A stretch of DNA of 64,000 bases from Thermococcus sp. 2319x1 (lineage in GTDB: Archaea; Methanobacteriota_B; Thermococci; Thermococcales; Thermococcaceae): NCBI RefSeq assembly GCF_001484685.1, contig NZ_CP012200.1:490321-554320 (forward strand), given 5' to 3'. This document shows positions 1-64,000 of the stretch, in pieces. The notes below the pieces were generated by a model, which was given only the letters and a program-made list of their open reading frames with translations, was not told where the DNA came from and ran no database searches. The position numbers and the translations under genes were made by a program. Position 1 is the first letter of the stretch. Each line of letters starts with the position of its first letter.

Positions 1-60
1 CAGCTCTTTTGCCTCTGGGATTGAGATGTATTCCTCCTTAAGCTTCTTGCGCCCTATCAT
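1..60 (-). CDS. rpoF: RNA polymerase subunit F (Rpb4-like), 5' fragment
   Basis: Only the first 20 codons are in the window; the rest lies past the left edge. The reading from the ATG at 60 begins MIGRKKLKEEYISIPEAKEL, which matches the N-terminus I know for Thermococcales RNA polymerase subunit F, the Rpb4 homologue that pairs with subunit E to form the polymerase stalk. It follows the L21e stop codon by five bases, so it is co-transcribed with rpl21e, an arrangement common in euryarchaea. Identity rests on this short match and on the neighbour. Confidence 0.8.
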   Translation of the reverse strand, partial: MIGRKKLKEEYISIPEAKEL

Positions 61-65
61 AGCTC

Positions 66-359
66 TCACTTCTGGGGTCTTAAATGGACTGGGTGAATAA
101 AGAATGTCTTGGTCTTATCGCCATCAGTGAGCTGGACTATGTATGCATCTCCCCTCTTTCCAACCACTGTACCGGTTCTTCCATGGAACCTTGGATCGGG
201 CATTCCTTTGTGGTAGCTTGGTTCAATCACTATGTGGACTTTCTGTCCAATCTCAAACTCTTGGAGGAACCTTGTTAATGGAGGAAGGCCTCTCCTCCTT
301 GGTGACTTGCTAAGCTTACCTCTGGTTTTCCTTCTAACAGTATGGGCTTTCTGAACCAT
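66..359 (-). CDS. rpl21e: 50S ribosomal protein L21e
   Basis: A 97-residue basic protein starting [19 protein letters not shown], with the conserved L21e block around residues 50-80 ([17 protein letters not shown], then [11 protein letters not shown]). It is a large-subunit ribosomal protein. I chose the ATG at 359 because a strong GAGGTGAT ribosome binding site sits at 365-372; an upstream in-frame GTG at 368 lies inside that site. It heads a short operon with rpoF. Confidence 0.95.
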
Positions 360-396
360 ATCAATCACCTCTTAGAGCTTATTTAGGAGTTTCAAC

Positions 397-406
397 AACT
401 TATACG
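397..406 (-). promoter_or_regulatory. TATA box of rpl21e-rpoF
   Basis: On the minus strand the sequence reads ACGTATAAGT, about 40 bases upstream of the L21e start. Spacing leaves room for a short leader holding the GAGGTGAT ribosome binding site. This is a sequence-based prediction. Confidence 0.5.
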
Positions 407-482
407 TTTAGGAACAGGCTTTTATCAACTACGGGTCTTTCCCAGTACCATAAGCTCATTTGCTCGACCATTTATAAAGTTT

Positions 483-1664
483 TCACTGTTCATCCAGGAT
501 GTTCAGCACATCAAGCTTTTCGCACCAAGCCTTCTTTCCTAATATCTCGCTCACTGAAGGGGTTGTCCTTCCCTTGTCCCCGGAAATCAGCTCCTTTATG
601 TAGAGTCCTCCGTCAGCTATCAGGCGGAGTTTAAAATGCCTCTCATCTAAAAGCTCACCTTCAGCCTTATGGACTTTTCTTATCCTCACAATATCTGCCC
701 TTCTCCCTAAAACCCTTCTGGGGGTTCTTTGATGAATAGTCGCCCCCTCGAGTGCCTTAACGACCTTTTCAACCTCTTCCCTGCTGATGCCCTCCTCAAC
801 ATAAACAAGGGCCTCGTATTCTTTTTTGTGGTTTGACGTGAGAACCTTTTCGGCTTCTTCATTGGTTATAAACCTAAGCCCCAAAACCTCAACTTTCCCG
901 CTCTTGTTGATTTCCTCTGCAATTTTCTCTAAGTCAACATGCCTTTTTATTGGTCTCTTAACCTCAACGACAAAAGGCCGCCCATTCCCAAGCATTCTCA
1001 CATCTACGTCCTCTCTTCCAGCCCCGTGGAATATGCATTCCCCTTTTGTCGCTTTTGAAAAAGGTTTGCAGATTATTGACGCAACACTCTCTTTGAATCC
1101 CCTCAAAGGCGTTTGAGGGATTCCCCTAACCAGCTTCCTATAGCGACCGTAGATGTAGATAGGCCTTATCTGGAGTTCCACCCTCTCATTGTATGGTTCC
1201 ACTATAAAAACAACATCCGGGTCGCTTTTGTTTACAGGCTTTTGAAGTATGAGTTCAAGGATTTTTCCAATTTCTCTGTTCAATTCTCTGTTTATTGGCT
1301 CGGCATACTTCAACCCAAACTTTTCAATTATCTCCCGTTCTTTCTCTACAATTTCCTTGGGAACCCTTGAGCCAACGAGAAAGCCCTCAAACTCAAGCCC
1401 AAGCCTTGAAGCCTTATCATAGCAAAGCCTTGCAAGATATTCGGTCTTCTTGAAGACATTTCCGCAAAGCTCACACTCTTGGGGCTCCTGAAATCCATCC
1501 TCCCCCCTAGCTTCTCTTTCCATATTAATGACCAACCTTATTGATTTCCCCCGGATGCGATTTTCTCCTTTCCCAAGCAGGGCAAAGGCTCTTCCTAAGC
1601 AGTGGTTACATAGCTTGTGCTCTTTGAGCATCTCTTCGGCCTTTTCCATTATCATCGCTCGCAC
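483..1664 (-). CDS. pus10: tRNA pseudouridine synthase Pus10
   Basis: A protein of about 390 residues belonging to archaeal Pus10, which makes pseudouridine 54 and 55 in the T-loop of tRNA. The N-terminal part has paired cysteines (CNHCLGR near residue 20 and ECELCGN near 65) forming the zinc-binding RNA-recognition region. The catalytic half contains the GREDVDVRMLG motif with the conserved Asp, followed by a GRPFVVEVKRP block typical of the family. Start is uncertain: GTG at 1664, ATG at 1655 and ATG at 1649 are all in frame. It is divergent from the HTH/Zn-ribbon gene with only about 36 bases between them. Confidence 0.92.
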   Translation of the reverse strand: MRAMIMEKAEEMLKEHKLCNHCLGRAFALLGKGENRIRGKSIRLVINMEREARGEDGFQEPQECELCGNVFKKTEYLARLCYDKASRLGLEFEGFLVGSRVPKEIVEKEREIIEKFGLKYAEPINRELNREIGKILELILQKPVNKSDPDVVFIVEPYNERVELQIRPIYIYGRYRKLVRGIPQTPLRGFKESVASIICKPFSKATKGECIFHGAGREDVDVRMLGNGRPFVVEVKRPIKRHVDLEKIAEEINKSGKVEVLGLRFITNEEAEKVLTSNHKKEYEALVYVEEGISREEVEKVVKALEGATIHQRTPRRVLGRRADIVRIRKVHKAEGELLDERHFKLRLIADGGLYIKELISGDKGRTTPSVSEILGKKAWCEKLDVLNILDEQ

Positions 1665-1700
1665 CCTTAAGCTTTTTAATGCCCTTTCAGACTTTTCCCT

Positions 1701-1994
1701 ATGATGACGAGAAGACAGAAGATAATAAAGCTTTTGGAGGAGAGGGACTACAGTGTAAGTGAACTTGCAGTGCTCCTTGAGATGAGGGGCAAAGGGAGTA
1801 AAAAGGCAATCCTTGAAGACCTTAAAGCTATTTCAAATATTGTAAAGCGTGAAGGAAAGGTTCTCCTCATTCAACCAGCCCAGTGCAGGAAGTGCGGCTT
1901 CGTATTTAGACCGGAGATAAAGATACCGGGTAGATGTCCAAAGTGCAGGTCGGAATGGATCGAAGAGCCGAGGTTTAAAATAGAGGCCCTATAG
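1701..1994 (+). CDS. Predicted transcriptional regulator, HTH fused to Zn ribbon
   Basis: A 97-residue protein with a winged-helix-like N-terminus (residues 1-55) and a C-terminal zinc ribbon made of CRKCGF at about residue 66 and CPKC at about residue 82. This two-domain layout is that of the archaeal COG3357-type predicted regulators, whose targets are not established. A TATA-like GCTTTTTAATG at about 1669-1679 lies very close to the start, so the mRNA may be leaderless. ATG at 1701 and 1704 are both possible. Its divergent partner is pus10. Confidence 0.75.
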   Translation: MMTRRQKIIKLLEERDYSVSELAVLLEMRGKGSKKAILEDLKAISNIVKREGKVLLIQPAQCRKCGFVFRPEIKIPGRCPKCRSEWIEEPRFKIEAL

Positions 1995-2022
1995 GGGCTA
2001 TCTCGGTGGTAAAAGAGACAAG

Positions 2023-2030
2023 TTTATATC
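2023..2030 (+). promoter_or_regulatory. TATA box of gatD-gatE
   Basis: TTTATATC lies about 45 bases before the gatD ATG, with an A-rich stretch (GTAAAAGAGACAAG) just upstream as a possible BRE. A ribosome binding site AGGGGGT follows at 2061-2067. Prediction from sequence and spacing. Confidence 0.5.
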
Positions 2031-2073
2031 CCTCCCACCTCTACCCAGCTTAGGATTCAAAGGGGGTTTCGCT

Positions 2074-3393
2074 ATGAGGAAGGTTGAGCTTTTCATGAAG
2101 GAAAAAGGCATTGAAGTTGGCGATTATGTTGAGATCGTTGAGAAGGAAAACGGCACAAGAGCTGTCTACAGGGGCCTTGTAATGCCCCCATATGAGCTTT
2201 CGAAGGGGGAAACCCTTACAATAAAGCTGGACAACGGGTACAACATCGGGATTTTAATCGACCAGATAGTTGAAGTGAAAATCCTCGAAAAAGCCAAGCC
2301 AAGAGAAGAAATCTCATTTAAAGAAGTTTTACCTAAAAAACCTGGGCTTCCAAACGTTACCATAATAGGAACCGGAGGAACCATAGCGAGCAAAATAGAC
2401 TACAAAACCGGTGCGGTTCATGCGGCTTTCACTGCTGAAGAGCTCGCAAAAGCCGTTCCAGAGATTTTTGAGATAGCCAATATAACCCCAAAGCTTCTCT
2501 TTAACATAATGAGCGAGGATATGAAGCCGGAATACTGGAAAAAGATGGCTCATGAGGTTGCAAAGGCTCTCAACAGCGGTGAAGATGGAGTTATAATAGG
2601 CCATGGAACAGACACGATGGGGTATTCTGCCGCTGCATTAAGCTTCATGCTGAGGGATTTAGGAAAGCCCGTAATCTTCGTTGGCTCCCAGAGGAGTAGC
2701 GATAGACCTTCAAGCGATGCCGCGGTGAATTTAATATGCTCCACCAGAATGGCCGTTGAGGACTTTGGTGAGGTTGCCGTTGTGATGCACGGAGAAACCA
2801 GCGACACCTACTGTTTGGCACACAGAGGGACAAAGGTTAGAAAAATGCACACCTCAAGGAGAGACGCTTTCAGGAGTATAAACGACGTCCCCATAGCGAG
2901 GATATGGCCTGATGGAAGAGTCGAGTACCTAAGGGACGACTACAGAAAAAGAAGAGAGAGCGAAGTTTGGGTGGACGACAAGCTTGAAGAGAAAGTTGCC
3001 CTAATAAAGGTTTATCCGGGCATGAGCGGAGAGCTCATAGACTTTTTAGTGGATAAAGGCTATAAGGGAATTGTAATAGAGGGCACAGGTCTCGGCCACA
3101 CGCCAAACGAGATAATACCAACAATAGAAAGGGCAGTTGAGGAAGGTGTTGCAGTTTGCATGACGAGCCAGTGCCTCTACGGTAGGGTCAACCTCAACGT
3201 CTATTCAACCGGAAGGAAGCTTCTTAAAGCTGGAGTTATTCCATGTGAGGACATGCTTCCGGAGACGGCTTACGTGAAGCTCATATGGGTTCTTGGTCAT
3301 ACGCAGAACCTTGAGGAAGTTAGAAATATGATGCTCACGAACTATGCTGGAGAGATTACCCCCTACACAAGATTTGACACTTATCTGAGGTGA
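2074..3393 (+). CDS. gatD: Glu-tRNA(Gln) amidotransferase subunit D
   Basis: A 439-residue subunit of the archaeal GatDE enzyme, which converts Glu-tRNA(Gln) to Gln-tRNA(Gln). GatD is the asparaginase-like part that releases ammonia. Visible features: an N-terminal beta-barrel tudor-like region (about 1-75), then the asparaginase fold with GTGGTIAS (Thr103), GHGTDTMGY (Thr179, Asp180) and GTKVRK (Lys254), the expected catalytic residues. Length is normal. It overlaps the leader of gatE by a TGA within a GAGGTGAT ribosome binding site, so the two subunits are translationally coupled. Confidence 0.96.
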
Positions 3394-3398
3394 TAGAC

Positions 3399-5282
3399 AT
3401 GGAGTTTGATTATAAGGCACTTGGTCTCAAGGTTGGTCTTGAAATTCACAGACAGCTCGATACAAAAAAGCTGTTTTCCCCAGTACCGAGCGAACTTCAT
3501 GAGGAGGTGGATTTTACAGTTGAGAGAAGGTTAAGGCCCACGATGAGCGAGCTTGAGGAGATCGACCAGGCTGCACTTGAGGAGTTCAAAAAGGATAGGG
3601 TTTTTGTCTACGAAGGGAACTACAGGTACAGTGACCTCGTTTATCTGGACGAAGAACCGCCCCATCTACCGGATGAAGAGGCATTAAGGGTTGCCCTCCA
3701 GATTACCTATCTCCTGAATGCCATTCCAGTCGATGAAGTTCATTTTATGAGGAAAATCGTCATAGACGGCTCCAACGTCTCTGGCTTTCAGAGAACTGCC
3801 ATAGTTGGCATGAACGGCAGGGTGGACACTCCATGGGGGAGCGTCGGGATTCCAACGATCTGTCTTGAAGAAGACGCATGCAGGATTATAGAGCAAAGTG
3901 ACAGGAAAGCAGTTTACAGGCTTGACCGTTTGGGGATTCCTCTAATTGAAATAGCAACTACTCCAGACATTCACCACCCGGAACAGGCAAAGGTCGTGGC
4001 AAAGTTCATAGGCGATGCTTTGAGGGCAACGCGCAAGGTAAAACGTGGTCTCGGAACAATAAGGCAAGATCTAAACGTTTCCATCAAAGGCGGGGCGAGA
4101 ATTGAGATTAAGGGTGTTCAGGAGCTGGATATGATACCCACCATAATTGAGCGCGAGGTTGAGAGACAGCTCAACCTTCTAAAGATCAAAGAGGAGCTTG
4201 AGAAGAGGGGAGCAAAAGAGGAAGAACTTAAAGAGGAGTTTTATGACGTAAGCGACATCTTTGCTAACACAGGCTCGAAGATAGTTGCCAATTCCTTGAA
4301 AAAGGGAGGAAAAGTTTTGGCTATTAGGCTTCCAAAGTTTAGAGGTCTCATAGGCTTCGAAATTCAGCCCGGAAGAAGGCTTGGAACGGAAATGGCTGAC
4401 AGGGCTAAGAAGTACGTAAAAGGTATATTCCACATCGATGAGCTGCCAAACTATGGCATAAGCCAGGAGGAGGTTAACAAGGTCATCGAGAGACTCAACC
4501 TTGGGGAACTTGATGCCTTTGTGTTAGTTGCGGCTGAGGAAGAGATCGCCAAGAAAGCCCTTAGAGAGGTTCTTCAGAGGGCAAGAGAGGCCATCAGAGG
4601 CGTTCCCGAGGAAACGAGAAGGGCTTTGCCGGATGGGAATACCCAATACATGCGCCCTCTCCCGGGAAAGGCTAGAATGTATCCAGAAACAGACATTCCG
4701 CCAATACTCATCAGTGAAGAGCTTAAGAAAGAGATCTTGGAGAACCTTCCAGAGTATCCACAGGCGAGAGTGGAGCGTTATGTCAAGGAATACGGCATAG
4801 ATAGAAGCTTGGCACAGACGTTAATTGATGAGGAGAGAGATGAGCTCTTTGAAGAGCTTATAGGAATGGGTGTTAAACCTTCCCTGGCGGCTTCAGTCCT
4901 TGTGGTGGTTCTCAAAGGTCTTAAGAAGGAAGTGCCAGTTGAAAACATTACGGAAAAGCACATAAAAGATGCGTTCAAACTTTTCCTCGACAACAGAATA
5001 GCAAAGGAGGCATTTGAGGAGATATTCAAGGAGCTTGCACTCCATCCAGAGAAGACCGCTCTGCAGGTTGCAGAGGAAAAGGGGCTTGCTTTGTTAAGTG
5101 AGGAGGAAGTTGAAAGAATAGTCGAGGAAATAGTTCGGGAGAACATAGATGTAGTGAAGGCCAAGGGCATGGGTGCAATGGGAATGCTCATGGGAAGGGC
5201 AATGGCCAAGCTTAGAGGAAAGGCCGATGGAAAGCTGGTTAACCAGCTCGTGAGGAAAAAGATTCAAGAGCTCAGCTCTTAA
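3399..5282 (+). CDS. gatE: Glu-tRNA(Gln) amidotransferase subunit E
   Basis: A 627-residue protein and the tRNA-binding, kinase and transamidase half of GatDE. The N-terminus [13 protein letters not shown] is the GatB/GatE cradle signature. A GatE-specific insert follows the LPKFRGLIG block, and the C-terminal helical YqeY-like tail ends with [21 protein letters not shown], used in tRNA binding. I chose ATG 3399 because GAGGTGAT at 3387-3394 is placed correctly for it; a GTG at 3390 lies within that site. Confidence 0.96.
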
Positions 5283-5300
5283 TTCTCCTTTTTCAATATC

Positions 5301-5400
5301 TTCATGCCTGTTCGCCGGTTCCATCAGGGTAACGCATCGTTGATGTACGGTAGAAACCGCGGAGCATAGCCAAGGACGACTGAACCGGGGGGAGGGGCTT
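5301..5400. other. GC-rich block of unknown nature between gatE and the symporter operon
   Basis: About 100 bases that are clearly richer in G and C than the surroundings. CCGGTTC (5315-5321) can pair with GAACCGG (5382-5388), enclosing smaller hairpins such as CGGTAGAAACCG (5348-5359). Such GC-rich islands in AT-rich hyperthermophiles are often structured RNAs. On the minus strand several frames also stay open, so a decayed coding remnant is possible too. I find no convincing C/D box pair or tRNA fold, and I do not assign a family. Confidence 0.35.
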
Positions 5401-5422
5401 GTTGAATCACCAAAATAAAAAA

Positions 5423-5521
5423 TTAAGGGGTTGAAGCCTTTGAAAGTTTGTAGAGAGCCCATATTAGGGGCCCATAGACTATAAGCACTACAAACAGGGC
5501 TATTATGTACACTGCATCCAT
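5423..5521 (-). CDS. 32-residue single-membrane-span partner of the symporter (MetS-like)
   Basis: The ORF starts ATG at 5521, five bases after the symporter stop, with a good ribosome binding site (GGGGTGAG). It encodes MDAVYIIALFVVLIVYGPLI and then WALYKLSKASTP. One hydrophobic segment spans about residues 3-24, followed by a short positive tail. Tiny proteins of this kind are known beside bacterial NSS-family transporters as MetS-type small subunits, required for methionine and alanine uptake in Corynebacterium. Position, size and topology fit; sequence-level homology is inference. Confidence 0.7.
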   Translation of the reverse strand: MDAVYIIALFVVLIVYGPLIWALYKLSKASTP

Positions 5522-5526
5522 TCAAC

Positions 5527-6810
5527 TCACCCCAGAAGGAATTGTGAGACATATATGGCCGCTATCACTATTGGGTACAGGAACTTTACCCAGGGCTTCC
5601 AGAGTTCTGGGACTTCTATGAGGGCTCCTTTTTTAAGTTCCTCATATGCTTTCTCCACTCCAAGCTTTATCAGCGCTAGGGCCGCTATTAAAGCCCCCAG
5701 TGGCCCTATATAAACTGTTGAGACGTTGATCAGCCACTCAAAGTAGGATGGATTAATTGCAGAAGGTACTCCCACTAGGAAAGTTAAGAGCCCCAAGAGG
5801 ATTGAAGCGTTCCTTCTGCTCATGTTGAGCTTTGTGATGGCTGAATCTACATAAACTTCGAGCATTGAGACCGTTGAAGAAAGCCCGGCGAATATTAGCA
5901 AGAGGAAGAACAGTGCACCAAAGAGCATTCCTCCCGGCATTTTCTGAAATACCATTGGCAACGTTACGAAAACTAACCCTGGGCCGGCTGTAGGCTCGAG
6001 ACCAAACGAAAAAACCGCGGGAAATACTAGAAATCCAGCTGTAACTGCTACCGCTGTATCCCCAAAGGCCGTTGCTATTGCCGACAGTGGAATGTCGTCT
6101 TCCTCTTTTAGATAACTTCCATAGACTACCATTGTAGTTCCTAAGACGCTTAGGGAAAAGAACATCTGCGACAGGGCTATCATCCAAGTTTTTCCACTCA
6201 TCACTTTGCTCCAGTCTGGGAGAAGGTAGAACCTCAAACCTTCATACGCATTTGGCAATGTAACGCTCCTTATCGTTAATATCACCAGTAGCACAAACAG
6301 AGCGGGCATCATGACCTTATTAGCCCTTTCAATTCCCTTTTGAACGCCCATAGCCACTATGGCTACCGTTATTGCTATGACGATAAACTGCCATAAGATA
6401 GCCTCCTTACTGAAGGCTAAAGCATCGAAAAACGCCCCTGGATTAACTCCCTTTAGCTCTCCGGTAAGGGAGGCTATGAAGTATCTGACTATCCAGCCAA
6501 GCACCAGGGAATAGAAGGCAAATATCATGACCATTATCGCGTTTACAAGTACTCCAAGGTATTTTCCTCCCGGCAGTGTTTTGGCAAATGCCTCTATGGG
6601 ACCTCCTTTAGTTGCCCTCCCCAGAGTCCACTCCACCGTAAGTCCAACTACTCCCACTGCGAAAAGCAACACCAAGTACGGAAGCAAAAATGCCGCTCCA
6701 CCGTAGAGACCCGTCCTCATTGGGAACATCCAGATGTTTCCCAGACCTACTGCACTTCCTACTGCAGCTGCAACAAACCCTACTCTACTTCCCCAAGTTT
6801 CTCTTGCCAC
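5527..6810 (-). CDS. Sodium-dependent symporter, NSS (SNF) family
   Basis: A 427-residue integral membrane protein with about 11-12 helices. The N-terminus ETWGSRVGFVAAAVGSAVGLGNIWMFP carries the unwound TM1 sodium and substrate site (split here only by me for description). It is a LeuT-type Na+-coupled amino-acid importer; the exact substrate cannot be read from sequence. Minus-strand CCTTTTGGAGGTGGTAG gives its ribosome binding site. The 32-residue gene immediately downstream is a likely accessory subunit. Length is short for NSS proteins with 12 helices and normal for the 11-helix prokaryotic type. Confidence 0.9.
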   Translation of the reverse strand: MARETWGSRVGFVAAAVGSAVGLGNIWMFPMRTGLYGGAAFLLPYLVLLFAVGVVGLTVEWTLGRATKGGPIEAFAKTLPGGKYLGVLVNAIMVMIFAFYSLVLGWIVRYFIASLTGELKGVNPGAFFDALAFSKEAILWQFIVIAITVAIVAMGVQKGIERANKVMMPALFVLLVILTIRSVTLPNAYEGLRFYLLPDWSKVMSGKTWMIALSQMFFSLSVLGTTMVVYGSYLKEEDDIPLSAIATAFGDTAVAVTAGFLVFPAVFSFGLEPTAGPGLVFVTLPMVFQKMPGGMLFGALFFLLLIFAGLSSTVSMLEVYVDSAITKLNMSRRNASILLGLLTFLVGVPSAINPSYFEWLINVSTVYIGPLGALIAALALIKLGVEKAYEELKKGALIEVPELWKPWVKFLYPIVIAAIYVSQFLLG

Positions 6811-7026
6811 AAACTACCACCTCCAAAAGGTTTTATGGAATCAGCGCCAAAAACAATCCCTACCTTGAATTAACGATAGAAGAGCTTCACCAACTATACT
6901 TCCAAAAACACTCACTCCTGAACGTCATAGGGCATCAACGCATTGGAATGTTCTTCCCTATAAAAATATTTCCCAGTTTTGTTTGTCATTATGTCAAAAA
7001 AGCCGAAGTTGAATAGGGGTTTTTGG

Positions 7027-7596
7027 TTATTCGTAGAGGATTATGCACTCAGGAGGAACAAATTTAGCTATACGAACACTCTTCCCGGCTTTGTAGATTT
7101 TGTATCCTTTCCTTCTCAGACATTCAGCATCCACTAAAATAACCACCACATCCCTTCCATACCTACGCCCTGTTTCGTAGGCCTCTTCTTTGCTTGTTGT
7201 TAGATGAACAAACTTTCTTTTCATCGATTTTATGCCTTCTTTTAGTATCTTTTCAAGGTTTCTTCGGGGAGTTCCATGATAGAGAACCTTAACTTCAACA
7301 TCTTCCTCATGATCCAAAGAAACATCAAAAGTGTGTCCATATCTGGCTCTTATTTTGTTTCCTCTAATCTCAAACCTGCCCTTTGGGTCGTTCTCGATTA
7401 TCCAGAGGAGATGCTCTTTTTCTACCCATGGATGGGACTTTTTAACAGCCCCGACAACCTCTTCAATATTGGCGAAACCTTCTTCATCTACCTCAACGTC
7501 AAATTCCCAGGGAGCGTGCCTTAAGATGTAGCTCATTAGTTTGCTAATTTTAATCCTTTCTCTGCTCCTCAAGAACTCGTCTTTGCCCCTCATCAT
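7027..7596 (-). CDS. kptA: RNA 2'-phosphotransferase (Tpt1/KptA)
   Basis: A 189-residue protein of the Tpt1/KptA family, which moves a 2'-phosphate from RNA to NAD+. The N-terminal winged-helix part begins near [15 protein letters not shown], and the C-terminal ADP-ribosyltransferase-like part has [23 protein letters not shown] and the terminal VPPECI. These hold the conserved Arg-His-Arg-Arg set. Archaea lack the yeast ligase that creates this phosphate, so the physiological substrate is uncertain. ATG at 7596 or 7593. It lies downstream of the flavoenzyme gene on the same strand. Confidence 0.93.
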
Positions 7597-7615
7597 TTAA
7601 AAAATAGAAAAAGGA

Positions 7616-8935
7616 TCATTTAAACTTTCTCAATGCCATTTCAGCTGCGACTGTAATGGGATCTATCGTGGGGCTTATTGGAGGAGCGTAGGCGGTTTCT
7701 CCATAGGCTATATCCTCCACCGTTGCCCCCTTCTGAGCGGCAAAGCTAAGGGCCATTATTCTGCCCCATACCCTCTCTCCACCGACTATCTGGGCACCTA
7801 TTAGTCTTCTGTCTTCCTTTCTAAAGATCAGCTTTACGGTTATTGGCTTTCCTCCGGGGTAATATTCTGGCTTTGTTGAGCCCTTGAATTTGCCCACAAC
7901 GACATCAATTCCTTCTTTCTCTGCTCTCTCCTGAGTTATCCCAAACGTCCCAATTTCTAAGTCAAAGAGCTCGGTTATGGCTGTGTTAAAAACGGGTCTG
8001 AATTTTACGCCTTTTCCAAAAACGTTTTCCGCCGCTACCTTTGCCATTCTTACTGCCGTAGTGCCGAGTTGGCTTAGCGTTCTATTCCCTGTAACCGCAT
8101 CGAAGACCTCAGCACAGTCTCCAATGGCATAGATATCGGGATCGCTTGTTCTAAGGTATTCATCAACAACAATGCCCCTGTTAACTTCCAATCCGGCTTT
8201 ACGGGCAAGATCGATGTTAGCCCTTACACCAGTTGCCACAAGAACAAGATCTGCTTCAATCTCTTCTTCTCCTATTTTAACAGCCCTCACAGGGTTTCCG
8301 ATAATCTCACTTACTGCAACGCCGAATTTAAACTCTATTCCCTTTTCCTCAAGATGGGACTGGACTATTGAGGCGATGTCCTTATCAAGCATTGTTGGGA
8401 GCAAATGCTCGAGCAGTTCGACAACAAGAACTTCCAGTCCGAGCTCCCTAAATGCCACCGCCCCTTCTAATCCTATCAAGCCCGCTCCAATCACAACGGC
8501 TTTTCTTGGTTTTCTTTTCTCCAGATATGCCTGGATTTTCTTTACGTCCTCCATTGTCTTTAGGGTGAAGACCCCCTCGCTTTCCACGCCCTTTATTGGG
8601 GGAACAAACGCTTTAGAGCCTGTGGCAAGGATGAGCTTATCATAAGGGACTTCACCTTTGTCTGTAATCACGACCTTCCTTTCTCTGTCTATTTCCTTTG
8701 CCTCAGTGTCCAGCATCATCTGAATCTTTTGCTTTTCGTAGAATTCGTTTGGAAATATTACGATGTTTTCCAGCTTTGGAATCTTCCCGCTTAAAACAAA
8801 GGGCAACGCACATGGAGAATACTGCATTGTTTTTTCTTTTCCTATCACGATGATTTCCGCTTTTCTATCGAGCTTCCTTGCAAAGAGGGCAAAATTACTT
8901 CCCGCAGTTCCGGAACCGATGACCGCTATTCTCAT
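7616..8935 (-). CDS. Pyridine-nucleotide disulfide oxidoreductase, CoA-disulfide/NAD(P)H sulfur reductase type
   Basis: A 439-residue FAD enzyme starting MRIAVIGSGTAGSNFALFAR, the FAD-binding GxGxxG. A second GAGLIGLEGAVAF motif near residue 155 binds NAD(P)H. The single active-site cysteine is in YSPCALPFV near residue 43, as in CoA-disulfide reductases; ATGVRAN and YAIGDCAEV complete the family signatures. Thermococcales homologues include Nsr, which reduces sulfur with NAD(P)H and CoA. I chose ATG 8935 because GGTGAT lies just upstream and the FAD motif begins there. It has its own TATA box and a SurR-like site upstream. Confidence 0.88.
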   Translation of the reverse strand: MRIAVIGSGTAGSNFALFARKLDRKAEIIVIGKEKTMQYSPCALPFVLSGKIPKLENIVIFPNEFYEKQKIQMMLDTEAKEIDRERKVVITDKGEVPYDKLILATGSKAFVPPIKGVESEGVFTLKTMEDVKKIQAYLEKRKPRKAVVIGAGLIGLEGAVAFRELGLEVLVVELLEHLLPTMLDKDIASIVQSHLEEKGIEFKFGVAVSEIIGNPVRAVKIGEEEIEADLVLVATGVRANIDLARKAGLEVNRGIVVDEYLRTSDPDIYAIGDCAEVFDAVTGNRTLSQLGTTAVRMAKVAAENVFGKGVKFRPVFNTAITELFDLEIGTFGITQERAEKEGIDVVVGKFKGSTKPEYYPGGKPITVKLIFRKEDRRLIGAQIVGGERVWGRIMALSFAAQKGATVEDIAYGETAYAPPISPTIDPITVAAEMALRKFK

Positions 8936-8965
8936 AATTATCACCAAATAGGAGAAAAGCCGGAG

Positions 8966-9723
<758 letters not shown>

Positions 9724-12219
9724 TCAGGGTTCAAAAAATCCCTTCCACTTGACAAGACCAAGTAAAAACTTGTGGGGAAGCTTGTCGTGGTATGGATAGA
9801 CCCTAACGGCATAATGCCAGCAGGGATGGCCGAGATTTTTGAGTGCGTTCCCTTCATAGCGATAGAGCCATCTGTTGCCTCCGAGACTTTGAGGGTGTTT
9901 AAGCTCTATGACGTAGGGTTTTTCTATTGCGTATCCTTCTGCTTTGACTCCGTAATAAATTTCAACCTTTACATCCTCTGGGCTTAGGCTGTCGAGGTTT
10001 ACTATAACTTCAACTCCAGTGGCATCATGGGTTATAATGCGCTCTATCTCTACCTTATCCCAAGAGTTGAAGATCTTCGCTTTCCACGATGCAATTTCCC
10101 TCGCTGCTTTAAAGCTGTCCCTCTGGAGAAGGACAGCATTTGTCAGAGCTTTTGAGTAGAACTTCTCTACATACTCTTTTACCATTCTGTGGGTGCTGAA
10201 CCTTGGTGCGATGCTCCTTATGCTCTCCTTCATCATGTAAATCCATCTTGTCCTGTTTTCGTAGTATGTGGGAATCACTTCGTTTTCAAGGAGCTCATAG
10301 AGGCTTTGAGCATCTCTAATGTCATCTTCCTCTGTTTCCGGTTCAAGGCTTTCATCTCCTATGACCCATCCGTTTTTGCCGTTGTAACCTTCGACCCACC
10401 ACCCATCATAGACGCTCAAATTCAAAACGCCATTTAAACCTGCTTTCATTCCGCTTGTTCCGCTTGCTTCTAGGGGTCTTCTTGGATTGTTGAGCCACAC
10501 ATCCACTCCTGCCACCATGGCTCTCGCGGTTCCCATATCGTAGTTCTCAAACACTATGATTTTGTTCTTAAATTCGGGCATCTGGGATACTTCATAGACC
10601 CTCTTGAGGAACTCCTTGCCCGCTTCATCCCTTGGATGTGCTTTTCCTCCAAATATTATATACACTGGTCTTTCTGGGTTGTTGAGTATCTTTTTCAGCC
10701 TCTCCAAATCGGTTAGAATTAGCGTCGCCCGTTTATAGGTTGCAAAACGCCTTGCAAAACCTATTATTAAGGCGTTCTCATCTATTTCTGGGAGAGGCTC
10801 TTCAATCCCAAGGCGCTCGTTTCTCTCTTTTATCTTTCTTTTGATGAGCTCTATGAACTCCCTTTTTGCCTTTAAATGGGCTTCCCAGAGTTCTTCATCA
10901 GGAATTCTCTCCACTCCATACCAGAGACCCTCGAGCTCTGCATAATCTCTCCAGATTCTCCCGATATACCTATCGACGAGCTTCTTTATCTCGTTATGAA
11001 GCCATGTTTTTGTGTGGACGCCGTTTGTGATGCCCTCTACCGGAATCTCGTCTAAAGGAACACCGTTCCAGAGGTCTCTCCACATTTCTTTAGTTACCTT
11101 TGAATGGAGCTTGCTTACGGCGTTCACATAGCTTGAGGTCCTTATTGAGAGAAGGGTCATGTTAAACTGATCTCCCTCTTTGCCTAAATTAAGAAATTCA
11201 TCCTTTGGAAGACCCTCGAGGAACTTGGCAAGTCTTTTCTCAACTTCTGCTATTGGGAATTTGTCATGTCCAGCTGGCACGGGGGTGTGAGTTGTAAAGA
11301 TCGTTGTGCCCCTTACAACGGTTAAAGCCTCCAAAAAGTTTAGACCCTCTTCCATATACCATGCTATCCTCTGGAAGTTTGCAAACGCTGGATGTCCCTC
11401 GTTAAGGTGGATAACAGCTGGATTAATTCCCAGCATTCTTAAGAGCCTCATTCCTCCAATACCCAAGAGGATTTCCTGCTTTATTCTCTTGTCTATCTCA
11501 GCGTTGTAGAGGTAGTCACATATGGTCCTGTCATCCGGAGAGTTTTGAGGAACATCGGTATCGAGAAGATACAGCTTTACCCTACCGACATTGACTTCAA
11601 AGGCTCTTGCGTATACTGTTCTATCCTCTATTGGCACTTCTATGAGGAGTGGCTCTCCTTTCTCCGTGGTTAAGGGCTTAATCGGCATCTCCTCTGGGTT
11701 GTACTCCGGAAACACCTCTATCTGTTTCCCATCTTTGTCGATTTCTTGTTTGAAATATCCGTGCTTGTAGAGGAGACCGATGCCTATGAAAGGTATCCCC
11801 AAATCGCTTGCCGTCTTTATGTGGTCTCCAGCGAGTATTCCAAGTCCACCGGAATAAATTGGGAGGCTCCTGCTTATCCCGTACTCCATGCAGAGATATA
11901 TTACGGGTTCCTTCCATTTTGGATAATTGGTTGAGAACCACGTGCTTTCTGGGTTCATGTAATGCCTGAACTGGTCAATAACGAGTTCGTACAAGTTTAT
12001 AAAATCATCATCTTTCGAAAGCTCCTTTAATCTCTCCTCTGGAGTATCGAGGAGGAGCTTGACTGGATTTTTATATTCCCACCAGTGTTCGGGGTCTATT
12101 TTTTCCCAGAGTTTTGTGGCTCTCCTATTCCAGCTCCACCAGTAGTTATAGGCCAGATCCAAAAGACCTTCCAAATTTTCTGGGAGTTTTGATTTTATCC
12201 GATTAACAACGGTCTCCAT
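9724..12219 (-). CDS. glgP: Alpha-glucan (maltodextrin) phosphorylase
   Basis: An 831-residue phosphorylase of the GT35 family that releases glucose-1-phosphate from maltodextrins or glycogen. It starts METVVNRIKSKLPENLEGL, the N-terminal domain of the short archaeal/bacterial type. ICMEYGISRSLPIYSGGLG-like residues appear near 105-125. The PLP site lies in EASGTSGMKAGLNGVLN near residue 585, with the binding Lys. The C-terminus (about 700-831) is the extra domain typical of Thermococcales enzymes. Promoter has TATA-like CTTATAATG on the minus strand. A lone TATCAC half site follows; the full TrmBL1 glycolytic motif is not present. Confidence 0.95.
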   Translation of the reverse strand: METVVNRIKSKLPENLEGLLDLAYNYWWSWNRRATKLWEKIDPEHWWEYKNPVKLLLDTPEERLKELSKDDDFINLYELVIDQFRHYMNPESTWFSTNYPKWKEPVIYLCMEYGISRSLPIYSGGLGILAGDHIKTASDLGIPFIGIGLLYKHGYFKQEIDKDGKQIEVFPEYNPEEMPIKPLTTEKGEPLLIEVPIEDRTVYARAFEVNVGRVKLYLLDTDVPQNSPDDRTICDYLYNAEIDKRIKQEILLGIGGMRLLRMLGINPAVIHLNEGHPAFANFQRIAWYMEEGLNFLEALTVVRGTTIFTTHTPVPAGHDKFPIAEVEKRLAKFLEGLPKDEFLNLGKEGDQFNMTLLSIRTSSYVNAVSKLHSKVTKEMWRDLWNGVPLDEIPVEGITNGVHTKTWLHNEIKKLVDRYIGRIWRDYAELEGLWYGVERIPDEELWEAHLKAKREFIELIKRKIKERNERLGIEEPLPEIDENALIIGFARRFATYKRATLILTDLERLKKILNNPERPVYIIFGGKAHPRDEAGKEFLKRVYEVSQMPEFKNKIIVFENYDMGTARAMVAGVDVWLNNPRRPLEASGTSGMKAGLNGVLNLSVYDGWWVEGYNGKNGWVIGDESLEPETEEDDIRDAQSLYELLENEVIPTYYENRTRWIYMMKESIRSIAPRFSTHRMVKEYVEKFYSKALTNAVLLQRDSFKAAREIASWKAKIFNSWDKVEIERIITHDATGVEVIVNLDSLSPEDVKVEIYYGVKAEGYAIEKPYVIELKHPQSLGGNRWLYRYEGNALKNLGHPCWHYAVRVYPYHDKLPHKFLLGLVKWKGFFEP

Positions 12220-12308
12220 GCTATCACCCCAAGTTCATGCAACTTTGTTACTCATTCTCAGTGATACATTATAAGGATTTTGGAGAAAATGAAAATCGAC
12301 GAGCGAAT

Positions 12309-13097
12309 TCATATTAAAACCTTTTTGAGCTTCCTTTTTGCTTCTTCTATGCTCTTGGGGGTTTCCAGTCCAAGACTTGAGAATAAATCTACTAGGGGAG
12401 GAACATCTAAATTATGCCCTCTGAGAAGGTCTGCGTTTCCTAAAATCTCCTCTGGACTTCCAATTTTTATAACTTTGCCTTCATCTAAAAGGGCTATCCT
12501 GTCGCAGAGTGTAAGATACTCAGCTTCGTGAGAGGATAAGATTATAGTCTTTTCTCCTCTGAATTTCTCAATTAACTCCCTCAACATTTTCTTTCCCCGA
12601 AAATCAAGGTTGGCAAAGGGTTCATCAAACACTAAAATCTCCGGTTCCATTGCAAGTACTGTAGCTATTGCTATCCTCTTTTTCTCTCCAAAGCTAAGTT
12701 CTTTTGTTTCTCTGTTTTTATATCCCTCCATACCAACAAGCCTTAGGGCTTTTTCAACCCTTTCTTCTAATTCTTTTCCCCTCAAACCAAGATTGTAGGG
12801 GCCGAAAGCAACATCGTCAAATACCTTGGGGGAAAATAGCTGGTCGTTTGGGTCCTGAAACACTATCCCAACTATTTTTCTAACTTCTTTTGGATTTTTA
12901 TTGACTTCTATCCCGTTTACAATAACTTTGCCCGTTTTGGGTTTCAATATGCCGTTTAAGTGCATTATCAGAGTTGATTTTCCTGCCCCATTTGGACCCA
13001 GAATTCCAAATACCTCCCCGTCGTTTATTTTAAGTGAAATGCCTTTCAGCACTTCTCGGTTGTTATACGAGAAATGGATGTTCACGAGTTCTATCAA
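12309..13097 (-). CDS. cbiO: ECF transporter ATPase (CbiO type)
   Basis: A 262-residue ABC ATPase and energy source of a cobalt/nickel ECF importer. Walker A is GPNGAGKST near residue 35, the Q loop FQDPNDQLFSP, the signature LSFGEKKRIAIA, and Walker B EILVFDEPFANLD; an H-loop HEAEYL follows. The start is TTG at 13097, overlapping the cbiQ stop (TTGA), with GGGGGTGG upstream. It is the last gene of the cbiM-PDGLE-cbiQ-cbiO operon. Confidence 0.92.
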   Translation of the reverse strand: MIELVNIHFSYNNREVLKGISLKINDGEVFGILGPNGAGKSTLIMHLNGILKPKTGKVIVNGIEVNKNPKEVRKIVGIVFQDPNDQLFSPKVFDDVAFGPYNLGLRGKELEERVEKALRLVGMEGYKNRETKELSFGEKKRIAIATVLAMEPEILVFDEPFANLDFRGKKMLRELIEKFRGEKTIILSSHEAEYLTLCDRIALLDEGKVIKIGSPEEILGNADLLRGHNLDVPPLVDLFSSLGLETPKSIEEAKRKLKKVLI

Positions 13098-13759
13098 AGC
13101 AACGCCACCCCCAATGCAATTAAGGTCAGAATTAAGGGCTCAAGTCTTCTTTCTTCATTAACTTTGGGAAATTCTCCAAAACCCCTGGAAAGCATTGCCC
13201 AGTGTATCCTCACACTTCTCATGTATGCTCTGGTAAATATCTCTCCTATAAGAGTCCCTAACTTTCTGTAGTATTCTATTTTCCCAACGTTAAATGCTCT
13301 GGAATCAAGTGCCCTCCTCATCCTAAGGGCCTCTTCTTCAAAAAGTTCAAGATACCGATAGGTGAATGCAAGAGTTAGCACCAGTATTCTGGGAAAGCCA
13401 AGGCTTTCCATCTCACCCAATATGTATGGAAATCCCAAAGAATTTGAGACTACAACAACGGCAGAGGACGAGAGAAAGGCCTTTCCAAGTAGAAGAGAGA
13501 ACCTTTGAATGCCTTCATAGGTTACTACCCCAAGGGGAGTTTTTAATGCTGGCTCTCCCGGTGTAAACAACGCCAGAATAAAGAGTAGCCCCTCAAAGCC
13601 CAGAAGGAATCCTAAGTGTTTAAAGAGTGCCCTTTTTGGTTTGAGTAATAATATCAAAGCCATCAGCACCGGGAGAAAATAAAACAGCTCAACTAAGCTT
13701 GTTCTTGTAACGATCAGCAGTGCGTAAATAAAAATAAAAATGAGGTACAAGTCAGACAC
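13094..13759 (-). CDS. cbiQ: ECF transporter transmembrane protein (CbiQ type)
   Basis: A 221-residue membrane protein, the T-component linking CbiO to the substrate-binding subunit. Hydrophobic helices fill the first 110 residues. The conserved coupling motif with small and charged residues is visible as MRRALDSRAFN and AMLSRGFGEFPK (the two ARG-like motifs of the family). It starts GTG at 13759 overlapping the previous gene by eight bases, after an AAAGGTG site. Confidence 0.9.
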   Translation of the reverse strand: MSDLYLIFIFIYALLIVTRTSLVELFYFLPVLMALILLLKPKRALFKHLGFLLGFEGLLFILALFTPGEPALKTPLGVVTYEGIQRFSLLLGKAFLSSSAVVVVSNSLGFPYILGEMESLGFPRILVLTLAFTYRYLELFEEEALRMRRALDSRAFNVGKIEYYRKLGTLIGEIFTRAYMRSVRIHWAMLSRGFGEFPKVNEERRLEPLILTLIALGVALL

Positions 13760-14000
13760 CTTTTATCAGTTTTCCAAGTCCGTAAGCTATTCCAAAGACA
13801 AGTGTTATCCCAATTGCTCCCATTATAAGACTTTGTCCCCACGTTTCACCATAGTCGAGAGGGGCATTGTAAACTGGAGATTCTTCCAGATGTACTTTTT
13901 CCATTGTTGCTTCAAGCCCATCCGGGTTTTCGGATGCAAATGGCAAAGCAATTGCGAGCAGGATAAGGATTATGATCAATCCTTTTACGATGTCTCTCAT
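13752..14000 (-). CDS. PDGLE-domain membrane protein (CbiN-like accessory)
   Basis: An 82-residue protein with an N-terminal membrane helix (about 5-22), the signature ENPDGLEAT at residues 24-32, an extracytoplasmic loop, and a second helix (about 58-78). PDGLE proteins replace CbiN as small subunits of Co/Ni ECF transporters. Its ATG overlaps the cbiM stop, and its end overlaps the cbiQ start, so it belongs to the same operon. Confidence 0.88.
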   Translation of the reverse strand: MRDIVKGLIIILILLAIALPFASENPDGLEATMEKVHLEESPVYNAPLDYGETWGQSLIMGAIGITLVFGIAYGLGKLIKGV

Positions 14001-14611
14001 GCTGGAACACCCCCTATCTCGGGGAGTTTAGACTTGAGAGCGTTCACCACAAAGAGAGTTATTAACGCCTCTCCAATCCCTATCACTGCATGGTAACCGA
14101 CCATCAGAGCTAATACTTTCCCAAAAGGCAGACTGTGGCTTATTCCTATCTCCACCGAAGCTAAGAAGGCCCCTAAAACCACCGCCGACCAAGAGGCAAA
14201 GGCTATTCCAAACGCCTCATTGAAGTTCTTGAGCTTGGAGTATATCCAGTATCCAACAAAAGCCCCAACTATCCCCATGTTTAGTATGTTTGCCCCTATG
14301 GCGGTTATTCCACCGTCTCCGAAGAGAAGGGTCTGGATCAATAGCACTGCCGTCATTACAAGCACTGCTGCATATGGGCCCAAGAGCACCGCTACAAGCA
14401 CGGCTCCAAGTAAATGTCCGCTTACTCCTCCTATAATTGGGAAGTTTACCATCTGTGCGGCGAAGATTCCGGCTGCAAATAATCCTAAGAGGGGGATTTT
14501 CTCTTCTGGGAAGTCCTTTAGCTTCCTTAAGGAATACGCGAGGATGCCAATTGTCGCTGCATATGTTACCACTATCACGGGAAGACTCAACAGACCATCG
14601 GGTATGTGCAC
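13997..14611 (-). CDS. cbiM: Cobalt/nickel ECF substrate-binding subunit CbiM/NikM
   Basis: A 204-residue membrane protein. I place the start at GTG 14611, giving Met-His-Ile-Pro-Asp-Gly. In this family the N-terminal amine and His2 bind the metal, so the protein must begin exactly there, and AGGAGGTGA at 14618-14626 is correctly spaced. A longer start at GTG 14620 would bury this end and lies within the ribosome binding site. SGHLLGA near residue 85 supplies another conserved His. Whether the ion is cobalt or nickel is not clear. Confidence 0.92.
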   Translation of the reverse strand: MHIPDGLLSLPVIVVTYAATIGILAYSLRKLKDFPEEKIPLLGLFAAGIFAAQMVNFPIIGGVSGHLLGAVLVAVLLGPYAAVLVMTAVLLIQTLLFGDGGITAIGANILNMGIVGAFVGYWIYSKLKNFNEAFGIAFASWSAVVLGAFLASVEIGISHSLPFGKVLALMVGYHAVIGIGEALITLFVVNALKSKLPEIGGVPA

Positions 14612-14635
14612 ATAACTCACCTCCTTTGGTCATCT

Positions 14636-14666
14636 GGTAACACCATATCTTGTTAAGGTAACACCA
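14636..14666. promoter_or_regulatory. Tandem 10-bp operator-like repeat before the Co/Ni operon
   Basis: GGTAACACCA occurs exactly twice, at 14636-14645 and 14657-14666, 21 bases apart, two turns of the helix. It lies between a TATA-like TTTTATTT on the minus strand (about 14666-14673) and the cbiM start, overlapping the expected transcription start. A repressor such as NikR or another metal sensor is a reasonable inference. Confidence 0.55.
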
Positions 14667-14811
14667 AATAAAAGCTTTTTTAAAACCTTCCTTTTCCAAC
14701 TGGAGGTTGCTGTAATTAGTTCAAACAAAACACCTAAAGTGTTAAATAGTTTGGAGGTCGAAATAGATTATAAGGAAACAAAAAAGTTTCCAAATATTGG
14801 GGTGAAAAGAT

Positions 14812-16086
14812 ATGGAATTTAACAAAGTTTTTTCTCTGCTGTTGGTCTTTGTTGTACTTGGAGCTACAGCGGGGATAGTAGGGGCAGTGTCTGCCGAGAA
14901 AGTTCGGGTGATAATAACAATAGACAAGGACTTTAACGAAAACTCCGTCTTTGCACTTGGAGGAAACGTTGTTGCAAGAGGAAAGGTATTTCCAATCGTT
15001 ATAGCGGAGCTTTCTCCACGAGCAGTTGAAAGGCTAAAGAATGCTAAGGGTGTCGTGAGAGTAGAGTACGATGCAGAAGTGCAGGTATTAAAGGGCAAAT
15101 CCCCGGGAGCAGGCAAGCCAAAGCCTTCACAACCAGCTCAAACGATTCCATGGGGAATTGAAAGGATTAAAGCCCCGGATGTATGGAGCATAACTGACGG
15201 TTCAAGTAGTGGAGTAATTGAGGTTGCAATCCTAGATACTGGAATTGATTATGACCATCCAGATTTAGCGGCAAATCTCGCGTGGGGTGTAAGCGTACTT
15301 AGGGGCAAAGTGTCCACAAAGCCCAAAGATTACAAAGACCAGAATGGCCATGGGACTCATGTTGCGGGAACTGTAGCGGCACTCAATAATGACATTGGAG
15401 TTGTAGGAGTCGCCCCAGCTGTGGAGATCTATGCTGTTAGGGTTCTTGATGCAAGCGGTAGAGGATCCTATAGCGACATAATCCTTGGAATAGAGCAAGC
15501 ACTGCTTGGTCCCGATGGAGTTCTTGACAGTGACGGAGATGGAATAATAGTGGGTGATCCGGATGATGATGCGGCCGAAGTCATAAGCATGAGCCTTGGA
15601 GGTTTAAGCGATGTTCAAGCCTTCCATGATGCAATAATAGAGGCATACAATTACGGAGTAGTCATTGTGGCGGCAAGTGGTAATGAGGGAGCCTCAAGCC
15701 CAAGCTATCCAGCAGCTTATCCGGAGGTTATAGCCGTTGGGGCAACTGACGTTAATGATCAAGTACCTTGGTGGAGCAACAGGGGAGTGGAAGTAAGTGC
15801 TCCTGGCGTTGATGTACTAAGCACGTATCCGGACGATAGTTATGAGACGCTTAGCGGCACTTCAATGGCAACACCCCATGTAAGCGGAGTTGTGGCGCTA
15901 ATCCAAGCGGCGTACTACAACAAATATGGAAGTGTTCTTCCGGTTGGAACGTTTGATGATAATACCATGAGCACTGTTAGGGGAATTCTACACATCACGG
16001 CTGACGACCTTGGAAGCTCGGGTTGGGATGCAGACTATGGTTATGGAATAGTTAGAGCGGATTTAGCTGTTCAAGCTGTCAACTGA
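14812..16086 (+). CDS. Secreted calcium-dependent subtilisin (Tk-subtilisin type)
   Basis: A 424-residue preproprotease. Signal peptide about residues 1-28 ending AVSA; I9-type propeptide about 29-105; catalytic domain from about 112. The triad is Asp142 (AILDTGIDYDHPD), His180 (NGHGTHVAGT) and Ser351 (SGTSMATPHV), with oxyanion Asn291 (AASGNEG). An acidic calcium loop at about 233-255 (DGVLDSDGDGIIVGDPDDD) is the insertion known from Thermococcus kodakarensis subtilisin, where Ca2+ drives folding. A GGGGTGA ribosome binding site precedes the ATG. It is transcribed away from the Co/Ni operon. Confidence 0.95.
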   Translation: MEFNKVFSLLLVFVVLGATAGIVGAVSAEKVRVIITIDKDFNENSVFALGGNVVARGKVFPIVIAELSPRAVERLKNAKGVVRVEYDAEVQVLKGKSPGAGKPKPSQPAQTIPWGIERIKAPDVWSITDGSSSGVIEVAILDTGIDYDHPDLAANLAWGVSVLRGKVSTKPKDYKDQNGHGTHVAGTVAALNNDIGVVGVAPAVEIYAVRVLDASGRGSYSDIILGIEQALLGPDGVLDSDGDGIIVGDPDDDAAEVISMSLGGLSDVQAFHDAIIEAYNYGVVIVAASGNEGASSPSYPAAYPEVIAVGATDVNDQVPWWSNRGVEVSAPGVDVLSTYPDDSYETLSGTSMATPHVSGVVALIQAAYYNKYGSVLPVGTFDDNTMSTVRGILHITADDLGSSGWDADYGYGIVRADLAVQAVN

Positions 16087-16147
16087 CTCTCTTTTCTAAT
16101 TTTTCTTCAGAAACTTTTAAATGGAATATCCTCGTATTGCTATTTTG

Positions 16148-16768
16148 GTGATTCATATAGAGCCAAAAACAGTTCTCAATATAAGCAGATTCATCGTTTT
16201 CATGGGATTTATAACTGCCCTTCTCTATCAAAGGGTGGATCACATATACCGGACTCTTGTGGCCTTAATTGGCCTTTATATCCCGGATGTGGTTGAGGGG
16301 TGTTTTCCGAACAATGCTAAATTGAGACAATTTTTGGCTCCAATCTACAACAAAAAGACAATGGCACTCTTGGGAGTTTTTATAGCGGTTCATGTTTCCC
16401 TTGTAAACGTTCCCTTCACTACAGTCGATCTTTTTCACAAAGAGTGGAGAAACGCGGACATGATAAGCCACTTCCTTGGAGGAATGGTTGTTTGGATTAT
16501 AATTGCTGAAGTTCTCCTTAACCTATCAGATGGAGGGTATTTAAGGTTAACAAGAAGAAAACTGACCCTTTATTCTTTTTTGGTTCTTTTCATTTTAAGT
16601 TTTGGATGGGAAGTTGCTGAAAAACTTAGTGAAAGCGAAATTTCGTTTATTCATGAAGATGCTGGGAATAAACTGAGGGACGTTGTTATGAACACATTTG
16701 GAGGATTATCTGCTCTGTACTTAGTTCTCAAAGGAAGGTACCCGTTTGAAATGGATTTGGAGCATTAA
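16148..16768 (+). CDS. Integral membrane protein, function unknown
   Basis: I do not recognise a firm family. The protein has about six hydrophobic segments, with a conserved-looking HKEWRNADMISHFLGGMVV and SFGWEVAEKL motif resembling DUF2238-like membrane proteins. The ATG at 16121 lies inside the TATA-like CTTTTAAATGG, so a start at TTG 16145 or GTG 16148 is more likely; the latter leaves almost no leader. About 206 residues. It follows the subtilisin gene but has its own promoter. Confidence 0.6.
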   Translation: MIHIEPKTVLNISRFIVFMGFITALLYQRVDHIYRTLVALIGLYIPDVVEGCFPNNAKLRQFLAPIYNKKTMALLGVFIAVHVSLVNVPFTTVDLFHKEWRNADMISHFLGGMVVWIIIAEVLLNLSDGGYLRLTRRKLTLYSFLVLFILSFGWEVAEKLSESEISFIHEDAGNKLRDVVMNTFGGLSALYLVLKGRYPFEMDLEH

Positions 16769-16865
16769 GGAATCGAAAACTTTATTAACCTAATGTGAAT
16801 AAAGTCTATCTCGGAAAGGTTTAAATGGAATGGAAACCAATATAAAATTGAAGGAGGTGTCAAGA

Positions 16866-18038
16866 ATGGTCGGGATTTCTGTCCAAGAGGTTATGACAGA
16901 AAAATTTGCAAAAATCGACATAAACGCCCCCCTTTCTGAGGCGATTGGAATTTTTGAAAAGGAAGATCCGGATTTAATCATTGTTTTTGATGGAAAGCTG
17001 TATAAGGGTGTATTGACCCAAGACTTGATAATCCGCTCCCACTTAAAGTGGGATCCAACAAAGGCTAAGGTTAAGGATGTGTACAAGCCCGCACCCGTTG
17101 TAAAACCCGATGAAGATTTAAGTTTAGCGGCTAAACTTATGATTGAGACCGATTTGCGTTCACTCCCTGTCGGAGAGGATAAGAACAATGTTATTGGTGT
17201 AATAAGCGATATTTCCTTACTTGAAAGGGTTGCCAAGGAAGAATTTGGAAAAAGAAAGGTTGAAGAATTTATGACAAAAGACGTCATTGCACTTGAACCC
17301 TCAGATACCGTGGCTAAGGCACTTGCAACAATGAGGGATCATGCAATTTCAAGAATTCCGGTTGTAAACGAAGAGGGAAAGCTCGAAGGCTTGGTAACAC
17401 TGCATGACCTGATTATCAGGTTCATAAAACCAAGATTCAGGGCACAGTTCGGAGAAGTGGCTGGAGAAAAAATCCCGCCGTTCTCAACTCAGCTTAGGGA
17501 AGTTATGTTTAGAGGAGTGATAACAGTAAGACCAGAGGCAAGCGTTAGGGAAGCTGTAGAATTAATGAAGGAGCACAACATCGACGGACTTGTTGTAGTT
17601 GATAGTGAAAACATAGTCCGGGGAGTTCTCACAGTTAAAGATCTTTTGCTCCCGATCTCAAGAATGGTCGAGCAGAAAGCAAGATTCTACTTACAGCTTG
17701 GTGGGGATGCCCACTATTTAAGTGACTTTACAAGGGAGAGAATAATTTCAGACATAAAGAGGTTTGTGGATGGGTATGAAGAGCTTCTCGGAAACGAGGG
17801 GATAATCTATCTTAGAATCAGAAGATTTCCGGAGAAGCTCCGTGGGGTTCACCTCTATCAGGCAAGAATGAGGATTGTAACCGATAAAGGGCAGTGGATT
17901 GCTACTGGAGAGACATGGGGTGCAATACAGGCAGTTCATGATGCCCTAAGGGCAATAGAGAGGCAGATACTTCAAGAAATAGAACTTAAAAGGGAAACAA
18001 AGCACACCAGAAGGTTTATAGAGTATCTTGGCTTCTGA
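16866..18038 (+). CDS. Four-CBS-domain protein with ribosome-hibernation-factor-like tail
   Basis: A 390-residue protein. Four CBS motifs cover about residues 1-270 (examples: VQEVMTEKFAKI, VEEFMTKDVIAL, LREVMFRGVITV), which normally bind adenine nucleotides. The C-terminal 110 residues (from FYLQLGGDAHY to about 370) look like a RaiA/HPF sigma54-modulation fold, with VHLYQARMRI and an alternating strand-helix pattern, as in proteins that bind the ribosome A site. I chose ATG 16866 because GGAGGTG at 16853-16859 is well placed. The nucleotide-controlled ribosome role is inference. Confidence 0.75.
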   Translation: MVGISVQEVMTEKFAKIDINAPLSEAIGIFEKEDPDLIIVFDGKLYKGVLTQDLIIRSHLKWDPTKAKVKDVYKPAPVVKPDEDLSLAAKLMIETDLRSLPVGEDKNNVIGVISDISLLERVAKEEFGKRKVEEFMTKDVIALEPSDTVAKALATMRDHAISRIPVVNEEGKLEGLVTLHDLIIRFIKPRFRAQFGEVAGEKIPPFSTQLREVMFRGVITVRPEASVREAVELMKEHNIDGLVVVDSENIVRGVLTVKDLLLPISRMVEQKARFYLQLGGDAHYLSDFTRERIISDIKRFVDGYEELLGNEGIIYLRIRRFPEKLRGVHLYQARMRIVTDKGQWIATGETWGAIQAVHDALRAIERQILQEIELKRETKHTRRFIEYLGF

Positions 18039-18051
18039 GCCTTTTTCTTTT

Positions 18052-19164
18052 TCATGTTCTCTTGCCAAATTCTCTCTCTAAGAGTGCCATCTGCTTCTCG
18101 GTTAGGGTTCTTGGGTCTATTATTAAAGCAATAACTTTTCCCTCACTTATCACTCTGTCCTTCAAATCAAACAAGAACTTGACGGCACTCTCAAACCCGT
18201 TTTCTATCATTAAATACTCAAATCCGTCCATATAAACTGCGTTGTAGCCACTTTCAAGGTTCTTGGTTAGGAGATGAATTAGGATATCTATTCTCGTTGG
18301 TGACACTGGGTAAATTTTTCCATCAGATTTAATGCTACTCTGCTCAATTTTTGTGAGCCAGTAAACTAAAGTATTTTCGGGAACTTTTTCCTTTGGTGGG
18401 TTCCTTGTTATCATGATAACATTCTGCTTAAAGAAGTCTGGAATTACTTTTTCAAGGTCTTCTTTGCTTTTGAATATAAATGTTCCTTTAATCCCCGGCG
18501 GTTTTTGCTGTTTTGGTGTCTCAAACACCGCTATTTCTGAGGGATATATTACAAATTTCAATGCCCCCACTGCAGCCATTAATCGAAAAACTGCTGCCAG
18601 CAGAAATGCCACTGGTGCAATCGACTCAATGTTTCTTATAAACGGGTATGTGAGGTTTATTGCTCCCAAAAGAATTAATCCCCATGGAAAGAGTTCCTCA
18701 AGCGTGTTCTTGGAGATCACATAGTTCCTCAACACGTATCCAACATATATTAAGGAGACTCCAAAGACAAAGCTGGGAAAAGACGCTTTAATTGCAAATG
18801 AGTGTTTAAATCCCTCAAAGAATTCAGTTGCCAAAAGAAAGAGCCAGATGTACGCAGCAACAGCAAATACCCCTAAAGCTACAACGTCTTTGAACTCGCT
18901 TCTCTCTTTCTTTAGCTGAATCCCTCCCCAAAATAGTAGGCCTGCTATAAGGAAGTTTGGTATTTTGGAGGCAATCTCATATGCCTCTGGCTTAATGGAA
19001 ACTCCAAGAGGGGTTAAGATATAGCTTTCTACATCGAGGGCATTTATGAAGAGAGCAATGGTTATTAATCCCCACCTTTTTTCTTTGGTTTTCGTGGTTT
19101 TATAAAGCGCGGCAAGGAAAAGCAACCATCTCGATAGAAAATTAATGTAAGGGATAACACTCAT
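18052..19164 (-). CDS. DUF835 membrane protein
   Basis: A 370-residue protein with about seven hydrophobic helices in the first 215 residues and a cytoplasmic DUF835 domain (about 225-370: GTFIFKSKEDL, VIMITRNPP, YNAVYMDGFEYLMIENGFE, VIALIIDPRTL). DUF835 proteins are common in Thermococcales; their role is unknown, and the fold resembles RecA-like/KaiC-like ATPases without clear motifs. It is the last gene of the operon with the sugar nucleotidyltransferase and UppP-like genes, spaced by five bases. Confidence 0.85.
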   Translation of the reverse strand: MSVIPYINFLSRWLLFLAALYKTTKTKEKRWGLITIALFINALDVESYILTPLGVSIKPEAYEIASKIPNFLIAGLLFWGGIQLKKERSEFKDVVALGVFAVAAYIWLFLLATEFFEGFKHSFAIKASFPSFVFGVSLIYVGYVLRNYVISKNTLEELFPWGLILLGAINLTYPFIRNIESIAPVAFLLAAVFRLMAAVGALKFVIYPSEIAVFETPKQQKPPGIKGTFIFKSKEDLEKVIPDFFKQNVIMITRNPPKEKVPENTLVYWLTKIEQSSIKSDGKIYPVSPTRIDILIHLLTKNLESGYNAVYMDGFEYLMIENGFESAVKFLFDLKDRVISEGKVIALIIDPRTLTEKQMALLEREFGKRT

Positions 19165-19169
19165 TCACC

Positions 19170-20429
19170 TCACCTTTCAACAATCTCTTTTTCCTGTTTG
19201 GCAACAACCAGCACGTTGGGAGGAATGTTCTTATCAACTATCACACCCGGGCCGATAAAAGAGTTGCTCCCTATTTTTCTTCCCGGGTAGATAGTCACGT
19301 TAATGCCCGTTTTTACGTTGTGTCCTATTATCGCCCCCAGCTTCCTTCTTCCGCTATCCTCGAGTTTACCTTTTATTTCCACCTTTATAGTTTTGTTGTC
19401 GTGTCTTAAGTTAGCCGTTATTGTTCCAGCCCCTAGGTTGGTGTTCTCACCTATAATTGAATCTCCCACGTAGTTTAAATGAGGAGCATTGCTGTGATCC
19501 ATTATTATTGAGTTTTTAATTTCAACGGCGTTTCCTACGTGACAATTGTCTCCAATGCTTGTGTAGGGTCTTATAAAGCAATTAGGGCCTATTTTGGAGT
19601 TTTTCCCGATTTTTACGGGCCCTATGATATAGGCTCCACTTCTGACGACAGTTCCTTCTCCGATTTCCACCGGGGGGAGAATTGTTGCCCCTTCCTCCAC
19701 AATACCCTTTATACTGTGCCGGAGATGGTTTTTGAGAATGTACTCGTTTAGCTCTAAGAGGTTCCATGGCCTTCCTATATCGTTCCAGTAGCCCTCATAA
19801 ATTGCGTAGGTTACTTTCTTACCTTCTTTTATCATGAGATTTATTGTGTCCGTTATCTCGTATTCTCCGCGCTGGCTTTGTGGAGTGTTCTCTATGAACT
19901 TAAAAACTTCTGGCTTGAATAAGTAAATTCCCAAGTTCGCATACCCTGAAACAGCTCCGGGCTTTTCTCTAATGCTCTTTACGAGCTCTCCCTCTACCTC
20001 TACCATTCCGAAAGAGGTTAAATCTTCAAACCTTTTCACAAGCAACGCGGCATCGGCATTGCTTTTCCTGAAGGATTGTAAAAGAGTTTTTATGCCTTCC
20101 TTCTCAAAGTATATGTCCCCGTTAACTGCCAAAAACTCCTCATTTTCTACGTATTCAATTGCAGAATAGATAGCTTTTGCTGTCCCCTCTCCTTCTACCT
20201 GCTCCACGTAGGTTATTGGCTTTCCGCCGTATTCGTCTCCTAAGTACTCCATGAGCTTTTCCTTTTGGTACCTCACAATTACTATGAACTCGTCAACAAA
20301 AGGGTATATACTTTCAAAGACATAGTCTATTATCGCTTTGTTTGCAACCTTAAGCATGACTTTTGGTCTATCATCTGTAAGAGGTCTTAATCTTTCACCC
20401 TTTCCAGCCGCGAGCACTACACCCTTCAT
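19170..20429 (-). CDS. Bifunctional sugar-1-phosphate nucleotidylyltransferase / acetyltransferase
   Basis: A 419-residue two-domain enzyme. The N-terminal half (about 1-235) has GVVLAAGKGERLRPLTDDRPK, the NTP-binding loop of nucleotidyltransferases, and AVNGDIYFEK, the metal-binding Asp. The C-terminal half (about 245-410) is a left-handed beta helix of hexapeptide repeats, as in GlmU and the archaeal ST0452-type enzymes that make UDP-GlcNAc. LNYVGDSIIGENTNLGAGTI is near the acetyltransferase site. It overlaps the UppP-like gene, linking nucleotide sugar supply with lipid carrier recycling. Confidence 0.9.
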   Translation of the reverse strand: MKGVVLAAGKGERLRPLTDDRPKVMLKVANKAIIDYVFESIYPFVDEFIVIVRYQKEKLMEYLGDEYGGKPITYVEQVEGEGTAKAIYSAIEYVENEEFLAVNGDIYFEKEGIKTLLQSFRKSNADAALLVKRFEDLTSFGMVEVEGELVKSIREKPGAVSGYANLGIYLFKPEVFKFIENTPQSQRGEYEITDTINLMIKEGKKVTYAIYEGYWNDIGRPWNLLELNEYILKNHLRHSIKGIVEEGATILPPVEIGEGTVVRSGAYIIGPVKIGKNSKIGPNCFIRPYTSIGDNCHVGNAVEIKNSIIMDHSNAPHLNYVGDSIIGENTNLGAGTITANLRHDNKTIKVEIKGKLEDSGRRKLGAIIGHNVKTGINVTIYPGRKIGSNSFIGPGVIVDKNIPPNVLVVAKQEKEIVER

Positions 20430-21244
20430 ACCAACACCCCCAAGAGAGATGCTATCAAAGCTATGGAACCGAAGAAAATGCAGAACTTGGAAAAGTCAAG
20501 TCTCTTTGCTATTTTTAGTATGGCCTCAATCATAAGGAGGCTAACCACAAATGCTGTCACTATTGCAGTTAAAGGAAGTGTAAGGGGTTCAGAAGTGCTT
20601 GAGACCTCGGGCAGCTCTAAGAACAGCGCTCCTGTAATAGCGGGAATTGCCATTAAAAAACTAAGCCTCACAGCCTTTTCTTGTTTTACACCCAAGAGCA
20701 ATAGACTTCCCACCGTCATCCCCGATCTTGATATTCCGGGGATTACTGCCATTCCCTGTGCCACTCCTGCAACTATTGCATCGAATATTGTAACTTCCTC
20801 TTTTTCCTTTTTTAATCCTTTTTCCAGCTTTTCCAAAGGAGCTTCTTGAGCTTTCTTTAGGACTATGCCGGTGAGTATTAGAGCTATGCCTATTATTCCA
20901 TTAATTGCCTCTCCGTTGAATGAAGATGCAACAATCTTAAAAGTTTTGTATATGGGGAGGCCTATTATGCCCGTGAACAGGGTGGAATAGAATAGGAACC
21001 TTTCCTCTTCTTCCCATCTAAAGAGAATCAATTTGAGCAAAATCCTCCCCAAATCATATCTGAACTTAAAAAACAATGCCATGAGAGTTCCTAAATGCAA
21101 AAGTAGGGAATAAGAATAGGCTTGCTCCGGAGGAATCTTGAGAAGGTTTATCAAAAATAGCATTACCTGTCCAGAACTGCTTATTGGCAACCACTCCGTA
21201 ATCCCTTGCAGTAGTCCGATAAAAATTGCTTGGTAATACTCCAT
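20426..21244 (-). CDS. uppP: Undecaprenyl-diphosphatase-like lipid carrier phosphatase (UppP/BacA)
   Basis: A 272-residue membrane protein starting MEYYQAIFIGLLQGITEWLPISSSG, which holds the UppP glutamate-rich motif. The second conserved site PGISRSGMT is near residue 175. In bacteria it recycles the undecaprenyl carrier; in archaea it probably acts on dolichyl or archaeal isoprenyl diphosphates. GTG 21253 is an alternative start, but the family N-terminus favours ATG 21244. It opens the operon. Confidence 0.9.
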   Translation of the reverse strand: MEYYQAIFIGLLQGITEWLPISSSGQVMLFLINLLKIPPEQAYSYSLLLHLGTLMALFFKFRYDLGRILLKLILFRWEEEERFLFYSTLFTGIIGLPIYKTFKIVASSFNGEAINGIIGIALILTGIVLKKAQEAPLEKLEKGLKKEKEEVTIFDAIVAGVAQGMAVIPGISRSGMTVGSLLLLGVKQEKAVRLSFLMAIPAITGALFLELPEVSSTSEPLTLPLTAIVTAFVVSLLMIEAILKIAKRLDFSKFCIFFGSIALIASLLGVLV

Positions 21245-21364
21245 TGCTGTCACTATGAAAAAATAGCTAAATTATGATAAATAAACCTTTCGTAGCTCAA
21301 AGGTAAAAAATTAAGAGAAAAGCCCAAATTTGAATCTCTGAATTAGTTTTGGGGGTAAACAATA

Positions 21365-21580
21365 TCAGATAACCTCAGCGAAGGCGAATTTTCGCTTTAC
21401 ACTGTTAATCACAATCTCTACCTCGTCCCCAACTTTTGTGTTTGGAACGAATACTACAAACCCCTTAATTTTGGCAATTCCATCTCCGCCTTGTCCAATA
21501 CTCTCTATCTTTACCTTATATCTTTCTCCAACCTTAACTGGGGCTTCAAATCTTCTTCCACCAAATCTATCTCCATACAT
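21365..21580 (-). CDS. TRAM-domain RNA-binding protein
   Basis: A 71-residue protein that is essentially one TRAM domain ([25 protein letters not shown], then [19 protein letters not shown]). Free-standing TRAM proteins of archaea act as RNA chaperones, several of them cold-responsive. ATG 21580 is preferred: GGAGAT lies eight bases upstream. Upstream TTG at 21589 is less likely. Minus-strand TTTATAAA at 21646-21653 is the TATA box. Confidence 0.9.
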
Positions 21581-21603
21581 TTCCAGCAATCTCCTTTCAA
21601 ATT

Positions 21604-21628
21604 TTCAGCACCCTAGAAGAGCGCTGAA
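21604..21628 (-). promoter_or_regulatory. Hairpin at the 5' end of the TRAM mRNA
   Basis: TTCAGC (21604-21609) and GCTGAA (21623-21628) are inverted repeats with a 13-base loop. The TATA box at 21646-21653 predicts transcription starting close to 21623, so the hairpin would form the extreme 5' end just before the GGAGAT ribosome binding site. Confidence 0.35.
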
Positions 21629-21772
21629 TTTAGTTCTTTTGAAGGTTTATAAAGGTTTGCATTTTGTTTTGACTATGTACAATGGTAATTACTCAGGCAT
21701 TCAAAAGTTGATTAATGTATATTATTGTGCAGCATAGTCTGTAACTTGACAGAAAAAAACGCCTTTGTACAT

Positions 21773-21802
21773 AACCTTTGGTTAAAAACAAGACTTTTTA
21801 TA
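21773..21802 (+). promoter_or_regulatory. SurR site and TATA box of the mbh operon
   Basis: 21773-21789 reads AACCTTTGGTTAAAAAC, an exact match to the reverse of the SurR consensus GTTn3AACn5GTT. TTTTTATA at 21795-21802 is the TATA box, five bases further on. In Pyrococcus furiosus SurR activates mbh from sites upstream of the TATA/BRE when sulfur is absent; the geometry here is the same. The roughly 330-base gap before mbhA (21590-21921) holds this promoter, the TRAM promoter and an AT-rich leader, and nothing else I can name. Confidence 0.75.
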
Positions 21803-21921
21803 CCTTTATTGTTAATTTAGACCTTTACAAAAGCCTTTTAAAAGAAATTGTTGAAATCTATATCGACAGAAGTAAAAACTGGTGAGAATTTGAGCCTAAA
21901 TTGAAATTCGGGGTGGGAAAA

Positions 21922-22422
21922 ATGAGTTTCATTGTTGCATTTATATGGTCGTTCATGCTCTGGCTTGTACTTACAGCAGGCACTAAGGGGATGCTCTGGA
22001 GCACAGAAGAGGTGATAGCAGGAAGTATATTCGCCACGATAATTGGGTTTTCAACAAGGAACATCGTAGGAGAAAAGACACAGAGATTTCTAAATCCAGT
22101 AAAATGGGTTGGGTTTATTGTTTATGCATTGGGTCCCCTCTTCTGGGGAATGGTAAAGGCAAATTTAGACGTTGCTTATAGAGTGATTACCGGAAAGATA
22201 AAACCTGGAATTGTTAGAGTGCCAGTCGATCTTGAAAATGAGGCTCAATACACTATCTTAAGCAATTCGATTACCCTCACTCCCGGAACTCTGACTGTAG
22301 ATGCCTGTCCAGAAGAAAAAGCCCTCTACGTTCATTGGATTTATGTAAAAGAAGAAGAGCCAAAAAGCTCTGAGCCTGTCGCAGGTTCTTTTGAAAAATG
22401 GGCAAGGAGGTTGGGGAGATGA
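21922..22422 (+). CDS. mbhA: MBH subunit A (MrpE-like)
   Basis: A 166-residue membrane protein like antiporter subunit MrpE: two N-terminal helices and a cytoplasmic tail with SNSITLTPGTLTVD near residue 120, the family signature. It opens the 14-gene mbh operon, whose product evolves H2 with reduced ferredoxin and pumps Na+. ATG 21922 is chosen for the GGGGTGGG ribosome binding site. Confidence 0.93.
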   Translation: MSFIVAFIWSFMLWLVLTAGTKGMLWSTEEVIAGSIFATIIGFSTRNIVGEKTQRFLNPVKWVGFIVYALGPLFWGMVKANLDVAYRVITGKIKPGIVRVPVDLENEAQYTILSNSITLTPGTLTVDACPEEKALYVHWIYVKEEEPKSSEPVAGSFEKWARRLGR

Positions 22423-22682
22423 TTTTTAGTGAATTTTTCTATGGAGCGATGGCAATCGCTCTTGGAGCATTTATAACTTTGATTCGCATTATGCTTGGCC
22501 CCAGTGTTCCCGATAGAGTTGTTGGCGTTGACACATTGAATACCCTTATTGTAGCTGGAATGGTTCTCCTGGGGGCGGCCTATGATAGAGTGATCTACAT
22601 CGATATAGCCATAGTCTACGCTTTGCTCAGTTACATAGGAACTTTGGTGATTGCAAAGTACCTTCAGGGGGGATTGGAGTGA
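22419..22682 (+). CDS. mbhB: MBH subunit B (MrpF-like)
   Basis: An 87-residue protein with three membrane helices and the MrpF signature RIMLGPSVPDRVVGVDTLNT. It is part of the Na+/H+ antiporter module. The start ATG 22419 overlaps the mbhA stop (ATGA) and follows AGGAGGTTGGGG. An ATG 21 bases earlier is in frame but lies inside mbhA. Confidence 0.92.
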   Translation: MIFSEFFYGAMAIALGAFITLIRIMLGPSVPDRVVGVDTLNTLIVAGMVLLGAAYDRVIYIDIAIVYALLSYIGTLVIAKYLQGGLE

Positions 22683-23044
22683 TTAAAAGCATAATTTACG
22701 TTTTTCTGGCAATTAGCATTACATTCAACTTACTTGGGAGCCTTTCACTTCACAGATTCCCTGATGTTTATACCCGACTACATGGAGCCACAAAGTGCAC
22801 AACTTTTGGAACAATATTTGCCGTTTTGGCTGTGATCGTTCATGCTGTTTGGCAGATAAGAGAAACGGGAGATCCAAAGTACCTCCAAATGGCATTGCAC
22901 AGCTTAGTTGCTCTGATATCTTTGATGCTTACAAATCCAACAGGAGCCCATGCAATAGCGAAAGCTGCCCATTTGAGCGGTTATAAACCAGCAAAGGCCG
23001 TTGTCGATGCCTATGAGAGGAAGCTGAGGGGTGGGGAAGCATGA
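22679..23044 (+). CDS. mbhC: MBH subunit C (MrpG-like)
   Basis: A 121-residue MrpG-like protein with three helices. The signature HRFPDVYTRLHGATKCTTFG (residues about 24-43) and TNPTGAHAIAKAAH are visible. It starts with GTG in a GTGA overlap with mbhB. Confidence 0.92.
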   Translation: MIKSIIYVFLAISITFNLLGSLSLHRFPDVYTRLHGATKCTTFGTIFAVLAVIVHAVWQIRETGDPKYLQMALHSLVALISLMLTNPTGAHAIAKAAHLSGYKPAKAVVDAYERKLRGGEA

Positions 23045-23307
23045 ACGTATTGAGCGTTGATATGGCAATTCAGGCGGGACTGCTTATTGGGATACTCCTA
23101 TCCTCATACTGGATGATAACCACAAGAGATTTGCTTTCAGCGGCTTTAGCCTCTGCAGCCATGAGTCTCCTTCTTAGTTTGGAATTCTATATGCTCCATG
23201 CACCAGACGTTGCCATAGCGGAAGCAGCAGTTGGTGCGGGTGTTGTTACTGCGATAGTTGTTTATGGAATCTCAAAAACTGAGAGATGGGAGCGTGAGGG
23301 TCCATGA
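23041..23307 (+). CDS. mbhD: MBH subunit D (MrpB N-part-like)
   Basis: An 88-residue protein with three helices and the motif [21 protein letters not shown], the conserved MbhD/MrpA C-terminal type region with an acidic membrane residue in DVAIAE used in ion transfer. ATGA overlap with mbhC. Confidence 0.9.
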   Translation: MNVLSVDMAIQAGLLIGILLSSYWMITTRDLLSAALASAAMSLLLSLEFYMLHAPDVAIAEAAVGAGVVTAIVVYGISKTERWEREGP

Positions 23308-23603
23308 GGAGGACTTTTGGAGCATTATCCTTGCTCTTCATATTCGGGATATTACTCCTAATCGCCAATCCAGATTATGGCTTAAAATTTGGTTTGGGAG
23401 GAGAAGAATGGCAAAAGTACCGCTACACCGACCAGTATTATATAGACAATGGTGTTGAAGAAGTGGGAGGAACTAACGTTGTTACCGACATAGTCTTTGA
23501 TTACAGAGGATACGATACCCTCGGAGAGGCAACTGTTCTTTTCACTTCAATAGCGGGAGCTGTTGCATTGCTTAGAAAATGGAGGGATGAGGATGAAGAA
23601 TGA
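23304..23603 (+). CDS. mbhE: MBH subunit E (MrpB-related)
   Basis: A 99-residue protein with an N-terminal helix, a polar external loop, [20 protein letters not shown] (the MrpA/B conserved DYRGYDTLGE block), then a final helix. It corresponds to the part of MrpA/MrpB ending in the same block. ATGA overlap with mbhD. Confidence 0.9.
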   Translation: MRRTFGALSLLFIFGILLLIANPDYGLKFGLGGEEWQKYRYTDQYYIDNGVEEVGGTNVVTDIVFDYRGYDTLGEATVLFTSIAGAVALLRKWRDEDEE

Positions 23604-24039
23604 CATGGGGCTTATAGTTAAAACAATGGCGAGGGCTACGATACCTCTTATTGGGATCTTTGGAGCTTACGTGATCTCTCATGGTCACCTCACCCCTGGA
23701 GGAGGTTTTCAGGGAGGAGCAACAATTGCTGGAGCAGGGATATTGTTCCTTATAGCATTTGGTATCAACGAGGCCAAGGAAAGGATAAACAAAAGCTTAT
23801 ATTCTGCCCTTGAGGGGTTAGGAGGACTGGTTTTTCTAGCAGCAGGCATGCTCGGCCTTGGTGTAGCGTTCTTTTACAACACATTATGGTACAACGGCCC
23901 GATTTTCAATGGAAAACCAGGTACACTTCTCTCAGCAGGTTATCTCCCAGTAATGAACTTGGCTGTGGGCTTAAAGGTTTATACTGGACTAGTGAGCGCC
24001 GTTTTTGCAATGGCCCTATTCAGGAGGTGGAGAAAGTGA
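23593..24039 (+). CDS. mbhF: MBH subunit F (MrpB-like)
   Basis: A 148-residue MrpB-like membrane protein with the signature [20 protein letters not shown] at about residues 27-46. ATG 23593 is preferred: GGAGGG at 23581-23586 is six bases upstream, and it overlaps the mbhE end. An earlier ATG at 23587 touches the ribosome binding site. Confidence 0.9.
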   Translation: MKNDMGLIVKTMARATIPLIGIFGAYVISHGHLTPGGGFQGGATIAGAGILFLIAFGINEAKERINKSLYSALEGLGGLVFLAAGMLGLGVAFFYNTLWYNGPIFNGKPGTLLSAGYLPVMNLAVGLKVYTGLVSAVFAMALFRRWRK

Positions 24040-24398
24040 TACCTCTCCAATTTGTTACGGCATTTTTAATGATCTTCATGGGAATCTATGCTTTCTTGTA
24101 CAAGAGGAACCTCATTAAGCTTATCTTAGCTCTCAATTTAATTGATGCGGGCATACACCTCTTGCTGATAAGTCTTGGATACAGATTGGAAAATGGAGTT
24201 TTACCCACGGCACCAATTTACACCGGCTATGAAACATTAAAGGGCACCCCAATGGTCGGCCCAATACCACAGGCTTTGGTGCTCACGAGCATAGTCATTG
24301 GAGTTTGTGTGCTTTCATTGGCAATGGCACTGACAATAAACGCCTACAGACACTACGGAACGCTTGATGTTAACAAGTTAAGGAGGTTGAGAGGATGA
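24036..24398 (+). CDS. mbhG: MBH subunit G (MrpC/NuoK-like)
   Basis: A 120-residue NuoK/MrpC-like protein with three helices. The block LIKLILALNLIDAGIHLLLI carries the acidic residue in helix 2, and PQALVLTSIVIGVCVLSLAMAL closes the family fold. It starts GTG in an overlap with mbhF. Confidence 0.92.
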   Translation: MIPLQFVTAFLMIFMGIYAFLYKRNLIKLILALNLIDAGIHLLLISLGYRLENGVLPTAPIYTGYETLKGTPMVGPIPQALVLTSIVIGVCVLSLAMALTINAYRHYGTLDVNKLRRLRG

Positions 24399-25978
24399 CG
24401 CTCCCGTTTCTGGTTATCCTTCCACTGTTTGGGGCATTTTCAATGCCAATAGTTAGCTTACTTGGGAAGAAACTTAAGGAGTATTGGGCGGTTATCATCA
24501 GCGGCGCTACATTTGCAGTTGCCGCTAAAGTATTTTACACGGTATGGAGAAACAATGAAATCCTTCTCTACACCCTTGGAAGCGATAATCCAATTGGTCG
24601 GGGGGTGGATTTCCCGATCAGGATTGTGTGGGAGGTAGATTTATTCGGGGCACTTTTAGCTTTAACGATAACTTTTGTGAGCTTTTTGGCGATAGTTTAT
24701 TCCCTCGGATATATGAAGCATGACACTGGCCTGGAGAAATACTATACATTAGTGCTCGTCCTGGAGCTGGGAATGCTGGGAGTTGTCATTACCGGGGATA
24801 TTTTCAACTTCTACGTATTTTTGGAGATAATGAGCATTGCAAGCTATGCTTTAGTTGCCTTCAGAAATGACACATGGGAAGGGATTGAAGCAGGAATCAA
24901 GTATATGTTTGTTGGTTCACTGGCGAGTTCCTTTATTCTCTTGGGCATTGCCCTGCTTTATGGCCAGTATGGAACGCTTACAATGAGCTATCTCGCAATA
25001 AAAATAGCCGAAAATCCAACACTTGTGGCAAAAGTAGCTTTAGCTTTCCTTATTGGTGGGCTGCTCTTTAAGAGTGGTGCGGTTCCGGTCCATATGTGGC
25101 TGGCTGATGCCCATCCGGCGGCTCCAAGTTCAATCTCTGCGATGCTCTCGGGATTAGTCATCAAAGCTGGTGGAGTTTACGCTATAGCAAGGATAATATT
25201 CAGCATTTTCAATCCCGGATTGCACATATACTTGAGAACATTTAATGCTCCCTCAGTCAATATGGACGTAATTGGCTGGATTATAGTGTTCTTTGCTTGC
25301 TTAACGCTTCTTGTGGGAAATGCCATGGCGGTGGTGCAGACTGACATGAAGAGGCTTTTTGCCTTCTCGAGTGTGGGGCAAATAGGGTATATCTTACTTG
25401 GAATTGGAATTGGAACCCTTGCGTATGGCACTAAGGTCGGAGAGCTTGCATTGGCTGGAGCAATATACCACATAGTGAACCACGCATTGATAAAAGCTCT
25501 CCTCTTCCTTGTGGCGGGAGTTGTTATCCATGAGGTTGGCACAAAGAACCTTAATGAATTGAGTGGACTGGCAAAAAGAATGCCATTGACGACGTTTTCC
25601 TTTACAATTGGAGCGGCTGCTATAATAGGCCTCCCACCGCTAAATGGATTTGCGAGCAAGTGGATCATTTACGAAAGCTCCGCCATGTATAATCCAATCT
25701 TAGCGGCCGTTGCAGTTTTGGGCACGGTGTTCTCCCTCGCTGCGTACACTAAAGTGCTCTTCACCTTCCTGGGCACTGAGAGTCATGCGGTGAGAAAAGC
25801 AAAAGAGCCAGAAAAGAGCATGATGTTTCCAATGTTAGTTCTTGTAGTTGCAATAACCGTGATGGGTCTCCTTCCATGGCAAATAAGCGACAAAATAATG
25901 ATACCGGCTGCAAAAATGCTCGAACAGCTCAATGGTGAGTACATACTTGCTCTCTTAAAATTCATTGGGGGTGCGTGA
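24395..25978 (+). CDS. mbhH: MBH subunit H (MrpD/NuoN-like antiporter)
   Basis: A 527-residue protein with about 14 helices and the core ion channel of the Na+ module. LELGMLGVVITGDIFNFYVFLEIMS holds the conserved Glu near residue 140; FLIGGLLFKSGAVPVHMWLADAHPAAPSS contains the key Lys and His near residue 225-235. It overlaps mbhG by ATGA. Confidence 0.95.
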   Translation: MTLPFLVILPLFGAFSMPIVSLLGKKLKEYWAVIISGATFAVAAKVFYTVWRNNEILLYTLGSDNPIGRGVDFPIRIVWEVDLFGALLALTITFVSFLAIVYSLGYMKHDTGLEKYYTLVLVLELGMLGVVITGDIFNFYVFLEIMSIASYALVAFRNDTWEGIEAGIKYMFVGSLASSFILLGIALLYGQYGTLTMSYLAIKIAENPTLVAKVALAFLIGGLLFKSGAVPVHMWLADAHPAAPSSISAMLSGLVIKAGGVYAIARIIFSIFNPGLHIYLRTFNAPSVNMDVIGWIIVFFACLTLLVGNAMAVVQTDMKRLFAFSSVGQIGYILLGIGIGTLAYGTKVGELALAGAIYHIVNHALIKALLFLVAGVVIHEVGTKNLNELSGLAKRMPLTTFSFTIGAAAIIGLPPLNGFASKWIIYESSAMYNPILAAVAVLGTVFSLAAYTKVLFTFLGTESHAVRKAKEPEKSMMFPMLVLVVAITVMGLLPWQISDKIMIPAAKMLEQLNGEYILALLKFIGGA

Positions 25979-25979
25979 A

Positions 25980-26327
25980 ATGTTTGGTTATTGGGATGCT
26001 CTCTATTTCCTTTATGCTTTCCTAATTGGTCTGTTGATCAGCTACCTACTCATGAAATGGGCGGAAAAAGTTAGCACTGGTACTAGGAGGGCAGGAGATG
26101 GAACGAAAATATACATTAGCGGTGAGGATCAGGACAAGGTTATTCCCCATTTTGAGCACCTTGAAGGTTACTTTACGGGGAGACATGTTATGTGGGGTTT
26201 GATAAGGGGAACCCACAGGATGTTTTTGATGTTTAGAAGGGAGCACACTGGCCTTCTTACAGATTATGTTGCATACCTATTGCTCACTGTGGCAATAGTG
26301 CTTGGAGCGCTCGTCATTGGGGGGTGA
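25980..26327 (+). CDS. mbhI: MBH subunit I
   Basis: A 115-residue protein with two helices (about 8-28 and 93-113) and a hydrophilic middle ending RGTHRMFLMFRREHTGLLTDY. In MBH it links the antiporter and hydrogenase modules. ATG 25980, after GGGGGTGCGTGAA; one base separates it from the mbhH stop. Confidence 0.88.
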   Translation: MFGYWDALYFLYAFLIGLLISYLLMKWAEKVSTGTRRAGDGTKIYISGEDQDKVIPHFEHLEGYFTGRHVMWGLIRGTHRMFLMFRREHTGLLTDYVAYLLLTVAIVLGALVIGG

Positions 26328-26331
26328 AGCT

Positions 26332-26802
26332 ATGGGTGAGAGAGAAATGCTTGAGAAAAAAATTTCAAAACTCTGCAAGTATCTTGGGAGATCGCCGTGG
26401 GTATTTCACGTTAACAGCGGTTCATGCAACGGATGTGACATTGAGATAATCGCCGCCCTCACACCTAGATACGATGCGGAGAGGTTTGGGATAAAACTCG
26501 TAGGAACCCCGAGACATGCGGATATCTTGTTGGTAACCGGTCCGGTTACAGACCAAAGCCTTGAAAGGGTTAAATTGATCTACGAGCAGACCCCCGATCC
26601 AAAGGTGGTTGTTGCCATAGGGGCATGCCCAACTGGTGGCAGCGTGTTTTTTGAGAGTCCCTTTACAAATGCCCCCTTAGACAAGCACATTCCGGTAGAC
26701 GTTTTTGTTCCGGGATGTCCTCCCAGGCCGGAGGCAATACTTTATGGTGTGGTTTTAGGGTTAGAAAAGCTCATAAAAAAGATAGAAGGTGAGAAAGAAT
26801 GA
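26332..26802 (+). CDS. mbhJ: MBH subunit J ([NiFe]-hydrogenase small subunit)
   Basis: A 156-residue protein holding the proximal [4Fe-4S] cluster. The cysteines are in SGSCNGCDIE (near residue 30), GACPTGG and VPGCPPRPEA. The length fits group-4 small subunits. ATG 26332 after GGGGGGTGAAGC; an upstream start would overlap mbhI. Confidence 0.95.
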   Translation: MGEREMLEKKISKLCKYLGRSPWVFHVNSGSCNGCDIEIIAALTPRYDAERFGIKLVGTPRHADILLVTGPVTDQSLERVKLIYEQTPDPKVVVAIGACPTGGSVFFESPFTNAPLDKHIPVDVFVPGCPPRPEAILYGVVLGLEKLIKKIEGEKE

Positions 26803-27320
26803 CCCCTGAAGAGTTCTTGGAGATAATTCTAACAAAATTCCCTAACGTTGAGGGAGAAATTCGTGAGAATAAGCTTCCCCATCCAAGAAAGAGGGTTTGG
26901 ATAAACGTCGAGAGAGAGAACTTCAAGGATCTTATGAAGCTTATCAAGGAGATAGACCCTAAGGCACAGTTTTCCATAATAATAGCCAGGGATGGAGGAG
27001 ATTACTTGGAGGCTAAATATCATCTTGAGCTGTTTTACGAGCAGACCCCGAGTATCTCGCTTATAGTCGGCACTAAATGCCCCAAGGATGACCCAAAACT
27101 TCCCACTGTTACAGATGTTTTTCCGAGTGCGCTTCCCTATGAGAGAGAAGTTCAGGAATTCTTGGGATTGTTCTTTGAGGGAATACCAGATCCAAGAAAG
27201 CTGTTTTTACCAGAAGACTTTCCAGAGGGCGTTTATCCTTTGAGAAAAGATGAGAAAGGTATTAGCAGTGGAATGGTAAAGAACGCAGGCCATCCTTACA
27301 AAATGAAAAAGGAGGGTTAA
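26799..27320 (+). CDS. mbhK: MBH subunit K (NuoC-like)
   Basis: A 173-residue hydrophilic protein similar to NuoC/Nqo5. The conserved C-terminal block VTDVFPSALPYEREVQEFLGLFFEGIPDPRKLFLPEDFPEG is recognisable. It supports the large subunit. ATGA overlap with mbhJ. Confidence 0.93.
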   Translation: MTPEEFLEIILTKFPNVEGEIRENKLPHPRKRVWINVERENFKDLMKLIKEIDPKAQFSIIIARDGGDYLEAKYHLELFYEQTPSISLIVGTKCPKDDPKLPTVTDVFPSALPYEREVQEFLGLFFEGIPDPRKLFLPEDFPEGVYPLRKDEKGISSGMVKNAGHPYKMKKEG

Positions 27321-27322
27321 GA

Positions 27323-28612
27323 ATGGAGAATAGAGTTGAATATTGGGTTAAAATCCCAATTGGTCCTATTCACCCAGCACTTGAAGAACCTGAAAAGTTC
27401 ATCATTACCCTCGATGGAGAAAGAATAGTAAATGTTGATGTAAAGCTTGGATACAACTTGAGAGGGGTAGAATGGATTGGCATGAGAAGAAATTACATCC
27501 AGATACTCTACCTTGCTGAAAGAATGTGTGGGATATGCTCTTTTTCTCACAACTATACGTATTCAAGGGCAGTCGAAGAGATGGCGGGGATAGAGGTACC
27601 AGAGAGAGCCGAATACATAAGGGTGATAGTAGGAGAACTGGAAAGAATCCACTCTCATTTGCTCAATCTCGGAGTTGTAGGGCATGCCATAGGCTATGAC
27701 ACTGTTCTCCACCTAGGCTGGCTTGCCAGGGAGAGGGTTATGGATCTCCTAGAGGCAATTGGGGGAAACAGGGTAAACTACTCTATGAACACAATTGGAG
27801 GCGTGAGGAGGGATATAGAAGAAAAACACAAGAGGGCAATTTTGGAGATGATAAAATACTACCGCGAAAAGGTCATGCCAAAGATTGAGGAAATATTCCT
27901 CTATGATCCAACTGTTGAAGCAAGGCTTAGAGATGCCGGGGTCATACCCAAGAGGATAGCCATTGAGTACAGCGCTCAAGGCCCAACGGCAAGGGGGAGT
28001 GGCGTTGAGAAGGACGTTAGGTACAACGAGCAGCTGGGAGTTTATCCAGATCTGGGAATTAAACCAGTAACTCCAAAGGAATTCACGGGGGTTATCAAGG
28101 GAGACGTGTTTGATAGGATGGTCGTCAGAGTTGGGGAACTGTGGCAGAGCATGGAGCTCATAGAGAGGGCTTTGGACCAGATGCCAGAAGGAAAAATAAA
28201 GGCATTTCCGAAGGACAACGTAACTCTGGTCAGACTTAAAAAAGCAGAAGGGGAAGGCGTAGGTAGGTATGAGGCCCCAAGAGGGGAGCTCATTCACTAT
28301 GTAATGGCCAACCCTGGAAGCGAAATTCCGGAAAGGTGGAAAATGAGAGAGCCCACTTTTCCAAACCTCTTTGCAGTTGCGAGGGCATTAGTGGGAGAAC
28401 AGCTTGCTGATGTTCCAGTTGCAATAGCGTCAATAGATCCCTGCCTGAGCTGTACAGATAGAGTGGCCGTTATAGATGCCAAAACCGGCAAGAAAAAAGT
28501 TCTTACAGAAAAAGATCTTCTCAAGGCTTCAATTGAGAAAACAAGAGAAATAAACCCCAACATAAAGGCAAAACCAGAACCCGTTGGGGGTTCTTGTGGG
28601 GGTGTTAGGTGA
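27323..28612 (+). CDS. mbhL: MBH subunit L ([NiFe]-hydrogenase large subunit)
   Basis: A 429-residue catalytic subunit. The [NiFe] ligands are Cys69/Cys72 (RMCGIC) and Cys374/Cys377 (DPCLSC), the standard four. The N-terminal GPIHPALEEPEKF and the sequence between the motifs match Pyrococcus furiosus MbhL closely as I remember it. It produces H2 with electrons from reduced ferredoxin. Two bases separate it from mbhK. Confidence 0.96.
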   Translation: MENRVEYWVKIPIGPIHPALEEPEKFIITLDGERIVNVDVKLGYNLRGVEWIGMRRNYIQILYLAERMCGICSFSHNYTYSRAVEEMAGIEVPERAEYIRVIVGELERIHSHLLNLGVVGHAIGYDTVLHLGWLARERVMDLLEAIGGNRVNYSMNTIGGVRRDIEEKHKRAILEMIKYYREKVMPKIEEIFLYDPTVEARLRDAGVIPKRIAIEYSAQGPTARGSGVEKDVRYNEQLGVYPDLGIKPVTPKEFTGVIKGDVFDRMVVRVGELWQSMELIERALDQMPEGKIKAFPKDNVTLVRLKKAEGEGVGRYEAPRGELIHYVMANPGSEIPERWKMREPTFPNLFAVARALVGEQLADVPVAIASIDPCLSCTDRVAVIDAKTGKKKVLTEKDLLKASIEKTREINPNIKAKPEPVGGSCGGVR

Positions 28613-29601
28613 TGAACATCGTTTATTTAACTTTGGGGCTAATAGCGATTTACCTTTACGTCTCCTTTGCTTCTCTCCTTTGGGAAGGAATAGATAGAAA
28701 GCTCGTTGCGAGAATGCAGAGAAGGATAGGCCCTCCGATACTCCAGCCGTTTTATGACTTCCTAAAGCTGGTAAGTAAGGAGTCCATAATCCCAAGAGAC
28801 GCCAATAGACTCTTTGAAATCGCCCCAATATTAGCATTAGCCTCTTCAATAGCCCTCTTGGCTTACACTCCTCTTGGATTTGAGCCACTCCTAGCAACAA
28901 AGGGTGATGTGATAGTTTTCATTTATTTACTCGGCCTCATAGCCTTCATAAGGGTAATGGGTGCCGTTAGCTCAGGCTCTCCATACGCACAAATAGGGGC
29001 TCAGAGAGAGATAATTATGCTCGTTTCCAGGGAAGTGCCCATGATGCTGGGACTCTTTGCAATACTCTGGCGCTTAAGCAAGCTCGGAGTTGAAAAACCC
29101 TTTAGCTTGGGAACACTTTATCAGTACAACATCTGGGAAATTGGTACTCCTTTGACAGTCGTCGGTATATTTGTTCTTCTCCTAGTGTTCTTGCTCTGGC
29201 TTGCGAGTGAGATTGAGGTTGGTTACTTCAACATTCCAGAGGCAGAAACAGAAGTTGCAGAGGGGCCTATGGCAGAATACAGCGGAAGACATTTGGCATT
29301 ATTCAAGCTAAGCAATGCTCTGAAAGAATTCGCGAGTGCCAGTTTGGTTGTGGCTATCTTTCTCCCATGGGGTATAAGCGGGCACATCGGTTTAACCGGT
29401 GTTGCAGCAATGGTTCTTGATCTAATCTTCCACACGCTTAAAGTTTTTGCAGTGCTTTTTGTTAGTATGAGCGTATTTAGGGCTATAACTGGAAGACTCA
29501 GGATTACACAGGCAGTTGGCATGTTCTGGAGCAGGATACTTCCAATGAGTCTAATAGGTGTATTGTTGTTGATCATAGACGTTCTGGGGGTGATTTCATG
29601 A
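28612..29601 (+). CDS. mbhM: MBH subunit M (NuoH-like)
   Basis: A 329-residue membrane protein like NuoH, anchoring the peripheral arm. ARMQRRIGPPILQPFYDFLKL and GAQREIIMLVSREVP are family signatures; PEAETEVAEGPMAEYSGRH is the acidic loop at the interface. ATG 28612 overlaps the mbhL stop by one base (TGATG). Confidence 0.95.
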   Translation: MNIVYLTLGLIAIYLYVSFASLLWEGIDRKLVARMQRRIGPPILQPFYDFLKLVSKESIIPRDANRLFEIAPILALASSIALLAYTPLGFEPLLATKGDVIVFIYLLGLIAFIRVMGAVSSGSPYAQIGAQREIIMLVSREVPMMLGLFAILWRLSKLGVEKPFSLGTLYQYNIWEIGTPLTVVGIFVLLLVFLLWLASEIEVGYFNIPEAETEVAEGPMAEYSGRHLALFKLSNALKEFASASLVVAIFLPWGISGHIGLTGVAAMVLDLIFHTLKVFAVLFVSMSVFRAITGRLRITQAVGMFWSRILPMSLIGVLLLIIDVLGVIS

Positions 29602-30167
29602 AGATTCCCCCAACTCTCTCCGTAGTTTTAAGCAACCTCTTCAAAAAGCCTGCAACAAATCCCTTCCCCCAGAATGATCCAGTTCCAACTCCAGAGGGAT
29701 TCAGGGGAAAACTAGTTTATCACGTGGATAAGTGTATAGGCTGTAAGCTTTGTATCACAGTTTGCCCGGCAGGAGTGTTTGAATATGTGCCGGAACTCAA
29801 AAAGGTGACCCTCTGGCTGGGAAGATGTGTCTTCTGCCAGCAGTGTGTTGATGTTTGTCCAGTAAATGCACTTGAGATGAGCAGTGAGTTTCTCTTGGCT
29901 ACTTACGATAAATACGATGATAACCTCAGATGGCTTAAAAATGAGGAAATTGAAGAGATGCTTGCCAGACAGGGAGGAAAAACAAAGAAGTATCGCATAA
30001 TTGCAGAGAAATGTAAGGGATGTACACTGTGTGCCAGAAACTGTCCACAAAATGCTATTGAAGGCTCGCCTGGAAAGGTGCATAGGGTTGATCCCAGTAA
30101 GTGCGTTGGTTGTGGAATATGTGCAACGGTATGTCGCTTTGGTGCAATAGAAGAATACGAAGAGTGA
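29598..30167 (+). CDS. mbhN: MBH subunit N with four [4Fe-4S] motifs
   Basis: A 189-residue ferredoxin-like subunit. The first two cluster motifs, Cys46/49/52/56 and Cys77/80/83/87, are the usual MbhN/NuoI pair. After a linker (about 100-135) a second ferredoxin domain follows, with Cys139/142/145/149 and Cys169/172/175/179. In P. furiosus MBH, MbhN holds only two clusters. The extra domain resembles the C-terminal ferredoxin region of NuoF/HydB-type proteins (KCKGCTLCARNCP, then KCVGCGICATVCR), so it may be an added electron entry. ATGA overlap with mbhM. Confidence 0.92.
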   Translation: MKIPPTLSVVLSNLFKKPATNPFPQNDPVPTPEGFRGKLVYHVDKCIGCKLCITVCPAGVFEYVPELKKVTLWLGRCVFCQQCVDVCPVNALEMSSEFLLATYDKYDDNLRWLKNEEIEEMLARQGGKTKKYRIIAEKCKGCTLCARNCPQNAIEGSPGKVHRVDPSKCVGCGICATVCRFGAIEEYEE

Positions 30168-30332
30168 ACGCTATCTCTTTTTCCCCTTGCCCTTATGGTT
30201 TTTAGCTGAATTGTCCATTTATTGTCATAACCTCCAGATTTTTTAACATCACTGCACTTTTTTGGACAATTTTGTATTTTTATGTTCTCTTTTATGTAAA
30301 GCTTTGTTACCTTTATATTTGTCAAATTACAT

Positions 30333-30366
30333 GTTTTTAACCTTTTGTTAAAGAAACGTATTTAAT
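30333..30366 (+). promoter_or_regulatory. SurR site and candidate TATA of the second Mbh-like operon
   Basis: 30333-30349 reads GTTTTTAACCTTTTGTT, an exact GTTn3AACn5GTT. TATTTAAT at 30359-30366 is one TATA candidate, nine bases after the site; TTTATATT at 30312-30319 is another, before it. The choice decides whether SurR would activate or block. The 278-base gap 30168-30445 contains this and an AT-rich leader; I see no gene. Confidence 0.7.
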
Positions 30367-30445
30367 GGATTTTAGACAAGCAGATAATGGAGACAGTTTG
30401 AAATATGCTCTTAAAAGGTTTAAAACCTAAAGTTGAGGTGGGAGA

Positions 30446-30949
30446 ATGTCCTTTACGACATCTTTCCTATGGTCGTTGATTGTGTACCTGATCTTAACAG
30501 CAGGCTCCGGTAGTGTTTTACTATGGAGTCCGGAAGAACTAGTGGCGGGAATTGTAATAGCAGCTCTCATAGGCTACTCAACGAGAAACATAATGGACGA
30601 AAGACTTGATTATTTCTTCAATCCAAAACGATGGGTGCTTTTTCTGATTTATGCAATAGGGCCGTTCTTTTATGCTATGGCAAAGGCAAACCTTGACGTT
30701 GCCTACAGAGTTATAACCGGGAATATAAGGCCGGGTATAGTGAAAATATCTCCCGGGCTAACAAGAGATGAAAGCAGGACTCTTCTTGCAAATTCAATAA
30801 CCCTCACTCCTGGAACGTTTACTTTGGAAATTGATGATGAAGGAAACCTATACGTTCACTGGATTAACGTTCCACCTGGAAAAGAAAAGCCAACCCCCGA
30901 AGAGCTCTGCGGCTATTTACCAAAGTGGGCAAGGAGGATTGCGGAATGA
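30446..30949 (+). CDS. Second complex, subunit A (MrpE-like)
   Basis: A 167-residue MrpE-like protein, closely parallel to mbhA (LTAGSGSVLLWSPEELVAG; ANSITLTPGTFTLEID). It begins the second 14-gene antiporter-hydrogenase operon, arranged like mbh. Ribosome binding site TTGAGGTGGGAG. The paralogy with mbhA indicates duplication of the module. Confidence 0.9.
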   Translation: MSFTTSFLWSLIVYLILTAGSGSVLLWSPEELVAGIVIAALIGYSTRNIMDERLDYFFNPKRWVLFLIYAIGPFFYAMAKANLDVAYRVITGNIRPGIVKISPGLTRDESRTLLANSITLTPGTFTLEIDDEGNLYVHWINVPPGKEKPTPEELCGYLPKWARRIAE

Positions 30950-31221
30950 TGCCTGAAAGTTTGTTTATGGGGGCAATGATACTGCTCTTCCTTTCAGCCA
31001 CATTAACGATGATAAGAATGCTAATTGGCCCAACAATCCCTGACAGGGTTGTGGCATTGGATGCCCTAACAACCACTACTGCCGGTGCCATGGTTCTCTA
31101 TGGGGTAATTACGGAGCAGGCGGTGATTATCGATGTTGCACTTGTCTATGCAGTCCTTAGCTATATTGCAACCCTGTATATAGCGAGGTACTTAGTAAAG
31201 AGGAGGGTGGGATTGGCATGA
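30946..31221 (+). CDS. Second complex, subunit B (MrpF-like)
   Basis: A 91-residue MrpF-like protein with three helices and RMLIGPTIPDRVVALDALTT. It begins within the previous stop (ATGATG), where 30946 or 30949 may be used, after AGGAGG. Confidence 0.9.
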   Translation: MMPESLFMGAMILLFLSATLTMIRMLIGPTIPDRVVALDALTTTTAGAMVLYGVITEQAVIIDVALVYAVLSYIATLYIARYLVKRRVGLA

Positions 31222-31574
31222 TAGAAGGAGTTTTGGCTATACTTCTTGCAATCGGAGTTGGGTTTAATCTACTGGCCAGCGTTGGAATACTGAGGTTTCC
31301 AGACGTTTACACAAGGATCCACGCCTCGACAAAATGTACTACCTTTGGAACGATTTTCATAGTCCTGGCAGCGGTAGTGTACTCAATTTACAGGTGGCTT
31401 CCAAGCCATGATGCAAGATGGATTACAATAGGAATCCACTCGGCACTTGTGGTGATCTTCTTAGTACTAACAAACCCCGTTGGAGCCCATGCAATTGGTA
31501 GAGCAGCTAGAAAATCCGGGATAAGGCCTTATGGTGCCGTAATAGATGAACTGGAGGGATACTATGAACTTTGA
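31218..31574 (+). CDS. Second complex, subunit C (MrpG-like)
   Basis: A 118-residue MrpG-like protein with RFPDVYTRIHASTKCTTFG and TNPVGAHAIGRAARK. Overlaps the gene before it by ATGA. It parallels mbhC. Confidence 0.9.
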   Translation: MIEGVLAILLAIGVGFNLLASVGILRFPDVYTRIHASTKCTTFGTIFIVLAAVVYSIYRWLPSHDARWITIGIHSALVVIFLVLTNPVGAHAIGRAARKSGIRPYGAVIDELEGYYEL

Positions 31575-31827
31575 AAACTTCTTCTGGATTCTGCAAATCT
31601 TCATTGCAATCGGCCTAGTGGGAAGCTCAATAGCTGCCATTAGGTTCAAAAACTTAATTGCTGCTGTAATAGCAATGGCAGTCTTCAGCTTGGCCCTTTC
31701 CGTGGAGTTCTACGTTCTACAAGCTCCAGACGTTGCTATAGCGGAAGCGGGTGTTGGAGCCGGGCTCACAACGGCGATGTACCTTCTTGCCATCAAAAAC
31801 ACCACCGATGAGGAGGTGGTAGAATGA
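31564..31827 (+). CDS. Second complex, subunit D
   Basis: An 87-residue membrane protein parallel to mbhD, with [23 protein letters not shown] 31564 is chosen because GGAGGG at 31554-31559 is suitably placed; it overlaps the end of the previous gene by 11 bases. Confidence 0.88.
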
Positions 31828-32099
31828 GAAGAGCGCTCGGATTATTTGCGTTCTTGTCGTTCATAATCTTCCTTCTGGCTGCAGCTATAAGCTTGAGACC
31901 TTTTGGGGAACCTCCCCATGCGGAGATGGACACTTACTTCATAGAGCATGCCCAAGAAGAAGCCTCTGCAAACAACGTTGTTACGAGTGTTGTATTTGAC
32001 TACAGAGGTTTTGATACCCTTGGAGAGGCAACGGTCCTTTTCACCGCAGTTTCTGGGGTTCTAATGGTGTTAAGACACTACGGGGGGAAGGAGAAATGA
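31824..32099 (+). CDS. Second complex, subunit E (MrpB-related)
   Basis: A 91-residue protein parallel to mbhE with an N-terminal helix, [20 protein letters not shown] and a final helix. ATGA overlap. Confidence 0.88.
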
Positions 32100-32563
32100 C
32101 CACCACAATCATAAGAACAACAACAAAAATCTTAGCACCTTTAATACTGGTGTTTGGGTCTTATATTATTTTGCATGGACACCTCACCCCCGGTGGAGGT
32201 TTTCAAGGTGGAGCCGTGTTTGCAAGCGGCTTAGCCCTGCTGATAGTGGCAAACAACAAAGAAAAGGTCAAGGAACTATTCGATAAGGTTCCTCTAAGTC
32301 AGTTAGAAAGCCTTGGAGCTTTGGGATTCTTGGGAATTGGTGCATTAGGCCTTATGGGATATACGTTCTTGAAAAACGTAATTGCAAACAGCGGATTCCT
32401 CTTTGGAGCACCAACACCTAAAGGAATCAATCCGGGTTATCTCAACACCGGTGGAACGCTTTCATACCTAAACATCTTTGTAGGAACGAAGGTATTAGCC
32501 GGTCTTACAAGTATAGTTCTGATCTTCTTCCTTATACTGAGGAGGGAGAGAGATGAATGGTAG
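32096..32563 (+). CDS. Second complex, subunit F (MrpB-like)
   Basis: A 155-residue MrpB-like protein with [20 protein letters not shown] at about residues 23-42. It overlaps both neighbours (ATGA before, 11 bases after). Confidence 0.9.
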
Positions 32564-32918
32564 TGTCTTTGTGAACTTCCCGTTTATCGTAGTTGCAGTG
32601 CTGCTTGCGCTCGGCTTTTACACAATCGGATTCAAGCGGAACCTCATAAAGGTCGTAATTGGTATTGAAATCCTTGAAGGAGCGGTAAATATGTTCATTG
32701 TTGCGTTAGGTTATGTAAAAGGTGGCTACGCTCCAATCTATACTCAGGCACCGCCTGAAGCTGCAGGAAAAATGGTTTTACCAACGCCACAGGCACTAAC
32801 GCTTACGAGCATAGTTATCGGTGTTGCTGTAACCGCTCTAATGCTGGCTTTTGCCGTTAACATCTACAAACACTATGGAACTCTCGACGTTACCAAGATA
32901 AGGAGGTTGAGAGGATGA
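32553..32918 (+). CDS. Second complex, subunit G (MrpC/NuoK-like)
   Basis: A 121-residue NuoK/MrpC-like protein with FKRNLIKVVIGIEILEGAVN (acidic residues in helix 2) and PQALTLTSIVIGVAVTALML. ATG 32553 follows GGAGGGAGAG. Confidence 0.9.
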   Translation: MNGSVFVNFPFIVVAVLLALGFYTIGFKRNLIKVVIGIEILEGAVNMFIVALGYVKGGYAPIYTQAPPEAAGKMVLPTPQALTLTSIVIGVAVTALMLAFAVNIYKHYGTLDVTKIRRLRG

Positions 32919-34468
32919 TTGAGCACTTACCTGCTTTAATGATTGCCGTTCCTCTATTTGGAGCATTTACAGCACCCCTATTTAAGAAACACTACAAGGG
33001 AGTTTCAATATGGGCAATCATAATAACCGGCATAACTGTAATCTTATCCCTCCTGCTTGCCAAGGAAGTGGTTACCGGGGGAATAATGGTCTACGTTTTT
33101 GGAGCGGACAAGCCAACCCTTGTTCTACCTTCTGGTTACTCTGTTCCAATAAGGATTATGTTTGAAGTAGACGCTATGAGTGCCTTTATGGCAATATCCG
33201 CAACGCTGATGAGTTTTATAGGGGCTCTCTACTCCTCCAGCCATGTAGAGGGAGAGACAGGTCTTGAGAAGTACTATGCCCTGTTAATGCTCCTTGAGGT
33301 GGGAATCCTTGGCATGGTGCTTACGGGAGATCTCTTCAACCTCTTCGTGTTCCTGGAAATAGCGGGTATAGCCGGATCAGCGTTGGTAGGATTTAGGAAC
33401 TATCGCGGTGAAGCAAGCGAAGCGGGAATAAAATACCTTATTGTTAGTGCTGTAGCCTCTTTAATGGTGCTCTTTGCAATAGGTATACTCTATGGACAGT
33501 ACGGAAACTTAAACCTCGCATACATAGCCAAGAACGTGTCCTTTAACATGGTTGACATGATTGCGCTTGGATTGCTCTTTACGTCCTTTGCAATGAAATG
33601 TGGTGCCGTCCCAATGCACTACTGGGTGCCGGATGCATATACAGAGGTTCCAACTGGAATAAACCCACCCCTCCTGGTAGCGACTTATGCAAGCCTTTAT
33701 GCCCTCTTTAGGGTGAGCTTCACACTCTTTGCGAATATTGTAGTGGATTTGGCAAGGGTAGGGTGGATCATGTCTATCATAGGAGTGCTTACAATGTTCA
33801 TAGGCGTTACAATGGCTCTGGTGCAGAAGGATGTCAAGAGATTAATGAGCTACCACGCTATATCTCAGACCGGCTATATGCTTCTTGGTGTCGGCGTTGG
33901 TTTGACGGTCTTACACGATCCTTCAAAGCTCGCTGAGTTCGGAAGAGATGCCATGGCCGGTGGAGTGTTCCACATAATAAACCACATCATCTACAAAAGC
34001 TTACTCTTGATGACCGCTGGAGCCTTGTTCTACGTTACGGGTACGAGGAACCTTAATGAAATGGGAGGCTTGGCCAGAAAGATGCCCGTAACTACGATAA
34101 GCTTCATGGTGGGAGCCGCTGCGATATCCGGTTTGCCACCGTTTAACGGATTTGCAAGCAAGCTTCTCATATATGAGACGTCATACCGGCTTAATCCCCT
34201 CCTAACGGTGTTTGCAATGGTTACCAGTGTTTTAACTCTGGCTTCCTTCGTCAAGGTATTTGCATCGGCTTTCCTCGGTCCTCCGCTTGAAAAGTTTGAG
34301 AGTGCAAGAGAGGTTCCCGGGCCAATGGTAATTGCAATGATAATCCTGGCAGCGCTTTGTATAATATTTGGTCTCTTCCCGAACTTGGTGCTTGACAAGC
34401 TTGTTTATCCGGCAGTTGATGCGTTAATCAACTTTGCTCAATACCACAGCTGGGGTGGTCTGGCATGA
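32915..34468 (+). CDS. Second complex, subunit H (MrpD-like antiporter)
   Basis: A 517-residue, about 14-helix antiporter subunit. LEVGILGMVLTGDLFNLFVFLEIAG carries the conserved Glu; LLFTSFAMKCGAVPMHYWVPDAYTEVP has the key Lys and His but differs from mbhH at the following loop (TEVPTGINPPLLVATYAS). This divergence recalls MBX/MBS-type complexes, which however carry two H genes; only one is present here. Confidence 0.92.
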   Translation: MIEHLPALMIAVPLFGAFTAPLFKKHYKGVSIWAIIITGITVILSLLLAKEVVTGGIMVYVFGADKPTLVLPSGYSVPIRIMFEVDAMSAFMAISATLMSFIGALYSSSHVEGETGLEKYYALLMLLEVGILGMVLTGDLFNLFVFLEIAGIAGSALVGFRNYRGEASEAGIKYLIVSAVASLMVLFAIGILYGQYGNLNLAYIAKNVSFNMVDMIALGLLFTSFAMKCGAVPMHYWVPDAYTEVPTGINPPLLVATYASLYALFRVSFTLFANIVVDLARVGWIMSIIGVLTMFIGVTMALVQKDVKRLMSYHAISQTGYMLLGVGVGLTVLHDPSKLAEFGRDAMAGGVFHIINHIIYKSLLLMTAGALFYVTGTRNLNEMGGLARKMPVTTISFMVGAAAISGLPPFNGFASKLLIYETSYRLNPLLTVFAMVTSVLTLASFVKVFASAFLGPPLEKFESAREVPGPMVIAMIILAALCIIFGLFPNLVLDKLVYPAVDALINFAQYHSWGGLA

Positions 34469-34806
34469 GCTTTACACTTACTACCCCTTCGGGATTTTGG
34501 AATCCACTCCTATGGCTGGTATTCTTGGCCCTCTTCGGCATAATAGCCTATCTGATATACTCCCAGGGCAACCCCTCGTATAAGAAGGATACCGAGCAGA
34601 TAAAGCCCTATTTGAGCGGTAATCCAGAGCCTACAAAGGAGAAAATCCAGGTAAAGGCTGGAGACATCTATTGGGGATTCATTGAGGCTTTGAAAGGATA
34701 CTACAAAGTACTCCAAGCAATCCATACTGGGGACATGAGGGATTACATCTTGTGGTACCTCGGCGTTGGGGCTATAATAACATTCATACTAATTGGAGGG
34801 GTGTAA
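34465..34806 (+). CDS. Second complex, subunit I
   Basis: A 113-residue protein with two helices and a hydrophilic middle (GDIYWGFIEALKGYYKVLQAIHTGD), the positional counterpart of mbhI though little alike in sequence. ATGA overlap with subunit H. Confidence 0.82.
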   Translation: MSFTLTTPSGFWNPLLWLVFLALFGIIAYLIYSQGNPSYKKDTEQIKPYLSGNPEPTKEKIQVKAGDIYWGFIEALKGYYKVLQAIHTGDMRDYILWYLGVGAIITFILIGGV

Positions 34807-34807
34807 T

Positions 34808-35254
34808 ATGGGCAAGCTGACCAATTTTAAGCGCTCTCTTTGGGTTTTCCATGCTTCAGGGGGTTCATGCAACGCATGTGATATTGAAATAGTGGCTGTG
34901 CTTACCCCAAGATACGATGCAGAGAGGTTTGGGATAAAGCTTGTCGGTTCCCCAAGACATGCGGATGTTTTACTTGTCACGGGAGCTATTCCAAGAGACT
35001 TTGCCGACAAGCTTAGGCGCATCTACGAGCAAATGCCAGATCCAAAGGCCGTTGTTGTAATAGGAAACTGCGGAACCACGGGGGGAGTTTTTTACGACTC
35101 CTACAACATAGCCGGACCAATAGATGAGGTAATACCTGTGGACGTCTATGTTCCAGGGTGTCCTCCAAGGCCAGAAGCAATAATAGACGGAATTGTAAAG
35201 GCATGGCTCAAGATTGAGAAGCTTGAAAAGGAGCTGGAGGGGAAGAAAGAATGA
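34808..35254 (+). CDS. Second complex, subunit J ([NiFe]-hydrogenase-like small subunit)
   Basis: A 148-residue small subunit. Cysteines SCNACD (near residue 18), GNCGTTGG and VPGCPPRPEA provide the proximal [4Fe-4S] ligands. Differences from mbhJ (GGSCNACDIEIVAVLTP; NCGTTGGVFYDSYN) make this a distinct lineage. In MBS the corresponding cluster is the proposed sulfane-reduction site. ATG 34808 follows GGAGGGGTG. Confidence 0.9.
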   Translation: MGKLTNFKRSLWVFHASGGSCNACDIEIVAVLTPRYDAERFGIKLVGSPRHADVLLVTGAIPRDFADKLRRIYEQMPDPKAVVVIGNCGTTGGVFYDSYNIAGPIDEVIPVDVYVPGCPPRPEAIIDGIVKAWLKIEKLEKELEGKKE

Positions 35255-35811
35255 CGCTAACAACTGAAGAAATCCTTGAGAGGTTAAAGGAAAAACTTGG
35301 AGATGCGATATTAAACTATGAGGTAAAGGAATACAAGATGGGTGTTAAAAGACCCAGAACCTATCGGGAAATCTGGATGGAGATTAACAAAGATGCCTTT
35401 AGGAAAGCAGTTGAGGCGATATTCGAAATAGACTATCCGCATTTGCACTTTATAGCCGGAGAAGACGTTGGCGAGGTAATCAAGGTGATATACTCTTTCG
35501 GAGTCTTCCACTCCCACCCATGGGGTGAAGTGAGCATAGTGATGAAGCTTGACCTCCCGAAGAACAACCTTGTTCTCCCCACGATAACGGATCTTATGAT
35601 TGGTGCAGAGACCAATGAGAGGGAAATCAGAGAAATGCTTGGCATTGAGTTTGAGGGACTTAAGAACAAGAGACACCTCTTTTTACCAGACGACTGGCCC
35701 GAAGGAAAGTATCCATGGAGGAGAGATGAGTATGGAGTTGAAGACATGATCAAACACACCCATAAAAGTGTAAAAGAAATTAGAAAGCAGAGGGGTGGGC
35801 AGAATGGCTAA
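35251..35811 (+). CDS. Second complex, subunit K (NuoC-like)
   Basis: A 186-residue NuoC-like protein with ITDLMIGAETNEREIREMLGIEFEG and RHLFLPDDWPEGKYPWRRDEYG. It overlaps subunit J by ATGA and subunit L by eight bases. Confidence 0.9.
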   Translation: MTLTTEEILERLKEKLGDAILNYEVKEYKMGVKRPRTYREIWMEINKDAFRKAVEAIFEIDYPHLHFIAGEDVGEVIKVIYSFGVFHSHPWGEVSIVMKLDLPKNNLVLPTITDLMIGAETNEREIREMLGIEFEGLKNKRHLFLPDDWPEGKYPWRRDEYGVEDMIKHTHKSVKEIRKQRGGQNG

Positions 35812-37042
35812 AACAACTTACTACGTTCCCATTGGCCCAATTCATCCGGCATTAAAAGAACCAATAAGAGTGGAGGCGGAGGTTGAGGGAGAGAGGATAG
35901 TGAAGGTTGACGTTAAGAGGGGCTTTGCCCACAGGGGAATTGAGTACATGGGAATGAAGAGGAACGCCATCCAGACGCTTTACCTCTCGGAGAGGATATG
36001 TGGGATATGCTCTATATCTCACCCCTATGCATTCGTCATTGGCAGCGAAAAGGCTTTAGGCATTGAGGCTCCCCCAAGAGCCCAGTACATAAGGACAATA
36101 ATAGCCGAGCTTGAGAGAATTCACTCCCACATACTCTGGCTTGGAGTTATAGCACACGAGATAGGTTTTGACCCGCTCCTCTTCTGGACATGGAAGGGAA
36201 GGGAGAAGGTTCTTGATGTTCTTGAAGCCATAACGGGCAACAGGATAAACTACTCCATGTACATGATTGGAGGGGTCAGGAGGGATTTGAAGGAGAGTCA
36301 CATAAAAGCCTTGAGAGAAATGATAACTTACTATTGGGAGTTCACAGAGCACATGAAGGAAGTCTTCTTGTCTGATCCGGTTTATAAGGCAAGGACAAGG
36401 GGGGTAGCACAGCTCTCAAAGGAGATGGCATTGAAGCTCAACGTAGTCGGGCCAACAGCGAGAGCGGCCGGCTTAAGGATGGACATTAGGCAGGATATTC
36501 CATACGATGCCTATGCGGATATGGACATTAAGGCGGTTGTTCCTCAAGACATAGTGGGAGAGGCAAGGGGAGATGCTTATGATATTACAATGGTGAGGCT
36601 TTACGAGATTGAGCAGAGTTTGGATATAATAGAATTCTGCCTTGACAACCTTCCAGAAGGAAAGATACTTGCAATTCCAAACTATGTGGCTTTGCTTAAC
36701 AAGATCAAAAAGACCGAGGGGGAGGCAATCGGAGCACATGAAGCTCCGAGAGGAGAAGTTATCCACTACTTCAAGTACGATGGGACAAGGGATGGTCCAG
36801 CGGTCTGGAAGGTCATAGCTCCAAGCTACAACAACATAAATTCATGGGCGCCATTGTTGCTTGGAGCAGAGGTTGCTGATATTCCGGTAGTTGTGGCATA
36901 CATAGACCCATGTATGTGCTGTAACGACAGGGTAGCTGTCGTGAAGGATTCGAGCGGAAGAATTCTTGATTACTCCTACTTACACAGAAAAGCTGTAGAA
37001 AAAACCAAAAAACTTGAAAAAGAGTTGGGGGTGAGGAGATGA
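35804..37042 (+). CDS. Second complex, subunit L ([NiFe]-hydrogenase-like large subunit)
   Basis: A 412-residue catalytic-type subunit. Both cysteine pairs that bind nickel in hydrogenases are present: Cys66/Cys69 (RICGIC) and Cys370/Cys373 (DPCMCC, with an extra Cys at 372). VYIGP-type N-terminus reads VPIGPIHPALKEPIRVEA. Sequence diverges from mbhL in SISHPYAFVIGSEKAL and the C-terminal tail. Whether it evolves H2 or reduces sulfur compounds cannot be settled from sequence by eye. ATG 35804 after GGGGTGGGCAG. Confidence 0.92.
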   Translation: MAKTTYYVPIGPIHPALKEPIRVEAEVEGERIVKVDVKRGFAHRGIEYMGMKRNAIQTLYLSERICGICSISHPYAFVIGSEKALGIEAPPRAQYIRTIIAELERIHSHILWLGVIAHEIGFDPLLFWTWKGREKVLDVLEAITGNRINYSMYMIGGVRRDLKESHIKALREMITYYWEFTEHMKEVFLSDPVYKARTRGVAQLSKEMALKLNVVGPTARAAGLRMDIRQDIPYDAYADMDIKAVVPQDIVGEARGDAYDITMVRLYEIEQSLDIIEFCLDNLPEGKILAIPNYVALLNKIKKTEGEAIGAHEAPRGEVIHYFKYDGTRDGPAVWKVIAPSYNNINSWAPLLLGAEVADIPVVVAYIDPCMCCNDRVAVVKDSSGRILDYSYLHRKAVEKTKKLEKELGVRR

Positions 37043-38007
37043 CCCCCGAAACTCTCTTTTACGCTATAGGGATGCCAATAATTGGAGTATTCCTCGGATT
37101 GGTGTACAAGGGTATTGACAGACGGGTTTCAGCAAGAATGACATCGAGAATAGGGCCCCCAATAAGACAGCCCTTCTGGGACGTTGGAAAGCTTCTCCTT
37201 AAAGAAACAGTTGTACCGGAAAACGCGGTAAGATGGATCTTCAACGCAATGCCTATCTTGGCATTTGCTTCATCAATGACTCTCCTCCTTTATATCCCAT
37301 TCGGCATCTTAAAGGCACCCTTAGAAGGATACGGTGATCTGGTAGTGATTTTATACCTCTTAACTCTCCAGGCGCTTGCAATGGCCATTGGAGGATTTGC
37401 CTCGGGCAGCCCGTTTTCTTCAGTGGGAGCACAGAGAGAAATGGTTCTAATGATGAGCTACGAAATGCCCTTTGCAATAGTTATAACAGGCTTTGCTCTA
37501 ATCTACAAAAGCTTTTCGTTGAGCACAATAGCCTCTACCCCCGTATGGAGCATTGTAGGTCCTTTGGGAGGATTGGGCGTTCTATTGCTCTTGATAGCAT
37601 TTCTATGGGTAACTCCAGCAGAGCTTGCAAAGCTCCCTTTTGATATAGCAGAGGCCGAGACGGAAATAGCAGAGGGTATGCTTGCAGAGTATAGCGGGAG
37701 AAATCTTGCCTTGTTCTACCTTTCAGATGCAGTTAGGGGCTTTGCCATGATAGCAATAGAGGTGGTCTTATTCTTCCCCTTCACGTTGAGCTACCTCTTT
37801 GGCTTGAATCTCTCGGGAGCGGCTCTCTATATAGCTGAAAGTCTGTGGTTCCTCTTCAAAGTGCTGGTGCTTTATATTCTAGTAGTAACGCTGGTCAGGA
37901 CATCCTTCGCGAGGTTCAGGATAGAGCAGGCATCGAGGATCTTTTGGGTATATGTGAACATAATAGCCCTGCTTGGACTTTTGCTGATATGGGCGGAGGT
38001 GATGTGA
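37039..38007 (+). CDS. Second complex, subunit M (NuoH-like)
   Basis: A 322-residue NuoH-like membrane protein with ARMTSRIGPPIRQPFWDVGKL, GAQREMVLMMSYEMP and AEAETEIAEGMLAEYSGRN. It follows L directly (ATGA overlap), the MBH order; in MBX operons M lies before J. Confidence 0.93.
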   Translation: MTPETLFYAIGMPIIGVFLGLVYKGIDRRVSARMTSRIGPPIRQPFWDVGKLLLKETVVPENAVRWIFNAMPILAFASSMTLLLYIPFGILKAPLEGYGDLVVILYLLTLQALAMAIGGFASGSPFSSVGAQREMVLMMSYEMPFAIVITGFALIYKSFSLSTIASTPVWSIVGPLGGLGVLLLLIAFLWVTPAELAKLPFDIAEAETEIAEGMLAEYSGRNLALFYLSDAVRGFAMIAIEVVLFFPFTLSYLFGLNLSGAALYIAESLWFLFKVLVLYILVVTLVRTSFARFRIEQASRIFWVYVNIIALLGLLLIWAEVM

Positions 38008-38008
38008 A

Positions 38009-38467
38009 ATGCCAACAAAAGCAATGTTCCTAATGATAAAACAGATGCTTCAGAGGCCGTTCACAAATCCATTTCCAGTAAAGCACGCTCCAAAAGACGT
38101 AACATCACTCATTGAAAAGATCCAAAAAGGGGAAGTGAAGATATATCCCCCCGTCCCTGTTCCGGAAGGATTTAGAGGGAAGCTGCACTACGATCCCGAG
38201 AGGTGCATTGGGTGCAGGCTGTGTATAATGGTATGCCCTGCAAATGCTATGGAATGGATCCCGGAGCTTGGGAAAATAAGGCACTATGTTTCCCGCTGTA
38301 TGTTTTGTGCCCTCTGTGTAGACGTCTGTCCAGGCAAAAAGTTTCCAGGAGAGGAGAAGGCTGTGAAGGCACTCTCCATGAGTGAAGAATTCCTCATTGC
38401 TGACTACGACAAGTACAGCGACAACCTTATAGAGGAACCTCCCGAAGCTAAGGAAAAAGGTATTTAG
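38009..38467 (+). CDS. Second complex, subunit N (two [4Fe-4S] ferredoxin-like)
   Basis: A 152-residue NuoI-like subunit with two cluster motifs, CIGCRLCIMVCP and CMFCALCVDVCP (near residues 65-75 and 96-107). It lacks the second ferredoxin domain of the mbhN in this window. It starts two bases after subunit M and ends the operon. Confidence 0.92.
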   Translation: MPTKAMFLMIKQMLQRPFTNPFPVKHAPKDVTSLIEKIQKGEVKIYPPVPVPEGFRGKLHYDPERCIGCRLCIMVCPANAMEWIPELGKIRHYVSRCMFCALCVDVCPGKKFPGEEKAVKALSMSEEFLIADYDKYSDNLIEEPPEAKEKGI

Positions 38468-38490
38468 TTACCTTTTCTTTATTCTTTACC

Positions 38491-39210
38491 ATGATACTCG
38501 TCGGAACATGTGGTTTTTGTGAGGCCAAGAAGAGATATTTTGAAGACTTCAGCACTGTGGAAGTTCAGCAAACTTTTTACAAAATTCTGCAGGAGAGGAC
38601 TCTCCAAAAGTGGAGGAAAGAGGCTCCAGAAGATTTTGTATTTTCCCTCAAGGCGTTTCAAGGTATAACACATCCTTCAAACAGTCCCACTTGGAGACGG
38701 AGTAATGTAAAACCATTCGGGGATGTGGGACTGCTGAGACCTACAGAGGAGGTTCTTAGATACTGGGGGCTTACACTTAAAGAAGCTGAGGCGTTAGGGG
38801 CAAGGTTTATTCTAATTCAGCTCCCCAAAAGCTTTAAAGAAAATGAAGAGAGCTTTAGCAATGCGGAGAAGTTTTTTGAGCAGATAGAAAGGGGAGATTT
38901 TGAAATTGCAGTTGAACTTAGAGGCTGGAGTGAAAGGGGAATAAAGAAATTCGTTAGGGGGTTCGATCTCATCGATGTCACAGACCCTACAATACGGGAA
39001 CCCACTCATGGGGGAATGATTAACTACTACCGTCTTCACGGCACTTATCAGGGAGGGAGGATAATATACAAACACAAATACAGTGAAGAAGAGTTAAGGG
39101 CGATAGCCGAAAAAGTTAAAGGGTGGGATAAAGGGGAGAGCTACGTTTACCTCAACAACGTCTATATGTGCGACGATGCCAAGCGTTTTATTAAAATCCT
39201 GGCTTTCTAA
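38491..39210 (+). CDS. DUF72 (YecE-family) protein
   Basis: A 239-residue TIM-barrel protein of the DUF72/YecE family: N-terminal [44 protein letters not shown] and AVELRGWS (beta strands carrying polar residues), then HGTYQGGRI near the C-terminus. The biochemical role is unknown. It begins 24 bases after the second complex, with TATA-like TTTATTC just before, so a leaderless mRNA is possible. It converges with gyaR, overlapping by 20 bases. Confidence 0.88.
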
Positions 39211-40192
39211 TTTTTACAACATCTTTGTTGACAAGGTTCGGTGGGATCTCACCTTTGGCAAATGCTATTAAGTTCTTTGCAACCAGCTCTGCCATGCCTT
39301 CTCGAGCTTCACGAGTTGCGCTGCCTATGTGTGGAGCTAAAACAACGTTTTTTAACCTGAAGAGCTCTTCATTGTAGTAGGGCTCCTCTTCAAAAACATC
39401 TAAGCCAGCTCCAGCTATCCACCCTTCTTTTAATGCCTTGATTAAGGCGTTGGTATCAACGACTGCCCCCCTGGATGTGTTTATTAGGATTGCGTTGGGT
39501 TTCATAAGCTTGAGCTCCTTCTCTCCTATCATGTGGTAGGTCTCTTTGGTTAGGGGAACGTGAAGGCTTATAAAGTCGCTCTCTTTCAAAAGGGTCTCAA
39601 AATCAACATACTCTGCGCCAATCTCTTTTTCTGCCTCAACTTTACGTGTTCTCGAGTAATAGATGATTTTCATCCCAAATCCTTTGGCTCTCTTTGCGAG
39701 GGCCTGGCCGATTCTTCCAAAGCCCACTATTCCCAAAGTCTTTCCTTTCAGCTCATATCCTAAAAACATTAGCGGATGCCAGCCGACTTCTCTTTTCTTC
39801 CATTCGCCACTCCTCACAAAGCCATCAGCCTCTACAATCCTCCTTGCAACTGCCAGAAGAAGGGCAAATGCAAGGTCAGCCGTTGCATCCGTAAGGACTC
39901 CGGGAGTGTTTGTAACGTATATTCCCCTTTTTGTAGCCTCTTCTATGTCTATGTTATCATAGCCGACCGCATATTGGGCTATTATTTTTAACTTGGGGGC
40001 GTTTCCCAGTAGTTCTCTATCTACTTTGTCCGTTACAAGGGTCACTAGAGCATCGACCTCTCTGACTTTCTCCAGAAGCACTTCCCGCGGAGGTGCTTTC
40101 GGATCTTTCCAGAGTTCTATTTCATAGAATTCTTCGAGCATCTTAATTCCATTTTCCGGGATTTGTCGTGTTATAAACACCTTGGGCTTCAT
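39191..40192 (-). CDS. gyaR: Glyoxylate/hydroxypyruvate reductase
   Basis: A 333-residue 2-hydroxyacid dehydrogenase. The NAD(P) site is [19 protein letters not shown] near residue 152-170; [30 protein letters not shown] and APHIGSAT (catalytic His) follow. It closely resembles the glyoxylate reductases of Pyrococcus and Thermococcus. Its 3' end overlaps DUF72 on the opposite strand. Confidence 0.93.
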
Positions 40193-40265
40193 GGTATTTC
40201 CCCTTCTAAGATAACGGTCAAAACGTATAAATATCTTTATGAAGATTAGTTAATGGTGATGTTGA

Positions 40266-41489
40266 ATGGATTACACAAAATACCTAGCCGGAAGGGCGAA
40301 TTGGATTAAGGGCTCGGCTTTGGCTGATGTGATGAAAAAGGCTTCAGAACTTCAAAAGAAAGGAGTGAAACTAATTTCTCTCGCAGCTGGGGATCCAGAT
40401 CCAGATTTAATCCCAAGGGCTGTTCTTGGAGAAATAGCAAAAGAGGTTCTTGAAAAGGAGCCAAAATCTGTTATGTATACTCCAGCAAATGGGATTCCAG
40501 AGCTTAGGGAGGAGCTGGCAGCATTCTTGAAAAAATACGACCATTTAGAAGTTTCTCCAGAAAACATTGTTATTACAATAGGGGGAACGGGAGCACTGGA
40601 TCTTCTTGGAAGGGTCTTGATAGACCCTGGAGATGTCGTGATAACGGAGAATCCCTCGTACATAAACACTCTGCTGGCATTTGAACAGCTGGGAGCCAAA
40701 ATTGAGGGGGTTCCAGTTGATAACTATGGAATGAGAGTTGATCTGCTGGAGGAGAAAATAAAGGAGCTTAAAGCTAAAGGACAGAAAGTTAAGCTCATCT
40801 ATACCATCCCGACTGGCCAGAATCCAATGGGCGTCACCATGAGTATGGAACGCAGAAAGGCTCTTCTGGAGGTTGCATCCAAGTACGACCTCCTAATAAT
40901 TGAAGACACCGCTTATAACTTTATGAGGTATGAAGGTGGGGATATAGTCCCCTTAAAGGCTCTGGACAATGAAGGGAGAGTTATCGTGGCGGGAACGCTC
41001 AGCAAGGTCCTTGGAACAGGATTCAGAATTGGATGGATAATAGCAGAGGGAGAAATCCTCAAAAAAGTTCTCATGCAGAAACAGCCAATTGACTTCTGTG
41101 CTCCAGCTATTTCCCAGTACATTGCCCTGGAATACTTAAAGAGGGGCTATTTTGAGAAGTATCACTTGAAAGGAGCACTGCTCGGTTATAGAGAGAAGAG
41201 GGATATCATGCTGAAGGTTCTTGAAAAGCACTTGCCAAATGCAGAATTTACAAAGCCAATAGCGGGAATGTTTGTTATGCTTTTCCTTCCAGAGGGGGCA
41301 GATGGTATCTCATTTGCCAACGAGCTCATGGAAAGAGAGGGGGTTGTGGTAGTTCCAGGAAAGCCTTTCTACACGGACGAGTCTGGAAAGAATGCTATAA
41401 GGCTTAACTTCTCAAGACCAAACAAGGAAGAAATTCCAGTAGGAATCGAAAAACTTGCTAAACTTTATAAGGAAAAGTTTGGCGAGTGA
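40266..41489 (+). CDS. PLP-dependent aminotransferase, class I/II
   Basis: A 407-residue fold-type I enzyme like the Thermococcales multi-substrate/aromatic and 2-aminoadipate-type aminotransferases. MYTPANGIPELREELAAFL, YTIPTGQNPMGVTMS and the PLP-lysine motif AGTLSKVLGTGFRIGW (near residue 247) are visible. Substrate not determinable by eye. TATA-like AAGATTAGTTAATGG precedes; the leader is very short. Confidence 0.92.
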   Translation: MDYTKYLAGRANWIKGSALADVMKKASELQKKGVKLISLAAGDPDPDLIPRAVLGEIAKEVLEKEPKSVMYTPANGIPELREELAAFLKKYDHLEVSPENIVITIGGTGALDLLGRVLIDPGDVVITENPSYINTLLAFEQLGAKIEGVPVDNYGMRVDLLEEKIKELKAKGQKVKLIYTIPTGQNPMGVTMSMERRKALLEVASKYDLLIIEDTAYNFMRYEGGDIVPLKALDNEGRVIVAGTLSKVLGTGFRIGWIIAEGEILKKVLMQKQPIDFCAPAISQYIALEYLKRGYFEKYHLKGALLGYREKRDIMLKVLEKHLPNAEFTKPIAGMFVMLFLPEGADGISFANELMEREGVVVVPGKPFYTDESGKNAIRLNFSRPNKEEIPVGIEKLAKLYKEKFGE

Positions 41490-41571
41490 ACTCTTTGTTT
41501 TTACATTTTCTTTTGGGTCGTCATATTCTCGATGGGAGTATTTGTTTTTAATGCACTCAGAAAAGTTTTTT

Positions 41572-41659
41572 TGGTGCGGGGGCGGGGATTTGAACCCCGG
41601 AACCCCTGCGGGACGGGACCCTCAATCCCGCGCCTTTGACCAGGCTCGGCAACCCCCGC
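41572..41659 (-). tRNA. tRNA-Leu, anticodon GAG
   Basis: Folds as a class II tRNA. The acceptor GCGGGGG (41653-41659) pairs with CCCCCGC (41576-41582), the discriminator is A and CCA is encoded at 41572-41574. The D arm reads GCCGAGCCTGGTC. The anticodon stem CGGGA...TCCCG holds the loop TTGAGGG, and a long variable arm follows, typical of leucine tRNA. Confidence 0.95.
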
Positions 41660-41761
41660 AAGAGCGCCGTTTATTTGTCTTCTCAGTTTGTTTATAAATT
41701 TTTCTATCCCCTTTAACCGAAAGGTTTATAAATGGCCTTCAATCCTTATTGGATTGGGCGT

Positions 41762-41839
41762 GGGCCGGTAGCTTAGCATGGTTAGAGCGGCGGACTCTTA
41801 ATCCGCAGGTCGGGGGTTCAAATCCCCCCCGGCCCGCCA
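41762..41839 (+). tRNA. tRNA-Lys, anticodon CTT
   Basis: Acceptor GGGCCGG (41762-41768) pairs with CCGGCCC (41829-41835), discriminator G, CCA encoded at 41837-41839. Anticodon stem GCGGA...TCCGC holds loop CTCTTAA, anticodon CTT. T arm GGGGGTTCAAATCCCCC is canonical. A TATA-like GTTTATAAATGG lies at about 41724-41735. Confidence 0.95.
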
Positions 41840-41937
41840 AATAGGCTCTTCTACAGGCCATTTATTTTCCAAAAAATTTATGTATAATATTGGCTCTAAA
41901 CTAAAGTGGATAGGGAATAAACCGGAGGAGATGCTCA

Positions 41938-42303
41938 ATGCAGCCTCATGAATTCAAGATAGATGAAGATGGTTTAAGAGCAGTTTTACCTCCAATGGAA
42001 GCCGAGATAATGGAGTATATGTGGAAGGTGAAAGTTGCAACGGCTGGAGATGTTTATGAATATCTGAAAGAGAAACATGAGAACTTAAGACGTTCTACGG
42101 TTAGTATACTAATGAACAGACTCTGTGAAAGAGGGCTATTAAAGAGAAGTGTGGATACGGGAAGGGGAGGAATGAGATACGTTTACAGTGTGGCTACAAG
42201 CAAAGAGGAGTTCGAGAAGAAAGTTGTAGAGAGCATTTTGAATGCCCTCATGAGCAATTTTAAGGAGGCAACCGTTGCATATCTTTCAAAGATAAAGAAG
42301 TGA
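41938..42303 (+). CDS. BlaI/MecI-family transcriptional regulator
   Basis: A 121-residue winged-helix repressor of the BlaI/CopY type. LPPMEAEIMEYMWKVKVATAGDVYEYLKEK and STVSILMNRLCERGLLKRS form the recognition helix region. The C-terminal helix mediates dimers. It lies seven bases before an M48 protease gene; in bacteria, BlaI partners with the membrane protease BlaR1. ATG follows GGAGGAGATG. Confidence 0.88.
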   Translation: MQPHEFKIDEDGLRAVLPPMEAEIMEYMWKVKVATAGDVYEYLKEKHENLRRSTVSILMNRLCERGLLKRSVDTGRGGMRYVYSVATSKEEFEKKVVESILNALMSNFKEATVAYLSKIKK

Positions 42304-42309
42304 TAGCAG

Positions 42310-43092
42310 ATGCTTAAGCTCATATTCCTTGCCCAGGTGTTGATTACACTTTTATACTTGGGAAAACTCGGCCTGTTATTTGTAGTTGCGGTATTCCTTA
42401 TTCTCGCTGGACTGTACCTGTGGACTATTAAGAGCTCCTTAAATAAGAAACAAAGGAAGCTTTCTTATGAAGACCTCCCATGGCTCTACGATGGAATAAT
42501 GAGAATGGCAAATAAGGCCGGGATAGCAACTCCCGAAATTTATCTGCTGGATGACTATATACCCAATGCTTACTCTTTTAGAAATTCGATTGTGCTTTCT
42601 ATGGGTCTATTTGAGGTTCTCGATGAAGAAGAAATCCTTGCAGTTGCGGCCCATGAGATAGGTCATATAAAAAACGGAGATACTGTCCTCTTCCCGCTCA
42701 TATCTTATGGGAGATATCTCATGCTCGCCATAGCCCTTTTGAATTTCCTAATCTCCAGAAACACCTTGGTTTCATTGGCTTCCTTAATATTTTACCTTCT
42801 CTATGAGGTTCGTAGGTCTGATTATTTAAAACAGAGGGAATTCAAAGCTGATGAAACGGCATTGCGCTTAATACCCGTTCCACTGGCTCTAAAAAGAGCC
42901 CTCGAAGAACTTAAGTACTACGAGGACTTAAGGATCGAAGTTAAGGAATCTGCGCTGCCTTCTATAGAGCCGGAGATAGAGAGAACTCACCAAAAATCAC
43001 TTTTTGAGACACACCCGAGCTATGAAGAGAGGATATGGAAGATTATGGCCGAGGTTGAAGCTATGACCCTCATGGGGAGAATTTTCAACTGA
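42310..43092 (+). CDS. M48-family membrane metalloprotease
   Basis: A 260-residue protein with membrane helices at about 1-40 and 120-160 and the zinc motif AAHEIGHIKNGD near residues 114-125 (HExxH). A downstream Glu in REFKADETA (near residue 178) is the third ligand. This resembles HtpX-like peptidases. Its pairing with a BlaI-type repressor suggests a signal-controlled protease, or control of the protease by the repressor. Confidence 0.88.
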   Translation: MLKLIFLAQVLITLLYLGKLGLLFVVAVFLILAGLYLWTIKSSLNKKQRKLSYEDLPWLYDGIMRMANKAGIATPEIYLLDDYIPNAYSFRNSIVLSMGLFEVLDEEEILAVAAHEIGHIKNGDTVLFPLISYGRYLMLAIALLNFLISRNTLVSLASLIFYLLYEVRRSDYLKQREFKADETALRLIPVPLALKRALEELKYYEDLRIEVKESALPSIEPEIERTHQKSLFETHPSYEERIWKIMAEVEAMTLMGRIFN

Positions 43093-43139
43093 TCAAAAAT
43101 TCTTTTAAGCTCCTTGCTTCTTTTTTATTAGGTGGTACT

Positions 43140-43670
43140 GTGGAGATAGAAATAGTTCTGGATAAAGAGCGAGCAGAGCATATAAAGAAAATACGCCCCA
43201 CAAAAGATGAATACTTCATGCTCATTGCAAAACTTGTAAGCTTAAGGGCCACATGTCCCAGGCTCAGGGTTGGAGCAGTTGCCGTAAAAGACGGCTACAT
43301 TTTGGCGACGGGCTATAATGGTGCCCCGAGGAACATGGAGCATTGTATAGACGTGGGTTGCTTAATAGTTGATGGCCACTGTCATAGGGCGGTTCATGCG
43401 GAGCAGAACGTCATAGCAATGGCTGCTAGAAAGGGGATAAGCCTTGAGGGGGCCACACTTTATGTTACCCACTTTCCATGCGATGTCTGCTTTAAGTTAC
43501 TGGTAAATGCGGGAGTTAGGGAAATAGTTTACGAGGAAATGTATCCCAACAAGGCAACTGAGATTTTGCTGAAAGAAGCCCAAGAGAAAGGGATTGTGAA
43601 AATAAGACAATTCAAAGTACCAAAGGAGAGGGTTAAAGTATTCTTGAAAGAGCTTTTTGGAGATGACTAG
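43140..43670 (+). CDS. Deoxycytidylate (dCMP) deaminase family protein
   Basis: A 176-residue cytidine-deaminase-fold enzyme. The zinc site is VHAEQNVIAMAAR (His-Ala-Glu, near residue 84) and FPCDVCFKLL (PCxxC near 110-114). Another ligand region is ATGYNGAPRN. It produces dUMP for thymidylate synthesis. The start is GTG at 43140 after TTAGGTGGT. C-terminal end overlaps the next minus-strand gene by four bases. Confidence 0.9.
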   Translation: MEIEIVLDKERAEHIKKIRPTKDEYFMLIAKLVSLRATCPRLRVGAVAVKDGYILATGYNGAPRNMEHCIDVGCLIVDGHCHRAVHAEQNVIAMAARKGISLEGATLYVTHFPCDVCFKLLVNAGVREIVYEEMYPNKATEILLKEAQEKGIVKIRQFKVPKERVKVFLKELFGDD

Positions 43671-44029
43671 TCCCTTTCTAGTTTTTCCAGCATTTCCTTG
43701 ATTTCCTGGAATTCTATTGTGATCCGACGTGTCAGCTCGGTTATTTCCCTTTCGGCTTTGTCTATTGCGATGTAAAGCCTAAACAACAGCAGGTAGCTGA
43801 GGCCTATGGAGACCACAAACAATGCATCCAGCCCTCTACCAAGCCCGAGTATGTTTTTTATTGTTAGGGAAATCTCCACCGGTTTCAGGGAAATTATCAG
43901 CATTATGAGAAGCAAAGCCTCCCAGAACACCAGATCTTGCCAGTCAAGTTCTTTTCTCCTGTATTTTCCAACTACGTACACCATAAGTGCCAGGATAATA
44001 ACAACGGCGATGTATTGTACGGCATACAT
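43667..44029 (-). CDS. DUF2304 membrane protein
   Basis: A 120-residue protein with four hydrophobic helices in the first 85 residues and a C-terminal coiled-coil-like tail (EREITELTRRITIEFQEIKEMLEKLE). DUF2304 proteins are often encoded with glycosyltransferases, as here: it follows the HAD-GT2 fusion. The start ATG 44029 is preceded by GAGGTGAT. Confidence 0.85.
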   Translation of the reverse strand: MYAVQYIAVVIILALMVYVVGKYRRKELDWQDLVFWEALLLIMLIISLKPVEISLTIKNILGLGRGLDALFVVSIGLSYLLLFRLYIAIDKAEREITELTRRITIEFQEIKEMLEKLERD

Positions 44030-44034
44030 TTTTA

Positions 44035-45357
44035 TCACCTCATCCTATCTAACAGCAAGTTAAAAGCTATTTTTACGCCCTCTAAAACGTTGGTCCCTTT
44101 CTTTTTGGAATATTCGGTATAAACCGCTTTTATGGGTACTTCAACTATTCTGCATCCGTTCTTTGAGGCTTCGATTATTATTTCACTTGAAACAGCATAT
44201 CTATCGCATGTGATTTTTATTTTGGATGCACATTCTCTATTCAAACACCGCAGACCACTCTGGGAATCAGTGACGTATTTCCTTGCAAATATCGCTGTTA
44301 TGAAGTCGAGAACAAAATTTCCAAAGCGCTTTACAAAAGGCATTTCACTTATATCTCCTTTCAATCTTGAGCCCACGGCAAAATCTGCTCTTCCCTCTGC
44401 AACCGGCTTCATTACTCTTAGGGCATCATCAACTAAATGCTGGCCATCTGCATCGAAGGTCAGTATTAATTCAGCTTCTTTAAGGAGGGCATACTTTATC
44501 CCCGTCCCCAATGCTCCCCCAAGCCCTCTGTTTACGAGGTGTGTTAACACTACCACGCCTTTTTCTTGGGCCACTTCTCTGGTTCTATCCCTGCTTCCAT
44601 CGTTTACCACCACAATCTCTTTTCCTTTAAAATACTGGAGTAGCTCCTCTAAGACGCTGCCGATGGTCTTTTCTTCGTTGTAAGCGGGTACAACAACGTA
44701 TGTTTTAAGCAGTCTTTTGAAGAGCCCGACGGCTTCTTTGACATTTGCCACTTCAAAGTTTGCATCTTCTTCAATTTTAAAGCTCATCCTTCCGCTTTCG
44801 TTGGAGGTTATAAGTACACTCAGGCACCTTAGTTCTTTTGCCGGGAGCAGGTCATATCCATGATCTCCCACTACAACTACTTTTGTTGGTGGGACATTAA
44901 AATGCTCCAGTATTGTTTTTAAATGGCCAACGTTGGGCTTTACATCCTCCGGAGGCACGTCATCCCTGGTAACTACAAGATCAAAAAATTCCTCGATGCT
45001 ATGTTTTTTTAGCACATATTCTGTGGCCTTCCTGGAGCTCCTAGTCATCAGGGCGATTTTTATTCCATTTTCTTTTAAAAGCTCTAGCAGTTCTCTGGAA
45101 CCTTCGAACAAATAGCTGTCCTTAGCCCTTTCTACTTCCAGTTCAACGAGGAATGAATGCAGATATTCAAAATCCATACCCGTAGTTTGGGATATCTTGA
45201 ACAGGGTTTCATACATAGGGGTTAGGTCGCCAATGAGCTCCTTTGGTATTCCCTCCATCTCAAGCCTCTCTCTTAATCTCTCCTTTACCTCTGCAAAGTC
45301 CATTGGAGCGCCCACAAGGGTTCCATCGAGATCGAAGACAACCAACTGAATGTCCAT
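44035..45357 (-). CDS. HAD hydrolase fused to GT2 glycosyltransferase (dolichol-P mannose synthase-like)
   Basis: A 440-residue two-domain protein. Residues about 1-212 form a HAD hydrolase: VVFDLDGTLVGA, LMTRSSRKA and VVVGDHGYDLLPAKEL. Residues about 220-440 form a GT2 enzyme like Dpm1: VVPAYNEEKTIGSVLEELL, VVNDGSRDRT, TFDADGQH and SQSGLRCLN. The GT2 part should make dolichyl-phosphate-linked sugar. A fused phosphatase suggests combined control of phosphate release or substrate. ATG 45357 follows AGGGTGAAAAAGC. Confidence 0.92.
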   Translation of the reverse strand: MDIQLVVFDLDGTLVGAPMDFAEVKERLRERLEMEGIPKELIGDLTPMYETLFKISQTTGMDFEYLHSFLVELEVERAKDSYLFEGSRELLELLKENGIKIALMTRSSRKATEYVLKKHSIEEFFDLVVTRDDVPPEDVKPNVGHLKTILEHFNVPPTKVVVVGDHGYDLLPAKELRCLSVLITSNESGRMSFKIEEDANFEVANVKEAVGLFKRLLKTYVVVPAYNEEKTIGSVLEELLQYFKGKEIVVVNDGSRDRTREVAQEKGVVVLTHLVNRGLGGALGTGIKYALLKEAELILTFDADGQHLVDDALRVMKPVAEGRADFAVGSRLKGDISEMPFVKRFGNFVLDFITAIFARKYVTDSQSGLRCLNRECASKIKITCDRYAVSSEIIIEASKNGCRIVEVPIKAVYTEYSKKKGTNVLEGVKIAFNLLLDRMR

Positions 45358-45433
45358 GCTTTTTCACCCTGTGACATTTCTTATAAGCGGAAGAGTTATT
45401 AAGTCCTTGCTTAATTTAGCTTGGGTGGTTATA

Positions 45434-46333
45434 ATGATAACGCCCGTTGTGGGTTTTATCCTTTCCCTTCTCCTTACTCCCTACATCGGCTCGTTAATGA
45501 GAAAAGCCGGCATAGTTGGAAGGGACATTCATAAGCTGGACAAACCTGAGGTTCCAGAGATGGGAGGCATTGTTCTTTTACTCGTATTGCCTCTAAGTCT
45601 TGCATCTCTTCTAAATGAAACCCTCGCAAAGGCTCTTTTAGTGTTCCTCCTCTTTGGGGTTATAGGTATAATAGATGACACGACCCAGCTTAAACAATCT
45701 CATAAAGTTCTGCTATCTTTGCTGATCTCCTCAATAGTAATCTCGATACACATAAATACTGATCTGGATATTCTGGTGGCTTCCTTTGAACTGGGCCTAC
45801 TCTACTATCTCTTTGCAATCCTTTTCATAACCGGCTCTGCCAATCTGGTGAACCTTCTGGCGGGATTCAATGGGCTGGAGGTGGGGACCTCCGCTATAGC
45901 CCTCTTCTTTTTGGGATTGGTAACCTCTGAAAATGCCCAAATCTTGGCATTGACGGGAAGTGCTGTGGCCTTTGGATTTTTGTGGTGGAATAAATACCCT
46001 GCCAGAATCTTCCCTGGGGACACTGGAACGTTGGCCCTTGGGGCATTAATAGGGCTGGTTGGCATCTTAGGTAAAGTTGAAGTATTTGCAGCGTTTCTGC
46101 TACTACCCCATTTCGTGGACTTCCTCCTCAAGTCAAAAATACGATTTAAAGGCAGGCCTTTGGGGAGAACAGAAGTTTTGGAGGATGGAACTTTAAAAGC
46201 ACCCCCTTACCTGAGCTTTCTGGGTTTGCTGATGAGACTAAAGAAAGTAAAAGAACCCCAACTAGTTGCCATGGTCTGGGGGATAGAAACAGTCTTAGGC
46301 ATTATTGTCCTTCTTCTTCATCAATTACTTTGA
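45434..46333 (+). CDS. MraY/WecA-family GlcNAc-1-phosphate transferase
   Basis: A 299-residue, about 10-helix protein starting MITPVVGFILSLLLTPYIGS. Family motifs: KPEVPEMGGIVLLL, IGIIDDTTQLKQSHK (the DD pair) and NLVNLLAGFNGLEVG, FPGDTGTLALG. It is the archaeal counterpart of GPT/Alg7, which starts N-glycan synthesis on dolichyl phosphate. ATG 45434 (GGGTGGTTATA before it) is preferred; longer in-frame starts overlap the divergent gene. It lies head to head with the HAD-GT2 gene. Confidence 0.9.
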   Translation: MITPVVGFILSLLLTPYIGSLMRKAGIVGRDIHKLDKPEVPEMGGIVLLLVLPLSLASLLNETLAKALLVFLLFGVIGIIDDTTQLKQSHKVLLSLLISSIVISIHINTDLDILVASFELGLLYYLFAILFITGSANLVNLLAGFNGLEVGTSAIALFFLGLVTSENAQILALTGSAVAFGFLWWNKYPARIFPGDTGTLALGALIGLVGILGKVEVFAAFLLLPHFVDFLLKSKIRFKGRPLGRTEVLEDGTLKAPPYLSFLGLLMRLKKVKEPQLVAMVWGIETVLGIIVLLLHQLL

Positions 46334-47039
46334 CCATTCCGAAACCATAGCTGGTTTTTTCTCCAAAACCGTTTTCGTACCCGAACTTTGCTATCTCCTT
46401 CGACCCATAATACCGAAAAACCATCAGAGAGCCTCTGTAATAAGTCTTACCCACCTTTATCCTGACGGGTTTGAATTTTATGACATCAAGGTGGAAGTCG
46501 GTGTCCTTTGGGAGTATACCATTTATCTCTGAAAACTTTGTAAGCATTATTTTCCTGAGTTTGTCTTGGAATCCTTCGTTGTTTGGATAAAGATCCCATA
46601 TCTTTATCTTATTGTCCTCAAACTTGGCTGTCCTAACAACTATGGGGCTCAACGTTGAAAAAAGCGTTCCATCCTTTATCTTTGGCTCCCGGAGTATTTT
46701 TATCTCGGTCATGGAGAACATTGCATCTCCAACTTTCAGAATGGGGTTGGAGATAAACCCCTCTGCAATTGCCTTTATGATTTGGGTGAAAGAAGATGAA
46801 ACATATAGTGATATGTCATTCGAGAGCACTTTAATTCCTTTATCGGGAATAATCTCCCTCTCTCTAATCATTATCCTGGAAAAGGTGAAGTAATCCCTAT
46901 ACTCCGTTTGAAACATCTCAGCTAAGTCTGGCTCCGCAAGGAAAATCTTTTCGAGCAGCTGGTCGTGAATTTCATCGTTATAATTAAACGGCACTATAGC
47001 ATTCTTATTTTCAGGTTTAAGTTTGATTTCAATTCTCAT
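46302..47039 (-). CDS. cas6: CRISPR-associated endoribonuclease Cas6
   Basis: A 245-residue Cas6 like that of Pyrococcus furiosus, which cuts CRISPR transcripts. MTEIKILREPKIKDGTLFSTLSPI near residues 95-118 and the glycine-rich C-terminus FGYENGFGEKTSYGFGMVKV are family signatures; the middle VFRYYGSKEIAKFGYENG supports it. There is no CRISPR array nor other cas gene in this window. It overlaps the MraY-like gene tail to tail by 32 bases. Start ATG 47039 follows GGAGGGTTGGTTG. Confidence 0.92.
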   Translation of the reverse strand: MRIEIKLKPENKNAIVPFNYNDEIHDQLLEKIFLAEPDLAEMFQTEYRDYFTFSRIMIREREIIPDKGIKVLSNDISLYVSSSFTQIIKAIAEGFISNPILKVGDAMFSMTEIKILREPKIKDGTLFSTLSPIVVRTAKFEDNKIKIWDLYPNNEGFQDKLRKIMLTKFSEINGILPKDTDFHLDVIKFKPVRIKVGKTYYRGSLMVFRYYGSKEIAKFGYENGFGEKTSYGFGMVKVIDEEEGQ

Positions 47040-47197
47040 CAACCAACCCTCCGCTCCAAATAATATCTTTGCTTTTGATGTTAATAAGAATTTCGAATGC
47101 AGATTGTCTTTCTGCTTATTTTCCAAAAGGGTAAAAGCCTCTCAAGGACAAACTTTTTAAAGTCCTTTTATCACCCACTATTGGCAATCTTATAAGG

Positions 47198-47221
47198 GAC
47201 GGCTGGCAGCAGCTGGCCGTC
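47198..47221 (+). promoter_or_regulatory. Inverted repeat before rps15
   Basis: GACGGC (47198-47203) and GCCGTC (47216-47221) flank TGGCAGCAGCTG, forming a stem-loop just before the GGGAGGTG ribosome binding site. TATA-like sequences are at 47149-47158 (CTTTTTAAAG) and 47189-47197; the first would put the hairpin in the leader. Possible ribosomal-protein autoregulation. Confidence 0.4.
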
Positions 47222-47238
47222 ACCGGGAGGTGTTGGAA

Positions 47239-47694
47239 ATGGCAAGGTTGCATGCAAGAAAGAGAGGAAAGTCTGGATCAAAGAAGCCACCGAGGACTGC
47301 TCCACCCACATGGGTGGAATACACTGCTGAGGAAGTTGAAAATCTTGTTGTTAAACTTAGGAAGGAAGGCTACAGTGCTGCCATGATAGGCACTATTTTG
47401 AGGGATCAATACGGAATTCCGAGTGTTAGGCTCATCACCGGCAAGAAAATAACCAAGATACTCGAAGAGAACGGCCTTGCTCCGGAGATTCCAGAGGATT
47501 TAATGTTCCTCATTAGAAAGGCAGTCAAGCTTAGGAAGCACTTAGAACAGCATCCCAAAGACCTTCATTCAATGAGGGGTCTTCAGCTTACTGAGAGCAA
47601 GATCAGGAGACTTGTAAAGTACTACAGAAGAACAGGAAAGCTACCGGCCAATTGGAGATACGATCCGGAGCAAGCAAAGCTTCTCGTTCGCTGA
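47239..47694 (+). CDS. rps15: 30S ribosomal protein S15
   Basis: A 151-residue archaeal S15 (S13e-like N-terminal extension). [20 protein letters not shown], then S15 core from about residue 75: [32 protein letters not shown]. It opens a cluster with GAN, Pcc1 and S3Ae. ATG 47239 after GGGAGGTGTTGG. Confidence 0.96.
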
Positions 47695-47724
47695 TTTTCA
47701 CCTTTTCCTTATTAAGGTGGTATA

Positions 47725-49152
47725 ATGGATAAGAACGCATTTTTGGAGAAGGTTAGGGAAGGTGCAGAGCTAATAAAGATGCATATTGAGTTAGGCCATA
47801 CTATCCGTATTATTTCACACAGGGATGCGGATGGCATAACCGCCGGTGCAATTCTAGCAAAAGCCCTTGCTAGGGAAGGTGCGAATTTTCATCTCAGCAT
47901 AGTGAAACAGCTTGGGGAAGATACGTTAAAAGAGCTTGCAGAAGAAAAGCAAAAAATTTATGTTTTCAGTGATCTTGGAAGCGGGTCTATAAAGCTGATT
48001 GAGAACTATCTAAGGGATGCCAGTGTTGTTATAGCGGATCATCACCCTCCAGAAGATGGCGAAATCGAACAAGAAAACCATATACTTGTAAATCCCACCC
48101 AATTTGGAGCGGATAGCGTTAGAGACTTGAGCGGTTCCGGTGTGGCCTACTTCATAGCAAGGGCCATAAACGAAAGAAACAAAGATCTAAGCTACTTGGC
48201 TTTGGTTGGTGCAGTTGGTGATATGCAAGAGCTCGATGGACAATTTCATGGAATGAACATTGATATAATAGAAGATGCAAAAGAGCTGGACTTGATAGAA
48301 CTCCGTAAAGAGCTGAGGCTCTTTGGAAGAGAAACCCGGACTTTGGCTCAGATGCTCGCTTATGCATCAAATCCAGAACTTCCGGGTGTTACAGGGGATT
48401 TGAGAAATGCAATAGAATTCCTGCGCAGCAAGGGCTTTGATCCAGATATGAGGTACTGGCAGCTTAGAGAAGAAGAAAAAAGAAAGCTCCACGATGCACT
48501 TGTTATTCACTTGATTAAGAACAACGCTTCTAAAGAGGACATTGACAGGCTTATCGGTGACGTTGTGCTGATTAAGCTCTATTCTGAAGGAGACCCTAGG
48601 CATGAGGCAAGGGAATTTGCTACCCTCCTAAATGCTACGGGAAGGCTTAAAACGGGCACTTTGGGCGTTGCAATATGTCTGGGGGACGAGAAGGCATTCA
48701 AAGATGCATTAAAACTCGTGGACGAGTACAAGAGGGAGCAAATAGAGATGAGGAAATACTTGATACAAAACTGGAGCAATGCAGTTGAAAAAGAACATGT
48801 CTACATATTCTACGCCGGCAAAAACATCAAAGACACAATGGTCGGAATAGCGGCAACAATGGCGATAAATGCCCAGCTTGCAAAACCAGAAAAGCCTGTA
48901 ATCGTTTTAGCGGACAGTGAAGAGGACGGATTGATAAAGGGTTCCGCTAGAACAACAAAAAGAGGAATTGAAAAAGGATACAACTTGGGAGAAGCCTTAA
49001 GAAAAGCCGCAGAAATTCTTGGAGGAGAAGGAGGAGGGCATGCAATAGCAGCGGGCATAAGAATTCCCAAAGATAAAATAGATGAATTTGCTGAACTAAT
49101 AGACAAGCTCCTTGAAGAGCAGAATTCAAGCGGTGGGACGGATGAAAATTAA
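47725..49152 (+). CDS. GAN / RecJ-like DHH nuclease
   Basis: A 475-residue archaeal RecJ-family 5'-3' exonuclease, the GINS-associated nuclease of Thermococcus. DHH motifs are [20 protein letters not shown] and [10 protein letters not shown] in the first 115 residues; the DHHA1 motif [15 protein letters not shown] is near residue 440. In T. kodakarensis it sits beside the replicative helicase complex. Locus order (S15-GAN-Pcc1-S3Ae) is as I recall from that species. Confidence 0.93.
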
Positions 49153-49387
49153 AGCTAGGGCGGAGATAATTTGGGAGTGCGGGGATGAAAGCATCGCCAG
49201 GGCAATCGCCGAGGCCGTTGAGGTGGACAATCTGAATCTACCAGAAAACTTTAAATTTAGAACCTACTGGGAAGATGGTAGGGTCATAACAAAAGTTAAA
49301 TACCTTGGTGAGATTGAAAGCTTGATAGTGGCGCTGGATGATTTGGTGTTTTCAATCAAGATCGCTGAGGATGTCATAAAGAAATGA
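49142..49387 (+). CDS. pcc1: KEOPS complex subunit Pcc1
   Basis: An 81-residue protein, [30 protein letters not shown] at the N-terminus and a long C-terminal helix, the fold of Pcc1, the dimerisation subunit of KEOPS that adds t6A37 to tRNA. It overlaps GAN by 11 bases; ATG 49142 is chosen for length and the GGTGGGACGG site. Confidence 0.85.
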
Positions 49388-49403
49388 AATTGGAGGTGTT
49401 AAG

Positions 49404-50006
49404 ATGGCAAAGGCTAACCCAAGGAAGAGGGCTGCCACTGCAAGGGATAAGTGGAAGCTTAAGGACTGGTATATAGTTTACGCTCCAGAGTTTTTCGGGA
49501 GCAAGGAAATTGGGTTAACTCCCGCAGACGATCCCGAAAAGGTAAAGGGAAGAGTAATTGAGACCACTTTGAAGGATTTAACCGGGGATTTCACGAAGGG
49601 TCAGGTAAAGCTTTACTTCCAGATTTACGACGTTAAGGGGCAGAACGCCTATACTAAATTTAAGGGCCACAAGTTGGCGAGAAGTTACATAAGAAGCCTT
49701 GTAAGGAGAAGAACCACAAGGATAGATGGTATATTCAACATAACAACAAAGGACGGCTACAAGCTTAGAGTTATGGGTATGGTTATAGCAATAAGAAGAA
49801 TCCAAACAAGCCAGGAGAGGGCTATCAGAGAGATAATGGAAAACATAATCCGCAAGAAGGCAGAAGAGCTTAACTTCACGGACTTTGTGCTTGAGGCAGT
49901 TAATGGAAAAATGGCGGCAGAGATAGCAAGGGAGGCCAAAAAGATATACCCACTCAAGAGGGCTGAGATAAGAAAGATAAAGGTTCTCGCAGAGCCAGAG
50001 GCTTGA
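49404..50006 (+). CDS. rps3ae: 30S ribosomal protein S3Ae
   Basis: A 200-residue basic protein with [40 protein letters not shown]-like opening (quoted here in parts: [23 protein letters not shown]) and [28 protein letters not shown]. Standard archaeal S3Ae. Ribosome binding site TGGAGGTGTT. Confidence 0.96.
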
Positions 50007-50041
50007 TTATTTCTCTTTTCTCTCAGCTTTTGGTGGTTTTC

Positions 50042-51097
50042 ATGAAGTTTCTAATTAAAACCCAGCGGGGAATGGAGGCTGTTGCTGCCAATTACATTAA
50101 GGATGCTCTTGAGGATGCCAAAGTTTGGATAGCCCCTCAGGGGTATTCTGGTCTTGTTCTTGTGGAAAGTGAAGATAAAGATGCAGAACAAAAGCTTTTT
50201 GATATTCCCGAGATTGAAAGAGTTATCCCCGTGCTATTTGAAGTGCCAGCAACAATTGAAGACATCTTAAGCGTCTCAGAGCAAATAGCTGCTTACATAA
50301 AGGAAGGCGAAAGTTTTGCAGTAAAAACTAAAAGAAGAGGAAAGCATGGGTTCTCAAGTGTTGATGTTAACATAGCTCTCGGCGGGAAGATAAAAGAGCT
50401 TACAAATGCCGAAGTTGATTTAACTTTCCCAGATAAAACGGTCTTAGTGGAGATCATAGGGGATAGGGCTTACATATCCATAACCGGAAGGGAGGAGTGG
50501 AAGAAGTTTACTCCAGAGAAGATAGACGCAAGAAAGCTCTTTAAAAAAGTTACAATAGTTCAGATGCCCTACTGGGGCGATTACAAGGCCTGTAGAAATT
50601 TTGGAGAGAAAATCGGGAGAGCCGCTCAAGCTTTTGAGGTGAAAGAGCTTATTATAGCACCTAAAGATAAGATGGATGCCTATGAGCTGATGGAATTTAT
50701 ACAAGGAGTAAAAATCGGTCAGGAATCCAGGCATCAGATTCAGCGAGAGGCGTACCCCTGGAAAGTGGAAAAAGTCCCAGTTAGTGTGTGGGATCTTTAT
50801 CAGGTTGTAAGGGACAAAAGACGAAACAAAAGGTTGCTTATAATAACCGACCCAAAGGGAAACAGCGTTTCTGAAATAAAAGATAGCTTGGCAAAAGACC
50901 TCTACTATGCTAAAGAAGTTGTTGTTTTTATAGGCTCGAGGGAAGGCATCCCGAGGGGACTTTTTAGATACGCAGACTACGTCATTGATCTTGCCCCTTA
51001 TATGACTTTTGCAACAGAACACGGAATTCCAGCTGCTCTAATTGCTCTCTGGACAATCTACGAGGAGGAATTGAGAAAAGAAGAAGGCAAAAGATAG
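50042..51097 (+). CDS. THUMP-domain protein with probable SPOUT-like C-terminal part
   Basis: A 351-residue protein. Residues about 1-170 form a THUMP domain (FLIKTQRGMEAVAANYIKDAL, SFAVKTKRRGKHGFSSVDVNIALG, VDLTFPDKTVLVEIIGDRAYI). The C-terminal part (about 230-345) looks like a SPOUT methyltransferase: VVVFIGSREGIPRGLFRYADYVIDLAPYMTFATEHGIPAAL, the knot-like glycine pattern. An RNA methylation role is inference; target unknown. ATG 50042 follows GGTGGTTTTC. Confidence 0.75.
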   Translation: MKFLIKTQRGMEAVAANYIKDALEDAKVWIAPQGYSGLVLVESEDKDAEQKLFDIPEIERVIPVLFEVPATIEDILSVSEQIAAYIKEGESFAVKTKRRGKHGFSSVDVNIALGGKIKELTNAEVDLTFPDKTVLVEIIGDRAYISITGREEWKKFTPEKIDARKLFKKVTIVQMPYWGDYKACRNFGEKIGRAAQAFEVKELIIAPKDKMDAYELMEFIQGVKIGQESRHQIQREAYPWKVEKVPVSVWDLYQVVRDKRRNKRLLIITDPKGNSVSEIKDSLAKDLYYAKEVVVFIGSREGIPRGLFRYADYVIDLAPYMTFATEHGIPAALIALWTIYEEELRKEEGKR

Positions 51098-51143
51098 CTC
51101 AGATCCTAAGGTCGTCATCACGATTCAGCAATCCGCCATCTCA

Positions 51144-51848
51144 TCACAGCAGGGAGAGGAAAATTACCCCTCCAATTATTCCCCCTATGATGGTGGCTAA
51201 AAAGTTTGTGTGATGGTTGTTTATAACCCCCTTATTCTCAAGTGTCGCACCGAGTAAGCTATCAATGTTGCACCCTATAAACCCACCAAGGGTTACCGCA
51301 AAGAGCATTTCCATTTTTTGAGGGGTTAAAAACACCGCAAAGAGGCCTATGATGAATGCTCCAATTAGGGCTATGAGCTCACCCTGCCATGAGATAGCCC
51401 CGTTTTCTCCCACATTTGCTGGCTTTAGATTTGTTATCATTTTTGGGGCTTTACCGAATATTTTCCCCAGTTCACTGGCAAGAGTGTCAGCATTTGCAGT
51501 TGCTATTGCGGAAAACGTAGCTGCCCAGAAGAGGTCTTGCTTGGTGTAGTACTCAATTAGCAAAAATATTACAGCGGCAAGACCATTTCCAAGAACGTTC
51601 TGCCAGCTTCTTATCCCATTTCCTTCTTGAGCGATTCCTTTTTTGACTTTTTCTGCAAGACGGTACTTGGTCGCAAAAACTCCAAGAAGGACAAAGGTAA
51701 GTAACGCCAAAAACGGAAAAATCCCCCCAAATACGATGGTCATTACCCCAATAAGTGCAGCTGCTATAGTGCCTTTGGCATCGAGGGCCTTTAGTTTATA
51801 CGCTAAAGCTCCCAATAATGCAATTACTGCAACCGTGGCAATGTTCAT
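51144..51848 (-). CDS. DUF92 integral membrane protein
   Basis: A 234-residue membrane protein with about six helices. Conserved DUF92 (TIGR00297) blocks: SWQNVLGNGLAAV near residue 80, TANADTLASELGK (DTLASE near residue 118) and GGFIGCNIDSLLGATLENKG. The family includes VTE6-like phytyl-phosphate kinases in plants and cyanobacteria; the role in archaea is not established. ATG 51848 follows GGTGAGTACA. Confidence 0.85.
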   Translation of the reverse strand: MNIATVAVIALLGALAYKLKALDAKGTIAAALIGVMTIVFGGIFPFLALLTFVLLGVFATKYRLAEKVKKGIAQEGNGIRSWQNVLGNGLAAVIFLLIEYYTKQDLFWAATFSAIATANADTLASELGKIFGKAPKMITNLKPANVGENGAISWQGELIALIGAFIIGLFAVFLTPQKMEMLFAVTLGGFIGCNIDSLLGATLENKGVINNHHTNFLATIIGGIIGGVIFLSLL

Positions 51849-51936
51849 TGTACTCACCGCTTATGACTCTGTCGGTCTCTCCTATCCGGGCTTTTATTAG
51901 CTTTTCTCTTACTTATTGCCGAAAAAAGAGAAGTTT

Positions 51937-52386
51937 TCAGACGAGCTCAAATTTGACAACTTCTGTTATGAATGTTACGTCAACCCTTTCCACGTTCTTG
52001 AGTCTTCCGGTTATTTCCGTTATTTTTTTCTCAACTTCCTTCATGTCTTTTGGTACCAAGAGGTGAACTACGAGATTATGAGCTCCAATGGCCCTCTCTA
52101 TTACCTTAATATCTTCATCGTTTTTAAGAACTTCTATCTGTTCTTCCAGTGAAGTTCCGGGAGTTAGTGTTATTCCAAGTATTACGTATATGTATCCAAG
52201 CTTGTCAAAATCCGGGATAATTGTGTATTTCTTTATTATTCCCTCCCGCTCCAACCGCTCCAAGCGTCTTGAAACTCTTTGACGAGTTGTATTTAGGTAT
52301 TCCGCAAGTTGCCTGTAGTTTAGTCTTGCATTTTTTGAAAGCAATTTTATTATCTGCAAATCAAATTTGTCAATTTTTTTCCTCAT
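51937..52386 (-). CDS. Lrp/AsnC-family transcriptional regulator
   Basis: A 149-residue Lrp-type regulator with the HTH in residues about 2-50 (DLQIIKLLSKNARLNYRQLAEYLNTTRQRVSRRLERLE) and a RAM-like ligand domain behind it (YVILGITLTPGTSLEEQI, DEDIKVIERAIGAHNLVVHLLV). The target is unknown. ATG 52386 after GGGTGGTTGTAC. Confidence 0.9.
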   Translation of the reverse strand: MRKKIDKFDLQIIKLLSKNARLNYRQLAEYLNTTRQRVSRRLERLEREGIIKKYTIIPDFDKLGYIYVILGITLTPGTSLEEQIEVLKNDEDIKVIERAIGAHNLVVHLLVPKDMKEVEKKITEITGRLKNVERVDVTFITEVVKFELV

Positions 52387-52496
52387 GTACAACCACCCTC
52401 ACACATTTTTGTTACCAATTTATATAAATATTTCGAAAAATCCTTAACGGAGTGATGAATGAACAGAAATTTTGTCGAATAATAAGTTGCAGAGAT

Positions 52497-52796
52497 TCAG
52501 CCTTTATCACCCCATCTATCCCTATCCCTCGTTGAGTACTTGGAGATGCTCTCAAGAAGTGCCTCTTCCGCATTTATTCCATAATAGTTCGCGATGCATA
52601 AAAGAGCGAACAGTACATCGCCGATTTCTTCCTTAATTTTCTTCTTTTCTCCCTTTTCTTTAATACCCTCAAATTTTAACATTTCTCTCGATAACTCTCC
52701 GAGCTCTTCAACAACCGCACCAAGCATTTCAAAGGGCTCCCAGTATCCGCCAAAACTCTTTATCACTCTATCGACTTCCCTTTGAATTCGCTCCAT
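52497..52796 (-). CDS. MazG-type nucleotide pyrophosphohydrolase
   Basis: A 99-residue all-alpha NTP pyrophosphohydrolase. GAVVEELGELSREML and KEEIGDVLFALLCIANYYG contain the EExxE and ExxD metal sites. It starts ATG 52796, after TTGGTGAGG. Confidence 0.88.
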   Translation of the reverse strand: MERIQREVDRVIKSFGGYWEPFEMLGAVVEELGELSREMLKFEGIKEKGEKKKIKEEIGDVLFALLCIANYYGINAEEALLESISKYSTRDRDRWGDKG

Positions 52797-52821
52797 GACC
52801 CTCACCAAGTAAAATAAAGTT

Positions 52822-53199
52822 TTAAAGAAGCTCCTTTTCCATCACGTTAACATATTTCTTAAGCTCCTCAAGGTTTGTCCTGTAGAATCTGAGCTTTCCT
52901 TCCCTTCTCTCGTGTAGGAGATTCATTCCTTTAAGGGTCCTGAGGTGATGACTTATGAGGGTCTGATCCTGGTTCAATGCCTTTGCTATCAAGCAAACGC
53001 ACATCCATTTGTTTTTGAGCATTTTTAGTATCCCCGCTCTTATTGGGTTTGATAGAACTTTCAAGAACTCTATTAAATCATTGGAAAGCTCAGTTTCGAC
53101 TTCTTCCTCCAAATCCAGTATCTCACACGAAGCTAAGCATTTTTGCACGGTTCTTCTCTGCTTTTCGTTTAAGCCCTCAAGAAGTTCCCTAACCTTCAT
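52822..53199 (-). CDS. ArsR-family transcriptional regulator
   Basis: A 125-residue winged-helix protein: LSNPIRAGILKMLKNKWMCVCLIAKALNQDQTLISHHLRTLKGMNLLHERREGKLRFYRT-type core in residues about 49-108. CASCEI near residue 22 and CVC near 67 could bind a metal, as in ArsR/SmtB sensors (the CxC at alpha-3). Not the larger SurR. Its target could be the neighbouring genes. ATG follows TGGTGACTCC on the minus strand. Confidence 0.88.
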   Translation of the reverse strand: MKVRELLEGLNEKQRRTVQKCLASCEILDLEEEVETELSNDLIEFLKVLSNPIRAGILKMLKNKWMCVCLIAKALNQDQTLISHHLRTLKGMNLLHERREGKLRFYRTNLEELKKYVNVMEKELL

Positions 53200-53262
53200 G
53201 GGGAGTCACCAGAGTATTTAGGAAAATCAACATTTATAAAAATTTTCATATGAATTCTAACT

Positions 53263-53631
53263 TCACTCGATTATCACTATTTCGATTTCTTTCCCTTCGC
53301 TGTTGTAGGCTTTTACGCTCTCTTCCTTGAAGGGATATGCGATTATTATATGAACTCCTCCGAATTTGGAGAAAAAGCTCACGTCTGCTTGAGAAGGCCT
53401 TGAAGAAGGAACTGGATGCGAGTGAACTGTTCCCTTTATGTTTTCATCGTGGGGCAATAGCCATGTGTCGAAATAAACGGAACTTTTCCCGAAATAGCCC
53501 TTTGGAATTATGAGGACTTCCTCAAAGATTCCATCCTTTTCTCTTAGAAATCCCCCAAATTCGTTGGGATAAAAATCCCTCGCTAGTTGTAGGAGATACT
53601 CCAAAAGTTCTTTCCTAATCTTTACCTTCAT
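53263..53631 (-). CDS. JAMM/MPN+ isopeptidase-like metalloprotease
   Basis: A 122-residue JAMM domain protein. The zinc site is seen as Glu in YPNEFGGFL, then GTVHSHPVPSSRPSQADVSFF (HxHx(7)Sx2D). Such enzymes remove ubiquitin-like SAMP modifiers in archaea. ATG 53631 overlaps the end of the neighbouring 204-residue gene, so they are co-expressed. Confidence 0.88.
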   Translation of the reverse strand: MKVKIRKELLEYLLQLARDFYPNEFGGFLREKDGIFEEVLIIPKGYFGKSSVYFDTWLLPHDENIKGTVHSHPVPSSRPSQADVSFFSKFGGVHIIIAYPFKEESVKAYNSEGKEIEIVIIE

Positions 53632-54229
53632 TTTTTCTCTCCTCCAGCATGTCAAGTGGGGAGTAAAGAGTATAGCCTTGTTTTCCCCTTACCAGCTGAC
53701 ATGCCTTGTCTACTTCTTTTTTAATTCCATTCCATAGCTCTGGGTTACCTTCTTTAAACTCTTCCAGTAATGCTTTGAGTTTCTCTTTGTATTTTACAAC
53801 CTCTGGATCACTTCTCAATTTTTCTGGTTTCTCATCCTTTAGTTCTTTTTCAATTATATAGGTTCCTAAGAATGCAGCTGGAAACCTGGAAACTGGAAAT
53901 ACAAGGAACAAAGCAGAATGAAGTGGTGTGGGGGTATATTCGGTTATTGAGTTTAGTCCTTTTCCTAGAATCCCATATCTCTTTGGTATTACCCTTTTTC
54001 TTGTGAAGATTATGCTCTTCCAGAGCAGTTTTTTCTTGGATTCTAACTCCACGTACCCCTCGTGAACAAGTTCAGCTATTGTAGCCCCTACAACAGAATA
54101 AGCAACGTCATAACCGTCGTATCTCTTCTGCCACTGGAAATACTTGGCACCCTTCCTAATTGAAGGGTTCTCCCTCGCAAAATCTTCGAGGAATAATAGC
54201 ACAACAAGGGCCGGGCTGAGTTCCTCCAT
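53615..54229 (-). CDS. Conserved hypothetical protein
   Basis: A 204-residue soluble protein I do not recognise. It has a winged-helix-like start (LVVLLFLEDFARENPSIRKGAKYFQWQKRYDGYDVAYSVVGATIAELVHEGYVEL), suggesting an HTH fold with a wing, and a charged C-terminal half. It overlaps the JAMM gene by 17 bases. The Phe-rich middle may pack a second domain. Confidence 0.6.
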   Translation of the reverse strand: MEELSPALVVLLFLEDFARENPSIRKGAKYFQWQKRYDGYDVAYSVVGATIAELVHEGYVELESKKKLLWKSIIFTRKRVIPKRYGILGKGLNSITEYTPTPLHSALFLVFPVSRFPAAFLGTYIIEKELKDEKPEKLRSDPEVVKYKEKLKALLEEFKEGNPELWNGIKKEVDKACQLVRGKQGYTLYSPLDMLEERKNEGKD

Positions 54230-54312
54230 GCTCTTCCCCTTATTTATTCCTCGTCACAACGCTATAAATCTATCCCAAGAAGACTTTTAAACCTCCCGCT
54301 TTACCTCTATTC

Positions 54313-54720
54313 GTGCGGGCATACTCGCCTTTCCCGAGAAGAAGTGGGAGAACTATCTTGATTATTAAAGAGCCAGCAGGTTGCTTTAACGATCTATATA
54401 GCACTGAATTCCTCCCTTTAACAAAAGGGGGCCAATCTTCCTCGTCGGAAATAGTAATAAAACCAAAGAAGTTATTATTGAATTCATTGAAAATCTCAGA
54501 TTATGAGGGCTGGCTTGACCGAGTAGTGAGGATTTCTCGAGAGTTTTTGGGACACTGCTTCGCTCTATTATAGAAAAAGCCAGCTTTAACCCCTTATCAC
54601 GAGTCCTCAAAGCCTTGGGTATCTTAACCTCCGTTGTTGATACACTCTTAAAGAGATTTTGCTGTTTTCAGGTTCTCCAAGACCGCTATGGGCTATTATC
54701 ACAGTTCTCACTTACAACTT
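54313..54720. pseudogene. Decayed stretch with short coding-like fragments
   Basis: No intact gene lies in the roughly 500 bases between 54230 and 54738. Plus-strand fragments read like protein but are broken by stops and frame changes, for example GILAFPEKKWENYLDY, GPIFLVGNSNKTKEVIIEFI and SRVLKALGILTSVVDTLLKR. Whether these are remnants of one gene is unclear. No terminal repeats were found. Confidence 0.35.
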
Positions 54721-54738
54721 AAAAGTTAGAAGGAAGGA

Positions 54739-55047
54739 CTATTCAAGCCCTTTCAATCTCTTTTCAATTACACTCCATATCCCCGGGTACTTTTCCCTTA
54801 TTGCCTTTTCCAAGAGCTTGCTTGCTTCGTCTGAGATGCTGAATTCTGGAATAGTTTTCCTCAGATATCTAAGCACTGCCGCAGCCTCGGGGGACCACAA
54901 GGTAATCCTTGGATTCTTTAAAGCCTCCTGCAAACTTCTTTCGAGTGCTTCCCCATTTATCTCCTCCTTTGGAGGGCTCTCTAAGTCGGGCATCGGCTCG
55001 GAGATTATTGCTTCCAGTCCCCTTCCAAGGGCCTTTTTCTTCTTCAT
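54739..55047 (-). CDS. Small ParB-like partner of ParA
   Basis: A 102-residue protein overlapping the parA end (ATGA). The N-terminus MKKKKALGRGLEAII contains the GRGLxAxx motif with basic residues that in bacterial ParB activates ParA ATPase. The rest (LERSLQEALKNPRITL, KAIREKYPGIWSVIEKRL) has no ParB HTH or CTPase domain. This is likely an adaptor rather than a complete ParB. Confidence 0.65.
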   Translation of the reverse strand: MKKKKALGRGLEAIISEPMPDLESPPKEEINGEALERSLQEALKNPRITLWSPEAAAVLRYLRKTIPEFSISDEASKLLEKAIREKYPGIWSVIEKRLKGLE

Positions 55048-55793
55048 GCACCATCAACCTCCTCGGCGAGCTTCATATATGCCTTAGCACCTCTGCTGTC
55101 AGGCGCATATAGAAAAATTGGCTTTCCATGGGAAGGCGCTTCAGCCAGCTTTACGTTTCTTGGGATCATAGTTCTGAACACCTTTTCTCCAAATATCCTC
55201 TTTACTTCTTCCCTGACTTCCTTGGATAAATTGGTTCTTTTATCGAACATAGTGATTAAGAACCCCCTAATCTCGAGGGGAATACCCAATCTTTCCCTAA
55301 CAAGTTTTATCGCCTTTAGCAGGAGACCGATTCCTTCTAAGGCATAATATTCTGCCTGAATTGGTATTATCACTTCATCGCTGGCGACAAGAGAATTCAT
55401 CGTTAAAATGCCGAGGGAAGGAGGGGTGTCTATTATGACGTAGTCGTAATCATCCTTAATTTTAGCGAGCTTGTTTCTTAGGATGTACTCTCTCCCTATT
55501 TGGCTGCTGAGTTCAATCTCAGCACCGCTCAGTGCAATGTTGCTTGGAATCAGCTCAAGCCCCTCTATTTCAGTGGAAATTATTGCATCTTCAGTGTCCA
55601 CTTCGTCTAAGATCACGTTGTAGATAGTTGGAGTAGCATCTCTAAACCCAAGTCCGATCGTCGTTGCTCCTTGAGGATCCATATCAACGAGAAGAACCCT
55701 TTTTCCTTTGAGTGCCAATGCGGCTGAAAGGTTTATTGCGGTGGTGCTCTTTCCTACTCCACCCTTTTGATTTGCAATACTTATCACCGGCAT
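55044..55793 (-). CDS. parA: ParA/Soj-family ATPase
   Basis: A 249-residue deviant-Walker ATPase used in DNA segregation. ISIANQKGGVGKSTTAINLSA is the Walker A', LLVDMDPQGATT the A'' and DYVIIDTPPSLGILT the Walker B. IPRNVKLAEAPSHGKPIF is typical of Soj. It heads a two-gene operon; AT-rich palindromes lie directly upstream. Confidence 0.93.
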   Translation of the reverse strand: MPVISIANQKGGVGKSTTAINLSAALALKGKRVLLVDMDPQGATTIGLGFRDATPTIYNVILDEVDTEDAIISTEIEGLELIPSNIALSGAEIELSSQIGREYILRNKLAKIKDDYDYVIIDTPPSLGILTMNSLVASDEVIIPIQAEYYALEGIGLLLKAIKLVRERLGIPLEIRGFLITMFDKRTNLSKEVREEVKRIFGEKVFRTMIPRNVKLAEAPSHGKPIFLYAPDSRGAKAYMKLAEEVDGA

Positions 55794-55814
55794 GCCATTA
55801 TCTACGAGCTTGGA

Positions 55815-55862
55815 AGTTATAAATCTTGGCAGTTATAAGATATAAGTTATAACTTATAAGTT
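55815..55862. repeat. AGTTATAA iterons and palindromes before parA
   Basis: AGTTATAA occurs at 55815-55822, 55831-55838 and 55845-55852. 55841-55858 is a perfect 18-bp palindrome (TATAAGTTATAACTTATA) and 55851-55862 another (AACTTATAAGTT). They sit just before parA and could be its operator or a centromere-like site, as with SegAB of Sulfolobus. Confidence 0.6.
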
Positions 55863-55895
55863 AGATGAACCGAAAGAATAATAACCTTCCTTAAC

Positions 55896-55920
55896 GTACA
55901 GCATCAATGCGCTGATGTAC
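55896..55920 (+). promoter_or_regulatory. Imperfect inverted repeat before the MFS operon
   Basis: CATCA (55902-55906) and TGATG (55913-55917) surround ATGCGC, with GTAC at both outer ends. It lies 16 bases before the ATG and next to the GGGGGTGATT ribosome binding site. It could be an operator or a leader hairpin. Confidence 0.35.
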
Positions 55921-55935
55921 TAAGGGGGTGATTGA

Positions 55936-57261
55936 ATGCCCGAGTTCAACTATAGGCGCATTTTCCTGCTCGGGTTTGGGTTCTTTGGAATAAGTATAAT
56001 ATGGTCTCTGTACAATGCATACATCCCGATCTTTCTTCAAGACACATTTAGGATGAGCAGGACTGTTACTGGTTTCGTCATGACCATCGATAACCTCTTT
56101 GCGGTGCTGCTGTTGCCTTTCCTCGGTGCTTTGAGCGATAAAACAAGAACAAGAATAGGCAGAAGAAAGCCCTACATCCTTCTTGGAGCTCCTTCAGCAG
56201 CGTTGCTCTTTGCACTTATTCCAGTAGCGAGAAGATATGAGAACCTTGCGCTCTTCATGGGTACGATAGTCTTCATGAACTTCTTCATGGCACTGTTTCG
56301 TTCTCCTGTAATAGCCTTCATGCCAGACATAACTCCAAGTGAAAAGAGAAGCCAAGCAAATGGAATCATAAACTTTATGGGAGGCATTGGAGCGCTTTTG
56401 GCTTACTTTGGGGGGAAGCTTCTCTATGACATAAACTATGCCTATCCATTCTTTGTTGGAGCGGCGATAATGCTCATCGCCAACCTCCTTGTAGTTTTCT
56501 TTGTACCAGAACCAAAAGAATACTGCCTTCCCGGGGAGAAAATAAACCTCAAGAAGCTCATAAAGGAGACCTCAAAGAAAAGCTTTGGTGAACTCAAAGA
56601 GAACCTCAAGGACGTATTTGCAAGTAAAGAAAAGAGCCTGCTCTTTATTTTACTCTCGATATTCCTCTGGTTCATTGCCTTTAATTCAGTGGAGACATTT
56701 TTCACAAGCTACGCCAAGTACCATCTTGGGATTGAAGAAAGCACTGGGGCGTTCATGATGGGGGTTGTTTCCCTAAGCTTCATGCTATTTGCAATTCCAG
56801 CTGGATTCATCGGAGGAAGGATAGGAAGAAAGAAAACAATAACCATGGGCTTAGTGCTTACAACAGCTGTAATGGTATTAGCTTATCTTTTGGGAGAGGC
56901 TTCAAAACCCCAGAGCAGTGCATTGACGGACCCCGTGGTGCTTAAATTCATGGTGCTCTTTTTCTTTGGCGGCATTGGCTGGGCGATGATAAACGTTAAC
57001 TCCCTTCCAATGGTCGTCGACATGACTACGGAAGAGAAGCTTGGAGGTTACACCGGGCTCTATTATTTCTTCAGCCAAGCGGCAAACCTTGTAGCTCCGC
57101 CTTTAGCAGGTGCATTTTTAGATGTCATTGGTTACAGTACTCTGCTGCCCTTTGCGGCAATTTTCTTCATATTGGCCACCATAACGGTTCAATTCGTTAA
57201 AAGAGGAGACATAAAAGGAAAAGTTGGCGATGTTTATGAGCTGATACCGGATATGGACTGA
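55936..57261 (+). CDS. MFS/GPH-type transporter 1
   Basis: A 441-residue, 12-helix permease. GALSDKTRTRIGRRKPYIL is the conserved loop 2-3 motif of MFS/GPH (SLC45-like) sugar transporters; the matching central and late loops (FIGGRIGRKKTITMG) are present. Substrate unknown; the SLC45/GPH resemblance suggests sugar. It is followed by a second permease and a hydrolase in the same operon. Confidence 0.85.
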   Translation: MPEFNYRRIFLLGFGFFGISIIWSLYNAYIPIFLQDTFRMSRTVTGFVMTIDNLFAVLLLPFLGALSDKTRTRIGRRKPYILLGAPSAALLFALIPVARRYENLALFMGTIVFMNFFMALFRSPVIAFMPDITPSEKRSQANGIINFMGGIGALLAYFGGKLLYDINYAYPFFVGAAIMLIANLLVVFFVPEPKEYCLPGEKINLKKLIKETSKKSFGELKENLKDVFASKEKSLLFILLSIFLWFIAFNSVETFFTSYAKYHLGIEESTGAFMMGVVSLSFMLFAIPAGFIGGRIGRKKTITMGLVLTTAVMVLAYLLGEASKPQSSALTDPVVLKFMVLFFFGGIGWAMINVNSLPMVVDMTTEEKLGGYTGLYYFFSQAANLVAPPLAGAFLDVIGYSTLLPFAAIFFILATITVQFVKRGDIKGKVGDVYELIPDMD

Positions 57262-57271
57262 GGTGATGAGA

Positions 57272-58573
57272 ATGGAGAGGAAAAAGTTTAGCTGGGGTGT
57301 TGTAATAGGATTGGCACTGTTGGGCTTCAGCAGAAGCACAGGATGGGCATTAAACAAGGGGCTCTCCTTCCCCTTACTTTCCAGCTATACGGAATCGGCA
57401 TTCGTTAAAGGTACAATTCTTGCCCTCGAAGGATTCATTGGGATTCTAATCCCACCTCTACTCGGCTATTACAGCGATACCCTTAAATCAAAACACGGGA
57501 GGAGAAGGCCATTCATAATGATGGGTGGCCTTCTCGCTGGCATTGCGGTGTTGGTAATCTACACAGGCTATGCCCTTGAGATTCCTTTGGCAGGGTTTGC
57601 GCTTACATTGGCAGTATTTTACTTTTCCATGCACATCTACACAGCTCAATTCAGAGCTTTGATGCCAGACACCACAGAGAGCGGGGAGCGGGGAAAAGCC
57701 AGTGGAGTCATAACCTTATTTGAATGGGCGGGCAATCTCTTTCTTTTTGGACTCGCTGGATTTTTAATAGCCAAAGCAGTGGCAGAAACGGGGGAGAGTG
57801 AGAGCATAAAAGCTTTAGCTCAAACTCCTTACCTTAAGATACCTTTTATTGTGACATCGCTCTTCCTCATAGGGGCTGCTTTGTTCGTTTACTTCATAGT
57901 TAGAGAGCCAAAGGCACTTGAAATCATGGAAGATGAAAGCCTGATGAACTACCTCAAGAGCATCGTTACGAACAGGGACTTCCTCAAATTCTATGCTGCC
58001 CAGACCCTTTGGTGGATGAGCTTTGAGTTTGTGGCTATATTCCTCTATGGGATACTTGCTTTTATCCTCCATGGAAGTGCAAGTGAAGAAAACGTAAAAG
58101 CCGTTACCTCACTCGGCCTTTATTTAATGGCACTGTTCAATGTGACCGTCTTGCTTGGAGCCCTGCCTGGAGGTTTAATTTACGACAAAATCGGAAGGAG
58201 ATTGAGCATCATAGTGGGCGGAATTGTGTTTGCTATGCCCCAGCTGTGGGGATGGTTCATAAAAACCCAGACCCAAATAGTGGTGGCACTTGGGCTTGCT
58301 GGACTTGGCTGGGGAATACTGATGGCGGCGTCATATCCAGTTATCGGAGATTTGTTAACCCGGTACGAGAAAGAAGCATTTACTGGAAGATACTATGGAT
58401 TCTTTGAGGCAACACGTTCCTTGCCTGTATTGCTGGCTGGAACAATAGGTGGAGCCATAGTTGATTTAGCAGGAGGAAACTATAGAGTTTTATTCCCCAT
58501 AGGAGCTATCATGGTGCTGGTGGCAATGCCAATGATATGGAGCATGAAAAAACTTGAGGTGGATAAGAAATGA
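57272..58573 (+). CDS. MFS/GPH-type transporter 2
   Basis: A 433-residue, 12-helix permease related to the previous one (GYYSDTLKSKHGRRRPFIM). The tandem arrangement suggests duplication. ATG 57272 is preferred with GAGGTGAT at 57260-57267. The C-terminus overlaps the hydrolase start. Confidence 0.85.
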   Translation: MERKKFSWGVVIGLALLGFSRSTGWALNKGLSFPLLSSYTESAFVKGTILALEGFIGILIPPLLGYYSDTLKSKHGRRRPFIMMGGLLAGIAVLVIYTGYALEIPLAGFALTLAVFYFSMHIYTAQFRALMPDTTESGERGKASGVITLFEWAGNLFLFGLAGFLIAKAVAETGESESIKALAQTPYLKIPFIVTSLFLIGAALFVYFIVREPKALEIMEDESLMNYLKSIVTNRDFLKFYAAQTLWWMSFEFVAIFLYGILAFILHGSASEENVKAVTSLGLYLMALFNVTVLLGALPGGLIYDKIGRRLSIIVGGIVFAMPQLWGWFIKTQTQIVVALGLAGLGWGILMAASYPVIGDLLTRYEKEAFTGRYYGFFEATRSLPVLLAGTIGGAIVDLAGGNYRVLFPIGAIMVLVAMPMIWSMKKLEVDKK

Positions 58574-59430
58574 TTCCAGAGATAATCCTCCTTGCCTTGG
58601 CTTTGTTCTTTGCTTTTATCTTTGTCGTGGCTTATAAGATGGTCACTCCCCCCAGAGAAATCAAGGATTGGACGCCCAGAGATGCAGGGATTGAGTATGA
58701 AGAGATAACCGTACCTACTTCCGATGGGCTCAAGCTCAAGGGATGGTGGATAGATAGAGGAAGCGAAAAAACGATAATCCCCCTTCACGGATACACCTCA
58801 AGCAGATGGGGCTTCTACATAATTCCAATGATAGAAACCCTCGCAAAAAGCGGCTATAACGTTCTGGCCTTCGACTTTAGGGCCCACGGGGAAAGTGAAG
58901 GCAAATACACTACCGTAGGAGACAGAGAGCTTGTGGACCTTATCTCTGCTATCGATTGGCTTAAAAAAGAGAAACCCAGCAGTGCCAAGCGCATTGGTCT
59001 AATAGGCTACTCCATGGGCGCCATGGTGGCTATTAGGGCTCTTGCAGAAGATGAAAGAGTGTGCTGTGCCGTTGCCGATAGTCCCCCTATGTATCTTGAC
59101 AGGACGGGGGCCAGAAGTCTGAAATACTTTGCAAACCTGCCCGAATGGCTTTACTACTTTGTGAAGCCCATATCAAAGATGATCACCGGTGCTAAGGAGG
59201 TAAATCCAATGGGATATGCCGGCAGAGTCAAGAAGCCCCTCCTTTTGATAGCGGGCAGAAAAGATCCAATAGTCAAGGTTGAAGAAATTAAAGAGTTTTA
59301 TGAAAGCAACAAGAAGATAAATCCAGATGTTGAGCTTTGGATCACTGAAGCGGCACACGTAAGGACGATTCAGCTTATGCCTGAGGAGTATAAGGGAAAG
59401 GTTTTGCAGTTTTTTGAGAAATACCTCTGA
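58570..59430 (+). CDS. Membrane-anchored alpha/beta hydrolase
   Basis: A 286-residue protein with an N-terminal hydrophobic helix (about 3-24). The serine nucleophile lies in LIGYSMGAMVA (GxSxG near residue 151), the acid in AGRKDPIVKV and the His in AAHVRTIQL. The HGYTSSRWGF oxyanion region is seen. It overlaps permease 2 by ATGA, so it may process what the permeases carry. Confidence 0.88.
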   Translation: MIPEIILLALALFFAFIFVVAYKMVTPPREIKDWTPRDAGIEYEEITVPTSDGLKLKGWWIDRGSEKTIIPLHGYTSSRWGFYIIPMIETLAKSGYNVLAFDFRAHGESEGKYTTVGDRELVDLISAIDWLKKEKPSSAKRIGLIGYSMGAMVAIRALAEDERVCCAVADSPPMYLDRTGARSLKYFANLPEWLYYFVKPISKMITGAKEVNPMGYAGRVKKPLLLIAGRKDPIVKVEEIKEFYESNKKINPDVELWITEAAHVRTIQLMPEEYKGKVLQFFEKYL

Positions 59431-59500
59431 TTCCTTTCTTCACTCCCAGTGAAAACAATGCTTAAGTATTTCCCTCCTTTAAGATCATTCGGGTGAGAAA

Positions 59501-60505
59501 ATGAGAGTCAAGGTAGGAATTAACGGCTACGGGACTATAGGAAAGAGGGTTGCTTACGCAGTTTCAAAACAGGATGATATGGAGCTAATAGGGGTTACAA
59601 AGACGAAGCCAGACTTTGAGGCTTATCGTGCTAAAGAGCTCGGAATACCTGTCTATGCAGCATCCAGTGAATTTTTACCGAGATTTGAAAAGGCTGGATT
59701 CGAGGTAGCGGGCACTCTCGAGGACCTGCTTGCGAGGGTGGACGTAATCGTAGATGCCACACCCGGAGGAATGGGTGAAAAAAACAAACCCCTCTACGAG
59801 AAAACGGGGGTTAAGGTGATATTTCAAGGGGGAGAGAGAGCGGAAGTTGCAGAAGTTTCCTTTGTTGCACAGGCAAACTACGAAAAGGCCCTTGGCAAGG
59901 ACTACGTTAGGGTTGTCTCCTGCAACACCACCGGCTTAACGAGGACCCTCAACGCAATAAAGGATTATATCGACTACGTCTATGCCGTAATGATCAGAAG
60001 GGCCGCTGATCCCAATGACATTAAGAGAGGCCCAATCAATGCAATAAAACCCAGCGTTGAGGTCCCATCACACCACGGCCCCGATGTTCAGACGGTCATT
60101 CCAATAAACATCGAGACAATGGCATTTGTCGTACCAACCACATTAATGCACGTCCACAGCGTAATGGTAGAGCTCAAAAAGCCCCTTACAAGGGAAGATA
60201 TCATCGACATCTTCGAAAACACCACGAGAGTTCTGCTCTTTGAGAAGGAGAAGGGTTTTGACAGCACGGCCCAGCTGATAGAGTTTGCAAGGGATTTGCA
60301 CAGGGAGTGGAACAATTTATACGAGATAGCGGTGTGGAAGGAGAGCATTAGCGTTAAGGGCAACAGGTTGTTCTACATTCAAGCGGTGCATCAGGAGAGT
60401 GATGTGGTCCCAGAGAACGTTGATGCCATAAGGGCAATGTTTGAGCTTGCGGATAAATGGGAGAGCATCAAAAAGACCAACAAGAGCCTTGGGATTTTGA
60501 AGTGA
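59501..60505 (+). CDS. gap: Glyceraldehyde-3-phosphate dehydrogenase (archaeal, phosphorylating)
   Basis: A 334-residue archaeal type [22 protein letters not shown] is the Rossmann motif, the catalytic cysteine is Cys141 ([12 protein letters not shown]), and [31 protein letters not shown] holds a conserved His. In Thermococcales it works in gluconeogenesis, as GAPOR handles glycolysis. I find no complete TATCAC-N5-GTGATA motif upstream. Confidence 0.95.
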
Positions 60506-60542
60506 AGCCAAAGCTTTTATAGCCTTCTATAAATTTTTTGTC

Positions 60543-60899
60543 ATGGAGGCTGAAGAATACATCATTATTTTTGGATTAATCTTAATCGTTGCCTTTTTCC
60601 TCTTCCCAAGCGAAACTATCTCTGGAACTTTTTGCGAAGGGGATTACGGGAAGCTTAGCAATTACGATGTAAGCGTTCAGAATGGGTTTTTGAAAGTTTA
60701 TCTAAAGGGAGAGGAAATTTTTACTGCAAAGGGGGAGCGAATCTTTGTCAGAAAAGCAGATATCAAGTACTCCATCTCAGATGAATGTTATGAAGTGAGC
60801 ATAAGGGAAAAGCCTGAGAAAGCTCTCTACCTCTTTGTTGTTGGAATCATTCTAATTGGGATAGCTTTCTATTACATTGCCTTTTTGCGCTACCGTTAA
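60543..60899 (+). CDS. Small membrane protein, unknown
   Basis: A 118-residue protein with helices at about 7-22 and 95-113 flanking an external or cytoplasmic beta-rich segment (KLSNYDVSVQNGFLKVYLKGEEI). TATA-like AAAGCTTTTATAGCC lies just before, so the mRNA is nearly leaderless. Not recognised; its end overlaps the DUF167 gene. Confidence 0.65.
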   Translation: MEAEEYIIIFGLILIVAFFLFPSETISGTFCEGDYGKLSNYDVSVQNGFLKVYLKGEEIFTAKGERIFVRKADIKYSISDECYEVSIREKPEKALYLFVVGIILIGIAFYYIAFLRYR

Positions 60900-61183
60900 A
60901 TCCCAAGTTTTTCCTTCACTTCTTCTGCAGTGAGCCCTTTAACTAGCAAATCTTTCTCCCTACTTGCCTCTCCCCTCAAAAGGACAACATCCGCTCCGAG
61001 GAGCTTCGAGAAGAACTTAACAACTTCCTTATTTGCCTTTCCTTCTACTGGCGGAACTTTTACCTTGACCTTCAGCCTTTTCCGCCATTCATCTATGCCC
61101 TCAATTTCAGTTTTCTTTGCATTTGGCTGCACATATATTTGGATTATCACTCCTTCTTTGGCGTCTTTTATCGTTGTAATCAC
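60896..61183 (-). CDS. DUF167 (YggU-family) protein
   Basis: A 95-residue protein with the conserved VQPNAKKTEIEGIDEWRKRLKVKVKVPPVEGKANKEVVKFFSKLLGAD-type core (VPPVEGKANKEVVKF). Function unknown. Convergent with the membrane protein gene, overlapping by four bases. Confidence 0.9.
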   Translation of the reverse strand: MITTIKDAKEGVIIQIYVQPNAKKTEIEGIDEWRKRLKVKVKVPPVEGKANKEVVKFFSKLLGADVVLLRGEASREKDLLVKGLTAEEVKEKLGI

Positions 61184-61228
61184 CGTAAAGTATTTGAGAG
61201 GAGAAAATATTTAAAGGTGAGGGGCTCA

Positions 61229-62162
61229 ATGAGGGCACTGATAATTTCTCTTGTCATGCTACTTTTTCTTCCCTTAGCAAGTGCAGCTCAGCTAACATTT
61301 GTCGGGGATGAAAGCCTAAAAGAACTCCCTGGCTCTGGAACTCCAGATGATCCATACCTTCTTGGAAATCTCTTCATAAATGCCAGTAATGACACCGCTA
61401 TTTTAATCAAAAACACGAGTGCATTCCTTTTAATAAAAAACGTGAGCATAGTGGGAGAAAACAAGCGCCCGGGAATAATTCTTGAGAATGTAAAAAACGT
61501 CAGGATTGAGAATGTACGAATAGTTAGATGCAGTTATGGAATAAAGATTATTAACTCCGGGAACATCACGGTTGCCAATAGCACATTTGAGGGAAATCTG
61601 TACTGCTATTGGAAAAGCGAATTTGCTGGGGACGCTGATTGCAAAGGCGGAGCAATTTTTGCCGACTATTCAAGAAACCTGCGCATAATAAATAACTCCT
61701 TTGTCCCCCATTCCTACCTCTTTTCAAACATATATGGGGTGTATCTGGTAATGGTCGAGAACTCCACGATTTATGGCAATAGATTTGTGAGCTCCGTCAA
61801 GTGCTTTCCATCGGCAGCATTTGGTGGGTACTGTAAAGGAGCGGCTTGCGAATGAGACGTTTGAAGGATTTTTAGGCAACTACTGGGATTCTTACAGTGG
61901 ATCCGATGAAGATGGTGACGGTGTTATAGAGCAACCTTTCAAAGTGGATAGGTATCCATTGGTCCTCCCCTCAGAAAACTACGAGATTCTGGGCTTAGTG
62001 AGGGAAGAATTAAACACTACCACAAGCCCAACACAGGTTTCTTCACCGTTGAATATTTCATCCCCTTCTGCTCCATCCCCACAAGAAGAAAATTTCAGGT
62101 ATATAAGCCTCGTCTTAATAGTATTGGGGGTGGTTCTATTCATCCTCTGGAGAAGAAAGTGA
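61229..62162 (+). pseudogene. NosD-like beta-helix surface protein, broken by a frameshift
   Basis: Signal peptide at residues 1-20 (ALIISLVMLLFLPLASA), then beta-helix coils (NVSIVGENKRPGIILENVKNVRIENVRIVRC; INSGNITVANSTFEGN). At about 61840-61860 the frame ends in a TGA (YCKGAACE) and coding resumes in the next frame (LANETFEGFLGNYWDSYSGSDEDGDGVIEQPF, the NosD hallmark) with a Ser/Thr/Pro linker and final helix FRYISLVLIVLGVVLFILW. A real defect or a sequencing error; no homopolymer is at the site. Confidence 0.75.
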
Positions 62163-62651
62163 GTACTTCCAGACAACTTCGGGAGGAAATGATCCCTCCC
62201 TGAATTTTTCTACGATTTCTCTCGCTTTTGAATATGCGAAGTCAAACGTTTCTTTGTCTATAAGCTCATAGAGAAGTGCCATCTCAAGCTCCTCCTCATC
62301 AAGGAGGAAGATTTCTCCATTGGGGAAAATGAAAATGTCCAAGAACAAATCCAGCATCTCCAAGGTGTTACCCTCTCGCTTGGTATAAGATAGGATATCA
62401 ACGTATAAGCCCTTAAAATTGCCTTCCTTATCGTAAACTTTCAGTATATCATAGTTCTCGCCAATAAAGGCAAAATATATCATGGTGTATCCGTTCTCTA
62501 TGACCTTGACACCGTTTACAAAAAGCGGAGTAAGCATTCCTTCAAACTTAGATTTCGCAACGATTATATCTCCTAAGTCCGCAATGAGCTCATCTTCTCT
62601 TTCGAGAATTCTGTTTGGAATGCGCTTGTATATGAGATGGATTTTCTTCAT
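62136..62651 (-). CDS. DUF402-family protein
   Basis: A 171-residue protein resembling DUF402/FomD-like phosphohydrolases. FKGLYVDILSYTKREGNTLEMLDLFLDIFIFPNGEIFLLDEEELEMAL is the typical strand-helix-acidic pattern with metal-binding Asp/Glu. GGGGGAT precedes the ATG at 62651, and a remnant reading frame ends two bases upstream. Confidence 0.85.
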   Translation of the reverse strand: MKKIHLIYKRIPNRILEREDELIADLGDIIVAKSKFEGMLTPLFVNGVKVIENGYTMIYFAFIGENYDILKVYDKEGNFKGLYVDILSYTKREGNTLEMLDLFLDIFIFPNGEIFLLDEEELEMALLYELIDKETFDFAYSKAREIVEKFREGSFPPEVVWKYSLSSPEDE

Positions 62652-62653
62652 CC

Positions 62654-62825
62654 TTATCCCCCATATATCGGCTCATCCAGAAGCTTTAAGGCAGTTGCGG
62701 AACCGAGGATAAGATGAACCCAGCGAAGCCTCTCGCTTCCGAGCTTTAGGGCAGCTCTCACCCCAAGCATAGTGGAATGGGTATCGGGAGGAGCAGTTCT
62801 CCGTTGACTTTCCCTCCCTACTCGG
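62654..62825 (-). pseudogene. C-terminal remnant of an unknown gene upstream of DUF402
   Basis: Minus-strand reading ends LRWVHLILGSATALKLLDEP then IYGG and stop at 62654-62656, two bases before the DUF402 start; the open frame runs back to about 62825 but no start with a ribosome binding site is seen. Local composition is GC-rich. It may be the tail of a gene cut by the insertion of the nucleotidyltransferase remnant, or chance. Confidence 0.35.
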
Positions 62826-62985
62826 AATCAGCGTGGACTTAGTCACGAAAAACGCTTCTATGAGCAGGAGAAACTTCTGGGAGCATATGAGGGGGATCTC
62901 ATCTATGTCCAAGCGGGACCTATGTCTTTCCTCAGCGGTACTATCGATGCAGTTTGGCAGATTGGGGAGGATTTTAGATTTTAAA
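62783..62985 (+). pseudogene. Remnant nucleotidyltransferase-HEPN gene pair
   Basis: In one frame FPSLLGISVDLVTKNA (about 62810-62857) matches the C-terminal signature of MNT-type minimal nucleotidyltransferases, then EGDLIYV in another frame fits the usual last residues. At 62905 MSKRD begins the typical HEPN start, and SFLSGTIDAVWQIGEDF continues after a frameshift. Overlapping MNT/HEPN genes are classical toxin-antitoxin pairs. Here both are decayed. Confidence 0.5.
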
Positions 62986-63057
62986 CTATAAAGCCCAAAA
63001 GCCAGCGGCCAGTATGGGGGCTCAAAAGGCCGAGGATAATCAGAACGGGTTAACTCT

Positions 63058-63690
63058 CTATTCAATTTTTGGCAGAGTCTTGCTGTATTTTACAACATTA
63101 ATAACCTTAGCATCCTTCCCGAGCAGTTCTATCAGAGACTCGGTCCTGGTTGTTATGACGACTATCTTTTCCATTCTCCTTAGCTGCTCTACTAACCAGG
63201 GGATTAAAATCTCGACGCTATAGTCGTCAAGACCCACGGTTGGATCATCAATAAGGAAAAGTTCGGCACTTTTGGCACTTAAAGTGGTAGCAAGCTGCAA
63301 TCTCCTTTGCTGTCCTTGGGAGAGATGAGAGATTAACGTGCTGGGGTCAATTCCAAAACGTTTGAGTAGGTCAGAATAATCCTCAGAAAATACACCGTAG
63401 AGAGCGCTTATTACTTTCATGTATTCTATTGCTCTCAGGCTCTTTGGCAGATTCACCCGTTCATCCAAGAGAAAAATTTTATTTTTAACCCTGTGGATGG
63501 GCCGCCCATTTAGCTCCATTTTCCCGTCTAACGGCCTTAAAAGCGTGGCAAGCGTTTTTAAAAGCGTCGTTTTTCCCGTCCCATTTGGTCCATATAGTAT
63601 TATCGCGTTCCCTCTTTCAACCCGGAAGCTTATGGGACCTATTATGGGGGTCTTACCATAACCAGCTACAAGGTTACTAACCTTTAGCAT
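63058..63690 (-). CDS. ABC transporter ATP-binding protein
   Basis: A 210-residue ATPase. Walker A LYGPNGTGKTTLL (near residue 35), signature LSQGQQRRLQLA, Walker B LFLIDDPTVGLDD. No membrane permease of classic type is adjacent; it follows the HELGHY membrane protein by two bases, so that may be its partner. ATG 63690 follows GGAGGTGGTG. Confidence 0.88.
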   Translation of the reverse strand: MLKVSNLVAGYGKTPIIGPISFRVERGNAIILYGPNGTGKTTLLKTLATLLRPLDGKMELNGRPIHRVKNKIFLLDERVNLPKSLRAIEYMKVISALYGVFSEDYSDLLKRFGIDPSTLISHLSQGQQRRLQLATTLSAKSAELFLIDDPTVGLDDYSVEILIPWLVEQLRRMEKIVVITTRTESLIELLGKDAKVINVVKYSKTLPKIE

Positions 63691-63691
63691 T

Positions 63692-64000
63692 TTACACCAC
63701 CTCCAATGCATCCAGCAGAGTGGCGGCAGCGATACCCAGCCACAGGAATATGAAGATGGGGTTTTTGGAAATTGATGTGAAGATTAGTGCTATGAGAAGG
63801 GGAAGAAGTGCACTGAGGAGAATTGCAGAGTATGGTATCGGGGCGCTCGTTGAAATTGCTGCGCTGAATCCGCTGTTCTGAACTCTGATGTCGTGGTTCC
63901 TGAGCGGGATGTAATGACCAAGTTCATGAAAATAAATCATGAGAATAACCGAAATGGGAAGTTCAATGTTAAGAGGGTTTTTAAGTAAACACCCGAGACG
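63692..64000 (-). CDS. Membrane zinc metallopeptidase-like protein, 5' end cut by window
   Basis: The open frame reaches the right edge, so the start is outside. The reading includes ISVILMIYFHELGHYIPLRN, with the HExxH-type motif HELGH near the start of what is seen, followed by two further hydrophobic helices. This is like membrane-embedded M50-type peptidases. It probably acts with the ABC ATPase downstream. Confidence 0.65.
   Translation of the reverse strand, partial: RLGCLLKNPLNIELPISVILMIYFHELGHYIPLRNHDIRVQNSGFSAAISTSAPIPYSAILLSALLPLLIALIFTSISKNPIFIFLWLGIAAATLLDALEVV

Follow-up and report, generated by a model that had tools for sequence, protein, structure and literature searches.

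Mbh, a simple ion-pumping respiratory complex, serves as a model of how complex I originated, and three clusters have been described along its electron path. In the P. furiosus enzyme, ferredoxin docks on the MbhN subunit and the electrons cross three clusters to reach the [NiFe] site (PMC11228991). The C-terminal domain of the StnB and HydB subunits has been described as a putative ferredoxin-binding site (PMC10482914); the C-terminal domain of HydB was seen in two positions in T. maritima HydABC (PMC9499530). Two adjacent MBH operons have been published for T. barophilus (PMC12162507), and such pairs are also on record in P. pacificus, T. sibiricus and Thermococcus sp. 4557 (PMC6981617). In the accessible texts covered, no published description of extra clusters in MbhN was found.

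Tandem mbh operons and the four-motif MbhN

The window, i.e. the whole stretch of 64,000 nucleotides from Thermococcus sp. 2319x1 that was analyzed, holds two complete tandem Mbh operons, each comprising mbhA–N: Mbh1 (21901–30167) and Mbh2 (30446–38467; Table 1). Operon 1 exhibits the fourteen-gene mbhA–N order expected for Mbh, with the Mrp-type genes first and mbhN last, and its other genes are orthologous to those of canonical Mbh. Both MbhN proteins fall above the cut-off of the Mbh/NuoI-like subfamily NF006221 (NCBIfam), with operon 1 MbhN scoring 216.6 bits against a cut-off of 124. The identity of the MbhL CxxC pairs as [NiFe] ligands follows the previous assignment (PMC11228991). We treated the four motifs in MbhN as a variant feature of the Mbh-type group 4 [NiFe] hydrogenase and not as a family-defining one. 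The listed open reading frame over mbhG of operon 1 (23886–24398) begins well upstream and overlaps mbhF, and the real mbhG start probably lies near 24050. The long SurR motif GTTn3AACn5GTT was detected upstream of both operons, with one site before mbh1 and two before mbh2; for T. barophilus, a canonical SurR site is reported for mbh2 only (PMC12162507).

Table 1 Features of the tandem mbh operons and of the operon 1 MbhN (positions within the window)
Feature	Position	Strand	Remarks
SurR-type motif before mbh1	21773-21789	-	match to GTTn3AACn5GTT
mbhA-M, operon 1	21901..29601	+	remainder of the hydrogenase, recipient of MbhN electrons
MbhJ, operon 1	26302..26802	+	small subunit; next cluster in the chain
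MbhL, operon 1	27323..28612	+	[NiFe] large subunit, two CxxC pairs (MCGIC..., DPCLSC...)
mbhN, operon 1	29598..30167	+	189 aa, four [4Fe-4S] motifs
N-terminal NuoI-type 2[4Fe-4S] domain	29598..29918	+	residues 1-107
Linker	29919..29990	+	residues 108-131; predicted helix 115-124; 24-27 aa in relatives
Added HydB/NfnB-type 2[4Fe-4S] domain	29991..30164	+	residues 132-189, 58 residues
SurR-type motifs before mbh2	30333-30349, 30418-30434	+	match to GTTn3AACn5GTT
mbh2 A-N, second operon	30446..38467	+	its MbhN 38009-38467 has two motifs

The MbhN of operon 1 contains exactly four CxxCxxCx3C motifs, formed by Cys46/49/52/56, Cys77/80/83/87, Cys139/142/145/149 and Cys169/172/175/179, and the MbhN of operon 2 contains two only. 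The first-pass annotation had read two extra [4Fe-4S] motifs in the former and none in its paralog at 38009, and both readings hold. Its statement that the P. furiosus subunit has only two clusters is likewise in line with our data, as the P. furiosus MbhN (6cfw_N, 139 aa) aligns to residues 5–124 only (E 6e-58) and ends before the added domain. In the structure library 6cfw_N comprises 121 of its 139 residues, and the C-terminal tail, the attachment point of the added domain, is presumably among the unmodelled residues. Pfam analysis of the operon 1 MbhN yielded Fer4-type domains only.

Across 18 aligned diverged genomes, 35 of the 58 positions of the added domain are invariant, including all eight cysteines. 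The median dN/dS amounted to 0.051 in the added domain, 0.039 in the N-terminal domain and 0.079 in the linker; judged from the value of about 0.05, purifying selection on the added domain is strong. Both chance motifs and a frameshift fusing two genes were rejected on the basis of this conservation and the dN/dS. The linker varies in length (24–27 aa) and is less conserved than the domains, retaining some conserved residues. In the AlphaFold model of MbhN (mean pLDDT 72) the added domain reached a pLDDT near 90; the N-terminal part and the linker were poorly defined, with residues 100–112 below 50, and the model gave no reliable relative placement of the two domains.

Relatives of the added domain and its distribution in the family

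The isolated domain found its best PDB matches in T. maritima HydB (8e-16), the NADH dehydrogenase B subunit 9bov, subunit B of Rnf, and NfnB, and Foldseek superimposed it on the HydB/NfnB/StnB chains 9bp5_B, 7q4v_B and 8oh5_B with an rmsd of 0.8–1.0 Å over 58 columns. Its identity to the C-terminus of T. maritima HydB amounts to 60% (53% with cysteines excluded), compared to 35% (24% with cysteines excluded) to the N-terminal domain of the same MbhN, and an internal duplication of the latter was rejected on these values. As judged from the sequence comparisons, it is most closely related to the ferredoxin-like domains at the C-termini of HydB, NfnB and StnB, bearing out the resemblance to the C-terminal region of NuoF/HydB-type subunits that had been noticed at the outset. 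MbhN has this terminal domain alone in common with HydB/NuoF-type subunits and is devoid of the FMN/NAD-binding 51-kDa domain. Among the Thermococcaceae, genomes such as G078, G022 and G002 encode a HydB/NfnB-type protein of ~600 residues, adjoining a partner of ~950–970 residues, with a C-terminus 55–58% identical to the added domain. The source of the domain was likely a HydB/NfnB-type gene of this kind, either archaeal or bacterial. No such gene was detected in the window's genome (E 1e-9) or in the seven of seven sister-genus genomes with the domain.

The search for this architecture among Thermococcales MbhN that the first-pass annotation had proposed was carried out on 94 genomes of the family, followed by a check of the sequences. 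The four-motif form was found in 21 of them as a property of a clade: in 13 of 13 genomes of g1, the genus of the window, in seven of seven genomes of a sister genus (g5), and in one of three g2 genomes, a Palaeococcus-type genome. It is absent from g3 (Pyrococcus-type), from all genomes with a match in g4, the largest Thermococcus genus group, from G001 and from g6. The presence of the same four motifs in all close relatives, which the initial reading had named as counting against it, therefore applies to the genus (13/13) and to the sister genus (7/7), and is not shared by the remaining family members. All 21 genomes keep the same eight extra cysteines, which are invariant across the 18 aligned. 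Four-motif MbhN is hence a clade-wide variant of a known enzyme, occurring in at least 21 genomes, and a form unique to the window's genome was rejected. One g1 genome (G074, L118) retains the four-motif Mbh1 and has no detected second Mbh operon, so that a need of the domain for Mbh2 was not seen; nor was a need for NfnABC, as the domain is present where no NfnB-type gene was detected. In G078, a frameshift near residue 117 interrupts the operon 2 MbhN (L122, 16818–17272), which reads as 118 aa, with the rest of its C-terminal tail in another frame and all eight cysteines preceding the break; this frameshift may be genuine or may stem from an error in sequencing.

In a tree built for 51 genomes on five concatenated Mbh1 subunits, the four-motif forms fell at three positions inside the tandem-type clade: one together with the two-motif G047, one comprising the whole of g1, and one formed by g5 as sister to the two-motif g4/G001 group. 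On this tree the four-motif pattern corresponds to three changes. A single clade of four-motif forms was disfavoured (p-AU 0.012, from a quick tree and a two-tree test), and the N-terminal domain is by itself too short to distinguish a single four-motif clade from several. Because the added domain is clearly homologous in all carriers, one gain at the base of the clade followed by two losses would be the simplest reading, with the transfer of the gene end by recombination as the alternative history. The domain seems dispensable, as it has apparently been lost in two lineages of the clade. The MbhN proteins of the shortened relatives bear lysine-rich C-terminal tails, and within residues 1–125 only two positions are consistently changed between the shortened and the four-motif forms. 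We read this as a sign that electron entry through the N-terminal domain by itself would still work. By tblastn, nothing recognisable as a remnant of the domain turned up downstream of the shortened mbhN genes, where the matches lay inside MbhN genes or neighbouring Fe-S genes. The domain was also not seen as a separate split-off gene in the relatives without it, whose best matches were NfnB-type or IorA-type proteins of about 600–650 residues.

A candidate docking and relay arm and its alternatives

Starting from the observed architecture, conservation, domain relationship and clade distribution, we consider it reasonably probable that the added domain equips Mbh1-type MbhN with a further arm for ferredoxin docking and relay, which may be mobile. 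Cluster occupancy, docking, mobility, and the flow and direction of the electrons we infer as follows. The HydB/NfnB-type 2[4Fe-4S] domain, joined to the MbhN C-terminus via a short linker, would act as a landing pad for the usual carrier, reduced ferredoxin, and would pass the electron on to the two clusters of the NuoI-type domain, the MbhJ cluster and finally the [NiFe] site. The predicted wire would thereby comprise five clusters instead of three, and direct docking of ferredoxin on the N-terminal domain would probably still be possible. An arm for the same carrier is the economical reading in view of the role described for the HydB/StnB domain together with the docking of ferredoxin on P. 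furiosus MbhN.

The first-pass annotation had instead suggested a different donor, for which the domain would form a docking site, e.g. a bifurcating NfnABC-type complex, a 2-oxoacid oxidoreductase or a formate dehydrogenase. In T. kodakarensis, mbh is adjoined by genes for formate dehydrogenase and for extra Fe-S proteins (PMC12016516), indicating that other redox modules occur next to Mbh in Thermococcales. Within the window, however, no donor gene is located in or beside operon 1, and since no NfnB-type gene was detected in the window's genome and in seven sister-genus carriers, an NfnB partner is not required. The nearest homologous domains, those of HydB and StnB, are moreover proposed ferredoxin sites, and ferredoxin already docks on the P. 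furiosus subunit (PMC11228991). The proposal of another donor thus found no support, and we regard it as quite unlikely. The domain could alternatively represent a tethered intramolecular ferredoxin or electron reservoir, which would be loaded by ferredoxin and swing to the N-terminal domain without a fixed wire. The linker is variable and less conserved, and the homologous domain was observed in two positions in HydABC (PMC9499530), both of which are consistent with such a movement; the linker nevertheless contains a predicted helix and some conserved residues, and the sequence is equally compatible with a fixed position, leaving this an unlikely explanation.

A relic of little function, i.e. 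a fused domain that was kept by chance and is being lost, would agree with the two losses inferred within the clade. With a dN/dS near 0.05 and 35 of 58 positions invariant in 18 diverged genomes, including all eight cysteines, we consider it highly improbable. Going beyond the docking and relay arm, the added domain might constitute a second electron port that is also able to run outward. This appears distinctly improbable to us; if true, Mbh1 would trade electrons at two places, the N-terminal domain for free ferredoxin and the added domain for another, docked enzyme, creating a switchable branch point on a complex-I-type enzyme.

A clade that has apparently gained, and partly lost, a ferredoxin-docking module would offer a natural experiment on changing the electron entry of a respiratory complex. 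As Mbh1 with the domain and Mbh2 without it coexist in one genome, the effect of the domain is directly testable in T. barophilus, for which deletion mutants of these operons exist (PMC12162507).

Comparison with related complexes

Searching genome contigs, we found Ech hydrogenase operons encoding four-motif EchF-type subunits in gut Firmicutes (L044, L046, L047, L098) and in an Abditibacteriota genome (L051). Like the MbhN described here, these are NuoI-type subunits that belong to a group 4 hydrogenase and have a second two-cluster domain appended. The VDRxxKxW segment, however, occurs in both their first and their added domain, suggesting that the latter originated separately, probably by internal duplication. 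A Methanomethylophilaceae genome contains an Fpo-like (complex-I-like) operon in which the I subunit (L048, 3649–4305) is likewise NuoI-type with four [4Fe-4S] motifs, differing in the complex to which it belongs and in the spacing of the added motifs. The four-motif architecture has thus arisen more than once, which weakens a claim of uniqueness and strengthens the case for a real function; comparable additions in the Ech and Fpo-like complexes point to a solution that recurs.

Compared with the closest described subunit, P. furiosus MbhN (6CFW chain N), the operon 1 protein has the same operon position and the same NuoI-type two-cluster domain, whereas the P. furiosus protein ends in a short tail without a second two-cluster domain, with three clusters from ferredoxin to the [NiFe] site. 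With the C-terminal domains of HydB, NfnB and StnB (PDB 7P5H, 9N5U, 8OH5) the added domain shares the 58-residue 2[4Fe-4S] fold and the common pattern CKGCxLCAxxCPxxAI...CxxCGxCxxxCxFxAI. In those systems the domain terminates the flavoprotein of a bifurcating complex, whereas in MbhN it is fused to a ferredoxin-type hydrogenase subunit encoded in an operon without a flavin subunit.
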